DNA from: Kutzneria sp. 744
Lineage (GTDB): Bacteria; Actinomycetota; Actinomycetes; Mycobacteriales; Pseudonocardiaceae
Assembly: GCF_000568255.1 (NCBI RefSeq)
Contig: NZ_KK037166.1
Coordinates: 2,181,857 to 2,227,006, forward strand
Direction of reading: 5' to 3'
Length of the DNA stretch: 45,150 nt
Below are positions 1 to 45,150 of this stretch, in pieces (the stretch's first letter is position 1; every line of letters begins with the position of its first letter). The translations under genes and the position numbers were made by a program. The notes under the pieces are model-generated. The model was not told the origin of the DNA. It worked only from the letters and a program-made list of their open reading frames with translations, and made no database searches.

Positions 1-1
1 T

Positions 2-214
2 CTGCTGACCGGCAATCCGGAGAACAAGGAGACCGAGCTGCCGATCGACGTGCACGTGATCGAGGAGCCCGAGTTCTTCGACAAGTACGGCATCGCCAAG
101 GAAGGCGCGACCCTGGTGCGGCCGGACTTCGTGATCGCCTGGCGCAGCGTCGGCGAGGCGACCCTGGCGGAGCTGGAGAAGGCCTGGCGAACGGTGCTCG
201 ACCGGCCGGCCTGA
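2..214 (+). CDS. C-terminal end of a PheA/TfdB-type FAD-dependent monooxygenase (5' partial)
   Basis: The frame is open from the window edge to TGA at 212-214 and gives about 70 residues. The stretch LVRPDFVIAWRS near the end is typical of the thioredoxin-like C-terminal domain of aromatic-ring FAD monooxygenases of the phenol hydroxylase/PheA-TfdB type. The FAD-binding and substrate domains would lie upstream, outside the window. An FAD-linked oxidase and a carboxylesterase follow on the same strand, which suggests a small catabolic or tailoring set. The substrate cannot be inferred. Confidence 0.6.
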   Translation: MLTGNPENKETELPIDVHVIEEPEFFDKYGIAKEGATLVRPDFVIAWRSVGEATLAELEKAWRTVLDRPA

Positions 215-267
215 CCACGCGCTTTCGGGCAGCGCCCTGGGGCGGCTCCGGGATTAGCCTGGAGGGC

Positions 268-1626
268 GTGCTGATCGACGACCTACGCGCGGCGCTGCCG
301 GCGGACCGGGTGGTGACGGACCCGGACGTGCTCCGGAGCTACGCCCACGACGAGGCCGAATAGGCCCCGTACGAGCTGCCGAGGGCGATGGTGCGGCCGC
401 GCGGGGCCGAAGACGTGCAGGCGGCCGTGCGGGTGTGCATCGAACACGGGACGCCGCTGGTGACGAGGGGCGCGGGCACCGGCCTGTCGGGCGGGGCGAA
501 CGCGGTCGACGGCTGTGTCCTCATCGCCATGGACCAGCTGAACCGGATCAAGGAGATCGACCCGGTCGAGCGGCTGGCCGTGGTGGAGCCGGGCGTGGTC
601 AACGACGACCTCCGGGCCGCCGCGGCCGAGCAGAGCCTCTGGTACCCGCCGGATCCGGCCAGTTCGCCCTGGTCGACGATCGGCGGCAACGTGGCGACCA
701 ACGCCGGCGGCGTGTGCTGCGTGAAGTACGGCGTGACCCGTGACTACGTGCTGGGCATGCAGGTGGTCACGGGCACGGGCGAGATCGTCCGCCTCGGCCG
801 CCGGACGGCGAAGGGCGTGGCCGGCTACGACCTGGCCGGCCTGATGGTCGGCAGCGAGGGCACGCTGGGCGTGATCACGGAGATCACCGTGCGGCTGAAG
901 GCGAAGCGAACGGCGGAAACCACGGTCGCCGGCTACTTCGACTCGATCGTCCAGGCCGGCGCGGCCGCGGCGGCGGTCGTCGCGGCGGGTGTGGTGCCGT
1001 CGGCGCTGGAGCTGGTGGACAAGCACTGCCTCAAGGCCGTCGACGCCTGGAAGAACATGGGGCTGTCGGCGGAGGCGGAGGTGGTGCTGCTCGGCCGCAC
1101 GGACACGCCCGGCGACGGCGAGGCGACGACCATGCTCCGGTGCTTCGAGCAGGCCGGCGCGACCTGGGCGGCGATGTCCACGGACCAGGAGGAGGCGGAC
1201 GCCCTGTTCTCGGCCCGCCGCCTGGCCTATCCGGCGCTGGAGCGGCTGGGCCCGGTGCTCACGGAGGACGTGTGCGTGCCGACCCACAGGATCGCCGAGA
1301 TGCTGGGCCGGATCGAGGCGGCGGCCCGCAAGCACGACATCCTGATCGCCAACGTGGCGCACGTCGGTGACGGCAACCTGCACCCGCTGCTGATCACGCC
1401 GCTCGACGACGACAGCGCCCGCGCTCGGGCGCAGGCGGCGTTCGAGGACATCATCGGCGACGCGCTCCGACTCGGCGGCACGGTGACCGGCGAGCACGGC
1501 GTCGGCCTGCTCAAGCGACCGGGCCTGGTCCAAGAGCTCAGCCCGGCGGTGCTGGACATGCACCGCGCCGTGAAGAAGGCGCTCGACCCGCACGGAATCC
1601 TCAACCCTGGGAAGGTATTCGCGTGA
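268..1626 (+). CDS. FAD-linked oxidase (GlcD/D-lactate dehydrogenase type) with an in-frame TAG at codon 32
   Basis: The protein resembles FAD-binding oxidoreductases of the GlcD/D-lactate dehydrogenase family. It has the PCMH FAD-binding domain (VTRGAGTGLSGG, then STIGGNVATNAGG and GSEGTLGVITEI) and a C-terminal FAD-oxidase domain with NVAHVGDGNLHP and GTVTGEHGVG. Family-like sequence starts at GTG 268 (preceded by GGAGG-like bases) and reads about 31 codons to TAG at 361-363, where the family would have Trp (TGG). The same frame then continues uninterrupted. The longest intact reading starts at ATG 388 (412 residues) and lacks the first ~40 residues. The stop overlaps the next gene as GTGA. 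Whether the gene is functional from 388, decayed, or affected by a base-call error is open. Confidence 0.85.
361..363 (+). other. Premature TAG in the FAD-linked oxidase
   Basis: TAG falls in frame between codons reading AHDEAE and APYELP, where homologous enzymes normally carry Trp. A single G-to-A change from TGG explains it. The downstream frame is undamaged. Confidence 0.75.
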
Positions 1627-3020
1627 GCGTGATCAGCACCAGTTCCGGCCGCGTCCGCGGCGAGATCGTGGACGGCATCCACCGCTTCCGGTCCGTGCCC
1701 TACGCGGCGGCCCCCGAAGGCGCGCTGCGCTTCGCGAAGCCGCAACCGTCCACATGGGACGGTGAACGGGATGCCACGCAGCGCGGGCCGATCGCGCCGC
1801 AGACCGTCCACAAGCTGCCGGGCCTCGACCTGGGCGCCATTCTCGGCGGCGACAGCCCGCAGGGCGGCGACTTCCTGACCGTCGACGTCCACTCCCCCGA
1901 CCCGTCGGCCGGCGGCCTGCCGGTGATGGTGTTCATCCACGGCGGCGCTTTCGTCTACGGCACGGGATCGGCCGCGGTCTACGACGGCATGGCCTTCGCC
2001 CGTCGCGGCGTGGTCCTCGTGACGATCAACTACCGCCTCGGCATCGACGGTTTCCTTCCGCTGCACGGCGGTGACACCAACCTCGGCCTGCGTGACCAGA
2101 TCGCGGCGCTGCACTGGGTGCGGGACAACGCGTCCGCGTTCGGCGGCGACCCCGACAACGTCACGGTGTTCGGCGAGTCGGCCGGCGGCATGAGCATCGC
2201 GTGCCTACTGGGCTCGCCGCTGGCCCGTGGCCTGTTCCGACGGGCGATCGTGGAGTCCGGCCACCCGGACATGGTTCGCGCGCCGGAAAACGCCCGGCTG
2301 CTGGTGGACAAGGTGGCCGAGAGGCTGGGCGTGCCGGCGACCGCCGAGGCGTTCCGGCAGCTGTCCACACAACAGCTCCAGGAGGCGCAGACGGCGGTCA
2401 CGACGCCCGGCCAGGGGCCAGACCTCCGCGACGGCAACGGTTTCGACCCGGGCTACGCCTTCGCCCCGTTCCTGCCGGTGCTGGGCGACGACGTGCTGCC
2501 GACCAACGCCCGCGAGAACCTCAACCCCGACGTGGACCTGATCACCGGCCACAACGCCGAGGAGATGCGGCTCTACTTCGCGCCCAGCGGGCTGATCGAC
2601 GTGATCACCGACCAACAGGCGCTCGGGATCCTCGGCGCGACGCGGTCGGACGCGGCGGAAATCCTTGCCCGGTACGGACTCGGCGAGAAGCCGACCGGCG
2701 AGGTGTTCATCGCCGCCATGACCGATCTGGTGTTCGCCGACGGCGCCCGCCGGCTGGCCGAGGAGCACCCCGGCCAAGCCCACCGGTACCGCTTCGACTG
2801 GCGGTCGCCGCAGTTCGACGGCCGGCTCGGCGCGTGCCACGGCCTGGAGCTGCCGTTCGTCTTCGACACGTTGCCGAGCGCGGAAGCGCTGGTCGGGACC
2901 CAGCCGCCGCCGGAGCTGGCCAAGGAGATGAACGCGGCGTGGGTGCGGTTCGCCGAGACCGGCGACCCCGGCTGGGAGACCGGGGTCGTCCGGAGCTTCG
3001 GGGAGATCAGTGGTTCTTGA
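1623..3020 (+). CDS. Type B carboxylesterase
   Basis: This is a 465-residue alpha/beta-hydrolase of the carboxylesterase type B family (PF00135), which hydrolyses carboxylic esters. The oxyanion-hole motif FIHGGAF lies at about residues 104-110 and the nucleophile elbow GESAGG at about 184-189 (Ser186). Likely acid and base residues are Glu near 313 (GHNAEEM) and His near 405 (ACHGLELPF). The N-terminal RFRSVPYAAAP is family-typical. There is no signal peptide, so it is probably cytoplasmic. GTG 1623 overlaps the upstream TGA, implying translational coupling with the FAD oxidase. Its 3' end overlaps the convergent gene by 14 bp. The substrate is unknown. Confidence 0.92.
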   Translation: MSVISTSSGRVRGEIVDGIHRFRSVPYAAAPEGALRFAKPQPSTWDGERDATQRGPIAPQTVHKLPGLDLGAILGGDSPQGGDFLTVDVHSPDPSAGGLPVMVFIHGGAFVYGTGSAAVYDGMAFARRGVVLVTINYRLGIDGFLPLHGGDTNLGLRDQIAALHWVRDNASAFGGDPDNVTVFGESAGGMSIACLLGSPLARGLFRRAIVESGHPDMVRAPENARLLVDKVAERLGVPATAEAFRQLSTQQLQEAQTAVTTPGQGPDLRDGNGFDPGYAFAPFLPVLGDDVLPTNARENLNPDVDLITGHNAEEMRLYFAPSGLIDVITDQQALGILGATRSDAAEILARYGLGEKPTGEVFIAAMTDLVFADGARRLAEEHPGQAHRYRFDWRSPQFDGRLGACHGLELPFVFDTLPSAEALVGTQPPPELAKEMNAAWVRFAETGDPGWETGVVRSFGEISGS

Positions 3021-3387
3021 CGGTCGTGGTCGGGTAGGCCGGCGACGACTGCGGCTCGTGCGTCTTGGTCGTGGTGGTCTCCGTCGGGTACGTCGTGGTC
3101 CTGGTCGTCTCCGTCGGGTACGTCGTGGTTGAGCTCGGCGAGGCGAGCTTGGTCGTCGTCGTCGTCGGGTAGGCCGGCGACGACGTCGGCTCGGCGGTCT
3201 TGGTGGTCTCCGTCGGCTGCGACGTCACCGGGATCGACGTGGCCGGGCTGGTGGTCGTGGTCGGCGACGGCGAGCCGCCGGACGCCGAGGTCGCCGCCAT
3301 GGCGGCCGTGCCGGCCCCCAGCACGCCGACGGCGACCGCCGCCACCACGATGGCCTTCCGGGACCGCAGCACAGCGGGGATACGCAT
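3007..3387 (-). CDS. Secreted Thr/Ser/Pro-rich repetitive protein
   Basis: This is a 126-residue protein starting at ATG 3387, chosen because GAGAGGA lies about 6 nt upstream; an ATG 39 nt further up lacks such a site. Residues ~10-32 form a hydrophobic signal or anchor segment (AIVVAAVAVGVLGAGTAAMA). The rest is a low-complexity extracellular tail with repeats of YPTETT(T/R)TT and SSPAYPTTT. Such tails act as cell-wall-spanning spacers or glycosylated stalks. No catalytic domain is visible. It lies 79 bp downstream of a one-TM protein with a similar Thr-rich tail, itself downstream of an ECF sigma factor, so the three may form one operon. The function is unknown. Confidence 0.7.
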   Translation of the reverse strand: MRIPAVLRSRKAIVVAAVAVGVLGAGTAAMAATSASGGSPSPTTTTSPATSIPVTSQPTETTKTAEPTSSPAYPTTTTTKLASPSSTTTYPTETTRTTTYPTETTTTKTHEPQSSPAYPTTTVKNH

Positions 3388-3466
3388 GGGGTGTCCTCTC
3401 GATTTCGGATCTGACACCACTTCCATGCGGCCCGAGCCGGATCTGTTGCAGCGACCGCCGAAATTC

Positions 3467-3841
3467 TCAGCGCTCGATGGTCGTCACCGTGGTCACGGTC
3501 GTCTTGGTCGTGCTGGCCGGCGCGCTCGTGTCGTTCTGGTTGTGCTTGGTGGTCGTGGTCGGCGTCGTGACCACTGTGGACGTCGGCGACGGCAACGTCG
3601 TGGTGGACACGGGGACGGCCGGCGGCAGCTGCTGCACCGGCGGCGAATCGCCGCGCTGCAACAACACCAGGCTCACCACGACGACCCCCAGCACGGCCGC
3701 GGCCGTCAACACCGGCGCGAACCGGCGCAGCGGCCGCCGGGTCGAGGCGCGGGCCCGGATGGCCGGGCCGGACAGGGTGGAGTGTACCCGGTCGGCCCGA
3801 GCCGCCAGCAGCCGCCGCAGCTCGTCCTCCTCGTCACTCAT
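3467..3841 (-). CDS. Single-TM Thr-rich protein coupled to the ECF sigma gene (possible anti-sigma partner)
   Basis: This is a 124-residue protein. The N-terminal cytoplasmic part is charged (DEEDELRRLLAARADRVHS), a single TM helix follows at about residues 43-60 (VLTAAAVLGVVVVSLVLL), and the tail is an extracellular Thr-rich stretch. The ATG at 3841 overlaps the end of the sigma gene by 8 nt, so the two are translationally coupled. A small membrane protein coupled to an ECF sigma factor often has anti-sigma function. No zinc anti-sigma HxxxCxxC motif is present, so that role is inference only. Confidence 0.7.
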   Translation of the reverse strand: MSDEEDELRRLLAARADRVHSTLSGPAIRARASTRRPLRRFAPVLTAAAVLGVVVVSLVLLQRGDSPPVQQLPPAVPVSTTTLPSPTSTVVTTPTTTTKHNQNDTSAPASTTKTTVTTVTTIER

Positions 3842-4319
3842 GGCCCCTCCACACCCGTTCCGACGACCCCAGCACCGACCGCAGCGCCGCCAGGCCCCGG
3901 CTGACGTGGGCCCGAACGGTGCCCTCCCGGCAGCCCAGCACCGAGGCGATCTCCGTGTCGGTGAGGTCCTCGTAATAACGCAGCACGACCGCCGCTCGTT
4001 GCTGCCGGGGCAGTTTTCGCAGCTCACGGGCCAGGCGCTGGTCCGGCTCGTCCCAGCCGACCTCGACCCCGACCTCCGGGACCTCGGCCGTGAACCTGAT
4101 GTTGCGGGTGCTCCAGCGCCGCCGCCACGACAGGAACTCGTTGGTCACGGCCCGCCGCACATAGGCGTGGCGGTTGCCCTCCAGCGTCTCCCAGCGCGGG
4201 AAGACCCGGATCAGCACCTCCTGCACCAGGTCCTCGGCGTCGCCCTGCCCGCCACACAACAGCGTGGCGTAGCGGACCAGCGCCTGCTGGTGCTCATGCA
4301 CGAACTCGTCGAAGGACAT
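3834..4319 (-). CDS. ECF-type RNA polymerase sigma factor (SigE-family, sigma-70)
   Basis: This 161-residue protein has the two-domain layout of ECF sigma factors. Region 2 spans residues ~5-70 (FDEFVHEHQQALVRYA, GDAEDLVQEVL, FLSWRRR) and region 4 spans ~105-155 (LPRQQRAAVVLRYYEDLTD, EIASVLGCREGTVRAHVSRG). It matches the actinobacterial SigE-like subfamily in length and motifs. It directs RNA polymerase to a small regulon. No good Shine-Dalgarno precedes ATG 4319; the array of 77-bp units ends about 35 nt upstream. The downstream one-TM protein overlaps its stop. Confidence 0.92.
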   Translation of the reverse strand: MSFDEFVHEHQQALVRYATLLCGGQGDAEDLVQEVLIRVFPRWETLEGNRHAYVRRAVTNEFLSWRRRWSTRNIRFTAEVPEVGVEVGWDEPDQRLARELRKLPRQQRAAVVLRYYEDLTDTEIASVLGCREGTVRAHVSRGLAALRSVLGSSERVWRGHE

Positions 4320-4355
4320 CGCACCGCTAGACGCCGCAGGACCCCGATGCGTTGC

Positions 4356-4436
4356 TCACAGAACCTCCTCGCTAGCGCTCGGAGTATCTGCGAGCAGGCT
4401 CGCCGTGCTCGATGGCTCGCTCGCAAGCTCGCTCAC
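4356..4436 (-). CDS. Mini-ORF unit 4 (26 codons, Gly-to-Ser variant)
   Basis: Last unit of the array. One base differs (4379) and changes the TPGASEE stretch to TPSASEE. After its TGA a further GTG reading runs only 10 codons to TAG at 4327-4329. Coupling is therefore lost before the ECF sigma start at 4319. Confidence 0.38.
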   Translation of the reverse strand: MSELASEPSSTASLLADTPSASEEVL

Positions 4437-4513
4437 AGAACCTCCTCGCTAGCGCCCGGAGTATCTGCGAGCAGGCTCGCCGTGCTCGATGGCTCGCTCG
4501 CAAGCTCGCTCAC
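4433..4513 (-). CDS. Mini-ORF unit 3 (26 codons)
   Basis: Identical in sequence to units 1 and 2, with GTGA overlaps on both sides. Three exact copies imply recent tandem amplification or homogenisation. Confidence 0.38.
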   Translation of the reverse strand: MSELASEPSSTASLLADTPGASEEVL

Positions 4514-4590
4514 AGAACCTCCTCGCTAGCGCCCGGAGTATCTGCGAGCAGGCTCGCCGTGCTCGATGGCTCGCTCGCAAGCTCGCTCAC
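4510..4590 (-). CDS. Mini-ORF unit 2 (26 codons)
   Basis: Identical in sequence to unit 1 and shifted by 77 bp. Its GTG overlaps the TGA of unit 1, and its SD-like GAGGAGG is supplied by the end of unit 1. Translation of the array would proceed by termination-reinitiation at each GTGA. Confidence 0.38.
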   Translation of the reverse strand: MSELASEPSSTASLLADTPGASEEVL

Positions 4591-4667
4591 AGAACCTCCT
4601 CGCTAGCGCCCGGAGTATCTGCGAGCAGGCTCGCCGTGCTCGATGGCTCGCTCGCAAGCTCGCTCAC
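4587..4667 (-). CDS. Mini-ORF unit 1 (26 codons), coupled to hrpA stop
   Basis: GTG at 4667-4665 overlaps the hrpA TGA (GTGA). The frame encodes 26 residues beginning MSELASEP and ending GASEEVL, and its TGA overlaps the next unit's GTG. GAGGAGG lies about 4 nt before that next GTG, an excellent ribosome-binding context inside every unit. Nothing shows that the peptide is made or functional. The support is the exact 81-nt ORF length against the 77-nt period, and the same architecture at a second locus. I do not recognise the peptide. Confidence 0.4.
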   Translation of the reverse strand: MSELASEPSSTASLLADTPGASEEVL

Positions 4668-7600
4668 AGCTCGTCCATCGCCTTGTAGATCCGCTTCTCG
4701 GAGACCGGGTAGGCGGTGCCCAGGGTCTGCGCGAAGTAGCTGACCCGCAGCTCCTGGATCATCCAGCCGATCGTGCGCAGCGGCTTCTCCACCGGCTCGC
4801 CCGGTGGCACCGCGTCCAGCAGCGTCCGGTACTCGGCGTTGATCTCGGCGATCTCCTCGGTGCGCTGCACGTCCCGCTGCGGGTTCTCCGGCAGCTTCTC
4901 CAGCCGCCGCTCGATCGCCTTGAGGTAGCGCTCGACGTCCGCCAGCCGCTGGTAGCCGACCTCGGCCGCGAAATCGGCGTGGACCAGGCCGCGCAGCTGG
5001 GCCCGGATGTCCTTGACCGAGGCGTCCGGGGCGAACTTGGCCGCCGCCAGCTGCCGCTCCACGTCCTGCGCGGCGTTGAGGACCCGCCGCACCCGGTTGA
5101 CCACGTCCAGCACGGTCTCGTTCAGCCCGGCCCGGGCCCGGGCCAGCAGCTTCTCGAAGCCGGCCTGGTCGAACACGGGCCCGCCGCCGTCGGCGACGAG
5201 CTTGTCCACGGCCGTGGCGATGCAGTCGTTGAGCAGCGCCGGCACGCCGCCGTGCGGATTGCGGCTCAGGGTCAGCTTGGCGTCGTTGGTGAGGCTGCGG
5301 ACGACCATCTTCACCGGCGAGGGCAGCTGGAGCAGCAGCAGGCGCCGGGTGCCCAGCACCATGGCCGCCCGCTGCTGGGCGGCGCTGTCCAGCAGCTTCA
5401 CGTCCACGTGGTCGCCGCGGTCGACCAGCGACGGATACGTGGTGACCTCGTAGCCGGCGACGGCCTGCCGGTGCGTGCGCGGCACCGTGCCGAAGTCCCA
5501 GGTCGTGACGCCCGTGCGCTCGATGTCGTTGGGGGCGGCGGACAGGGCGGCGCGCATGGTGGCCCGCAGGTCCTCCTTGATCGCCGCCAGGTTCTTGCCC
5601 TCGGCCAGGGTCCGGTCCCGCTCGTCGACCACGTGGAAGGTGGTCTTGAGGTGGTCGGGCACCTGGTCCAGCTGCCACGCCTCGCGCGGGATCGTCACGC
5701 CGGACAACGCGCCCAGCTCGCGTTCCACCGACTCCAGCACGTGCTGGTCGTTCGGGCCCAGACGGTCCACCACGGCCTTGGCGAAGGTCGGGGCGGGCAC
5801 GAAGTTGCGGCGGATCTGCTTGGGCAGCGACTTGATCAGCGAGGTGACCAGCTCCAGCCGCAGGCCCGGGATCTGCCAGGCCAGGCCGTCGCCGTCGACC
5901 TGCCCGAGCACCGGCAACGGCACCCGCACGGTAACGCCGTCGGCGCGCTGCCCCGGCTCGAACCGGTAGGTCAGCGGCAGCTCGACGCCGCCCTGGGTCC
6001 AGTGGTCCGGGTAGTCGGCCGCGGTGACGCCGTCCGCATGGGAGTTGATCAGCATGTCCGGGTCGAACGTCAGCAGCTCCGGGTCTTCCCGGCGGGTCTT
6101 CTTCCACCAGGTGTCGAAGTGCCGCACCGAAACGACTTCCGCGCCGACCCGCTTGTCGTAGAAGTCGAACAGGGTCTCGTCGTCGACCTTGATGTTGCGC
6201 CGGCGGACCCGGTCCTCCAGCTTCTCCACGTCGTCGAGCAGCTTGCGGTTGTGGTGGAAGAACTGGTGGCTGGTGCGCCACTCGCCCTCGACCAGGGCGT
6301 GCCGGATGAACAGCTCGCGGCTCACCTCGGGGTCGATGCGGCCGTAGTTGATCCGCCGCGCGGCGACGATCGGCAGGCCGTACAGGGTGACCTTCTCGGT
6401 GGCGATCACCGCGCCCTGCTTGGCTTCCCAGTGCGGTTCGCTGTAGTTGCGCTTGACCAGGTGCGCGCCGAGCTTCTCGGCCCACTCCGGCTCGATCTTG
6501 GCCACCACCCGGGCCCACAGCCGGGAGGTCTCCACCAGTTCGGCGGCCATCACCCACTGCGGCTGCTGGCGGGACAGCGCGGAGCCGGGGAAGATCGCGA
6601 ACTTGGCGCCGCGCGCGCCGAGGTACTCGCTGGGTCCCTTGCGCGGCACGCCCTTCGTGACGACGTCCTTCATGCCCAGGTGCGACAGCAGGCCGGTCAG
6701 CAGCGACACGTGGATGCCGCGGGTGTCGATCTCGCCGCCGTTGAGCGACACGCCCTGGCCCTTGACCACCTGGCGCAGCTGGGCGTAGATGTCCTGCCAC
6801 TCGCGGACCCGCAGGTAGTTCAGGAACTCCGCCCGGCACATCTTGCGGAACTGGTTGGAGGACAGCTCTTTCTGCTGCTCCCGCAGGTAGTTCCACAGGT
6901 TCAGGAAGCTGATGAAGTCGCTGTCCGGGTCCCGGAACCGGGCGTGCTGCTGCTGGGCCTGCTCCTGCTGCTCGGTCGGCCGCTCGCGCGGGTCCTGAAT
7001 GGACAGTGCGGCGGCGATCACCATGACCTCGCGCACACAGCCGTTCTCCTCGGCGGCGACGACCATGCGGGCCAGCCGGGGGTCGACCGGCAGCTGGGCC
7101 AGCCGGCGGCCGATGGCCGTCAGCTTGTCCTTCTCGAGGGCGCCCAGCTCCTGCAGCAGGCCGATGCCGTCGTTGATGTTGCGGCGGTCCGGCGGGTCGA
7201 TGAACGGGAAGGCCGCGATGTCGCCGAGGCCGGCGGCGATCATCTGGAGGATGACCGAGGCCAGGTTGGTGCGCAGGATCTCGGGATCGGTGAACTCCGG
7301 CCTGCTCTCGAAGTCCTCCTCCGAGTAGAGCCGGATGCAGATGCCCTCGGAGACCCGGCCGCAGCGGCCCTTGCGTTGGTTGGCCGAGGCCTGCGAGATG
7401 GCCTCGATCGGCAGCCGCTGCACCTTGAGCCGGTGGCTGTAGCGGGAGATGCGGGCGTTGCCCGGGTCGATCACGTACTTGATGCCGGGCACCGTCAGGG
7501 AGGTCTCGGCGACGTTGGTGGACAGCACGACGCGGCGGCCGGTGTGGCGCTGGAACACGCGATGCTGCTCGCCGACCGAGAGCCGGGCGTACAGGGGCAG

Positions 7601-8596
7601 GATCTCGGTGTTCCTCAGGTCCTGTTTGGACAGTGCGTCCGCGGTGTCGCGGATCTCCCGCTCACCGGACAGGAACACCAGGATGTCGCCCGGGCCCTCG
7701 GCCTGGAGCTCGTCCACCGCGTCGAGAATGGCCTGCACCTGGTCGCGGTCCGGGTCGGCGTCCGGGTCCTCGGGGTCGATGATCGGCCGGTAGCGGGTCT
7801 CCACCGGGTAGGTGCGGCCCGAGACCTCGACGATCGGGGCGTCGCCGAAGTGCCGGGAGAACCGCTCCGGGTCGATCGTGGCCGAGGTGATGATCACCTT
7901 GAGGTCGGGGCGGCGCGGCAGCAGCTGCTTGACGTAGCCCATGATGAAGTCGATGTTCAGGCTGCGCTCGTGCGCCTCGTCGATGATCAGCGTGTCGTAG
8001 CGGGACAGCAGCCGGTCGCTCTGGATCTCGGCCAGCAGGATGCCGTCGGTCATGAGCTTGACCAGCGTCTCGTCGCCGACCTGGTCGGTGAAGCGGACCT
8101 TGTAGCCCACCACCTGGCCCAGCTCGGTGTGCAGCTCCTCGGCCACCCGCTCGGCCACCGTGCGGGCGGCGATCCGGCGCGGCTGGGTGTGACCTATCAC
8201 GCCGCGCACGCCCCGGCCCAGCTCCAGGCAGATCTTGGGCAGCTGGGTCGTCTTGCCGGAGCCGGTCTCGCCGGCCACGATCACGACCTGGTTGTCGCGG
8301 ATCACGTCCAGGATGTCCTGCCGGCGCTGGCTGACCGGCAGTTCCTCCGGGTAGCTGATGCGCGGCACCGCCGCCACCCGGGCGGCCAGCTTGGCCTGCG
8401 CGGCCAGCACCTCGTCGTCGATCTGCTCCAGCGCGGCGCGGCGCTTCGCCTCGTCACGGATCTTGTTGGCGCCGTCGACGCGCCGACGCAGCCGATGCTC
8501 GTCGCGCAGCATCAGCTGGGGCAGTTCGAAGGGGGCAGCAGTCACCGGTAGCGATCCCATTTGGTTTCTCAGGGTAGTCACCCGCGGTTCGGACAC
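4664..8596 (-). CDS. hrpA: ATP-dependent RNA helicase HrpA (DEAH box)
   Basis: At 1310 residues it has the usual length of bacterial HrpA, a DEAH-box RNA helicase acting on structured RNA or ribosomes. Walker A GETGSGKTTQLP lies at about residues 109-120, with DEAHERS near 207, motif III SAT (ITSATIDPERF) and motif VI QRKGRCGRVSEG. The helicase-associated HA2/OB region and the long DUF3418 C-terminal domain follow. The GTG at 8596 is the longest start; ATG at 8560 is an alternative, and neither has a convincing SD (GGAGGGG lies ~16 nt before the GTG). It is divergent from the next gene by 59 bp. Its TGA is shared with the first 77-bp unit. Confidence 0.96.
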   Translation of the reverse strand: MSEPRVTTLRNQMGSLPVTAAPFELPQLMLRDEHRLRRRVDGANKIRDEAKRRAALEQIDDEVLAAQAKLAARVAAVPRISYPEELPVSQRRQDILDVIRDNQVVIVAGETGSGKTTQLPKICLELGRGVRGVIGHTQPRRIAARTVAERVAEELHTELGQVVGYKVRFTDQVGDETLVKLMTDGILLAEIQSDRLLSRYDTLIIDEAHERSLNIDFIMGYVKQLLPRRPDLKVIITSATIDPERFSRHFGDAPIVEVSGRTYPVETRYRPIIDPEDPDADPDRDQVQAILDAVDELQAEGPGDILVFLSGEREIRDTADALSKQDLRNTEILPLYARLSVGEQHRVFQRHTGRRVVLSTNVAETSLTVPGIKYVIDPGNARISRYSHRLKVQRLPIEAISQASANQRKGRCGRVSEGICIRLYSEEDFESRPEFTDPEILRTNLASVILQMIAAGLGDIAAFPFIDPPDRRNINDGIGLLQELGALEKDKLTAIGRRLAQLPVDPRLARMVVAAEENGCVREVMVIAAALSIQDPRERPTEQQEQAQQQHARFRDPDSDFISFLNLWNYLREQQKELSSNQFRKMCRAEFLNYLRVREWQDIYAQLRQVVKGQGVSLNGGEIDTRGIHVSLLTGLLSHLGMKDVVTKGVPRKGPSEYLGARGAKFAIFPGSALSRQQPQWVMAAELVETSRLWARVVAKIEPEWAEKLGAHLVKRNYSEPHWEAKQGAVIATEKVTLYGLPIVAARRINYGRIDPEVSRELFIRHALVEGEWRTSHQFFHHNRKLLDDVEKLEDRVRRRNIKVDDETLFDFYDKRVGAEVVSVRHFDTWWKKTRREDPELLTFDPDMLINSHADGVTAADYPDHWTQGGVELPLTYRFEPGQRADGVTVRVPLPVLGQVDGDGLAWQIPGLRLELVTSLIKSLPKQIRRNFVPAPTFAKAVVDRLGPNDQHVLESVERELGALSGVTIPREAWQLDQVPDHLKTTFHVVDERDRTLAEGKNLAAIKEDLRATMRAALSAAPNDIERTGVTTWDFGTVPRTHRQAVAGYEVTTYPSLVDRGDHVDVKLLDSAAQQRAAMVLGTRRLLLLQLPSPVKMVVRSLTNDAKLTLSRNPHGGVPALLNDCIATAVDKLVADGGGPVFDQAGFEKLLARARAGLNETVLDVVNRVRRVLNAAQDVERQLAAAKFAPDASVKDIRAQLRGLVHADFAAEVGYQRLADVERYLKAIERRLEKLPENPQRDVQRTEEIAEINAEYRTLLDAVPPGEPVEKPLRTIGWMIQELRVSYFAQTLGTAYPVSEKRIYKAMDEL

Positions 8597-8655
8597 GCGC
8601 GTGGTTTTCTCTCCCCTCCAGTCTAGGTGACCGGCGGGCCTGCCATGATCTGCTG

Positions 8656-9423
8656 GTGCCGCATCCCGACAGCACGCTGCTCCGCTCGCTGAACACGGCC
8701 ATCGACGACGGCCTCCGCGCCGCCGTCGGCGAGTCCCGCCGAGTCTCCCTGGTGCACTTCCCCGACCCCGACTCCCCCGGCGAGCCCGCCGCGTGGCTGG
8801 GCACCCGGATCGCGCTGCGCCGGCTGGGCGTGCGCGTGGCGTACCAGTGCCTCGGGGAGACGCTGGCCACCGACGCCGTCGAGGGGCCGCTGCTGCTGGC
8901 CGGCGGCGTGAAGGTCGGGCTGGAGGCGCCGGTCGTGCCTCTGGCCGACCTGAAGGCGCCGCATCTGGCGCTGGCGCTGGGGGCGTTACCGCGGCTGGGC
9001 AGCGTCGAAGTCGACGTGCTGTGGCAGTGCCCCGGCCCGCCGCCCGCGGGCGTGAGCAGCCGGGTCGTGACCTGGGGTTCGCCCGAGGCGGGCTACACGC
9101 CCCGGCAGCGCGTGGCCGCCAAGGCCAACGCCGAGCTCCGTGCCCGGGCCTTCCGTGACCCCGAGTTCGCCCGCCGGACGTGGCGTGCGTTGTCCGCCAC
9201 CTTCGTGCCGCTGGCCAAGGCGCACGTCCAGTACGCGTTGACCGTGCTCGGCGGCGGGCGGGTGCTGGTGACCGACGACCTGAACGGGCACCTGCTGGCC
9301 CTGCTGGCCGGGATTCCGCACGTGGTGGTCGGGGACCTGCCCGGCGGCGTGCCGGAGAGTTCCCTCGTGCGGGTGGCCGTGGACGTCGACACCGCCCGCG
9401 AGCTGGCCCTGGAGCTGCTCTAG
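8656..9423 (+). CDS. Polysaccharide pyruvyl transferase-like protein
   Basis: This 255-residue cytoplasmic protein starts at GTG. The C-terminal segment, with a stretch like GGGRVLVTDDLNGHLLALLA followed by GIPHVVVGDLPGG, matches the RVVVTDRLHGHILALLLGIPHV-type signature of ExoV-like pyruvyl transferases and related GT-B folds. The N-terminal half (residues 1-130) is less conserved and includes SLVHFPDPDSPGEPAAWLG. The family transfers pyruvate ketals to sugars, but no sugar-biosynthesis genes are adjacent. The true substrate is uncertain and a catalytically divergent member is possible. Confidence 0.55.
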   Translation: MPHPDSTLLRSLNTAIDDGLRAAVGESRRVSLVHFPDPDSPGEPAAWLGTRIALRRLGVRVAYQCLGETLATDAVEGPLLLAGGVKVGLEAPVVPLADLKAPHLALALGALPRLGSVEVDVLWQCPGPPPAGVSSRVVTWGSPEAGYTPRQRVAAKANAELRARAFRDPEFARRTWRALSATFVPLAKAHVQYALTVLGGGRVLVTDDLNGHLLALLAGIPHVVVGDLPGGVPESSLVRVAVDVDTARELALELL

Positions 9424-9462
9424 CTGCTGGCCGTGTCCGTGCGCAGTGCCGATGAACCGAGC

Positions 9463-9633
9463 TCAGCCATCATTTCTAGTCCTAACTAGAAGAGTCCTAG
9501 TTACCAGTTCCAGTTGAGGTTCGGGCTCGGGTAGCTCTCCGCCAGCAGCCGCCATGCCCAGCAGCCTGATGTTGTCGTTGTGGATCCCGATCAGCCCCGT
9601 CCCACCCACCAGGGAGCACGTACCCGGCCACAC
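9463..9633 (-). CDS. Possible small ORF downstream of the XRE-PDF gene
   Basis: GTG 9633 lies 6 nt beyond the XRE-PDF stop and in the same frame. It reads 56 codons, with mostly G/C third positions over the first ~30 codons (for example GLIGIHNDNIRLLG) and a more AT-rich end that runs through the 9474-9491 inverted repeat. It could be a tiny coupled gene, or the eroded 3' end of a longer ancestral reading frame cut by the TGA at 9640-9642. I do not recognise it. Confidence 0.25.
   Translation of the reverse strand: MWPGTCSLVGGTGLIGIHNDNIRLLGMAAAGGELPEPEPQLELVTRTLLVRTRNDG
9474..9491. terminator. 7-bp perfect inverted repeat between convergent genes
   Basis: TTCTAGT, CCTA loop, ACTAGAA. It lies between the convergent 8656-9423 and XRE-PDF genes, and AGTCCTAGTT follows nearby. 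The AT-rich stem is weak for a terminator, so a protein-binding site is an alternative. Confidence 0.35.
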
Positions 9634-9639
9634 CGGGAA

Positions 9640-11133
9640 TCAGTCCCGGTCGGCGTAATGCCAGCCCGTTCCCGTGCCCCGATACTGCTCGACCGGGATC
9701 GGCTCCCGACCCGGCGGCAGATGATCCCGACACAGCACACCGTGCAGGTGATCCACCTCGTGCGCCACGAGCCGGGCCAGGCCCCGCTCGAACACCGTGA
9801 TGCGCTTGTCCCCCGACACATCCTCGTGTTCGACGTGGATCCTCAGCGGCCTCGGCGTCAGGCATCGCACGTCGAAGAAGCTCAGGCAGCCCTCGTACTG
9901 CTCATCGGTGTCCGTACTGGTCTCCACGATCACCGGGTTCAGCAGCGTGACCGACTCTCCCACCCCAGGCGGCAGCACCAGCACCGCCGCCCGGTCCACC
10001 CCGATCTGCGACGCCGCCAGCCCCATCCCCTTGCCGAACGGGTGCGCCTGCCCGATCCGCTCACACGCCGACCGCAACGCCGCCACCACCCGTCGCGCAT
10101 CCTCCGCCTCCGTCGGCAGGTCGAACCTTCTCGCAACCTGCCGCAGCAGCGGATCCCCGTCCTGAACGACCCCCAGCGCCGCCATCGCCTCACTGGGCCG
10201 CACAACAAGCTCGGCAACCTGACGGGCTCGGAAATCCCACTCGAGCCGATACCGGGCGTGCAGCGGTGGCTGTTCGCAGGACCAGGCGAACATCGCACGC
10301 CCGTTTTCGACGAATCGGTCGACGGCCGTCGGCAGCGGCATCGCGTCGGCGGTCATCGACGTATGCAGGCCCCACACCGCCGGCGAGAGCTCGGCCGGAA
10401 AGTCGAGCCGGACGGACAGCCTGTTGGTCGGCAGCCTGACGGCGCGCTGGAACCAGTGGCCCCAGTGCTCATCCCGCACCGTGAACTCGTACTCGATCCA
10501 CGTCGACTCGCCCGGGCAGAGCGGAAAATGGCCGGTCGGACCGGAGAAGTGCAGCCACACTTCCTTGAACTCGTTCCGGTCGTGATGCGCGCTCCAGGTC
10601 ATCGGCTCGCCACGGCCGTCGCCGTGCCACGCCTTGAGGTCCAGCTCGGACCAGGACAACGGGTCGTCGGCGTAGAGCAGGTTGGACCGTTCCGGATCAC
10701 CCGGGTACCGGTCGACCGATATGCGGATCAGATAACGGGCGATCGGGTCACGGCCGCCGTTGACCAGCCGGCGCCGATGCGTCAGCCGGTAGCTGTGGCC
10801 GTCATAGCGCAACATGGCGTCGTCGTGGTCGACGACCAGCGTGCCCGGCCCGGTGTTGTCGGCCGGTTCTTGTACGGGACGCTGTCTGCTGCCGGCTCGA
10901 GTCGTTTCCTGCTGACGGAACGCTGCTCGGAGGGCTCCGCCAGCCCGCAGCACGGCTTCGGCCTGCACAGCGAATTCCCTGGACGCACGCTCGGAGCCCG
11001 ACTCGACCTTGGACACGTACGACCGGTCGTAGCCCATCTGCCTGGCCAGCGCGGTCCGGGACAGCCCACGCACATCACGCCAGCGGGCGAGTTCCACCGC
11101 GAACCCGTCAGCCTTGTCGCCGTCGACCGGCAC
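9640..11133 (-). CDS. XRE helix-turn-helix / peptide deformylase fusion protein
   Basis: This 497-residue protein starts at GTG 11133, chosen because GGGGGG lies 6 nt upstream and the XRE domain begins right after. Residues ~10-60 are an XRE HTH (LARWRDVRGLSRTALARQMG, YDRSYVSKVESGSE). Residues ~95-330 form a Trp-rich region of unknown fold. The C-terminus is a full peptide deformylase with motif 1 GMGLAASQ (~369), motif 2 EGCLS (~414) and motif 3 HEVDH (~458), so the metal-binding Cys and both His are present. Deformylases remove N-formyl from nascent peptides; fused to a DNA-binding domain it may be a regulator that uses the fold as a sensor, or an enzyme. It is divergent from the tgmABC cluster, with an IS630 element inserted between. 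Confidence 0.85.
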   Translation of the reverse strand: MPVDGDKADGFAVELARWRDVRGLSRTALARQMGYDRSYVSKVESGSERASREFAVQAEAVLRAGGALRAAFRQQETTRAGSRQRPVQEPADNTGPGTLVVDHDDAMLRYDGHSYRLTHRRRLVNGGRDPIARYLIRISVDRYPGDPERSNLLYADDPLSWSELDLKAWHGDGRGEPMTWSAHHDRNEFKEVWLHFSGPTGHFPLCPGESTWIEYEFTVRDEHWGHWFQRAVRLPTNRLSVRLDFPAELSPAVWGLHTSMTADAMPLPTAVDRFVENGRAMFAWSCEQPPLHARYRLEWDFRARQVAELVVRPSEAMAALGVVQDGDPLLRQVARRFDLPTEAEDARRVVAALRSACERIGQAHPFGKGMGLAASQIGVDRAAVLVLPPGVGESVTLLNPVIVETSTDTDEQYEGCLSFFDVRCLTPRPLRIHVEHEDVSGDKRITVFERGLARLVAHEVDHLHGVLCRDHLPPGREPIPVEQYRGTGTGWHYADRD

Positions 11134-11172
11134 CTGGTGCCCCCCGATTCGTGAGCGGGCGTGAACCCACCG

Positions 11173-11186
11173 TGAGCAAACGCTCA
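11173..11186. promoter_or_regulatory. Small palindrome upstream of XRE-PDF gene
   Basis: TGAGC, AAAC, GCTCA lies about 40 bp upstream of the XRE-PDF GTG and just outside the IS630 left end. It could be a half-lost operator of the divergent promoter region. The support is only the symmetry and the position. Confidence 0.25.
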
Positions 11187-11236
11187 GCCTAGTAGCGTGT
11201 CGCTGCTTAGTTGTGGTGCCTGTGACTGGGAGGCTG

Positions 11237-11268
11237 TTGTCCGGCAGGTCCCTTTCCCTGCCGGACAA
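11237..11268 (+). promoter_or_regulatory. 12-bp perfect hairpin just before the transposase start
   Basis: TTGTCCGGCAGG, 8-nt loop, CCTGCCGGACAA. The right arm ends in CAA at the start of the AAGGA ribosome-binding site, about 10 nt before ATG 11279. A transcript entering from outside the IS would fold this hairpin and could hide the SD. IS10 and other elements are known to block impinging transcripts in this way; applying it here is inference. Confidence 0.6.
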
Positions 11269-11278
11269 GGACTTTGCC

Positions 11279-12420
11279 ATGGCCTCACTGATGAAGCGGC
11301 CGGTCACGTTGTCGGCGCGGGATCGTGAAGAGTTGAGCCGGCTGACCACCACGGGTGTGCATCCGGCATCGACGATCAGGCGGGCACGGGTGCTGCTCGC
11401 GCTGGACACCTCGGTGGGCGAGCCCGATCCGAAGGACGTGATCGCGGCCCGACTCGGGGTCTCGGGCGAGATGCTGCGGCTGGTTGCCAGGCGGTTCGCT
11501 GAGACCGGTGGCGATGTCCTTGCCACGATCTCGCGGAAGAAGCGTGACCTTCCACCGGTGCCGTCCCCGGTGACCGGCGAGGTGGAGGCCCGGCTGATTG
11601 CCCTGGCGTGCTCCCAGCCGCCCGCGGGGCATGCCCGGTGGTCGTTGCGGCTGCTGGAAAAACACGTCGAACTCACCGAGGACATCCCGAACCTGGATCA
11701 CTCCACCATCGGCCGGGTCCTAAAAAAACGGAACTGCGCCCTCATCTGAGGAAGTGCTGGAACATCCCGCCACGGGCGAACGCGGAGTTCGCCGCCCGCA
11801 TGGAGGACGTGCTGGCGGTCTACGCCCGGCCGCACGACCCCGCCCGCCCGGTCGTGTGCATGGACGAGAAACCCTTCCAGCTACTTGGCCACGTCCGCGA
11901 CCCGCTCCCCGCCCGGCCAGGCCAGAACGCTTGCGAGGACAGCGAATACGTCCGCTGTGGCACCTGCTCGATCTTCGTGTGGGTCGAGCCCCTGCAAGGG
12001 TGGCGCCGTGTCCACGCCCTGGCCCGGCGGACCAAGATCGATTGGGCTGAGCAGCTCAAACAACTACTGACCGTCGACTATCCCGACGCCGAGACCGTGG
12101 TGCTGGTCATGGACAATCTCAACACCCACGGCATCGCCTCGCTCTACGAGGCCTTCGCACCCGACGAGGCCTTCGCCCTGGCCCAGCGCCTGGAGATTCA
12201 CCACACCCCCAAACACGGGTCCTGGCTCAACATCGCCGAGATCGAGTTGTCCACGCTGTCGCGGCAATGCCTCGACCGCCGCATCAACGACCTCGACACG
12301 CTCAACGCCGAACTCGCCGCCTGGCAACACGCCATCAACACCGAGCAACGCCAGGTCCGCTGGCAGTTCACCACCGACGACGCACGCGTCAAACTCCGCC
12401 ACCTATACCCCAAGAGTTAG
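11279..12420 (+). CDS. IS630-family DDE transposase, two frames joined at an A7 slippery run
   Basis: The first frame (ATG 11279 with AAGGA upstream, ending at TGA 11747-11749) carries the N-terminal HTH region ([28 protein letters not shown]) and ends with TIGRVLKK. The second frame continues [11 protein letters not shown] and holds the DDE catalytic core: [15 protein letters not shown], then NIAEIELS. The switch occurs at A7 (11722-11728), read as ctA AAA AAA in the zero frame, a classic -1 slippery heptamer. A -1 slip yields one continuous ~380-residue transposase. Alternatively, one A was lost from an A8 run in an originally single ORF. Confidence 0.85.
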
Positions 12421-12503
12421 CCGCGACAATCTACTAGTCGCACGCCCCCTACCGCTGGTCTGCTCAGTCTCGTACCTGATCACCTGACCGATGGAGGGAT
12501 CTC

Positions 12504-12848
12504 ATGTACCCGAAGGGGTTCGCCGACGACCCGATCGCCTCGCACTCCGCACAGTTCGGGCTGGGCCGGGCCGCCGGCCTGCCGGTCGCGCGCCACGCAC
12601 CGTCGGCGATCGGCGTCCGGCCGTGGAACCTACGCGCGGCGACGGCTGGTTCTCCCGGCGTTCGTGTCGGCGTCTGGCGGTACGACCACCGCCTCCAGGT
12701 CGCGGTACTCGGGGACGGACGACGGCTGACCGACGTGCTGGCGGCCGACCCGAGCGCGGAATCCGTGTCCGACCTGGACGGCGACGAAGGCAAGTCGGAG
12801 GACTGGCGCTACGACTTCTGTCCCGACGAGCCCGGGACGGCGGCATGA
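12504..12848 (+). CDS. tgmA: Putative ATP-grasp-modified RiPP (graspetide) precursor, TgmA-like
   Basis: This 114-residue peptide has GGAGGGA 4 nt before its ATG. The leader carries marks of ATP-grasp-targeted RiPP precursors: RPWNLR (family P-F/W-x-LR), then YDHRLQVAVLGDGRRL (family YDxxxQVxVxxxGxxL). The C-terminal ~45 residues are acidic and rich in Ser, Asp and Glu (SVSDLDGDEGKSEDW), with acceptor Ser/Thr/Lys and donor Asp/Glu side chains as expected for ester or amide macrocycles. ATGA overlap with tgmB, and the following methyltransferase, fit the tgmABC arrangement known from Streptomyces and the fuscimiditide type. Which residues are linked cannot be read from sequence. Confidence 0.82.
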   Translation: MYPKGFADDPIASHSAQFGLGRAAGLPVARHAPSAIGVRPWNLRAATAGSPGVRVGVWRYDHRLQVAVLGDGRRLTDVLAADPSAESVSDLDGDEGKSEDWRYDFCPDEPGTAA

Positions 12849-13821
12849 CCGTCCTCATCTTGGCGCGGGACTTCGACCCGACCGCGGATCGAATGGTTGG
12901 CGCGCTGGAAGAACGTGGAGCGGAGGTCTTCCGTCTCAACACCGCTTGGTTCCCTGGCCAAGTCAGGGTTGCCGCTGAGCTGGACGACGGTCGGTGGCGT
13001 GGCGTCGTGCACACGCCACACGGATGTCTCGAGCTGGAAGCGGTGCATGCCGTCTGGTATCGCTCGCCGGAGGCGTACCGCATGCCGACGCAGCTGACCG
13101 CTGCTGAGGCTCAGCACGCCCGCGTCGAGGCCAAATACGGACTCGGCGGTGTGTTGGCATCGCTTCCGGCGGTGTGTTGGCATCGCTTCCGGCGTTGTGG
13201 TGCAACCATCCGAGCCGCGTGGCGGACGCCGCGTACAAGCCGGTCCAACTCGTCCGCGCGGCGCGTTGCGGTCTCGCCGTACCGCGGACGGTGATCACCA
13301 ACGACCCGGTCCCCGCGAGAACGTTCACCCGAAGCGGTGCGACCGTGACCAAGCTGGTCGGAGGCATGGCCATTGACGAGGAGGGCGTCCGCAAGAACGT
13401 GTACACCAGTCGAGTGACCGAGGCGGACCTCGCGGACCTGCGCGGCATCGAACACACCACGCACTTGTTCCAGCGGTGGGTGCCCAAGGCCCGCGAAGCG
13501 CGGGTGATCGTGATCGGCGAGCACATCTCCGCAGCGGCGATCACGGCCGGCACTGCGGCCACGCACGTCGACTATCGAATCGACTATTCGGCCCTGTCGT
13601 ACGCGCCGGTAACGCCGCCGGCTGAGGTGGTGTCGGCGACCCGGCTGCTGATGGCCGAGTTCGGACTGGTGTACGGGGCGCTGGACTTCGTCATCACACC
13701 ATCCGGTGAGTGGGTGCTGTTGGAGATCAATCCCACCGGCCAGTATGGGTTCGTGGAGAACGCCACTGGTGCGCCGTTGACGGCTCAGCTCGCAGACCTG
13801 CTGGCGGGGGCGGGCCGGTGA
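12845..13821 (+). pseudogene. tgmB: ATP-grasp RiPP maturase (TgmB-like) disrupted by a 23-bp tandem duplication
   Basis: ATG 12845 overlaps the tgmA stop (ATGA). The N-terminal half (TVLILARDFDPTADRMV, AVWYRSPEAYRMP, AKYGLGGVLASLPA) runs out of frame after 13170. The C-terminal half resumes in another frame with GVLASLPALWCNHPSRVADA, YKPVQLVRAARCGLAVPRT and the ATP-grasp metal/ATP site GALDFVITPSGEWVLLEINP. The break is an exact 23-bp tandem duplication (13144-13194); removing one copy restores a 317-residue enzyme of normal family length. The enzyme would phosphorylate Asp/Glu side chains of TgmA to form macrolactones or macrolactams. As written it is non-functional unless the duplication is lost. 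Confidence 0.9.
13144..13194 (+). repeat. 23-bp tandem duplication inside tgmB
   Basis: Positions 13144-13166 are repeated at 13167-13189, and the match continues 5 bp further to 13194. Because 23 is not a multiple of three, the second copy shifts the frame by two bases. The protein motif LGGVLASLPA is encoded once in each frame. Confidence 0.97.
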
Positions 13822-14920
13822 TGGACGTGGACTGGCGGCGGGAAGCGGCGGGGCTGGCGGGGCGGCTGGGGGAAGCGGGGGATCTGACGGATGCGGCCTG
13901 GGCGGCGGCGGTGGCGGGGACGCCGAGGCATGTGCTGGTGCCGAGGGCGTACCGGCAGCGCGAGGACGGCGGCTGGGAAGAGGTCGACACGGTGGAGAGC
14001 GGGCTGGCGTACTCGACGACAACGCTGGTGACGGAGCTGGACGGGGACGGCCGGCCGGTGTCGTCGAGCACGAAGCCGGATCTGATGGTGCGGATGCTGG
14101 AGGAGCTGGACGTCCGGGACGGGCACCGGGTGCTGGAGATCGGCACGGGCACGGGGTACAACGCGGCGCTGCTGGCCAACAGGCTCGGGGATGAGCGGGT
14201 GTACTCGGTGGACGTGGACCCGAGGCTGGTCGCGACGGCCGAGAAGAGGCTGGCGGAGTTCGGGTGTCGACCGCGGCTGGCGGCGAAGGACGGCATCGGG
14301 GGATGGCCGGAGCACGGGCGTACGACCGGATCATCGCCACGTGCGCGGTGCCGAGCGTTCCGAGCGCCTGGATCGGGCAGGTGGCCGAGGGCGGCAAGGT
14401 GCTGGTGGACGTGAAGGTCAATACCGGGGCGGGCAACCTGGTGCTCCTGACCAGGCACGAAGACCGCCTGGAAGGCCGGTTCACGAAGCGGTGGGCGGCG
14501 TTCATGGGGATGCGGCACGACGTCCAGACCGTCAAGACGGTCGAGAGCCCGAAGGCGGCGGGCGAACGGCAGCGGACGACGACGGCACCGCGGCGGCCGT
14601 GGGACGACCATCGAGAGGTCTGGTTCCTGGCCGGCCTGGGGCTGCCGAAGGAAATCCGGTACGGCTACGTGCTGGACCCGGCCACGCGAGAGCCGACGGC
14701 GTCGATGCTGCGGGCGCCGGACGGCTCGTGGTGTGAGGTGGGGGACGGCGGTGTGCGGGAGGCCGGCCCGACGCCGCTCTGGGCGGAAGTCGAGCGGGCC
14801 TACCGGACGTGGCGCGACTGGGGCGAACCGGGCTGGGAGCGCCTCGGTCTCACGGTGACGCCGGACGGACAGTGGTGGTGGCTGGACGAACCGAGCAGGG
14901 TCGTCGGCTCTGACCGGTGA
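13821..14920 (+). pseudogene. tgmC: Graspetide-associated PIMT-like methyltransferase (TgmC-like), frameshifted
   Basis: ATG 13821 overlaps the tgmB stop. The N-terminal half has VLEIGTGTGYNAALLANRLG (SAM-binding motif I) and YSVDVDPRLV, typical of protein-L-isoaspartate O-methyltransferase-like enzymes. After EHG near 14316-14318 the frame is lost. It resumes one frame over with AYDRIIATCAVPSVPSAW and a ~200-residue C-terminal domain. Restoring one G in the GGG at 14316-14318 gives a 366-residue protein, normal for the ATP-grasp-associated methyltransferases. In fuscimiditide-type pathways this enzyme forms an aspartimide in the peptide. A base-call error in the G run cannot be excluded. Confidence 0.85.
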
Positions 14921-14956
14921 CGGTCCCGGGAGCAGCCGGACCGGTTCCGGGACCGT
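14920..14956. terminator. Bidirectional terminator-like hairpin between tgmC and cynS
   Basis: ACGGTCCCGG at 14920-14929 pairs perfectly with CCGGGACCGT at 14947-14956. It lies between two convergent genes. There is no U-tract, as is usual in actinomycetes. Confidence 0.6.
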
Positions 14957-14971
14957 GGTCCTGACCGAGCC

Positions 14972-15430
14972 TCAGTCCCATTGGTAGCCCCACTGGTACT
15001 TGAGGAACTTGCCGTCGAGGGTGACGACGACCCGCTCGCCGCCCGGGTCCTCGCGGCGGTCGACGTCGATCTTGAAGTTGATGGCGCTCATGATGCCGTC
15101 GCCGAACTTCTCGTGGATCAGCTCCTTGATGGTCGGCCCGTAGACCTGGAGCACCTCGTAGAAGCGGTAGATGGTGGGGTCGGTGGGCACGGGCGTGTCC
15201 AGGGCGCCGCGAGTGGGCTGGGCGACGAGGGCGGCGACGTCCTCGGGGCCGAGTTCGAGGATCTGGGCGACGGTCTCGGCCTGCTCGGCGCTCAACGGAT
15301 GCTGCCCGAGCAGGGCCGAGGTGACCCAGGCCAAGGGCGCGTCGAGGGCATTGGCGAGCTGCTGCCAGGTGAGGCCCAGCCGGGCCTTGGCGGCCAGCAC
15401 GGCGGCGGCGGTGTCCCGCTTGGTGGTCAT
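14972..15430 (-). CDS. cynS: Cyanate hydratase (cyanase)
   Basis: This 152-residue cyanase decomposes cyanate with bicarbonate to ammonia and CO2. It has an N-terminal HTH-like domain (LGLTWQQLANALDAPLAWVT) and the C-terminal catalytic domain. Arg89, Glu92 and Ser115 align with the E. coli catalytic Arg96, Glu99 and Ser122 at a constant offset of seven (YRFYEVLQ, FGDGIMSAINF). The start ATG 15430 was chosen because family homology begins there; a longer open frame extends upstream but is not family-like. It ends with GKFLKYQWGYQWD. It stands alone, with no carbonic anhydrase or cyanate transporter nearby. Confidence 0.95.
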   Translation of the reverse strand: MTTKRDTAAAVLAAKARLGLTWQQLANALDAPLAWVTSALLGQHPLSAEQAETVAQILELGPEDVAALVAQPTRGALDTPVPTDPTIYRFYEVLQVYGPTIKELIHEKFGDGIMSAINFKIDVDRREDPGGERVVVTLDGKFLKYQWGYQWD

Positions 15431-15568
15431 GAGCGGCACGGTAGTCCGAGATGCCCGTTCACTGTTGATTTTCTGGCCGGCGGACAGGACTTCCGGCCGG
15501 TTCGCATCGGAAAAAGCGTCGGTAGCGTCGGGTGCCACTCGTAACCCTGCGACGAGCGGACATCATCT

Positions 15569-16450
15569 ATGCGAGCGAGTATTTTCCGGCGCATCGGCGC
15601 CGGTCTGGTGGCGTGCACGGCGGTGGCGCTGATGGCGCCGATGGCCGGCGCGGCAACAAGCCGGACGGCACAGGCGGACGTGGCGGGCGTGCAGCGCGGA
15701 GACGCGGTGCGGCAGGCGACGGCGCAGCAGAAGGAGTCGTTCCTGACGGCGCACGAAGGCCTGCTGGGCCGGCGGCTGAGCGGGCACGCGGTGGCGGCGC
15801 CGGCGACGATCCACCCGTCGGCGGGCACGGCGTTCATCAACACGGGCAACAACCAGGGCGCGTCGGCGGCGCAGAGCGTGAGCACGGCGGTGAAGCCGAC
15901 CAACGGCGGCACCACGATCTACACGCCGACGCTGTACCCGGCGGGCGGCTCGTGCATCGAGGTGACGACGGTGTACACCAATTCCACGCAGGCGGTCGAG
16001 GCGTGGGACTGGTGCAACCACATCGACTTCGAGGCCTCGGTGGCGATCAACGCGTCGTTCGTGAGCAAGTACACGAGCGGCGGCGCGTACACCACGCAGA
16101 TCGTGAAGACGACGGGCAGCACCTGGGTGGCCTACCTCTACAACTACAGCACCAAGGCCTACGACAAGCTCTACACGTCCTCGGGCAGCACCCAGGCCGG
16201 CACGACCGGCTGGGACGTCAACGAGCTGTACTCGGAGCTGCAGAGCAACGGCCAGAGCTACGCCTGCGCGGACATGGCCGGCAAGACGTTCTCGGCCAAC
16301 AACATCCAGGTGAGGCTGGGCAGCACCTGGACGGCGGCGGCCCCCGGCAACTCGGACACCCGCTTCGACTCGGGCGACGCGGCCTACAAGTGCTCCAGCC
16401 GCACCTACAAGATGGTCAACCAGTACAACCACTGGCAGGTCGTGGGCTGA
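15569..16450 (+). CDS. Secreted protein of unknown function
   Basis: This 293-residue protein has an N-terminal signal peptide (residues 1-28: RRIGAGLVACTAVALMAPMA, likely cleavage after AGA). The mature protein is Ser/Thr/Asn/Gly-rich with many Trp and Tyr. It contains four Cys (SCIEVTT, WCNHIDF, YACADM, YKCSSR) that could form two disulfides, suggesting a stable beta-rich extracellular domain. I recognise no catalytic motif. It is followed by a strong terminator hairpin, so it is probably monocistronic. Confidence 0.8.
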   Translation: MRASIFRRIGAGLVACTAVALMAPMAGAATSRTAQADVAGVQRGDAVRQATAQQKESFLTAHEGLLGRRLSGHAVAAPATIHPSAGTAFINTGNNQGASAAQSVSTAVKPTNGGTTIYTPTLYPAGGSCIEVTTVYTNSTQAVEAWDWCNHIDFEASVAINASFVSKYTSGGAYTTQIVKTTGSTWVAYLYNYSTKAYDKLYTSSGSTQAGTTGWDVNELYSELQSNGQSYACADMAGKTFSANNIQVRLGSTWTAAAPGNSDTRFDSGDAAYKCSSRTYKMVNQYNHWQVVG

Positions 16451-16458
16451 CCCGGCGG

Positions 16459-16494
16459 GGCCCGGCGCGGGCGGATACCCGCTTGCGCCGGGCC
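16459..16494 (+). terminator. Strong GC hairpin after the secreted protein gene
   Basis: GGCCCGGCGC at 16459-16468 pairs perfectly with GCGCCGGGCC at 16485-16494. A smaller inner stem (GCGGG/CCCGC) lies inside. It sits 8 bp after the stop codon. Confidence 0.75.
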
Positions 16495-16511
16495 TTCACA
16501 CTGATCGGGAC

Positions 16512-17276
16512 ATGAACGAGAGACTGAGGGCGATCGCCCGCGACACCGTCGCCATCTGCGACCGGGGCTGGTACGAGACCAAGACCGGCCGCACCGAGAT
16601 CCGGGTCGTACCCGAACAGACCACACTGTACGAGCCGGACGAGCCCCTGAACCTGCCGCCGCAGCGGCAAGAACTTCCCCGCGTCGAGGTCACGGGCGAG
16701 TCGACGCTGGAAGCGGCCCGGCGGCTGGAGAATCCGGCGGCGCTGGTGTTCGCGTCGGCCCGGAATCCGGGCGGCGGCTTCCTGAACGGGGCGCGGGCGC
16801 AGGAGGAGGGCATCGCCCGCAGCTCGGCGCTGTACCCGTATTTGCTCAAGGCCGGCGACTTCTACGCCCACCACCGCGCCCACGAGGACCTCGCCTACAG
16901 CGACCGGGTGATCCACTCCCCCGACGTGCCGGTCTTCCGCGACGACCAGGGCGACCTCATCGAGCCGTACACGGCCTCCTTCCTCACGGCCGCGGCGCCG
17001 AACCGAGGGGCCGTCGTGCGCAACCAACCCCGACGGGCCAAGGAAATCCCGGCGATCCTGCACCGCCGGGCGGCGCGCGTGCTCCAGGTCGCGGCGGCCA
17101 ACGGCCACACGCGCCTCGTGCTGGGGGCCTGGGGATGCGGGGTCTTCGCCAACGACCCGATCACCGTTTCGCAGGCGTTCCGGGCCGCGATGGACGAGAA
17201 TAGGCACTTCGAGCACATCGTCTTCGCGGTCCTGGGGGCACCGAACCTGGCCGCCTTCAACGAAAGCTTCGGATGA
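16512..17276 (+). CDS. TIGR02452 family protein (bacterial PARG-like macrodomain)
   Basis: At 254 residues it matches the TIGR02452/DUF2263 family. The signature GGG-X7-QEE (PGGGFLNGARAQEEG, residues ~86-100) is that of bacterial-type poly(ADP-ribose) glycohydrolases, in which the paired Glu hydrolyse ADP-ribose linkages. LVLGAWGCGVFAND near residue 210 is the other macrodomain ADP-ribose-binding loop. The protein is cytoplasmic. It is coupled by ATGA to a phosphotransferase-like gene. No ADP-ribosyltransferase is adjacent, so the natural substrate is unknown. Confidence 0.88.
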   Translation: MNERLRAIARDTVAICDRGWYETKTGRTEIRVVPEQTTLYEPDEPLNLPPQRQELPRVEVTGESTLEAARRLENPAALVFASARNPGGGFLNGARAQEEGIARSSALYPYLLKAGDFYAHHRAHEDLAYSDRVIHSPDVPVFRDDQGDLIEPYTASFLTAAAPNRGAVVRNQPRRAKEIPAILHRRAARVLQVAAANGHTRLVLGAWGCGVFANDPITVSQAFRAAMDENRHFEHIVFAVLGAPNLAAFNESFG

Positions 17277-18145
17277 ACCTGGATCCCCGCACCATCGCGG
17301 CCGCCGCGCTCGGCCGCGACCCCGGCTCGCTGATCAAGGCCAGGAGCCTGTCCAATCTGGTCTTTCTGGGCTCAGACGTCGTGGTGAAGCTCTGCGACCG
17401 CCACACCAGGCTGAGCCGGGAGGCCACGCTCACCCGGCACCTGCCGGCCGGTGTCGCGGCCCCGCTGCTGGTCAGCGGCGTGCACGACAACGTCGACTAC
17501 GCCTGTTACGCCCGGATGCCGGGGACATCGCCCAGCATGGAGGCCATCGACGCCAGGACCGCGCGCGGGCTGGCCGGGCAGGCCATCCAGCGGCTGGAGC
17601 AGTTGCACGACTGGACGCCGCCGGCCGAGGTGGTGCCCACGCTGAGCGAAACGCTTGACCACGGCGGCTTCACCACCAGGGAGGCCTTCGAGCAAGAGAT
17701 CGACCGCGTCAAGGACGCCGTGCCACGTCACGTGCTGGACGGCCTGAACGCCATCGCCGAGAACGCCCCGGCGCGGGCCATGACCACGGTCCCCGTGCAC
17801 GCGGATTGCTTCTGGGACAACTGGTTGGCCGACGGCGACGCCGTCACGGCGCTGCTGGACTTCGAGTGGGCCCGCTTCGGCGAGCCGCTGGACGACTGGT
17901 TCTTCCTGATCCGCTTCAGCGGCCGGCACGCGACGGACGTGCTCGACCTCGTCGCCGATCGGACGGCGCTGTCGAAGGACGTGCTGCGGGCCGGATGCGA
18001 GCTGCGGGAGGCGAACTTCGTCGTCTCCGATCTCCGCATCGCCCTGGCCGAAGAGCCGGAGACGGTCGCCGGCCACCTTGTCCAGCTCGAGGAGCTGATC
18101 GTCGGCCGCTACTGGTGGAGCCTGCCCCGCAGCAGCATGGCGTAG
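17273..18145 (+). CDS. Aminoglycoside phosphotransferase (APH) family protein
   Basis: This 290-residue protein kinase-like phosphotransferase has a catalytic loop HADCFWDNW (HxDxxxxN) near residue 178 and a metal-binding LLDFEWARFGEP near 195, both APH-family hallmarks. The N-lobe Lys is in VVVKLCDRHT. It phosphorylates a small molecule such as an antibiotic, sugar or choline-like alcohol; the substrate cannot be assigned. Its ATG overlaps the TIGR02452 stop (ATGA), so the two are co-translated. Its 3' end overlaps the convergent PKS gene by 37 bp. Confidence 0.88.
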   Translation: MNLDPRTIAAAALGRDPGSLIKARSLSNLVFLGSDVVVKLCDRHTRLSREATLTRHLPAGVAAPLLVSGVHDNVDYACYARMPGTSPSMEAIDARTARGLAGQAIQRLEQLHDWTPPAEVVPTLSETLDHGGFTTREAFEQEIDRVKDAVPRHVLDGLNAIAENAPARAMTTVPVHADCFWDNWLADGDAVTALLDFEWARFGEPLDDWFFLIRFSGRHATDVLDLVADRTALSKDVLRAGCELREANFVVSDLRIALAEEPETVAGHLVQLEELIVGRYWWSLPRSSMA

Positions 18146-19131
18146 AGGGTCAGCCCGGGGCCGAAGGCCAACAGCACGACGTGCCCGTCGGCGGGCAGCA
18201 ACCGCTGCAACACCAGCAGCACGGTGGCCGAGGAGCAGTTGCCGTGCTCGGCCAGCACGGCCCGGGAGGCGTCGAGGGCGTCGGAAGGCAGCCGCAACAC
18301 CTCCTCGACGGTCTCCAGGATCCGCGGACCGCCGGGATGCACGGCCCAGCCGGCGACGGAGGTGACGCCGTTGCGCCGGAGCAGCTCCTCGACCGCGGGC
18401 CGCAGGTGCACGGCCAGCACATCGGGCACCTTGGGCGACAGGCCCATGCGAAAGCCGAGGTCGGTGACGTCCCAGGTCATGTGGTCGGACGTTCCCGGAT
18501 CGGTCACGGCCACCAGGTCCACGACCTCCAGCCCGCTGCCCGGAGTGAGCACGGTGGCCACGGCGGCGTCGCTGAACAGGGCGTGAGCCACGACCTGGTC
18601 CCGGGACAGGTCGGGTTGGACGTGCAGCGAGGTGAGCTCCACGTTGAGCAGCACCGCCGGACGAGAGTGGGCGGCAACGTAGTCGGCCACCGCGCCCAGG
18701 GCGGGGATGGCGGCGTAGCAGCCCATGTGCCCGAACACGAGTCGCCGCAGGTCGGAGGGCATCCCCAGCTCGGCGGCCACGTGCACGTCCACGCCGGGGC
18801 TGGCGTAGCCGGTGCACGAGGCGACGGCGAACAGGCCGACCTCCGAGGCCGCCGCGCCGGCGTCGGCCAGCGCCGCGGAGACGGCCAGGGAGCCCAACGG
18901 CACGGCCTCCAGGGCGTAGCGGCGCATCCGCTGCCCCGTCGACCACCCGGACACGTCCTCGACCAGCGGATTCACCACGGCATGCCGCCGCACCACGCCC
19001 GAGTTGGAGAAGATGCGGGACCCGAAGCCGGGCGAGTCGACGTGGCCACGGAAGTAGCCGTCCCACAGCTCCTGCTGCGACACGGCGGCCGGCAGCGCCC
19101 GGCCCATGCCGGCGATCGATACGGCGGTCAT
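18109..19131 (-). CDS. Type III polyketide synthase (chalcone synthase superfamily)
   Basis: This 340-residue protein has the complete Cys-His-Asn triad: Cys138 in FGHMGCYAAIP, His265 in GWAVHPGG and Asn298 in EHGNCSSAT. The C-terminal FGPGLTLYAMLLRG corresponds to the chalcone-synthase GFGPGLT loop. It condenses malonyl-type extenders onto an acyl starter to give pyrones or resorcinols. It is slightly shorter than typical. AAGGAGG within the upstream methyltransferase gene serves as its SD, and the ATG overlaps that gene's stop (ATGA). The pair would make a methylated pyrone or resorcinol. The product is unknown. Confidence 0.93.
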   Translation of the reverse strand: MTAVSIAGMGRALPAAVSQQELWDGYFRGHVDSPGFGSRIFSNSGVVRRHAVVNPLVEDVSGWSTGQRMRRYALEAVPLGSLAVSAALADAGAAASEVGLFAVASCTGYASPGVDVHVAAELGMPSDLRRLVFGHMGCYAAIPALGAVADYVAAHSRPAVLLNVELTSLHVQPDLSRDQVVAHALFSDAAVATVLTPGSGLEVVDLVAVTDPGTSDHMTWDVTDLGFRMGLSPKVPDVLAVHLRPAVEELLRRNGVTSVAGWAVHPGGPRILETVEEVLRLPSDALDASRAVLAEHGNCSSATVLLVLQRLLPADGHVVLLAFGPGLTLYAMLLRGRLHQ

Positions 19132-19820
19132 CCCGCCTCCTTAATCCCACGGCCCTGGAACAGGACTGCCGTCGACGCCGACGGCACGATCTCCACTCTG
19201 CCCCTCCGACGCGGCAGCCACCGGACCAGCTGCGGCACGGACGGACGAATACCCCGTAACGAGAGCGGCACACCGGCCCGGGCGCACAGCAGCACCAGCC
19301 GCCGCCGGTTCACGAACAGCGCCGGGTCGTGGATGCCCCGCGGCACCCCGGGCACCCGCTCCGCCACGGTGATGGCCAGGAACCGGGCGATCGCCGTGTC
19401 GGCCAGGGTGTCCAGGACGAGGAGCCCACCCGGCCGCAGCACTCGGCAGGCCTCCGTCACGGCGGCGTCCAGGTCGGTGACGTGCTCCAGGATCTCCCCC
19501 GCCACGACGACGTCGGCGCACCCGTCACCCAAAGGTAGGTGAAGCACATCACCCTTGATCGGCACAACGCCGTGTGCCCGGGCCTGGCGCAGGGCGCTGG
19601 CGGCCATGTCCACGCCGACATGGGTGTAGCCGAGGCCGGCGATGTGGGGCGCGAGCAGGCCGCCGCCGCAGCCGAGATCGACGAGCAACGCCCCAGGTCG
19701 CCCCGCGAGTGGCACCAGCGCTCCCCGGGCCGCCGCGAGCCAGTGCAGCATGGCGAAGGCGCCATCGGGCCGCCACCACTCACCGGCCAGATGGTCGTAC
19801 CGCGCCGTGTCGTCACCCAC
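19128..19820 (-). CDS. SAM-dependent methyltransferase (UbiG/UbiE-like) paired with the type III PKS
   Basis: This ~230-residue class I methyltransferase has motif I LLVDLGCGGGLLAPHIAGLG, the acidic loop VGVDMAAS, motif II VVVAGEILEHV and motif III LRPGGLLVLDTL. It resembles UbiG-type O-methyltransferases. The start is uncertain: GTG 19820 has GGAAG about 10 nt upstream, GTG 19829 lies nine bases further up, and the open frame extends more. It is co-translated with the type III PKS, so methylation of the polyketide product (ring hydroxyl or carbon) is a reasonable inference. It is divergent from glgX. Confidence 0.85.
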   Translation of the reverse strand: MGDDTARYDHLAGEWWRPDGAFAMLHWLAAARGALVPLAGRPGALLVDLGCGGGLLAPHIAGLGYTHVGVDMAASALRQARAHGVVPIKGDVLHLPLGDGCADVVVAGEILEHVTDLDAAVTEACRVLRPGGLLVLDTLADTAIARFLAITVAERVPGVPRGIHDPALFVNRRRLVLLCARAGVPLSLRGIRPSVPQLVRWLPRRRGRVEIVPSASTAVLFQGRGIKEAG

Positions 19821-19907
19821 CCGACCCACACTTCCACTTTCGTGGTTCAGTAGCCCGGTCACCGCCCGGATGATTTGATCGTCCGGCACACGCTGGAAGG
19901 AGCGGCA

Positions 19908-22022
19908 ATGCGTCCGTGGCCGGGCACTTCCTACCCGCTCGGCGCCTCCTACGACGGCGCCGGCACGAACTTCGCGCTGTTCTCGGAGGTGGCCGAGTAC
20001 GTCGACCTGTGTCTGTTCGAGGCGGACGGCACGGAGACGGTGGTGCGTCTGCCCGAGGTCGACGGCTTCGTGCACCACGGCTACCTGCCGGGCATCGGCC
20101 CCGGCCAGCGCTACGGCTACCGCGTGCACGGCCCGTACGAGCCGGCCAACGGCCTGCGCTGCAACCCGAACAAGCTGCTGATCGACCCGTACGCCAAGGC
20201 GCTGGACGGCGTCGTGGACTGGGACGAGTCGCTGTTCGGCTACCGCTTCGACCGCCCGGACGAGCGCAACGACGCCGACTCGGCGCCGCACCTGCCCAAG
20301 TCGGTGGTGATCAACCCGTTCTTCGACTGGGCCGAGGACCGCCGCCCGCGCACGCCGTACCACGAGACGGTGATCTACGAGGCGCACGTCCGCGGCACCA
20401 CGATCAACCACCCGTTCATCCCCGAGGACCTGCGCGGCACCTACTCGGGGCTGGCCCACCCGGTGATGATCGAGCACTTCACGCGGCTCGGGGTGACGGC
20501 GGTCGAGCTGATGCCGGTGCACCAGTTCATCGACGACCACCACCTCACGCAGCGTGGCCTGACCAACTACTGGGGCTACAACACGATCGCCTTCCTGGCC
20601 CCGCACAACCGCTACGCCTCGCAGGGCGCGCTGGGCAACCAGGTACAGGAGTTCAAGGCGATGGTGCGCTCGCTGCACGACGCCGGCATCGAGGTCGTCC
20701 TGGACGTGGTCTACAACCACACGGCCGAGGGCAACCAGATGGGCCCGACGCTGTCCATGCGGGGCATCGACAACGCCGCCTACTACCGGCTGGTCGACGA
20801 CGACCCCCAGTACTACATGGACTACACCGGCACCGGGAACTCGCTCAACGCCCGCAATCCGCACACGCTGCAGCTGATCATGGACTCGCTGCGGTACTGG
20901 GTGACCGAAATGCACGTGGACGGTTTCCGCTTCGACCTGGCGGCCACCCTGGCCCGTGAGTTCTACGACGTGGACCGGCTGTCGGCGTTCTTCGACATCG
21001 TGCAGCAGGACCCGGTGGTGAGCCAGGTCAAGCTGATCGCCGAGCCGTGGGACGTCGGCCCCGGTGGCTACCAGGTGGGGAACTTCCCTCCACTGTGGAC
21101 GGAGTGGAACGGCAAGTACCGGGACACCGTGAGGGACTTCTGGCGCGGCGAGGCCGGCACGCTGGGCGAGTTCGCCTCTCGCATCACCGGTTCCTCCGAC
21201 CTGTACCAGGACGACGGCCGCCGGCCGTTCGCCTCGATCAACTTCGTCACCGCGCACGACGGCTTCACACTCAACGACCTGGTATCGTACAACGACAAGC
21301 ACAACGAGGCCAACGGCGAGGACGGCAACGACGGGGCAGGAGACAACCGGTCCTGGAACTGCGGGGCCGAGGGCCCGACCGAGGATCCCGGGGTGCTGGC
21401 GCTGCGAGCCAAGCAGCGGCGCAACTTCATCGCCACCCTGTTCCTGTCGCAGGGCGTGCCGATGCTGTTGCACGGCGACGAGCTGGGCCGGACCCAGCAG
21501 GGCAACAACAACGTGTACTGCCAGGACAACGAGACCTCCTGGATCGACTGGTCGCTGGCCAAGGACAACGCCGACCTGGTCGAGTTCACCGGCCGGATGG
21601 CGGCGCTGCGGGCCGAGCACCCGGTGTTCCGGCGACGCAAGTTCTTCCAGGGCCGCCCGCTGCGCAAGGGCGACGACCGCCGCGACATCGCCTGGTTCAA
21701 CCCGGACGGCGAGGAGATGACCGAGGCCGACTGGGACACCGACTTCGGCCGGGCGGTCGGCGTCTTCCTCAACGGCGACGCCATGGACGAGCTGGACCGG
21801 CGCGGCGAGTGGGTCACCGACGACTCGTTCCTGCTGTGCTTCAACGCCTGGCACGAGGCCGTCGACTTCCGGATCCCGGGCGGCGACTACGGCAGCAACT
21901 GGCGGGTCGTGGTGGACACGTCCGTCGGGGCGCACGAGCCGCCGAGCACCGAGTTGGAGGGCGGCGCCACGTTGCCCATCCCGGCCCGGTCGCTGGTCGT
22001 CCTGCAACGGAGTGCCGAATGA
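19908..22022 (+). CDS. glgX: Glycogen debranching enzyme GlgX (TreX)
   Basis: This is a 704-residue isoamylase-type GH13_11 enzyme that removes alpha-1,6 branches from glycogen. The N-terminal CBM48 (YPLGASYDGAGTNFALFSE) is followed by the TIM barrel with region I DVVYNHTAEG (~266), region II GFRFDLAATLA (Asp ~344), region III IAEPWDVG (Glu ~380) and region IV TAHDGFTLNDLVSYNDKHN. ATG 19908 is chosen because GGAAGGAG lies 6 nt upstream. It starts the glgX-treY-treZ operon, in which debranched chains feed TreY. Confidence 0.96.
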   Translation: MRPWPGTSYPLGASYDGAGTNFALFSEVAEYVDLCLFEADGTETVVRLPEVDGFVHHGYLPGIGPGQRYGYRVHGPYEPANGLRCNPNKLLIDPYAKALDGVVDWDESLFGYRFDRPDERNDADSAPHLPKSVVINPFFDWAEDRRPRTPYHETVIYEAHVRGTTINHPFIPEDLRGTYSGLAHPVMIEHFTRLGVTAVELMPVHQFIDDHHLTQRGLTNYWGYNTIAFLAPHNRYASQGALGNQVQEFKAMVRSLHDAGIEVVLDVVYNHTAEGNQMGPTLSMRGIDNAAYYRLVDDDPQYYMDYTGTGNSLNARNPHTLQLIMDSLRYWVTEMHVDGFRFDLAATLAREFYDVDRLSAFFDIVQQDPVVSQVKLIAEPWDVGPGGYQVGNFPPLWTEWNGKYRDTVRDFWRGEAGTLGEFASRITGSSDLYQDDGRRPFASINFVTAHDGFTLNDLVSYNDKHNEANGEDGNDGAGDNRSWNCGAEGPTEDPGVLALRAKQRRNFIATLFLSQGVPMLLHGDELGRTQQGNNNVYCQDNETSWIDWSLAKDNADLVEFTGRMAALRAEHPVFRRRKFFQGRPLRKGDDRRDIAWFNPDGEEMTEADWDTDFGRAVGVFLNGDAMDELDRRGEWVTDDSFLLCFNAWHEAVDFRIPGGDYGSNWRVVVDTSVGAHEPPSTELEGGATLPIPARSLVVLQRSAE

Positions 22023-24211
22023 TTCCCTCGTCCACGTACCGGATCCAGTTCGGGCCCGGCATGGGTTTCGCGCAGGCCATGCAGGTCGCCGGCTACCTGC
22101 GACGGCTCGGTGTCGGCGCCCTGTACGCCTCCCCGCTGCTCCAGGCCACGCCCGGCTCCACGCACGGCTACGACGTCACCGATCCCACGTCGACGTCGGC
22201 CGGGCTCGGCGGCGAGGTGGGGCGGCAGGCGCTGCACGACCGGCTGCGCGAGCTGGGCCTGGGCTTCGTCGTCGACATCGTGCCCAACCATGTGGGCATC
22301 TCGGTGCCGCAGGCCAACCCGTGGTGGTGGGACGTCCTGCGCTACGGCCAGGAATCCGAACACGCCGCCAAGTTCGACATCGACTGGTCGCACGGGCCGA
22401 TCCTGGTGCCGGTGCTCGGCGACGAGCACGGCCTCGAAGAGCTGCGCCTGGACGGGGAACGGCTCGTCTACTACGAGCAGATGTTCCCGATCGCGCCGGG
22501 CACCGAGGGCGGCACGCCGCAGGAGGTGCACGAGCGCCAGCACTACCGCCTGGTGCACTGGCGGACGGCCAACACCGACCTGAACTACCGGCGGTTCTTC
22601 GACATCAACACCCTGACCGCGGTGCGGGTCGAGGACCCCGAGGTGTTCGAGGCCACCCACGCCCACGTGCTGAGCTGGGGCGTCGACGGCCTGCGCATCG
22701 ACCACCCGGACGGCCTGTCCGACCCCGGCGGCTACCTGCGCCGGCTGCGGGACGCGGCCCCGGACACGTGGATCGTGGCCGAGAAGATCCTGGCCGTCGG
22801 CGAGTCGCTGCCGGTGTCGTGGCCGGTCGCCGGCACCACCGGGTACGACGCCATGCGCGAGATCTGCGGCCTGTTCATCGATCCGAGCGGCGAGCCGCCG
22901 AACGCGGGATCGCTGCAGTTCCTGGAAAACCGGTGCAAGACGACGGCGGCGAGGACGCTGCTGCGCGCGGAGGTGCGGCGCATCAACGCGTTGCTGCCCT
23001 TCGACGACGAGGAAGCCGTCATCGAGCTGCTGTCCATGTTCCCGGTCTACCGCAGCTATCTGCCGGCGGGCCGGGCCTCGCTGGAGCAGGCCGCCTCGGG
23101 GAATCCGCGGTGCGCGGAGATCGCCCGGCTGATGATGGCCGACCCGCACGGCGAGCTGGCCACCCGCGTGCAGCAGACGTCCGGCATGGTGATGGCCAAG
23201 GGCGTCGAGGACACGGCTTTCTACCGCTACAACCGTTTCGTGGCCCTGAACGAGGTCGGCAGCGACCCGTCCCGGTTCGGCGTGCCGCCGACCGAGTTCC
23301 ACGTGGCGATGCAGGCGCGCGAGGCCGGGTCGCCGGAGACGATGACGGCGCTGTCCACTCACGACACCAAACGGGCCGAGGACGTCCGCGCCCGGCTGGC
23401 GGTGCTGTCCGAGGTGGAGTTCGAGACCGCGTTCGCCCGGTGGTCGGAGAAGCGGCCGCTGCCCGAGCGTTCGCTGACCCGCCTGGCGTGGCAGACGCTG
23501 GTCGGCGCGTATCCGATCAGCGCCGACCGGCTGCGGGACTACCTGGCCAAGGCGGCCAAGGAAGCCAAGATCGCCACGTCCTGGGTGGACGGCAACCCCG
23601 AGGTCGACAAGGCCATCGCGGCCTGGCCGGACGACGTGTTGGGCGACGCGGCGCTGATGGCCGAGGTGACCGCGCTGGTCGACACGATCACGCCGGCCGG
23701 TTGGTCGAACTCCTTGGGGCAGAAGCTGGTTCAACTGGCCGGCCCGGGCGTGCCGGACGTGTACCAGGGCACCGAGCTGTGGGACTTCTCGCTGGTTGAC
23801 CCGGACAACCGGCGGCCGGTGGACTTCGAGCAGCGGGCGGCGCTGCTGGCCCGGATCGACGACGGCTGGCTCCCGGAGATCGACGCGTCCGGCGCGGCGA
23901 AACTCCTGGTCACGACGCGAGTGCTGCGACTGCGGCGGGAACGGCCCGAGCTGTTCCAGGGCTACCGGCCGGTGCCGGCCCAGGGCCCGGCGGCCGAGCA
24001 CGCGCTGGCGTTCTCCCGTGGCGACCGACTTGTCGCAGTGTGCACGAGACTGCCGATCGGCCTGGCGTCGGCCGGGGGTTGGCGCGATACCGTGCTTCCG
24101 TTGCCCGCCGGGGAGTGGACCGACGTGATCACCGGCCGATCCACGAGCGAAGCTCCCCTGCTGTCCGACCTGTTGTCGCAGTATCCGGTTGCCTTGGTGG
24201 TGCGTTCGTGA
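22019..24211 (+). CDS. treY: Maltooligosyl trehalose synthase TreY
   Basis: This 730-residue GH13_26 enzyme isomerises the reducing end of maltooligosaccharides to a trehalosyl group. Typical motifs are STYRIQFGPGMGF at the N-terminus, DIVPNHVGIS (~86), GLRIDHPDGLSDPGGYLRRL (~224), VAEKIL (~252) and LSTHDTKRAEDVRARL (~445). The C-terminal part holds GQKLVQLAGPGVPDVYQGTE. The ATG overlaps the glgX stop (ATGA). It works between GlgX and TreZ. Confidence 0.97.
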   Translation: MIPSSTYRIQFGPGMGFAQAMQVAGYLRRLGVGALYASPLLQATPGSTHGYDVTDPTSTSAGLGGEVGRQALHDRLRELGLGFVVDIVPNHVGISVPQANPWWWDVLRYGQESEHAAKFDIDWSHGPILVPVLGDEHGLEELRLDGERLVYYEQMFPIAPGTEGGTPQEVHERQHYRLVHWRTANTDLNYRRFFDINTLTAVRVEDPEVFEATHAHVLSWGVDGLRIDHPDGLSDPGGYLRRLRDAAPDTWIVAEKILAVGESLPVSWPVAGTTGYDAMREICGLFIDPSGEPPNAGSLQFLENRCKTTAARTLLRAEVRRINALLPFDDEEAVIELLSMFPVYRSYLPAGRASLEQAASGNPRCAEIARLMMADPHGELATRVQQTSGMVMAKGVEDTAFYRYNRFVALNEVGSDPSRFGVPPTEFHVAMQAREAGSPETMTALSTHDTKRAEDVRARLAVLSEVEFETAFARWSEKRPLPERSLTRLAWQTLVGAYPISADRLRDYLAKAAKEAKIATSWVDGNPEVDKAIAAWPDDVLGDAALMAEVTALVDTITPAGWSNSLGQKLVQLAGPGVPDVYQGTELWDFSLVDPDNRRPVDFEQRAALLARIDDGWLPEIDASGAAKLLVTTRVLRLRRERPELFQGYRPVPAQGPAAEHALAFSRGDRLVAVCTRLPIGLASAGGWRDTVLPLPAGEWTDVITGRSTSEAPLLSDLLSQYPVALVVRS

Positions 24212-25881
24212 CCGAGTTCTCCGTGTGGGCCCCGGACCGCTCCCGCGTTCGCGTCCACAATGGACCGTCCGTCCACGAGATGACCCGGGCCGACGACGGC
24301 TGGTGGCGGGCCGAGGTGCCCGACGCCGCGCCGGACTACGCCTTCCAGCTCGACGACTCGGACGACGAGCTGCCCGATCCCCGTTCCCGCTGGCAGCCCG
24401 ACGGCGTGCACGCCCGATCCCGGCGCTACGACCACTCGGCGTTCGAGTGGACGGATTCCGCGTGGACGGGCCGGCAGCTGCCCGGCGGCATCGTGTACGA
24501 GCTGCACATCGGCACGTTCACGCCCGAGGGCACCTTCGACGCGGCCGTCGGCAAGCTCGACCACCTCGTCGACCTCGGCGTCGACTTCGTGGAAGTGTTG
24601 CCGGTCAACGCTTTCGACGGCCCGCACGGCTGGGGCTACGACGGCGTGCTCTGGTACGCGACCCACGACCCGTACGGCGGCCCGGACGGCTTCAAGCGGT
24701 TCGTCGACGCCTGCCACAACCGGGGTCTGGCCGTGCTGCTGGACGTGGTCTACAACCACCTCGGGCCGTCCGGCGCCTACCTCGACCGCTTCGGGCCGTA
24801 CTTCGCCGGCGAGACGATCTGGGGTCCGACCCTCAACCTCGACGGCCCGCAGTCCGACGAGGTGCGCCGGTACGTGCTGGACAACGCCCTGAGCTGGTTG
24901 CGCGACTTCCACGTCGACGGCCTGCGCCTCGACGCCGTGCACGCGCTGTCCGACCGCCGGGCCACGCACCTGCTGGAGGAGCTGTCGTCCGAAGTGGACG
25001 CTCTCTCCGCCCACGTGCGCCGTCCGCTCACGCTCATCGCCGAGTCGGACCTGAACGACCCCAAGCTCGTCACCCCCCGAGAGGCCGGCGGCTACGGCCT
25101 GCACGCCCAGTGGAGCGACGACCTGCACCACTGCCTGCACTCCACGCTGACCGGGGAGACCACCGGCTACTACGGGGACTTCGGCTCGCTGCAAGCGCTT
25201 GCGGCCACGCTGACCGGGGTTTTCCTGCATGCCGGCACCTGGTCGGAGTTCCGCGGCCGCCACCACGGCCGGCCGGTGAACACGCTCACCACGCAGGGCC
25301 ACCGGTTCCTCGGCTACCTCCAGAACCACGACCAGATCGGCAATCGCGCCACCGGCGACCGGTTGTCCGCCACCGTCTCCCCCGGCCTGCTGGCCTGCGG
25401 GGTGGCGATCGTGCTCTGCTCCCCGTACACGCCGATGATCTTCATGGGCGAGGAGTGGGCGGCGTCGACGCCGTGGCAGTTCTTCGCCTCGTTCCCGGAC
25501 CCGAAGCTGGCCGACGCCGTGCGCACCGGCCGCCGCAAGGAGTTCGCCGACCACGGCTGGGCGGCGCAGGACGTGCCGGACCCGATGGATCCGGCCACCT
25601 TCGAGCGGTCCAAGCTGCGCTGGGAGGAGGCCGCCGACAGCGAGGTGCTGGCCACCTACCGGGCCCTGATCGCCTTGCGGCGCAAGCACCCCGAGCTGTC
25701 GGACCCCCGGCTGCACCAGTTCGCCGTCGACCTCGACGAGGACCGCCGGGTCGTCACCCTGCACCGCGGCGGCCTGCGGGTCGTCTGCAACCTCGGCAGC
25801 ACACACGTGGACGCCCCGGGAACCGTGCTGTTCAGCTCGAAGTCCCCGGGTGCGCCCGAATCGGTGACAGTGGTGGCCTAG
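24208..25881 (+). CDS. treZ: Maltooligosyl trehalose trehalohydrolase TreZ
   Basis: This 557-residue GH13_10 enzyme releases trehalose from maltooligosyl trehalose. The N-terminal CBM48-like domain (EFSVWAPDRSRVRVH) precedes the barrel with DVVYNHLGPSG (~178), GLRLDAVHAL (~238), LIAESDLND (~277) and LQNHDQIGNRA (~372), the set diagnostic for TreZ. GTG 24208 overlaps the treY TGA. Its TAG (25879-25881) shares CTAG with the stop of the convergent whiB gene. Confidence 0.97.
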   Translation: MTEFSVWAPDRSRVRVHNGPSVHEMTRADDGWWRAEVPDAAPDYAFQLDDSDDELPDPRSRWQPDGVHARSRRYDHSAFEWTDSAWTGRQLPGGIVYELHIGTFTPEGTFDAAVGKLDHLVDLGVDFVEVLPVNAFDGPHGWGYDGVLWYATHDPYGGPDGFKRFVDACHNRGLAVLLDVVYNHLGPSGAYLDRFGPYFAGETIWGPTLNLDGPQSDEVRRYVLDNALSWLRDFHVDGLRLDAVHALSDRRATHLLEELSSEVDALSAHVRRPLTLIAESDLNDPKLVTPREAGGYGLHAQWSDDLHHCLHSTLTGETTGYYGDFGSLQALAATLTGVFLHAGTWSEFRGRHHGRPVNTLTTQGHRFLGYLQNHDQIGNRATGDRLSATVSPGLLACGVAIVLCSPYTPMIFMGEEWAASTPWQFFASFPDPKLADAVRTGRRKEFADHGWAAQDVPDPMDPATFERSKLRWEEAADSEVLATYRALIALRRKHPELSDPRLHQFAVDLDEDRRVVTLHRGGLRVVCNLGSTHVDAPGTVLFSSKSPGAPESVTVVA

Positions 25882-26180
25882 CTGGCGCGGGTCTTGATGC
25901 GCCTGCGGGTGGCCGAGATGACGGCGCGGCGTTCGTTCTCGCCCATGCCGCCCCAGATGCCGTAGGGCTCCTGCACCTGGATGGCATGCCGGAGGCACTC
26001 GGCGCGCACGGGGCACGAATGGCAGATACGCTTGGCCGTGGCCTCACGGGCCTGCCGCGCGGAGCCCCGCTCGCTGTCCGGATGGAAGAAGACGGAGCTG
26101 TTGGCGCCGCGGCAGGCGCCGAGACGCTGCCAGTCCCAGTTCTCCGAGACCGGGATGGGTAGCCGGTGCACGTCGGCCAT
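25878..26180 (-). CDS. WhiB-family transcriptional regulator (WhiB3/WhiD-like)
   Basis: This 100-residue Wbl protein has four iron-sulfur cysteines at 23, 53, 56 and 62 (C-X29-C-X2-C-X5-C). The sigma-interacting turn GIWGGM lies at 74-79 and the basic tail is RRRIKTRAS. WDWQRLGACRGANSSVFFHP and RHAIQVQEPYG most resemble WhiB3/WhiD, regulators of redox metabolism and late sporulation. The SD AGGAGG lies a few bases before the ATG. A SigF-type promoter sits at 26222-26247, implying stress or developmental control by the sigma factor encoded just across. Confidence 0.93.
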   Translation of the reverse strand: MADVHRLPIPVSENWDWQRLGACRGANSSVFFHPDSERGSARQAREATAKRICHSCPVRAECLRHAIQVQEPYGIWGGMGENERRAVISATRRRIKTRAS

Positions 26181-26221
26181 GTGCGCCTCCTGCTGAGTAC
26201 GTATTTGTCGTCCGCCATCTG

Positions 26222-26247
26222 GTACCCGAACGCCGCCTACCCAAACC
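26222..26247 (-). promoter_or_regulatory. SigF/SigB-type promoter for whiB
   Basis: On the minus strand, -35 GGTTT (26247-26243), a 15-bp spacer and -10 GGGTAC (26227-26222). This fits the actinobacterial SigF/SigB consensus GTTT-N15-17-GGGTA. The predicted transcript start is about 35 nt before the WhiB ATG. Confidence 0.65.
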
Positions 26248-26249
26248 CC

Positions 26250-26278
26250 GGGTTTGACGATCTCCCCCGACCGGGTAT
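26250..26278 (+). promoter_or_regulatory. SigF/SigB-type promoter for the GAF-ANTAR/STAS/RsbW/SigF genes
   Basis: -35 GGGTTT (26250-26255), a 17-bp spacer and -10 GGGTAT (26273-26278). The predicted start lies 2-4 nt before GTG 26288, so the message would be leaderless. It would place the sigF operon under its own sigma factor. Confidence 0.65.
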
Positions 26279-26287
26279 CCGGGGCCC

Positions 26288-26965
26288 GTGGACGAGGTGA
26301 GATTCGGCCCCGAACTGCTCGACCGGCTGCTCAGACACCTGGTCGAGTGCGTGCCCGGCTGCGACGGAGCCGGGGTGAGCACCAACTCGCGCAGCCTGCG
26401 CGCCCTGGGCTCGGCCGTTGACCACGACGGCGAGCAGTGGCAGCGCGGCGAAGGCCCGGTCGTGGCCGCCGCGAGCGGCGAGGAGACCGTGGTCGAGGCG
26501 CTACCGGACGGCATCACGTGGGTCACCGCCGTGCCGGGCAGCTGGACCCACGACGGACCTTCGGTGCTGTCGGTGTACACCGACCACGAGCCCAAGGAGG
26601 ACGACCTCCGGGTCATCGACCAGGTCGAGCCCCTGCTGGCCACCGCCGCGGCCGTCGTCGAGTTCTGCGCGGACGAGGTGCTGCGCGCCGACCAGATGGT
26701 GCAGATGGTGCAGACCCGTCGGCTCATCGAGCAGGCCAAGGGTTTGGTCATGGGCCGGGTCGGCGGCGACGCCGGGGCGGCGTTCCGCACGCTGGTGCGG
26801 GCCAGCCAGCACTTCAACGTCAAGCTACGCGATCTTGCCGCCGGGCTGGTCGAGGTGGTCGGCGGCGCGCCCGTCGGCGACCAGGAGCCGAACGCGGGCC
26901 CGACCACGGTGCCGCCGCCGCCCGCTGTGCGGGCCGCCCGGCTGACGTGGCAGGCTCTCGGATGA
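26288..26965 (+). CDS. GAF and ANTAR domain-containing RNA-binding regulator
   Basis: This is a 225-residue protein. A degenerate GAF sensor domain spans ~10-135 (VECVPGCDGAGVST, VVAAASGEETVVEALPDG). A C-terminal ANTAR domain spans ~140-195 (VQTRRLIEQAKGLVMGR, GDAGAAFRTLVRASQHFNVK, RDLAAGLVEV). ANTAR domains bind paired hairpins in nascent RNA and prevent termination. It leads the operon encoding an anti-anti-sigma, an anti-sigma and SigF. The GTG start fits the leaderless promoter; no SD is needed or seen. Confidence 0.88.
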   Translation: MDEVRFGPELLDRLLRHLVECVPGCDGAGVSTNSRSLRALGSAVDHDGEQWQRGEGPVVAAASGEETVVEALPDGITWVTAVPGSWTHDGPSVLSVYTDHEPKEDDLRVIDQVEPLLATAAAVVEFCADEVLRADQMVQMVQTRRLIEQAKGLVMGRVGGDAGAAFRTLVRASQHFNVKLRDLAAGLVEVVGGAPVGDQEPNAGPTTVPPPPAVRAARLTWQALG

Positions 26966-27108
26966 TCATCGACGATCCCGGCTTGTGCGGCTCTCGGCCG
27001 CTCCGTACGGTGTCCAGCGCAGCGGTTGAGCAGCCAGCCGCCGCGTCTTCGTCGGTGACGATGCCCCGGCAGCTCCCATTCCGTGGACGTGAGGACAGTG
27101 GCCTGACC

Positions 27109-27471
27109 GTGACCGAGAACAGCAGCGCGCTCCCCATCGAGGTGGTGGTGGACCGGCCCGCCGAGGGCGTGGTCGTGGCCACCGTCAGCGGGGAGGTGGA
27201 CATGCTCACCGCGCCGGCCCTGCGCGGCGTGGTGATGGCGGAGCTCGACGAATGCCACGTGTTGGTGATCGACCTGTCCGGGGTCGGCTTCCTCGGCTCG
27301 GCCGGGCTGGCCGTGCTGGTCGAGACCTCGCACGAGGCCCAGCGGCGACAGGTGGAGCTGCGCCTCGTCGCGGGCGGCCGGTCGGTGCGACGGCCGTTGG
27401 AGATCACCGGGCTCACTGAGGTGTTGACCACGTTTCCCAGCCGGGACGACGCGGTCGGCGCGCCCGGCTAG
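27109..27471 (+). CDS. STAS-domain anti-sigma factor antagonist (RsbV-like)
   Basis: This ~120-residue STAS protein contains the pattern VVVATVSGEVDMLTAPAL and VLVIDLSGVGFLGSAGLAVL; the Ser in FLGSAGL is the phosphorylation site used by RsbW-type kinases. In the dephosphorylated state it would bind RsbW and free SigF. The start is uncertain: GTG 27109 (VTENSSALPIEV) is where family similarity begins, with GAGGA 13 nt upstream, but the frame is open from ATG 26962, which overlaps the ANTAR gene stop (ATGA), and ATG 27061 is also possible. Confidence 0.85.
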   Translation: MTENSSALPIEVVVDRPAEGVVVATVSGEVDMLTAPALRGVVMAELDECHVLVIDLSGVGFLGSAGLAVLVETSHEAQRRQVELRLVAGGRSVRRPLEITGLTEVLTTFPSRDDAVGAPG

Positions 27472-27579
27472 CAAAACAGGGGGAAGAATGGCCGAGGTAG
27501 ACGTCGACCGCACCGAGGTGACAGGAGCGAGCACGAGCCCAGCACCACCACCAGCGAGAAGCCCGCGTCCGGGGCCGAC

Positions 27580-27966
27580 GTGGAGGTGCGCATCGCCGCA
27601 TCGCCCGCGCACCTCTCGGTCGTCCGGGCGGTCGCCGCCGACCTGGCGATGCGCGCCGACTTCACGTTGGACGCGATCTCCGATCTCAAGATGGCCGTGG
27701 ACGAGGCCTGCTCGGAGCTGATCTCCCGCTCCGTGCCCGACGGGGAGCTGGTCTGCCGCTTCGCCGTCGAGTCCGACCAGATCCACTTCTCCGCCGAGTC
27801 CCGCACCGGCTCCACCCAGCCGCCCAGCCGGGAGAGCTTCGGCTGGCGGGTGCTGACCGCGCTCACCGACGCCGTCAACACCTGGGTCGTGCCCGGCCCC
27901 GACGGCGCCCACGTGCTGCGGTTCGATCTGTTGAAGAAGCGAGCCGACGACGTGGTGGGCCTGTGA
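27580..27966 (+). CDS. RsbW-like anti-sigma kinase (HATPase)
   Basis: This 128-residue GHKL-type kinase and anti-sigma factor has VVRAVAADLAMRADF and the N-box ISDLKMAVDEACSELI (~residues 28-45). The C-terminal SFGWRVLTALTDAV contains the glycine box region. It would bind SigF and phosphorylate the STAS protein. GTG 27580 has only a weak SD. A better start, ATG 27488 with GGGGGAAG just upstream, lies in another frame; its reading (MAEVDVDRTEVTGASTS) would join the kinase frame if one base were restored near 27535-27545. A one-base deletion is therefore likely. Its TGA overlaps the mini-ORF GTG. Confidence 0.82.
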   Translation: MEVRIAASPAHLSVVRAVAADLAMRADFTLDAISDLKMAVDEACSELISRSVPDGELVCRFAVESDQIHFSAESRTGSTQPPSRESFGWRVLTALTDAVNTWVVPGPDGAHVLRFDLLKKRADDVVGL

Positions 27967-28043
27967 CCGAGCTTGCGAGGGAACCATTCAACACAGGGAC
28001 CTGGGTCGCAGACCCGCCGAACGCCAGCGAGGTGGGCCTGTGA
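27963..28043 (+). CDS. Mini-ORF unit between rsbW and sigF (26 codons)
   Basis: GTG 27963 overlaps the RsbW TGA and its TGA (28041-28043) overlaps the sigF GTG 28040. It is the same 81-nt, double-GTGA architecture as the array at 4356-4667. The peptide begins MTELAREP and ends NASEVGL. It shares 14 of 26 positions with the array peptide, in the pattern M(S/T)ELA(S/R)EP...AD(T/P)P(G/N)ASE..L. No indels separate the two versions. Expression and function are unproven. Confidence 0.4.
   Translation: MTELAREPFNTGTWVADPPNASEVGL
27964..28040 (+). repeat. Single diverged 77-bp unit between rsbW and sigF
   Basis: It matches the 4354-4661 unit at 56 of 77 aligned positions without gaps. It is bounded by a 15-bp direct repeat, GGTGGGCCTGTGACC, at 27954-27968 and 28031-28045, exactly 77 bp apart. 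Removing one copy would fuse the RsbW stop directly to the sigF GTG (GTGA). The hairpin core covaries with the array: GAGC/GCTC there, GACC/GGTC here. Confidence 0.85.
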
Positions 28044-28819
28044 CCCAGTCCTCAGAACGCGCGTCCAGTGACTACGCGCACCTGGATCCGGTGTTGGTCG
28101 AACTGGCCGAGACACCCGTCGGCGACCCCCGTCGGACCGAGCTGCGCGACCGCCTGGTCACCGAGTTCCTGCCGGTGGCCCAGCACATCGCCCGCCGCTT
28201 CGGGCAGCGCGGCGAGCCGCACGACGACCTCGTTCAGGTCGCCACCGTCGGCCTGATCAGCGCCATCGACCGCTTCGACCCCACACGCGGCAGCGACTTC
28301 CTGTCCTTCGCCGTGCCCACGATCATGGGCGAGGTGCGCCGGCACTTCCGTGACACCAGCTGGTCAGTGCGCGTGCCCCGGCGGCTCAAGGAGCTGCACC
28401 TGGCCATCACCGGCGCCACCAACGAGCTCTCCCAGCACCTGGGCCGCGCCCCCACACCCAGCGAGCTCGCCACCCATCTCGGCATCAGCAAGGACGAGGT
28501 GTACGAGGGCCTGGAGGCGTCCAACGCCTACCGCAGCTCCTCCCTCGACGAGCTCCTCGTCGGCACCGACAAGTCCGTGTCCCTGGGCGACGCCCTCGGC
28601 GACGACGACCCCGAGCTCATGGGCGTCGAGAACCGTGAGGCCCTGCAACCCCTTCTGCAGCAGCTGCCCGAGCGGGAGCGCACCATCATCCTGCTCCGCT
28701 TCTTCGGCAACCTCACCCAGACCCAGATCGCCGACCGCATCGGCATCTCCCAGATGCACGTCTCCCGGCTGCTGGCCCGCACCCTCGTCGACCTCCGCAA
28801 GGGCCTGCTCAGCGAATAA
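28040..28819 (+). CDS. sigF: SigF/SigB-family RNA polymerase sigma factor
   Basis: This 259-residue group 3 sigma factor has region 2 (LVTEFLPVAQHIARRFGQRG, DDLVQVATVGLISAIDRFDP, FLSFAVPTIMGEVRRHFRD), region 3 (SVRVPRRLKELHLAI, PTPSELATHLGISKDEV) and region 4 (LPERERTIILLRFFGNLTQT, ADRIGISQMHVSRLLARTL). It matches the SigB/SigF stress and sporulation group of actinobacteria. It is preceded by its STAS and RsbW partners. GTG 28040 overlaps the mini-ORF stop, and its SD-like GAGGTGG is supplied by the 77-bp unit. Confidence 0.94.
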   Translation: MTQSSERASSDYAHLDPVLVELAETPVGDPRRTELRDRLVTEFLPVAQHIARRFGQRGEPHDDLVQVATVGLISAIDRFDPTRGSDFLSFAVPTIMGEVRRHFRDTSWSVRVPRRLKELHLAITGATNELSQHLGRAPTPSELATHLGISKDEVYEGLEASNAYRSSSLDELLVGTDKSVSLGDALGDDDPELMGVENREALQPLLQQLPERERTIILLRFFGNLTQTQIADRIGISQMHVSRLLARTLVDLRKGLLSE

Positions 28820-28924
28820 CCCCCGCGAGTCACGCTCTCGGGCACACCGAAACACGGTTTCGGGCAGGGGTGCGGGCCGGGAGTGGGGTGGGCGGGGAAC
28901 TCCCGTGAGTCCCGCTCTCGGGCC
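28819..28924. repeat. REP-like repeats R1 and R2 with a hairpin after sigF
   Basis: R1 (28819-28845) contains CGCGAGTCACGCTCTCGGGC and R2 (28897-28924) the near copy CGTGAGTCCCGCTCTCGGGC. Both are preceded by a C-run. Between them, CCGAAAC-ACG-GTTTCGG (28847-28863) is a 7-bp stem suited to terminate sigF transcription. The same motif recurs at 29931-30062. Confidence 0.8.
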
Positions 28925-28930
28925 TTCTGG

Positions 28931-29933
28931 CTACCGCCTGACAGCGCCGATCATCAGGTCCCAGAAGCGGTCCACGTCCAGGCCGGTCGCCACCAGGGCA
29001 TTGGGCTTGCGGCCGGTCACGCGGTCGAGGTCGACGACAGTGGCGCCACGCGTGTGGGTGCCGGTGAGCTCGATCTCGACGTTGAGCGGGCGGGCGGAGA
29101 TGAGCGTGGGGTCGATGACGGCGGCGACGGCGACGGGGTCGTGCACGGGCGGGGCCTCGAAGCCGAAGTGCACGCGGTAGGTGTCGGTGAAGTAGGTCAG
29201 CAAGTCGTGGCAGATCTGGGCCAGCGGGGTGCCGATCTCGGTGATGCGCCGCAGGATCTGAGGCGTGGCCAGGGCTTGGTGGGTGACGTCGAGGCCGCAC
29301 ATGGTGATGGGCAGCCCGGAGCGGAAGACGAGGTCGGCGGCCTCGGGGTCGGCGAGGATGTTGAACTCGGCCAGCGGGGCCATGTTGCCGCGGCCGGTGG
29401 AGCCGCCCATTGATGCCGCGTGAAGCGTGAGCAAGTGGAGGTAGGGAAACGATGACTTCGTTTTTCGCTGTGCTAAGAAGCGGCATGTGTCCGACGGTTC
29501 GTTTGATAATTGCCTCACCGCGATTCCCACGGAGGGGCTGCGAGTTAACCGGTGCGTTTAAGGAAAGGGCATTCCTACTCGCTGACATAATAGGAGGGAA
29601 AATTCCGGGCTCTTTTATGATGACAATGGTTGAGGCTATGGTTCGGAGCGGCAGGAGGTACGTCACTACGGTCCATTACATTCTCAATGTATCTCCAACC
29701 GTCAACTTGCACACAGCACTTCTAAAGAATGGTTGTAGTGTTTTAACGATCAAAACCGTTGGTGAGCGGGCCGGTGGCGATGATCGTGGTCGGTTCCCGG
29801 AGCACGTCCGACGCCAACCGGAGCGCCGTCCGGGGGTCGACGTCGACGGTGGGCGGCGGGAAGTCGGGACCGTCGAGGCCGCTGACGCCATGGATCTCCT
29901 CTGCGTGCAAGGGATCCTGGGGCCGGCGGGGAA
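28931..29933 (-). pseudogene. Inosine-uridine nucleoside hydrolase remnant (N-terminus lost, interior interrupted)
   Basis: Two pieces of one nucleoside hydrolase are readable on the minus strand. The upstream piece (about 29933-29757) gives LHAEEIHGVSGLDGPDF, TALRLASDVLREP and TTIIATGPLTN. The downstream piece (29410-28931) gives MGGSTGRGNMAPLAEFNILA, DPEAADLVFRSGLPITMCGL and VTHQAL to the natural end. About 20 residues that normally join GPLTN to MGGST are replaced by ~345 bp of low-GC DNA. The N-terminal DxDxGxDD region is missing, cut off at a REP-like repeat. It lies downstream of an RraA gene and sugar importer, so it may once have been part of that operon. It cannot make an active enzyme. 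Confidence 0.8.
29411..29757. other. Low-GC insert inside the nucleoside hydrolase remnant
   Basis: About 345 bp at roughly 45% GC (26 of 60 in one counted line) lie inside sequence otherwise above 65%. Short hairpins occur: AAACG/CGTTT (~29446), TACATT-CTC-AATGTA (~29678) and GTTTT/AAAAC near the right edge. Open frames cross it but none looks like a known protein. No terminal inverted repeats or target duplication were found. Confidence 0.65.
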
Positions 29934-30062
29934 CCCCCGCGAGTCACGCTCTCGGGCACCGGGGCGAGTTCCGCCCTCGGGCATTTACCAGCGTGGTTGC
30001 GTGAGTGGGTGGGCCCGAGGACGGGACTCGCCCGCCCGAGAGCGTGACTCGCGTTGCTGGGG
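29931..30062. repeat. Inverted cluster of REP-like repeats (R3-R6)
   Basis: R3 (29931-29959, with CGCGAGTCACGCTCTCGGGC) and R4 (29960-29982, CGAGTTCCGCCCTCGGGC) run forward. R5 (30011-30034, GCCCGAGGACGGGACTCG) and R6 (30033-30062, GCCCGAGAGCGTGACTCGCG) are inverted. The four can fold into a nested cruciform about a ~28-bp centre. It separates the hydrolase remnant from the RraA gene. Confidence 0.8.
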
Positions 30063-30070
30063 GCGCGGCG

Positions 30071-30835
30071 TCATTGCTCCATGGTGTCACGGCTGTCCCG
30101 CCACGCCTCGTACTCGGCGCGGCTGTCGGAGGTGAGGGGGTAGTAGTCGCTGAGGGTCGCCCCCTGGTCGATCCTCATGCGGCTGAACACCTCCCACTCC
30201 TCGTGGTCGCCGGCGTGCCGGGCGAGGCCCTCGGCGCTGCGCTGGGGCACGACGACGGCGCCGTCGTCATCGGCGACGACGACGTCGCCGGGCAGGCACA
30301 GGACGCCGCCGACGGCGACGGGAACGTCGTAGGCCCAAGGGAAGAGCTCGGACTGCGAGGCGTAGTGCGGGGTCACGCCGGTGCACCAGATGGGCACGCC
30401 GAGCTTGCGCACGCGAGGGGCGTCGCGGATGCGGCCGTCGACGATGATGCCGGCGCCGCCGCGGCGTTTGAAGTAGCGGACGAGCATGTCGCCGAGGCAG
30501 CCGGTGTACGCGGAGCCGTAGGCCTGCACGACAAGGACATCGCCGGGCTGCACGGTTTCCAGCACGGCCCACAGCGCGGTGGTCCGCTCGACGTACTCCT
30601 GGGCGACGCCGCTGGCGATGTCCTCCCGCTGGGGCATGAACTGGAGTGTCACGCTGGAACCGACGATCCGCTGTCCGGGGCTCAAGGGCTTGGGGCCCTG
30701 GACGAAGGTGCGGGTGATGCCGTCCTTGTGCAGCTGGGCGCAGGCGGTCGCGCTGCTCACGGGCGCGAGGGCGGCCATGACCTCGGGGTCGGCGCGGTGG
30801 TAGCCGGGGCCGCGCACCGGCAGGGGCCAGCTCAT
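30071..30835 (-). CDS. RraA-family protein (HMG/CHA aldolase-like)
   Basis: This 254-residue protein carries the RraA/class II aldolase pattern: GDMLVRYFKRRGGAGIIVDG followed by RIRDAPRVRKLGVP (G-X20-R-D-like metal and substrate site). LPGDVVVADDDGAVVVP follows. Family members are HMG or 4-carboxy-4-hydroxy-2-oxoadipate aldolases, oxaloacetate decarboxylases, or RNase E regulators. Being the last intact gene of a sugar importer operon and longer than true RraA, an aldolase acting on a sugar-derived oxo-acid is more likely. The ATG overlaps the preceding gene's stop. Confidence 0.88.
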   Translation of the reverse strand: MSWPLPVRGPGYHRADPEVMAALAPVSSATACAQLHKDGITRTFVQGPKPLSPGQRIVGSSVTLQFMPQREDIASGVAQEYVERTTALWAVLETVQPGDVLVVQAYGSAYTGCLGDMLVRYFKRRGGAGIIVDGRIRDAPRVRKLGVPIWCTGVTPHYASQSELFPWAYDVPVAVGGVLCLPGDVVVADDDGAVVVPQRSAEGLARHAGDHEEWEVFSRMRIDQGATLSDYYPLTSDSRAEYEAWRDSRDTMEQ

Positions 30836-32673
30836 TGCAGTCCTCTCGTTTGATGGCGGGGCCGCCGGCCGAATCGCTTAAACCGCAACCGCATGCGGAT
30901 ACGGGTGCGCGGCGGCAGGTCCACCAGCAGGGATTCGTCGACGGGCACGGTGACGCCGTCGGCCGACAGCTCGGTCAACGGGTGTTCGCCGTAGCCGCCG
31001 CCGGTGAGGCGCAGAAGTTGTTGCATGGCGCCGAGATTGACCACCTGCACGGTGACGGTCGAGCCGTCGAGGTGCTCGACCAGCACGGCGACGCCGTCGG
31101 GCAGGCCGGGCCGGTCGCGGAGGTGGTCGTCCCAGCGGAGTTGGGTGTACGGGAGGCCGCCGTTGTACAGCATCTGCGGCGCCCCGGCGACGAGCTGGGT
31201 CAGCACCTCGGTGACAACAGGATTGAGGCCCTGCCACCAGTGGATGTCGTCGTCCGGCGGCGGCGTCGGGTGTTCCTCCATGAGCCGGAGTTGGTGGCGC
31301 ACTTGACGAAGCGCCATCTCCAGGGCTTCCTCCGGCCAGTCCGGGTTGTCGCCGAGCAGGTAGGTCAGCCACGGCGGCTCATGGCCGCCTTCCTCCTTCT
31401 CACGGAAATCCCTAACGGTCTCCCAGTCGTAGCCGGAGTCGGCTACGAGGTAGTCGATCAGGCTGCGGTCCTCGGCGCTGCGGGTCAGCCACCACAGCCA
31501 GGCCGGGTAAGCCGGCGGCAACGGCTGAAAGTCGAACCACCCGCTGTCGTCCCGCCGGTACGGCACCAGCAGCAGGCGCTCGTCAACGCCGTCGCCCAGC
31601 CGATCCCGCCAGTGGTCGAGGAAGGTGGCATCGCCGGGATCCATGGCCGCCCGCCGAGCATGACCCAAGATCTTGTGGATCATGTTGCGCGGCAGGGAAA
31701 GCGGGGCGTCCTTGCCGCTGACCACGACCGCGTTGGCCGCCCCGATGAGGGCCGGCGCCAGCACGCTGTACAGGCCGTGCGGCCAGGTCCAGCCGTAGTG
31801 GCCGCCGTACCACCGGCCGTCGTGCATCTCGCCGACGGCGCCGCCGGGGCCGACGTTGTCGGCCAGCAGGCCGTCGACGGTCCGCTCGGACCAGGCGTCT
31901 ACATAGGACTTGACGAAGGTGGAGTAGCGGAGATCATGGTCGTACAGCCAGGCATTGGTGACCAGCGAGGTGCTGGCCAGGTTCAGCGGCACGTCGCCGA
32001 CGCCGAGGCGCTCGTTCATGGCGTCGGCCATGCGTTGCGCCAGCAGGGGTTGCGCGAGGTCGGCCCAGTCGAGGATGCCGCGAACGTCCCGCAGCGGCAG
32101 GCCGTACTTGCGCATTCCGGTGTTGGCGGCCGAGAACGGCCGGTCCTCGCCGAGCCCAGGGCGCGGGCCGAGGGCCCCCACGTGCGGCGCGCGCATCATC
32201 CGCCGCTGCCCGTCGTAGTTGTGCACCGGCGAGTCCGGCAGGAACAGGTCGGCGAACCGCAGGGCCCGCGACCGGAAGTACTCCGGATCGGCCGCGCACA
32301 GCGTGTAGAAGAACAGCAGCGACTCGCCCTGGTGGAACCAGTCGTAGCCGTCCTCGAACTCGTTGGTCAGCAGCCCGCGGTCGGTCAGCTGCGCGGTCAC
32401 GCCGTGCCAGTGCCGCTTGCACGCGTCGAGCAGGTCGTCGGCCCCGCCGAGCAGATAGAGCATGGGCCAGTTGAAGAACGGTTCGTAGAAATCGTCAACG
32501 CCGTCACGGCCGAAGGTCCGCCCGGCGTAGACCAGCGAGCCGTCGGGCGCGCAGTACAGCTGCTCGAACCGCCGCCAGCCCTCGTCCATCAGCGCGAACA
32601 GCTCGCGCTGCAACAGCGCCCAGCGCGGCGGCTGGACCACCGGCGTCGTCGCCGTCACGGTGGTGGCGCTCAT
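30832..32673 (-). CDS. Uncharacterised carbohydrate-active-enzyme-like protein (likely alpha/alpha barrel)
   Basis: This 613-residue protein has no signal peptide. It is rich in Trp, Tyr, Asp and Glu with aromatic acidic clusters (EPFFNWPMLYLLGG, EDGYDWFHQGESLLFF, GGHYGWTWPHGLYSV, PPDDDIHWWQGLNPVV). These are typical of (alpha/alpha)6-barrel glycoside hydrolases, lyases or sugar epimerases. The C-terminal ~110 residues look like a beta-sandwich (VAVLVEHLDGSTVTVQVVNL, VDLPPRTRIRMRLRFKRF). I cannot assign it to a family. ATGA overlaps on both sides tie it to the permease and the RraA gene, so it probably processes the imported glycan in the cytoplasm. Confidence 0.7.
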   Translation of the reverse strand: MSATTVTATTPVVQPPRWALLQRELFALMDEGWRRFEQLYCAPDGSLVYAGRTFGRDGVDDFYEPFFNWPMLYLLGGADDLLDACKRHWHGVTAQLTDRGLLTNEFEDGYDWFHQGESLLFFYTLCAADPEYFRSRALRFADLFLPDSPVHNYDGQRRMMRAPHVGALGPRPGLGEDRPFSAANTGMRKYGLPLRDVRGILDWADLAQPLLAQRMADAMNERLGVGDVPLNLASTSLVTNAWLYDHDLRYSTFVKSYVDAWSERTVDGLLADNVGPGGAVGEMHDGRWYGGHYGWTWPHGLYSVLAPALIGAANAVVVSGKDAPLSLPRNMIHKILGHARRAAMDPGDATFLDHWRDRLGDGVDERLLLVPYRRDDSGWFDFQPLPPAYPAWLWWLTRSAEDRSLIDYLVADSGYDWETVRDFREKEEGGHEPPWLTYLLGDNPDWPEEALEMALRQVRHQLRLMEEHPTPPPDDDIHWWQGLNPVVTEVLTQLVAGAPQMLYNGGLPYTQLRWDDHLRDRPGLPDGVAVLVEHLDGSTVTVQVVNLGAMQQLLRLTGGGYGEHPLTELSADGVTVPVDESLLVDLPPRTRIRMRLRFKRFGRRPRHQTRGLQ

Positions 32674-33491
32674 CCCTTCGTCGCTCCCGTCGTCAGGCCG
32701 GAGACGATGTTCCGTTGCAGGAACACGAAGAACGCCATCACCGGCACCACCGCCACCAGCAGGTTCGGGTACACCACGGTGAAGTCGGTGGAGTACTTGC
32801 CGATCGCCGCGTACACGCTGGTCGTCACGGTGTAGAGGCTCGACGCCGGCCCGAGGATGATCTGCGGGTTCACGAAGTCGGTCCACACGCCGATGGTGTG
32901 CAGCACGATCGCCGTCACCACCGCCGGCTTCATCAGCGGGAAGATGATGCGCCAGAACGTGGTGAGCGGCCCCGCGCCGTCCATCCGCGCCGCCTCGTCC
33001 AACTCCCGCGGCACCGTCTTGATGTACGACACGTAGAGGAACATCGAGATCGGCAGCGTCAGCGTGGTCTCGAACAGCAGGAATCCCGGCACCGTGCCCA
33101 TCAAGCCCAGCGTCTTGAGCACGTAGATCACCGGAATCACCAGCACCTGCCCCGGAATGAACATGCCGACCAGGAACAGCACCAGCAGCGCCCGGTGCCC
33201 GACCTTCGTACCCCGGGCGATCACGTACGCCGCCGGTCCGCTCACCAGCAGCGAGAGCAGGTTCACGCCCACCGCGAACAACGCCGTCACGGTGTAGGCC
33301 TTGATGAGCGAGAAGTCCGGCGAGTTCAGCGCGTTGACCAGGTACTCGACCGACAGCCGCGGCAGCGGGATGCCGAACGGGTCCTGGGTGATGTCCTGCT
33401 GCGACTTGAAGGAGTTGACCACCAGCAGGTACGCCGGCACCACCATCAGGAACACCACGGGCAGGAGCACGAGGCGACGGGTGAGGTTCAT
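32670..33491 (-). CDS. Sugar ABC transporter permease (MalG/CUT1 type)
   Basis: This 273-residue inner-membrane permease has six predicted TM segments, starting with VLLPVVFLMVVPAYLLVVNS. The ABC-ATPase coupling motif EAARMDGAGPLTTFWRIIFP (EAA loop) lies near residues 166-185. It pairs with the upstream permease to form the translocation pore of a CUT1 oligosaccharide importer. Its ATG overlaps the preceding permease stop (33488-33491), and its stop overlaps the next ATG. No ATPase gene is in the operon, so a shared MsiK-type ATPase encoded elsewhere is expected. Confidence 0.95.
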   Translation of the reverse strand: MNLTRRLVLLPVVFLMVVPAYLLVVNSFKSQQDITQDPFGIPLPRLSVEYLVNALNSPDFSLIKAYTVTALFAVGVNLLSLLVSGPAAYVIARGTKVGHRALLVLFLVGMFIPGQVLVIPVIYVLKTLGLMGTVPGFLLFETTLTLPISMFLYVSYIKTVPRELDEAARMDGAGPLTTFWRIIFPLMKPAVVTAIVLHTIGVWTDFVNPQIILGPASSLYTVTTSVYAAIGKYSTDFTVVYPNLLVAVVPVMAFFVFLQRNIVSGLTTGATKG

Positions 33492-34342
33492 GCCGCCACC
33501 GCCCGCTCCGCGCGCTGCCGCAACGCGGTCACGCCCAGGGCCAGCGCCCCGATCACCACCATCAGCGTGATCGCCTGCGCCGCCCCGTAACCCAACTGGT
33601 TGCTACGGAAGGAACTCGACAGGATCAGGAACGCGAAGGTGCTGGTCCGCCCGGCCGGGCCGCCGCCGGTCAGCGCCAACACGATCTCGTACACCCTGAG
33701 CAGCCCCACCAGCACCAGCACGATGTTCACGGTCACCGACGGCGCCAGCACGGGCCAGGTCACGGCCCGGAAGGTCTGCCACCGGCTCGCACCGTCCACA
33801 GTGGCCGCTTCGAGCAGACTGGCCGGCACGGTCTGCAAGCCGGCCAGATACAGCACCACGTTCACACCGAACTGGGACCACACCACGACGAACGTGATGC
33901 TGCCGACCGCCCACGCGGGGTCGGACAGGAACGGCAACGGGATCAGCGCGTTGGCGATGGCCCCGTCGGCGCCGAGGATGGCCGACCACAGGAAGCCGAT
34001 GATGATCGGCCCGACCACGTACGGGTAGAACACCACGGCCCGCAACAGGCTGGTGAAACGGTTGCGGCGGTTGAGCAACAGCGCCAACCCGAGGCCGGCG
34101 GCGTTGCAGCCGACGGTGCCGACGACGGTGATCACGGCGGTCACCACGGCGGCGTGCTGAACGTCCACATCAGACAGCAGCCGCTCGTAGTTGGCCCAGC
34201 CCACCGGACCGGGAGTGGGGCTGAGCCCGTCCCAGTCGGTGAAGCTGAGGTAGCCAGCGATGGCGATGGGCACCAGCATGAACACCGACAGCAGCGCCAA
34301 CGCCGGCGCCAGCATCAACGCCCGCTGCGCGCTACTTCGCAT
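33488..34342 (-). CDS. Sugar ABC transporter permease (MalF/CUT1 type)
   Basis: This 284-residue permease has an N-terminal TM segment (LMLAPALALLSVFMLVPIAI) and further TM helices. The EAA loop is EAATVDGASRWQTFRAVTWP near residues 179-198. It is the first permease of the CUT1 importer. Its ATG 34342 overlaps the end of the solute-binding protein gene by 11 bp. Confidence 0.95.
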   Translation of the reverse strand: MRSSAQRALMLAPALALLSVFMLVPIAIAGYLSFTDWDGLSPTPGPVGWANYERLLSDVDVQHAAVVTAVITVVGTVGCNAAGLGLALLLNRRNRFTSLLRAVVFYPYVVGPIIIGFLWSAILGADGAIANALIPLPFLSDPAWAVGSITFVVVWSQFGVNVVLYLAGLQTVPASLLEAATVDGASRWQTFRAVTWPVLAPSVTVNIVLVLVGLLRVYEIVLALTGGGPAGRTSTFAFLILSSSFRSNQLGYGAAQAITLMVVIGALALGVTALRQRAERAVAA

Positions 34343-35600
34343 TGGCGGTGTACCAGTCGTCCAGGGCGGAGATCACCTTCGGCGACGTCTCCCCCACGTA
34401 CAGGCCCTGCACCAGCTTGTTGACCTCGTCGCCGAAACCGGTGGGCGCGGAGTTGTCGCCCTGCCCGGCCGAGGCCACCACGGTGGTCTTGGCGTCGGCC
34501 ACGATCTTGCCGATCTCCTTGTTCAGCGCCGAGGCCTGGTAGTCGAAGCCGGTGCGGAAGTTGCCCTCGGCGGCCAGCTCGGCCGTGACCGCGGTCTTGT
34601 CGCTGACCAGGTACTTCACCAGGTCCAGCGCGGCCGCCTGGTTCTTCGAGGACTTCAGGATCGACCACGGGATCGACGGGCCGCCGGCCAGCGGCGCGGG
34701 CGAGCCGTCGAAGGTCGGCATCGGGAACACGTCGGCGTCAAAAGGAAGCTTCGCACTGTCCAGAGTGGGCACGAGCCAGCTGCCCATGATGTACGTGCCG
34801 GACTTGCCGGCCACGAACTGGTCGATGGAGTCCTGGTACTTCAGGCCCATGGCGTTGGCCGGCGTCAGCCCCTGGGTGACCCAGCCCTGGTACACGTCCA
34901 GCACCTTGGTCCAGTTGCTGTCGGCGAAGGTGACGGACTTCTTGTCCCGCTGGGCGAACCAGTCCGGCTTCGTGTTGAGCACGTTGGGGTTGGCCATCAT
35001 CTGCACCTGCGCCCCGGTGACCCAGTCGCCCGCGGTCTGCGTCGGCACGTAGCCGGCGGCCTTGAGCTTGACCAGGTCGGCGGTGAACTCGTCGAACGTC
35101 CTGGGCGGCGCGGAGATGCCGGCCTTGCCGAACGCGGTCTTGTTGTAGAAGACGACGGACTGCACCTGGGTGCCGCTGCCGGCCTGCCAGATCTTGCCGC
35201 CGACCTTGGACTGCACGGCGTAGGGCGCGTCGGTGACCCACGAGTCGTCCGGCAGCTCGCTCAGCTGCGGCACGATCGCCGTGGACAGGCTGCCGGTGAC
35301 GAGGTCGGGCGCGGAGCCGGCGGCCAGCTCCTGCTGGAGCGTCGCGCTGACGTCGGCGGCGGTCGGGGCCTCGATCGTCACGGTGACGCCCGGATGCGCC
35401 TTCTCGTACGGGGCCACGAGGTTCGCGTAGAACTGCTTGGTCAGCACCGGCGAGATGTTGACCAGCACCCGCAGCTTGGCCGAGGTGGTGGAGCCGGACT
35501 CGCCCGACTGCTGGAAGCCGCCGCCGCACGCGCCCGCCCCGACCAGGACGATCGACAGCAGGGTGGCGACCGCCGGCACACCGCGGTGTGTGCGTCTCAT
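34332..35600 (-). CDS. Extracellular sugar-binding lipoprotein of the CUT1 importer
   Basis: This is a 422-residue solute-binding protein. The signal peptide ends in lipobox VGAG-Cys25 (LLSIVLVGAGACGGG). The mature protein has the SBP_bac_1 layout: LRVLVNISPVLTKQFYANLV, then AHPGVTVTIEAPTAADV, and SGTYIMGSWLVPTL. It is anchored outside the membrane and delivers oligosaccharide to the two downstream permeases. A GntR-type operator candidate lies at 35613-35632, directly upstream of its start. Confidence 0.95.
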   Translation of the reverse strand: MRRTHRGVPAVATLLSIVLVGAGACGGGFQQSGESGSTTSAKLRVLVNISPVLTKQFYANLVAPYEKAHPGVTVTIEAPTAADVSATLQQELAAGSAPDLVTGSLSTAIVPQLSELPDDSWVTDAPYAVQSKVGGKIWQAGSGTQVQSVVFYNKTAFGKAGISAPPRTFDEFTADLVKLKAAGYVPTQTAGDWVTGAQVQMMANPNVLNTKPDWFAQRDKKSVTFADSNWTKVLDVYQGWVTQGLTPANAMGLKYQDSIDQFVAGKSGTYIMGSWLVPTLDSAKLPFDADVFPMPTFDGSPAPLAGGPSIPWSILKSSKNQAAALDLVKYLVSDKTAVTAELAAEGNFRTGFDYQASALNKEIGKIVADAKTTVVASAGQGDNSAPTGFGDEVNKLVQGLYVGETSPKVISALDDWYTANAK

Positions 35601-35612
35601 GGGACACCTTCA

Positions 35613-35632
35613 ATCGTCTATCGATTAGCGAT
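35613..35632. promoter_or_regulatory. Putative GntR operator, site 1 (importer operon)
   Basis: ATCG-TCT-ATCGAT-TAG-CGAT has dyad symmetry in its ATCG/ATCGAT/CGAT parts and lies 13 bp upstream of the binding-protein start. Its right half, ATCGATTAGCGAT, is repeated almost exactly at site 2 (ATCGATTACCGAT). Confidence 0.6.
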
Positions 35633-35694
35633 GCCCCATCGAAAGACGGTGAGCGCCGCCCGTCAAGCCCCCGTGACGGAGCCGTTACCCGCGC

Positions 35695-36363
35695 TCAGCC
35701 GTCCTGGTTGGGACGGCCCGGCCGCTCCATGCCGGCCGCGTGATCATGGAACGCCGCCGCCGCGCGGCCCCGGTTCCCGCTGGCCAGCAGCTCGATGAGG
35801 TCCTGGTGGGACTCGGCCATCTCGGCCCAGCTGCCGGTGAAACCGGGGTCGCCGACCACCCGCAGGCTCAGCAGCCGCGACTCCATCACGTCCCACAGGC
35901 GGGGCAGGTAGACGTTGCCCGACAGCTCGACCACCGTGCGGTGAAAGCCCATGTCGGCGGCCCGGAACGCCGCTAAGTCCTCGGATTCGGCCGCCTTGCG
36001 CATGCCGTCGACGAAGCCCTCCAGCCGCCGCCGGGCGGCCGCGTCGAAGTGGGTCACGGCCTCGCGGGCCGCCGCCTCCTCCAGCATCGCGCGCACCTCG
36101 CGGGCGTCGTCGACGTCGTCGGTGGAGATCTGCGTGACGTAGCTGCCGCGGCGCGGCATCGAGGTGATCAGACCCTCGTGGGCCAGGCGTTTCACCGCCT
36201 CGCGAACCGGCGCCTGGCTGACCCCGAGGCGGCGGGCGATCTCGGACTCGACGATGCGGTCTCCCGGCGCGAGCGTGCCGTCCAGGATCGACCGGCGCAC
36301 CACCTCGTAGGCCTGGTCGGACAGCAGCACCCGCGGCAGCGCCTCGTCGGGCATCGAGGCCAT
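35695..36363 (-). CDS. GntR-family regulator, FadR/FCD subfamily
   Basis: This is a 222-residue regulator. The winged HTH spans ~15-80 (AYEVVRRSILDGTLAPGDRI, ESEIARRLGVSQAPVREAVK, LAHEGLITSMPRRGSYV). The FCD effector domain spans ~90-210 and has the metal/ligand residues of the family (DMGFHRTVVELSGN, ESHQDLIELLASG, AAFHDHAAGM). ATG 36363 is chosen from the close SD (GGGGAGG); the frame is open further upstream. It lies between the sugar importer operon and a divergent secreted beta-helix gene. All three starts have similar ATCG-rich sites, so it probably controls both units and itself. Confidence 0.92.
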   Translation of the reverse strand: MASMPDEALPRVLLSDQAYEVVRRSILDGTLAPGDRIVESEIARRLGVSQAPVREAVKRLAHEGLITSMPRRGSYVTQISTDDVDDAREVRAMLEEAAAREAVTHFDAAARRRLEGFVDGMRKAAESEDLAAFRAADMGFHRTVVELSGNVYLPRLWDVMESRLLSLRVVGDPGFTGSWAEMAESHQDLIELLASGNRGRAAAAFHDHAAGMERPGRPNQDG

Positions 36364-36396
36364 CTCGCCTCCCCCTGATCGTCGGTACGAGATCAA

Positions 36397-36413
36397 ACGA
36401 TAACCGATAGCGA
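36397..36413. promoter_or_regulatory. Putative GntR operator, site 3 (own gene)
   Basis: ACGATAACCGATAGCGA lies ~34 bp upstream of the gntR ATG. It resembles sites 1 and 2 (CGATTAnCGAT) with one substitution in the core. Confidence 0.45.
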
Positions 36414-36504
36414 CCGGCCGGACCCCGCCACGGCGGTCTACCTGGGCAGAGTCCGGCGGCCGAGCATTGACGGCGGCCACCGGCCCTGGTTAGGGTCCGC
36501 CCAC

Positions 36505-36528
36505 TAATCGATTACCGATTGGATCGGC
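36505..36528. promoter_or_regulatory. Putative GntR operator, site 2 (beta-helix gene)
   Basis: It starts with the perfect 10-bp palindrome TAATCGATTA, followed by CCGATTGGATCGGC. It ends immediately before the ATG at 36530, so a bound repressor would cover the promoter-proximal or ribosome-binding region. Confidence 0.6.
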
Positions 36529-36529
36529 A

Positions 36530-39019
36530 ATGACGCCCTCGAGGTCGGGACTGGTGTCCCTGGTCGCCGCCACCCTGCTGCTCGGCGGCGCGACCGCCGT
36601 CGCGGCGCCGGCCCAGCACGGCCGCACCTTCTACGTGAGCACCACCGGCGCGGACAGCAACGCCGGCAGCTCGGCCAAGCCCTTCCAGCACATCCAGAAG
36701 TGCGCCACCGTGCTGACCGCCGGCGACACCTGCGTGGTCGCCGCCGGCACGTACCGAGAGACCGTGACCCCGGCCAACAGCGGCACCGCCAACGCCCCCG
36801 TCACCTACACCGCCGCCCCCGGCGCGACCGTCACCGTCGACGGCACCGACCCGGTCACCGGCTGGACCCAGGTCACCCCGGCCGACCTGGCCACGCTGGC
36901 CGCCACCGACGGCCACCTCCCCGGCTCCCCCTTCGCCTCGGGCGTCAACGCCGGCCACATCTACCGGGCGCCGGTCACGCTCGACCCGAAACTGCCCGGC
37001 AACCAGGTCTTCGTCGACGGCGCGCTGAGCGCCCAGGCGGCGCTGGTCTACCCGGGCAACAACCCCATGCGGCCGATCATGGGCACGGCCCAGGGCGGCA
37101 CCAGCAACAGCATCTCCGACAGCGCCCTCACCCAGCCCGACGGCTACTGGATCGGCGCACGGCTGACCGCCCGCAACTGGTTCATCACCGAGACCGAGAC
37201 CGTCACGGCCTCGTCGCCCGGCAGCGTCACCGCCGCCGGCTGGCACGGTTGCGTCGGCCTCGCCCCCAACGGCGTCGAGACGTACTCGCTCAGCGGCCGC
37301 CTGGAACTGCTCGGCCACTCCGGCGAATGGTTCTACAGCAACGGTTCCCTCTACCTGTGGACCCTGGACGGCGACTCCCCGACCGGCCACGCGGTGGAGG
37401 CCAAGCAGCGCAACCTGGGCTTCGACCTGTCCGGCAAGTCCTACACCACGCTGAAGAACCTCGGCGTGCGCGGCACCGCTGTGCAGACCTCGGCCACCTC
37501 CACCCATGACGTCATCGACGGCCTGACCGGCCGCTACCTGTCGGCGTACGACGACATCGCGCCGGACCCGAACATGGTGGAGAACCCCGATGACTGCGCC
37601 TTCCTGACCGCCGGCGAGAGCACCTCCGGCGTGATGCTCATGGGCACCGACAACACCATGCGCAACAGCATGATCGACTGGAGCGCCGGCAACGGGGTGG
37701 TGGTCGGCGGCTCGCACAACACCGTCACCGGCAACACCATCCTGCACACCGACTACATGGGCAGCTACGCCTCCGGCATCAACATCACCGGTCCACATGA
37801 GACGGTCACGCACAACACGGTGGCCGGTGTCGGCCGCACCCCGGTCAACATCGACGACAAGATGGCCAGCCAGACCGTGCCCGGCGAGCAGATCTCGTAC
37901 AACGACCTGTCCGACTGGAACAACCTGGTCAACGACGGCGGCGCGATCTACGTGTGCTGCCACAACAATCTGGCCACCACGGTGATCGACCACAACCTGC
38001 TGCACGACCCGGCGATCACGCCCAACAACAACCTGACGCCCGGCATCTACCTGGACAACGGCGCGTACAACGCGACCGTGCTGGACAACGTGGCCTGGAA
38101 CAACAACTACGGCGTCGTCCTGTTCAACGGGGACTCGTCCACGGGCAACAAGGTCTTCAACAACACCGAGGGCACCGACCCGAAGGTGATCTCCCTGTTC
38201 GGCGGCACCTACTCCGACAGCGAGTTCGCCAACAACATCGGCGACGTCGACGCGCACGCCGGCATCACCGAGTCCAACAACATCCCGTACTCCACGGATC
38301 CGTTGTTCACCAACGCTTCCGCCCATGACTACTCGCTCCAGGCCGGGTCCCCGGCCCGTAACGCCGGTGTGGTCCGGCCGCCGGCCACCGACGGCTACCG
38401 CGACCGCAAGCCCAGCGCCGGCGCCTACCAGTACGGCGCTCCGAAGTGGTCGGCGGGGGCCGGCGGCGACCAGACCACCGTCCAGGCCGAGCGCTACGCC
38501 AACAACAGCGGCGTGTCACGGCATTCCGCCGGCACCGGTGTTGTCCTCGGCGGTTTCATACAGCTTTAAGATAGGCACGAGTGACCTTCTTTTGAGCTGC
38601 GGCGCTTCACCGAAGCCGATCAGAGGGTCACTTGCACACCCTTGTCTATATAACAGTGCCTGAGAGGCGTGAGCGCTCGGCCTCTTTGGCTCTATAGCCA
38701 AAATCGAAAGTCAGTTCGCTTCATCTTTAATCAAAGGGGGCCCACGTACACCGCCGTCGACTTCGGCCAGGGCCGCACCTGGTTCCACGGCAGCGTCGGC
38801 GAGGACCCGAACTACGCCGGCCGCCAGTTCCAGATCCGGCTGGACAGCCTCACCGGGCCGGTGCTCGGCACCATCACCGTCATGAACACCGGCGGTTTCG
38901 ACACCTACACCGACCAGTCCGTCCCCATCGCCCCCACCGCCGGCAAGCATGACGTCTACCTGGTGGCGCTCGGCTCCTCGCCGGGCGTGGCGAACCTGGA
39001 CTTCTTCACCTTCTCCTGA
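36530..39019 (+). pseudogene. Secreted right-handed beta-helix protein with C-terminal CBM6-like domain, interrupted by an insert
   Basis: The signal peptide covers residues ~1-26 (LVSLVAATLLLGGATAVAA). Residues ~35-640 form a right-handed parallel beta-helix (RTFYVSTTGADSNAGSSAKP, then HNTVTGNTILHTDYMG and TVIDHNLLHDPAITP) as in polysaccharide lyases and GH28/PL-like enzymes. A CBM6-type beta-sandwich begins with TTVQAERYANNSGVSRHSAG and is then broken: the frame stops at TAA 38567-38569 after ~15 foreign bases. Low-GC DNA follows, and the domain resumes in the same frame at YTAVDFGQGRTWFHG (~38746) to the natural end at 39019. The catalytic helix (679 residues) may still be secreted, without its binding domain. 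Its position next to the GntR regulator and importer suggests it degrades the polysaccharide whose fragments are imported. Confidence 0.82.
38555..38742. other. Structured lower-GC insert inside the CBM6 domain
   Basis: About 185 bp at roughly 50-58% GC interrupts the domain between VVLGG and YTAVDFG. It contains successive stems: AGTGACC/GGTCACT (38580-38630) enclosing GGCgCTTC/GAAGCC, then AGAGGC/GCCTCT (~38662-38685), then TTTGGCT-CTAT-AGCCAAA (~38685-38702). No long ORF, terminal repeat or target duplication was recognised. The high density of stems suggests a structured RNA or a single-strand-recognised mobile DNA. Confidence 0.65.
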
Positions 39020-39041
39020 GCCGTGACAGGGGGGTCCTTTA

Positions 39042-39983
39042 TCATGCTCCGGCCATGCGCGACGCGAGGTCCTTGCGGTAGATGTTGGCCTGGTACACGA
39101 CGGTGAAGCCCAGCCGCTCGTACAGGGCGAAGGCCTTGGTCGGGCTGTTCGTGTTCACGCCGAGCCCGACGGATTTCCGCCCCAGCCGGACATTGGCGGC
39201 AATCGCGGTGGCCAGCAGCGCCGCCGCCAGTCCGTGACGGCGGTGGTCGGGGTGGACGCCGAGCCACTTCACCCAGCCCTCGCCCGTGATCTCGGACGGC
39301 TCCGACCCCAACAGCACGCCGCCCAGCTCACCGGATTTTGCTTCTGCCACAAGGCATTCCGCGAGGACCAGGCTGGGGGTCGCGGCGTAGTCGTGCTTGT
39401 CGCCGAAGGCCGCGCGCAGCACGTCACCGCCGGCCGCCAGCTCCTCGGGCCGCATCGGGCGCACGGTGTAGCCGGGCACCGGGCCGGGCGGCTGCTCGTC
39501 GCCGTCCAGCGGCCGGGCCATGCGCGCCTGGAGGTGATCGAACTCGAAGCCGGCGTCGGTGAGCACGCCGATGTACTGCTCCTCGGTCTGCAACGCGCCG
39601 GCCTTGGCCACCGTCTTGCCGTTGGCCCGCTCGACCACCCGGTCCAGCAGCAGGTCGATCAGAAAAGCCTGCACCGCCGGGCCTTCGCCGGGCCGGGCGT
39701 AGGCGTCGCAGAACGGTCCCGACGGGTAGAGCTGCCCCCAGCCGACCAGCCGCCCGTCGGAGTTGCGCACCAGCCACGAGTCGGCGTTCGGGTCGATGCC
39801 GGGCCCGGTCAGCGCCTCGACGACCTCGCTGCGCTCGTAGTCCCGGTGGCCGAGGTAGACGTCCTCGGTGGCGTGCACCAGGTCCAGGATCTCGTCGACC
39901 TCGGCCACCGTGGGTCGTTCGGTCCGATAGCCGTCGGGAAGTCGCATCGGGCCAGTGAAACCGGCAATTCCGGCCCCGTCCAC
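39042..39983 (-). CDS. Tandem-GNAT acetyltransferase
   Basis: This 313-residue protein has two GNAT-like domains. The N-terminal half (PTVAEVDEILDLVHATED, SWLVRNSDGRLVGWGQLYP) is degenerate. The C-terminal half has the acetyl-CoA loop VKWLGVHPDHRRHGLAAALL and the NTNSPTKAFALYERLGFTVV signature. The architecture recalls MshD-like two-domain acetyltransferases, but the substrate is unknown. GTG 39983 and ATG 39947 (MRLPDGYR) are both possible starts, and neither has a clear SD. It is convergent with the beta-helix gene. Confidence 0.85.
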   Translation of the reverse strand: MDGAGIAGFTGPMRLPDGYRTERPTVAEVDEILDLVHATEDVYLGHRDYERSEVVEALTGPGIDPNADSWLVRNSDGRLVGWGQLYPSGPFCDAYARPGEGPAVQAFLIDLLLDRVVERANGKTVAKAGALQTEEQYIGVLTDAGFEFDHLQARMARPLDGDEQPPGPVPGYTVRPMRPEELAAGGDVLRAAFGDKHDYAATPSLVLAECLVAEAKSGELGGVLLGSEPSEITGEGWVKWLGVHPDHRRHGLAAALLATAIAANVRLGRKSVGLGVNTNSPTKAFALYERLGFTVVYQANIYRKDLASRMAGA

Positions 39984-39994
39984 CGATTAACCCG

Positions 39995-40882
39995 TCAGGG
40001 CAGCTGCGGTCGCCCGAACGCGCCGGTGTCGGCCCGCAGCCGGGCCGCGTCCTGGCCGGGCGGGGCGCCGAACAGCTCCCGGTACTCGCGGCTGAACTGG
40101 GTCGGGCTGTCGTAGCCGACGAGGTGCCCGACGCCGGCGACGTCGCCGGGCCGCGCGACCAACAGCGCCCGGGCCTCCTGGAGACGGATGATCTTGCGGT
40201 ACTGGATCGGGCTCATCGTCGTCACGGACCGGAAGTGCCGGTGGAACGCCGACTCGCTCATGCCGGCCAGCCGGGCCAGGTCGGCGACCCGGATCGGCTC
40301 GGCGTAGTTCTCCCGGATCCAGCGGATGGCCCGCCCGACAAGGGAGAGCCCGCTGTCGGCCAGCCCGATCTGCCGGATCAGCGGGCCGTGCGGGCCGGTC
40401 AGCAGCCGCCAGAGGATCTCCTGCTCGTACAGCGGGGCCAGCACCCGCGCGTCGGCCGGACTGTCGAGCAGCCGCAGCATTCTCAGCACGGCGTCGAGCA
40501 GCGTCGGTTCCGCCTTGCCGGTGGTGATGGCCGGCGCGGGACGACGGTCGGCCGGGGCGGTGAGCAGCAGCGGGGCGATGACCTCCGGCCGCAGCGTCAG
40601 GCCGACGCCCAGGGCCGGCCTGTCCTTGCTGATGTCGAAGAAGTGCCCGCTGACCGGCACCTCGGCGCTGACCACCAGGCAGTCGCCCGTGCGGTACTCG
40701 TGCACCTCCTCGCCGAGCAGCAGGCGCTTGCCTCCCTGCGCCAGCACGACCAGCAGCGGCTCGGTCAGGGAGTGGTGCTCCTCGGTGCTGTCCACACTGG
40801 ACACCCGCAGCCCGGGGATCGGGCTTTCCATGTCCGGCCGGGCATGCCGGGCGATCAAGTCCCGGATCTCGTCAATCGCCAT
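39995..40882 (-). CDS. AraC-family transcriptional regulator (AraC_N type)
   Basis: This 295-residue regulator has an AraC_N cupin-like N-terminal domain (EEHHSLTEPLLVVLAQGGKR, GDCLVVSAEVPVSGHF) and a C-terminal double HTH (IRVADLARLAGMSESAFHRH, FRSVTTMSPIQYRKIIRLQE, LVGYDSPTQFSREYRELFG). Members of this type commonly regulate a divergent aldo/keto reductase or dehydrogenase, and such a gene starts 153 bp away at 41036. The ATG 40882 start was chosen from family similarity; the open frame extends upstream without homology. Confidence 0.92.
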   Translation of the reverse strand: MAIDEIRDLIARHARPDMESPIPGLRVSSVDSTEEHHSLTEPLLVVLAQGGKRLLLGEEVHEYRTGDCLVVSAEVPVSGHFFDISKDRPALGVGLTLRPEVIAPLLLTAPADRRPAPAITTGKAEPTLLDAVLRMLRLLDSPADARVLAPLYEQEILWRLLTGPHGPLIRQIGLADSGLSLVGRAIRWIRENYAEPIRVADLARLAGMSESAFHRHFRSVTTMSPIQYRKIIRLQEARALLVARPGDVAGVGHLVGYDSPTQFSREYRELFGAPPGQDAARLRADTGAFGRPQLP

Positions 40883-41035
40883 GCCACCATGGCAGCATTC
40901 CCGGCCCGCGGTGGCAACCCGATCGAGGCGAAGTCGGCAGGATCGGGCAAGAGCCGGGTCGGATCGGCCTACCGCCCGGGGGTCGTCGGGAGTTGAGATG
41001 GAACGGTCACAGCAGCGATCCATCGGGAGCCTCAC
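40883..41035. promoter_or_regulatory. Divergent promoter region between araC-type gene and aldo/keto reductase
   Basis: This 153-bp gap between divergent starts must hold both promoters. GATCG repeats at about 40920, 40940 and 40963 could be regulator half-sites, and GGGAG precedes ATG 41036. I see no clear -10/-35 pair. Confidence 0.35.
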
Positions 41036-42118
41036 ATGCCGCTCGACCACTACGTCACCCTCGGCCGCTCCGGGCTGCGGGTCAGCCCCTTCGCCCTGGG
41101 CGCGATGACCTTCGGCACCGATCCCGGCTCGTCCGGCTGCGACGTCGACGAGGCCGAGAAGATCCTGTCCACCTACCTGGAGCACGGCGGGAACTTCATC
41201 GACACCGCCAACTTCTACGCCAACGGCCACTCCGAGAAGATCCTCGGCGACTACTTCGCGGCCCGCCCTGGCCGTCGCCAGCGCGTCGTGCTGGCCTCGA
41301 AGTTCTTCGGCAACATGTATCCCGGCGACCCCAACGGCGGCGGGGCCGGCCGGGCGTCGATCATCGCGCAGCTGCACGAGAGCCTGCGGCGGCTGAACAC
41401 CGACTACCTCGACCTGTACTGGATGCACAACTGGGACCGGCACACGCCGATCGAGGAGACCATGCGCGCGCTGGACGACCTCGTGGCCGCCGGCAAGATC
41501 CGGTACATCGGCTTCTCCAACACACCGGCCTGGGTCACCGCCCAGGCGCAGACCATGGCGCTGCTGCGCGCGTGGTCGCCGATCATCGCGTTGCAGGTCG
41601 AGTACTCCCTGCTGGCCCGGACCGTCGAGGGCGAGCTGGCGCCGCTGGCCCTGGACCAGGGCATGGCGCTGACGCCGTGGAGCCCGCTGAAGAACGGCTT
41701 CCTGTCCGGGAAGTACCGGCGTGGGGCCATGGTCGCCGACTCCGAGCGCATCGCCTACATCGACGGTCCCACCGACGAGGAGTTCGACGTCATCGAGGCC
41801 GTCCGCGCGGTGGCCGAGGACCTCGACACCACGTCCGCCGCCGTGTCGCTGGCCTGGCTCCGTGCCCGTCGTGGCACCGTCGTGCCGATCATCGGCGCGC
41901 GGCGGCTGGAGCACCTCACCGACAACCTGGCCGGGCTGGACATCGCCCTGTCGCCGGAGCAACTCCGTGCGCTGGACGAGGTTTCCGAGCCGGTGCTCGA
42001 CTACCCGGCCCCCATGCACGGCGCCCCGCAGGCCATGCTCCAGTTCGCCGGTACCACTGTGGACGGTGTCGAGTCCACTGTGTACCCGCCGCTGTTGGCC
42101 TCGGACGTGCGCTACTAA
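41036..42118 (+). CDS. Aldo/keto reductase
   Basis: This 360-residue (alpha/beta)8 NAD(P)H-dependent oxidoreductase has the catalytic tetrad Asp56, Tyr61, Lys89 and His131 (GNFIDTANFYANGHSE, ASKFFGN, WMHNWD). The NADP-binding part includes TPWSPLKNGFLSGKY and VPIIGARRLEHLTDNLAGLD. It belongs to the YajO/PhdYeiG-like AKR group that reduces small aldehydes or ketones. It is probably controlled by the divergent AraC regulator. Its TAA overlaps the stop of the convergent cupin gene. Confidence 0.94.
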   Translation: MPLDHYVTLGRSGLRVSPFALGAMTFGTDPGSSGCDVDEAEKILSTYLEHGGNFIDTANFYANGHSEKILGDYFAARPGRRQRVVLASKFFGNMYPGDPNGGGAGRASIIAQLHESLRRLNTDYLDLYWMHNWDRHTPIEETMRALDDLVAAGKIRYIGFSNTPAWVTAQAQTMALLRAWSPIIALQVEYSLLARTVEGELAPLALDQGMALTPWSPLKNGFLSGKYRRGAMVADSERIAYIDGPTDEEFDVIEAVRAVAEDLDTTSAAVSLAWLRARRGTVVPIIGARRLEHLTDNLAGLDIALSPEQLRALDEVSEPVLDYPAPMHGAPQAMLQFAGTTVDGVESTVYPPLLASDVRY

Positions 42119-42450
42119 CCCGCCGGGTAGAACAGGAACAGCGTGCAGCCGGTGGCGGTCGAGGGCACGTGCCACGATCCGGCCGGGGCATGCAGGAACG
42201 TCCCGGCCGGGTAGTCCCGTGCCCCGTCGTTGAACGTGCCGGCGACCACGAAGACCTCCTCCGGGCCGGGCTCGTGGACGTCTCTGCGGGGCCACGACGT
42301 GCCGGGGTCCATCTCCAGCACATTCGCGTGCGCGCCGGTCGGCCCCGTCCACAGTGGACGCAGCCGGATGCCGGGGAAGAGCTCGCGGGCGGGGGATTCC
42401 TTGACGTCGACGGCGAAGTAGCCCTCCTGGGCGAGGATCTCGGGATGCAT
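42115..42450 (-). CDS. Small cupin-domain protein
   Basis: This 111-residue single-domain cupin (ChrR/DUF4437-like) has VHEPGPEEVFVVAGTFNDGA and DYPAGTFLHAPAGSWHVPST, giving the His, Glu and second-motif His metal ligands. It resembles anti-ECF ChrR cupin domains or small dioxygenases. It starts at ATG 42450, 52 bp from a divergent GlxA-family regulator that may control it. The function is unknown. Confidence 0.85.
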   Translation of the reverse strand: MHPEILAQEGYFAVDVKESPARELFPGIRLRPLWTGPTGAHANVLEMDPGTSWPRRDVHEPGPEEVFVVAGTFNDGARDYPAGTFLHAPAGSWHVPSTATGCTLFLFYPAG

Positions 42451-42502
42451 ACGTCCACGGTGCCGCCCGGGGCCGGGGCGGACCAGTGTCGAGAAAGACA
42501 CC

Positions 42503-43453
42503 ATGGGGTACTTTTCTGCCATGCATCGCGTGGTGGCCCTGGCGCGGCCGGTGCAGTCGACGTTCGAACTCGGCTGCGCCGCCGAGGTCTTCGGCACGGC
42601 CCGAGCCGGGGTGCCACAGCACTACGAGTTCGACGTCTGCACCGAGAACCCCGGCCTCGTGCCGACATCGGCCGGGTACGCGATGTCCGTGTCGCTGGGC
42701 CTGTCGGCGCTCACGTCCGCGGACACCGTCGTCATCCCCGGTTGGGCGCCGGTGGAGGCTCCGCTGTCGGCGCGAGTGCGCCGCGCGCTGCTGCGGGCCC
42801 ATGATCGCGGGGCTCGGCTGGTCACTATCTGCTCCGGCGTGTTCGCGTTGGCCCGTACCGGTTTGTTGGATGGCCGCTCGGCCACCACGCATTGGGCACG
42901 GGCCGAGCAGTTGCAACGGGAGTTCCCCCTGGTGCAGGTGGAATCGGACGCGCTGTACGTGGACCACGGCGACGTGGCCACCAGCGCCGGGGCGGGGGCG
43001 GGCATCGATCTGTGTCTGCACCTCGTACGCAAGGATCATGGTGCCGGATACGCTGCCCTTCTCGCGCGGCACATGGTGATGCCGCCCCACCGTGACGGCG
43101 GTCAGGTTCAGTACGCGCCACCCGTACCACCCGAAGACGCGTTGGACGGCTTGGTCGACTGGGCCGGCGCGCGTCTCGGGACTTCGTTGTCCGTCGGCGA
43201 TCTGGCCGCGTACCTCAGCGTCTCGCCACGCACGCTGGCCCGGCGCTTCGCCGAGCAACTGGGCACGAGCCCGGGCGCGTGGCTGCTGTCCCGCCGGGTC
43301 GCCGCCGCCCGCGCCCTGCTGGAGGACACGGACCTGTCGGTGGAGGTGATCGCGGCTCGCGTCGGTCTCGTCTCGGCGGTCAACCTGCGCCGCCGTTTCC
43401 GGGCCCTGGTCGGTACTTCCCCCGGCGCCTACCGTCGAGCGTTCCGCGGCTGA
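42503..43453 (+). CDS. GlxA-family regulator (DJ-1/PfpI plus AraC HTH)
   Basis: This is a 316-residue protein. The N-terminal DJ-1/PfpI-like domain spans ~5-180 (VVALARPVQSTFELGCAAEV, ARLVTICSGVFALARTGLLD, with the nucleophile-elbow Cys in TICSGVF, and TTHWARAEQL). The C-terminal AraC-type HTH spans ~215-310 (LSVGDLAAYLSVSPRTLARR, SAVNLRRRFRALVGTSPGAY). The family acts as an activator sensing small nitrogenous or aldehyde metabolites. It is divergent from the cupin gene. Its 3' end overlaps the convergent adenosylhomocysteinase-like gene by 25 bp. Confidence 0.93.
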   Translation: MGYFSAMHRVVALARPVQSTFELGCAAEVFGTARAGVPQHYEFDVCTENPGLVPTSAGYAMSVSLGLSALTSADTVVIPGWAPVEAPLSARVRRALLRAHDRGARLVTICSGVFALARTGLLDGRSATTHWARAEQLQREFPLVQVESDALYVDHGDVATSAGAGAGIDLCLHLVRKDHGAGYAALLARHMVMPPHRDGGQVQYAPPVPPEDALDGLVDWAGARLGTSLSVGDLAAYLSVSPRTLARRFAEQLGTSPGAWLLSRRVAAARALLEDTDLSVEVIAARVGLVSAVNLRRRFRALVGTSPGAYRRAFRG

Positions 43454-44592
43454 TACCGGCCGTCGAGGTAAGCGTTTGCCACCTGGGCGTCGATGTCGTC
43501 GGGCACCGGCACCACGCAGCTCGCGGCGTCGACCCGGCCGGTGGCCACGGCTTCGAGGCAGCGGGCTTGCAGGGCGAAGCCGAGGTCCATCGACTCGATG
43601 GAGTTGCCGAGGGCACGCGGGCCCGCGAGGTTGAACATGTGGCCGCGGGCGACGAGGTGGATCCGACGGCCGTCCGCGAGCTTGATCGTCGCCAGGTCGT
43701 CCTGGTACTCGCGGACGGTGGTGGCCGCCCGGAGGAGCCCGTCGGCGTCGATCTCGACCGGGAAGTGCCCGGCGTTGGCCAGGATCACGCCGTCACGCAG
43801 CAGCGGCAGATCGGCGGCGGTGATCAGGTGCCGGGCACCCGTGACGGTGATGATCACGTCGGCGTCGGCGACGGCCTGGTCGCGGGGTGGCGTGTCGAAG
43901 CCGTCCAGGTGCGCCCGCAGCCGCGTAACCGGGTCGATCTCGACCACGGAGACTTTGGCGTGCGCGCCCCGGAAGTTGTCCGCCACGCCGCGGCCGCAGG
44001 CGCCATAGCCGAAAACCGTCACCCGTTGGCCGTTGGTGGCGCGATTCGTCAGGCGTAGCAACGATTCCAGCGTGCTCTGGCCGACCGCGTGCTCGTTCTC
44101 GGCGAACTGCTTGATCGGGCTGTCGTTGATCACCAGGATCGGCCGGTTCAGCCGCTGCCGCACCGGGTTCAGCCGCATACGCCCCGACGTGGTCTCTTCG
44201 GTGCCGCCCAGCAGGCCCGGGTACGGGTCGTCGAGGTACTGGGCGAACAAGTCGCCGCCGTTGTCCAGGATCAGGTCGGGCCGGGCGGCCAGGATCTGCC
44301 GCTGGTAGCCACGGTGCTCGTGCTGGTCCTTGGTCGGCTCGCCGATCACCGTGACACCCTCGGTCCGCAAGACCTCCACCGCCTCGGGCTGGGTGCTGTT
44401 CAGATTGCCGGTGGCCACCACCTCCGCGCCGCCCGCGCGCAGGGTCGTCAGCAGGGCGACGGTCTTGGCCTCGATGTGGATGCCAGTGCCGATCACCAGC
44501 CGCTCGAACGGGCAGGTCCGCTCGAACTCCTCCCGAATCCCTTGCAGCAGCCGGCAGTGCTCTCGCGTCCAGTCGATCCGGGTGGCCGTCAT
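43429..44592 (-). CDS. Adenosylhomocysteinase-like protein (divergent SAHH paralogue)
   Basis: At 387 residues it is shorter than typical SAHH (430-480). It keeps the fold markers: IHIEAKTVALLTTLRAGGAE, NLNSTQPEA, GGTEETTSGRMRL, the catalytic Lys/Asn region VINDSPIKQFAENEHAVGQS, and the NAD loop VTVFGYGACGRGVADNF followed by VVEIDPVTRLRA. The substrate-site helix after Lys is unlike canonical SAHH (KQFAEN in place of KSKFDN), and the C-terminal K-Y tail that closes the NAD site is missing. It may hydrolyse another S-ribosyl or adenosyl compound. It is divergent from a LacI-type gene, with a perfect palindrome between them. Confidence 0.85.
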   Translation of the reverse strand: MTATRIDWTREHCRLLQGIREEFERTCPFERLVIGTGIHIEAKTVALLTTLRAGGAEVVATGNLNSTQPEAVEVLRTEGVTVIGEPTKDQHEHRGYQRQILAARPDLILDNGGDLFAQYLDDPYPGLLGGTEETTSGRMRLNPVRQRLNRPILVINDSPIKQFAENEHAVGQSTLESLLRLTNRATNGQRVTVFGYGACGRGVADNFRGAHAKVSVVEIDPVTRLRAHLDGFDTPPRDQAVADADVIITVTGARHLITAADLPLLRDGVILANAGHFPVEIDADGLLRAATTVREYQDDLATIKLADGRRIHLVARGHMFNLAGPRALGNSIESMDLGFALQARCLEAVATGRVDAASCVVPVPDDIDAQVANAYLDGRYQPRNARR

Positions 44593-44626
44593 GGCGGGTC
44601 CTCACACTGTGTGTGCGTTATCATGG

Positions 44627-44640
44627 GTACTACGTAGTAC
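44627..44640. promoter_or_regulatory. 14-bp perfect palindrome, probable LacI-type operator
   Basis: GTACTACGTAGTAC lies 35 bp from the SAHH-like start and 39 bp from the LacI-type start in the divergent intergenic region. LacI-family operators are even, centre-CG palindromes, which this fits. Confidence 0.65.
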
Positions 44641-44679
44641 GCGGCAAGCTAGCACGAGTCGTCAAGGGAGGGTTGGCCA

Positions 44680-45150
44680 ATGACCAGGCGCAGGTCCGTG
44701 ACCAGCGTCGACGTGGCCCGGGCCGCCGGCGTCTCGCAGACCACGGTGTCGCTCGTGTTCTCCGGCCGGGCCGCCGGGCGGGTGTCCGAGCGCACCCGGG
44801 CCCTCGTCGAGCAGACCGCCGCCACCCTCGGCTACGTGCCCTCCGGGCCCGCCCGCGTCCTCCGCGGCGGCCGGCCCCAGGTCCTCGCCCTGGCCGTGCC
44901 CGACGTGCGCAACCCGTACTTCGCCCGCGTGCTCCTCGGCGCCGAGCAGGCCGCCCGGGAGTCCGACATGGCCGTGCTGCTCGTCGACCCGCCTCCGACC
45001 CCGACTGGGCGTCCCGGCTCGTCGCCATGAGCAAGATCGGCATGTTCGCCGGCGCCGTCGTCTACGCCGAGCCCGCCCCCGTCACCGCCCGCCTGGCCGC
45101 CGACCTCGACTCCGTCGTCTTCATCGAGTGCCCCGACCCCGCCGGCCGCT
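44680..45150 (+). pseudogene. LacI-family regulator, frameshifted and running off the window
   Basis: ATG 44680 has GGGAGGG upstream. The LacI HTH is TSVDVARAAGVSQTTVSLVF with hinge region GYVPSGPARVLRGG, followed by the periplasmic-binding-protein-like domain (LALAVPDVRNPYFARVLLGA). The frame reaches TGA at 45028-45030. Codons after ~44995 continue in another frame with PDWASRLVAMSKIGMFAGAV and VYAEPAPVTARLAADLDSVV to the window end, as expected for LacI homologues. Restoring one C in the run before 44995 gives a continuous gene. It could be real decay or a base-call error. Confidence 0.8.

Follow-up and report, generated by a model that had tools for sequence, protein, structure and literature searches.

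A dispersed 77-bp element at stop and start codons in Kutzneria sp. 744 resembles mycobacterial interspersed repetitive units in design

The array behind hrpA and its dispersed copies

The stretch of Kutzneria sp. 744 DNA that was analysed (45,150 nucleotides, referred to as the window) contains four short reading frames, nearly identical and each overlapping the next, between a helicase gene and a sigma-factor gene. The hrpA gene, the array, and the sigma-factor gene are all on the minus strand, with the following features in the order of translation.

4664..8596, minus: upstream gene, hrpA-type DEAH helicase of 1310 amino acids; its TGA stop lies within the first GTGA
4587..4667, minus: unit 1, adjoining hrpA; 26-codon mini-ORF VSELASEPSSTASLLADTPGASEEVL; its GTG overlaps the hrpA TGA
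4510..4590, minus: unit 2, same sequence as unit 1; 4-nt GTGA overlap on both sides
4433..4513, minus: unit 3, same sequence as units 1 and 2
4356..4436, minus: unit 4, one base different (codon 20 is S, not G); GTGA at its end
4327..4359, minus: 10-codon ORF (GTG...TAG), opened by the last GTGA of the array
3834..4319, minus: next gene, sigma-70 family factor (regions 2 and 4)

An earlier note on this DNA had proposed a four-unit tandem array of 77-bp repeats, each a 26-codon mini-ORF joined to its neighbours by GTGA overlaps. The array was confirmed at 4356-4667 (minus strand) as four 81-nt mini-ORFs with a period of 77, and Tandem Repeats Finder reported the interval 4354-4669 with a 77-bp period, 4.1 copies, and 99% matches. 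The sequence also bore out the described signals, a GTG over the preceding TGA and a GAGGAGG four bases ahead of the next GTG, and the repeat length does follow from the coupling, as an 81-nt ORF minus a 4-nt overlap gives 77. Units 2 to 4 appeared in the ORF listing as 26-amino-acid GTG ORFs, and unit 1 was merged there into a longer frame. The hrpA product has the Pfam domains DEAD, Helicase_C, HA2_C, OB_NTP_bind, and DUF3418. At the other end, the ATG of the sigma-factor gene is 7 nt past the end of the 10-codon ORF, and in three relatives that lack the array, GTGAGCAAC already comes after hrpA. The window array stands at the hrpA stop and not in a plain overlap of two genes, the 10-codon ORF coming next.

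The array is not a product of chance, because a profile built from 41 units finds 77 or more copies of its unit in the 11.65-Mb, one-contig source genome (E value 1e-4). The 43 arrays analysed (38 fetched loci plus the window) have one to four units each and fall into three subfamilies (A, B, and C) that differ mainly in the middle of the unit. Among 58 distinct units of this genome with a terminal DTGA, 48 measure 81 nt including the overlap, and the two bases after DTGA are mostly set by subfamily. A plain minisatellite, expanded by replication slippage at one locus and without mobility, would fit the identity of window units 1 to 3. That reading is refuted by copies dispersed over many loci and by clean empty sites in relatives (see below), and it has practically no chance of being correct.

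A second copy in the window stands between two genes on the plus strand.

27580..27966, plus: upstream gene, HATPase_c_2, anti-sigma-factor-like; stop within GTGA (domain scan done on the frame from 27472)
27963..28043, plus: single copy, subfamily B (VTELAREPFNTGTWVADPPNASEVGL)
28040..28819, plus: downstream gene, sigma factor (regions 2, 3, and 4); GTG start in the terminal GTGA

This copy (27963-28043) fits exactly between the anti-sigma-like ATPase gene and the sigma-factor gene, with a GTGA overlap with both. Tandem Repeats Finder also listed two other repeats in the window, one with a 30-bp unit at 3061-3129, within a Thr/Pro-rich ORF, and one with a 23-bp unit at 13144-13199.

Sense insertion at DTGA

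The position of the copies was evaluated with a local check for an open coding frame with the actinobacterial GC pattern, which replaced an earlier gene caller that was too crude and had placed 20 of the 43 arrays 'inside' genes or as 'intergenic'. In this automatic test 39 of the 43 arrays were at an in-frame stop and/or start, all in sense, which answers the earlier question of whether copies sit at stop/start overlaps: 20 had both signals, 14 had just the start, and 5 had just the stop, leaving 4 with neither. An in-frame coding stop was found at 25/43 arrays versus 26/679 of the remaining DTGASC sites in that DNA, and an opposite-strand coding frame abutted none of the 43. At 14 further sites of the same genome, which stand outside the 43-array test and were judged by eye from frame lengths and GC, the upstream frame fit in 11 and the downstream frame in 12. 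The upstream misfits were L323 (open, with an atypical GC phase), L324 (wrong phase), and L330 (an earlier stop); downstream, one end had been misassigned by the script and one was N-masked. The base after DTGA was the same on the left and right in 32/41 of the first set (shuffled mean, 18.9) and in 5 of the 9 new sites that were readable, so that a selection of targets by element type through this base, strongly indicated by the first set, was not borne out by the new one.

Junctions without the element were recovered by searching the flanks of 13 sites in five relatives of the same genus and aligning them. Among 52 orthologous junctions, 39 were without the element, 12 were occupied, and 1 had a remnant. 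Exactly four bases separated the flanks at 24 of the 39 empty junctions (DTGA at 23 and ATGG at 1), and the flanks of the other 15 aligned with small offsets. The hrpA site was empty in three of the four relatives compared (GAGCT-GTGA-GCAAC). In relative G005, the hrpA site (L265) has a 12-nt remnant of the left end of the element after GTGA, and no array; this remnant resembles a deletion or excision scar. The bare DTGA at empty orthologous junctions is direct evidence that a multiple of 77 bp was inserted at a DTGA.

At most of the 13 compared sites the element has a patchy distribution among the relatives, and the copy number that the earlier note wanted counted in related strains does vary: one site has 4/1/0 units and another has 3/1/0. 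Another idea, that base 1 (the D) is the old target base, agreed with the empty relatives at L067 and L071 and was contradicted at L062 and L065 (G here versus A in the empty site) and at L072 (A versus G).

A mostly kept frame and covarying base pairs

With two chance pattern matches left out, 53 of 62 distinct units from this genome and 26 of 31 from relatives have a mini-ORF that stops at the terminal TGA. The 26-codon frame that the earlier note expected is therefore kept in most units, but several copies are broken. Fourteen units do not stop at the terminal TGA; one is a remnant, and the other 13 were translated. A Pfam scan covered 8 of these 13 (L048 was left out), and 7 of the 8 run on into a Pfam domain, L052 being the one with no Pfam match. 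In one run-on, the domain (DUF3145) starts only at residue 97. The remaining domain matches, in each of which an element mini-ORF continues in frame into the downstream gene, are as follows.

L051:2014-2517, minus: fusion to a hydrogenase maturation protease
L073:2534-3346, plus: fusion to a CoA transferase
L064:740-2422, plus: fusion to an ABC ATPase, first genome
L259:1447-3081, plus: fusion to an ABC ATPase at the equivalent site of another genome
L291:91-648, minus: fusion to a protein of the YgbB/IspF type
L042:2521-3411, plus: fusion to an ABC permease

These are predicted proteins with an element-derived N terminus, and such fusions illustrate a route from mobile DNA to the N terminus of ordinary proteins. 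The frame of the broken units ends after 37 to 38 codons at L295 and L296 and extends for 97 codons at L048, and these three do not evidently run into a gene. At L065:2571-2804 (minus strand), the first two units of a three-unit array fail to end at their own TGA, giving one 78-codon ORF with three in-frame repeats.

A kept frame could mean that the 26-residue peptide itself has a function, as a regulator or a repeated small protein, and that the junction position serves only its expression. Most units keep an open, in-frame ORF together with a start and a Shine-Dalgarno-like stretch, and no subfamily B unit contains an internal stop, compared with 2.9 expected under a random null (P = 0.04). 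The substitutions do not agree with this. When changed codons in the 81-nt units of the three subfamilies were compared with a random-position null, the synonymous fraction was highest in subfamily B (0.280 versus 0.232 ± 0.029), and was 0.253 versus 0.225 ± 0.040 in a second subfamily and 0.228 versus 0.229 ± 0.040 in the remaining one. Purifying selection on the peptide was not detectable, because synonymous changes among copies are without clear excess. Thus, the coding signal anticipated across copies was found in the kept frame but not in the substitutions. The middles encoded by the subfamilies are also quite different, and the 39 of 52 orthologous junctions that lack the element weigh against a needed product as well. 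A functional peptide therefore seems very unlikely. As the frame is mostly kept and synonymous changes are not in excess, the frame and the signals count for more than the peptide.

The signals are embedded in two hairpins. The 5' hairpin contains the start codon, and the 3' hairpin covers the exit Shine-Dalgarno. In 41 units, 83.5% of cells were paired for the pairs i+j=23 and i+j=125, compared to 26 to 43% in slid controls with the partner moved by 1 to 3 columns, a comparison that favours the scored structure since this was derived from folds of the same 41 units. Eight pairs of the two hairpins have changes on both sides. The first base of the start codon is paired with base 22 (12 A-T, 62 G-C, and 2 G-T) in units scored as first in their array, with two chance matches removed; the two G-T cases are an internal unit scored as first and the L265 remnant. 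The pair was A-T in six and G-C in four of ten new sites. In a genus from another bacterial family, the source of a second family of elements, there were 17 A-T, 8 G-C, and 1 G-T. Units inside arrays may break this rule, with G-T in 3 of 17. All 41 aligned units have the same bases at positions 7, 8, 15, and 16 of the 5' hairpin, where GA faces GA.

The case for the hairpins is carried by covariation, because single-unit folding energies are unremarkable. Folds of four single units were not unusually stable, either as RNA (z = -1.6, -0.4, -1.35, and -0.26) or as DNA (z = 0.6, 1.3, -0.6, and 0.3), and the pairs shared by the 41 units in RNAalifold were weak. Two other structures were rejected. 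A central hairpin did not reach significance when treated as a single structure (mean z, -0.8), and a competing helix (3-11/37-45) had one covarying pair.

REP/BIME sequences, which come with RAYT transposases, are likewise short hairpin elements scattered between genes, and in these a conserved GTAG/GGAG tetranucleotide precedes the palindrome. The element could be a REP-like palindrome moved on single-stranded hairpins by a Y1 (RAYT/IS200-type) transposase, the open frame being what selection has left over. The two hairpins have related cores near both ends, and DTGA is fixed at both ends in a single orientation, as such a mechanism would have it. The difference is that the unit found here is itself an open reading frame, placed at stop/start codons and lying in sense in each of the 43 tested arrays; frame keeping and stop/start position are not known to be part of the REP design. 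The search for a mobiliser covered the Y1 family (PF01797), which had no match in the source genome and turned up once, as a partial match, in 13 genomes. A Y1 transposase was rejected as the mobiliser for its absence from the source genome, and a REP-like origin is quite unlikely.

MIRU-like design and a proposed translational relay

The closest known design is that of the mycobacterial interspersed repetitive units (MIRUs), reportedly first described by Supply et al. in 1997. The earlier note had stated that no described element works in this way, which is wrong, as the excerpted texts on mycobacterial MIRUs describe just such a design (PMC4473831, PMC12548453). According to these excerpts, MIRUs are small ORFs with ends that overlap the neighbouring ORFs, whose orientation they share (PMC4473831), and they appear mobile and couple translation by a -4-nt spacing (PMC12548453); the unit length is given as 46 to 101 bp in an excerpt of PMC3914561. 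The same design, a small mobile ORF overlapping both neighbours with -4-nt coupling, emerges from PMC4213456 taken together with PMC12548453, PMC3914561, and PMC4473831.

The likeness extends to most features. Like MIRUs, the element occurs as dispersed copies, some in tandem and variable in number (at least 77 matches; 4/1/0 and 3/1/0 units). Its 77-bp unit falls within the length range excerpted from PMC3914561, and as a small ORF it overlaps both neighbours, 20 of 43 arrays being at a stop and a start. It has the orientation of the neighbouring genes, with no opposite-strand coding frame abutting the 43 arrays, and is inserted at a DTGA stop/start, as seen in the 24 four-base empty junctions (DTGA in 23). 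There are also differences. MIRUs lack dyad symmetry by their description in the excerpt of PMC4473831, whereas two hairpins with compensatory changes are present here. The bases after DTGA vary in the fetched MIRUs and match on both sides (counts below), whereas here they are mostly bound to the subfamily.

For comparison, at least 80 mycobacterial loci were fetched with a MIRU motif; 78 of the 80 listed were from Mycobacterium or Mycolicibacterium and 2 were from an actinobacterial MAG. In arrays from the listed loci, a TGA was at the left end in 62/82 and a DTGA at the right end in 63/82. Where both ends were available (n = 52), the base after DTGA was equal on both sides in 45 arrays (shuffled mean, 20), the second base in 30 (shuffled mean, 16.7), and base 1 in 39 (shuffled mean, 33.8; inside the shuffle range), counts in which some related species and neighbouring units are included more than once. 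Among single units from the listed loci, the D-to-D distance preserved the frame in 29/39, and the ORF ended at the terminal TGA in 27/39.

The profile of the Kutzneria element had three hits at E ≤ 10 in the 80 listed mycobacterial loci, none of them at a MIRU. The profile of the second family had 29 hits there, with a best E value of 0.37, and 23 were near the MIRU core (reversed control, 1/4). In the consensus alignment to MIRU, the scores of four units were reached by 732, 1311, 1905, and 273 of 2000 shuffles, and the sole resemblance to the MIRU sequence was an 11-nt stretch like GAGCGNAGCGA. The element appears to work like a MIRU, but neither the profiles nor the consensus alignment find a significant similarity that would establish common descent. 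Such elements outside mycobacteria were not found in the open-access literature at the level of its listings.

These results suggest, with a probability of about 0.85, that the element is small, mobile, and non-autonomous and acts as a translational relay like the mycobacterial MIRUs. It is a MIRU-like relay in another actinobacterial lineage, of a design already known. The cassette idea of the earlier note is well supported by the sense copies at stop/start codons, the mostly kept frame, and the bare DTGA at empty sites. The element would enter a DTGA at the stop and/or start codon of a gene, in sense, so that its 26-codon ORF would now start from the Shine-Dalgarno and DTG that the site already had. 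A ribosome ending the upstream gene at the TGA would reinitiate at the overlapping DTG and open the hairpins of the element. It would then end at the TGA of the element and reinitiate at the next DTG by means of the element's own Shine-Dalgarno. Because this Shine-Dalgarno and the terminal DTGA would restart the next ORF, ribosomes would be handed on, the operon would stay working if translation proceeds in this way, and the insertion would be nearly silent. As an 81-nt ORF with a 4-nt overlap makes a 77-bp insertion, copies could stack in tandem, and tandem duplication would keep the coupling rule. The hairpins on the start codon and the exit Shine-Dalgarno probably block reinitiation unless a ribosome arrives from upstream, a gating that would make coupling strict. 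Mobilisation would be in trans, by a recombinase, and the role is presumably mainly neutral or selfish. Short upstream ORFs that deliver ribosomes by coupling follow the same relay logic in an excerpt of PMC12548453; those ORFs are native, whereas here the ORF was created by a dispersed insertion.

Relay steps might instead lose ribosomes, so that copy number would adaptively set the ratio of two proteins. Unit number does vary between relatives (4/1/0 and 3/1/0), and a sigma-factor gene follows both sites in the window, but two such sites may be a coincidence, and most of the 13 compared sites carry the element in some genomes and lack it in others. We regard adaptive tuning as unlikely. A broader conjecture than the relay itself, which is no less doubtful than tuning, is that the hairpins serve twice, as single-stranded DNA sites at which a recombinase links a DTGASC core with a 77-nt circle, and as an mRNA gate hiding the start codon and exit Shine-Dalgarno. 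The design, with MIRUs as one branch, might then represent a class of mobile DNA general to actinobacteria that targets the translation signal itself and also feeds N-terminal extensions to genes.

MIRU loci are widely used for tuberculosis strain typing, and in the excerpted literature their movement and their effect on coupled translation are not settled. A family with no detectable sequence relation to MIRUs, present in dozens of copies and showing both clean empty sites and hairpins that covary, provides a non-pathogen system in other actinobacteria for measuring insertion, the strength of coupling, and the effects of copy number.

With one unit as the query, matches were found in 16 of 59 relatives, the source genome not being counted, and the profile matched 18 of the 59 other genomes of the host's family at an E value of 1e-4. 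At an E value of 0.01, it matched 28 of 41 genomes of the genus that supplied the second family. A pattern search across the phylum matched 5 of 396 genomes, with a pattern too narrow to measure distribution; the source genome accounted for 27 matches, three of the five matching genomes look like chance, and a genome of the same order (G331, L305) has a stretch resembling a real unit, with GTGA at its end. Plasmid and phage collections gave no blastn match with one unit as the query in each. A variant of 70 to 72 nt, with the common 5' half and a different 3' end (GACGAAGGAGGC(G/A)GCGTGA), was present at L068, L073, and L312/L328.
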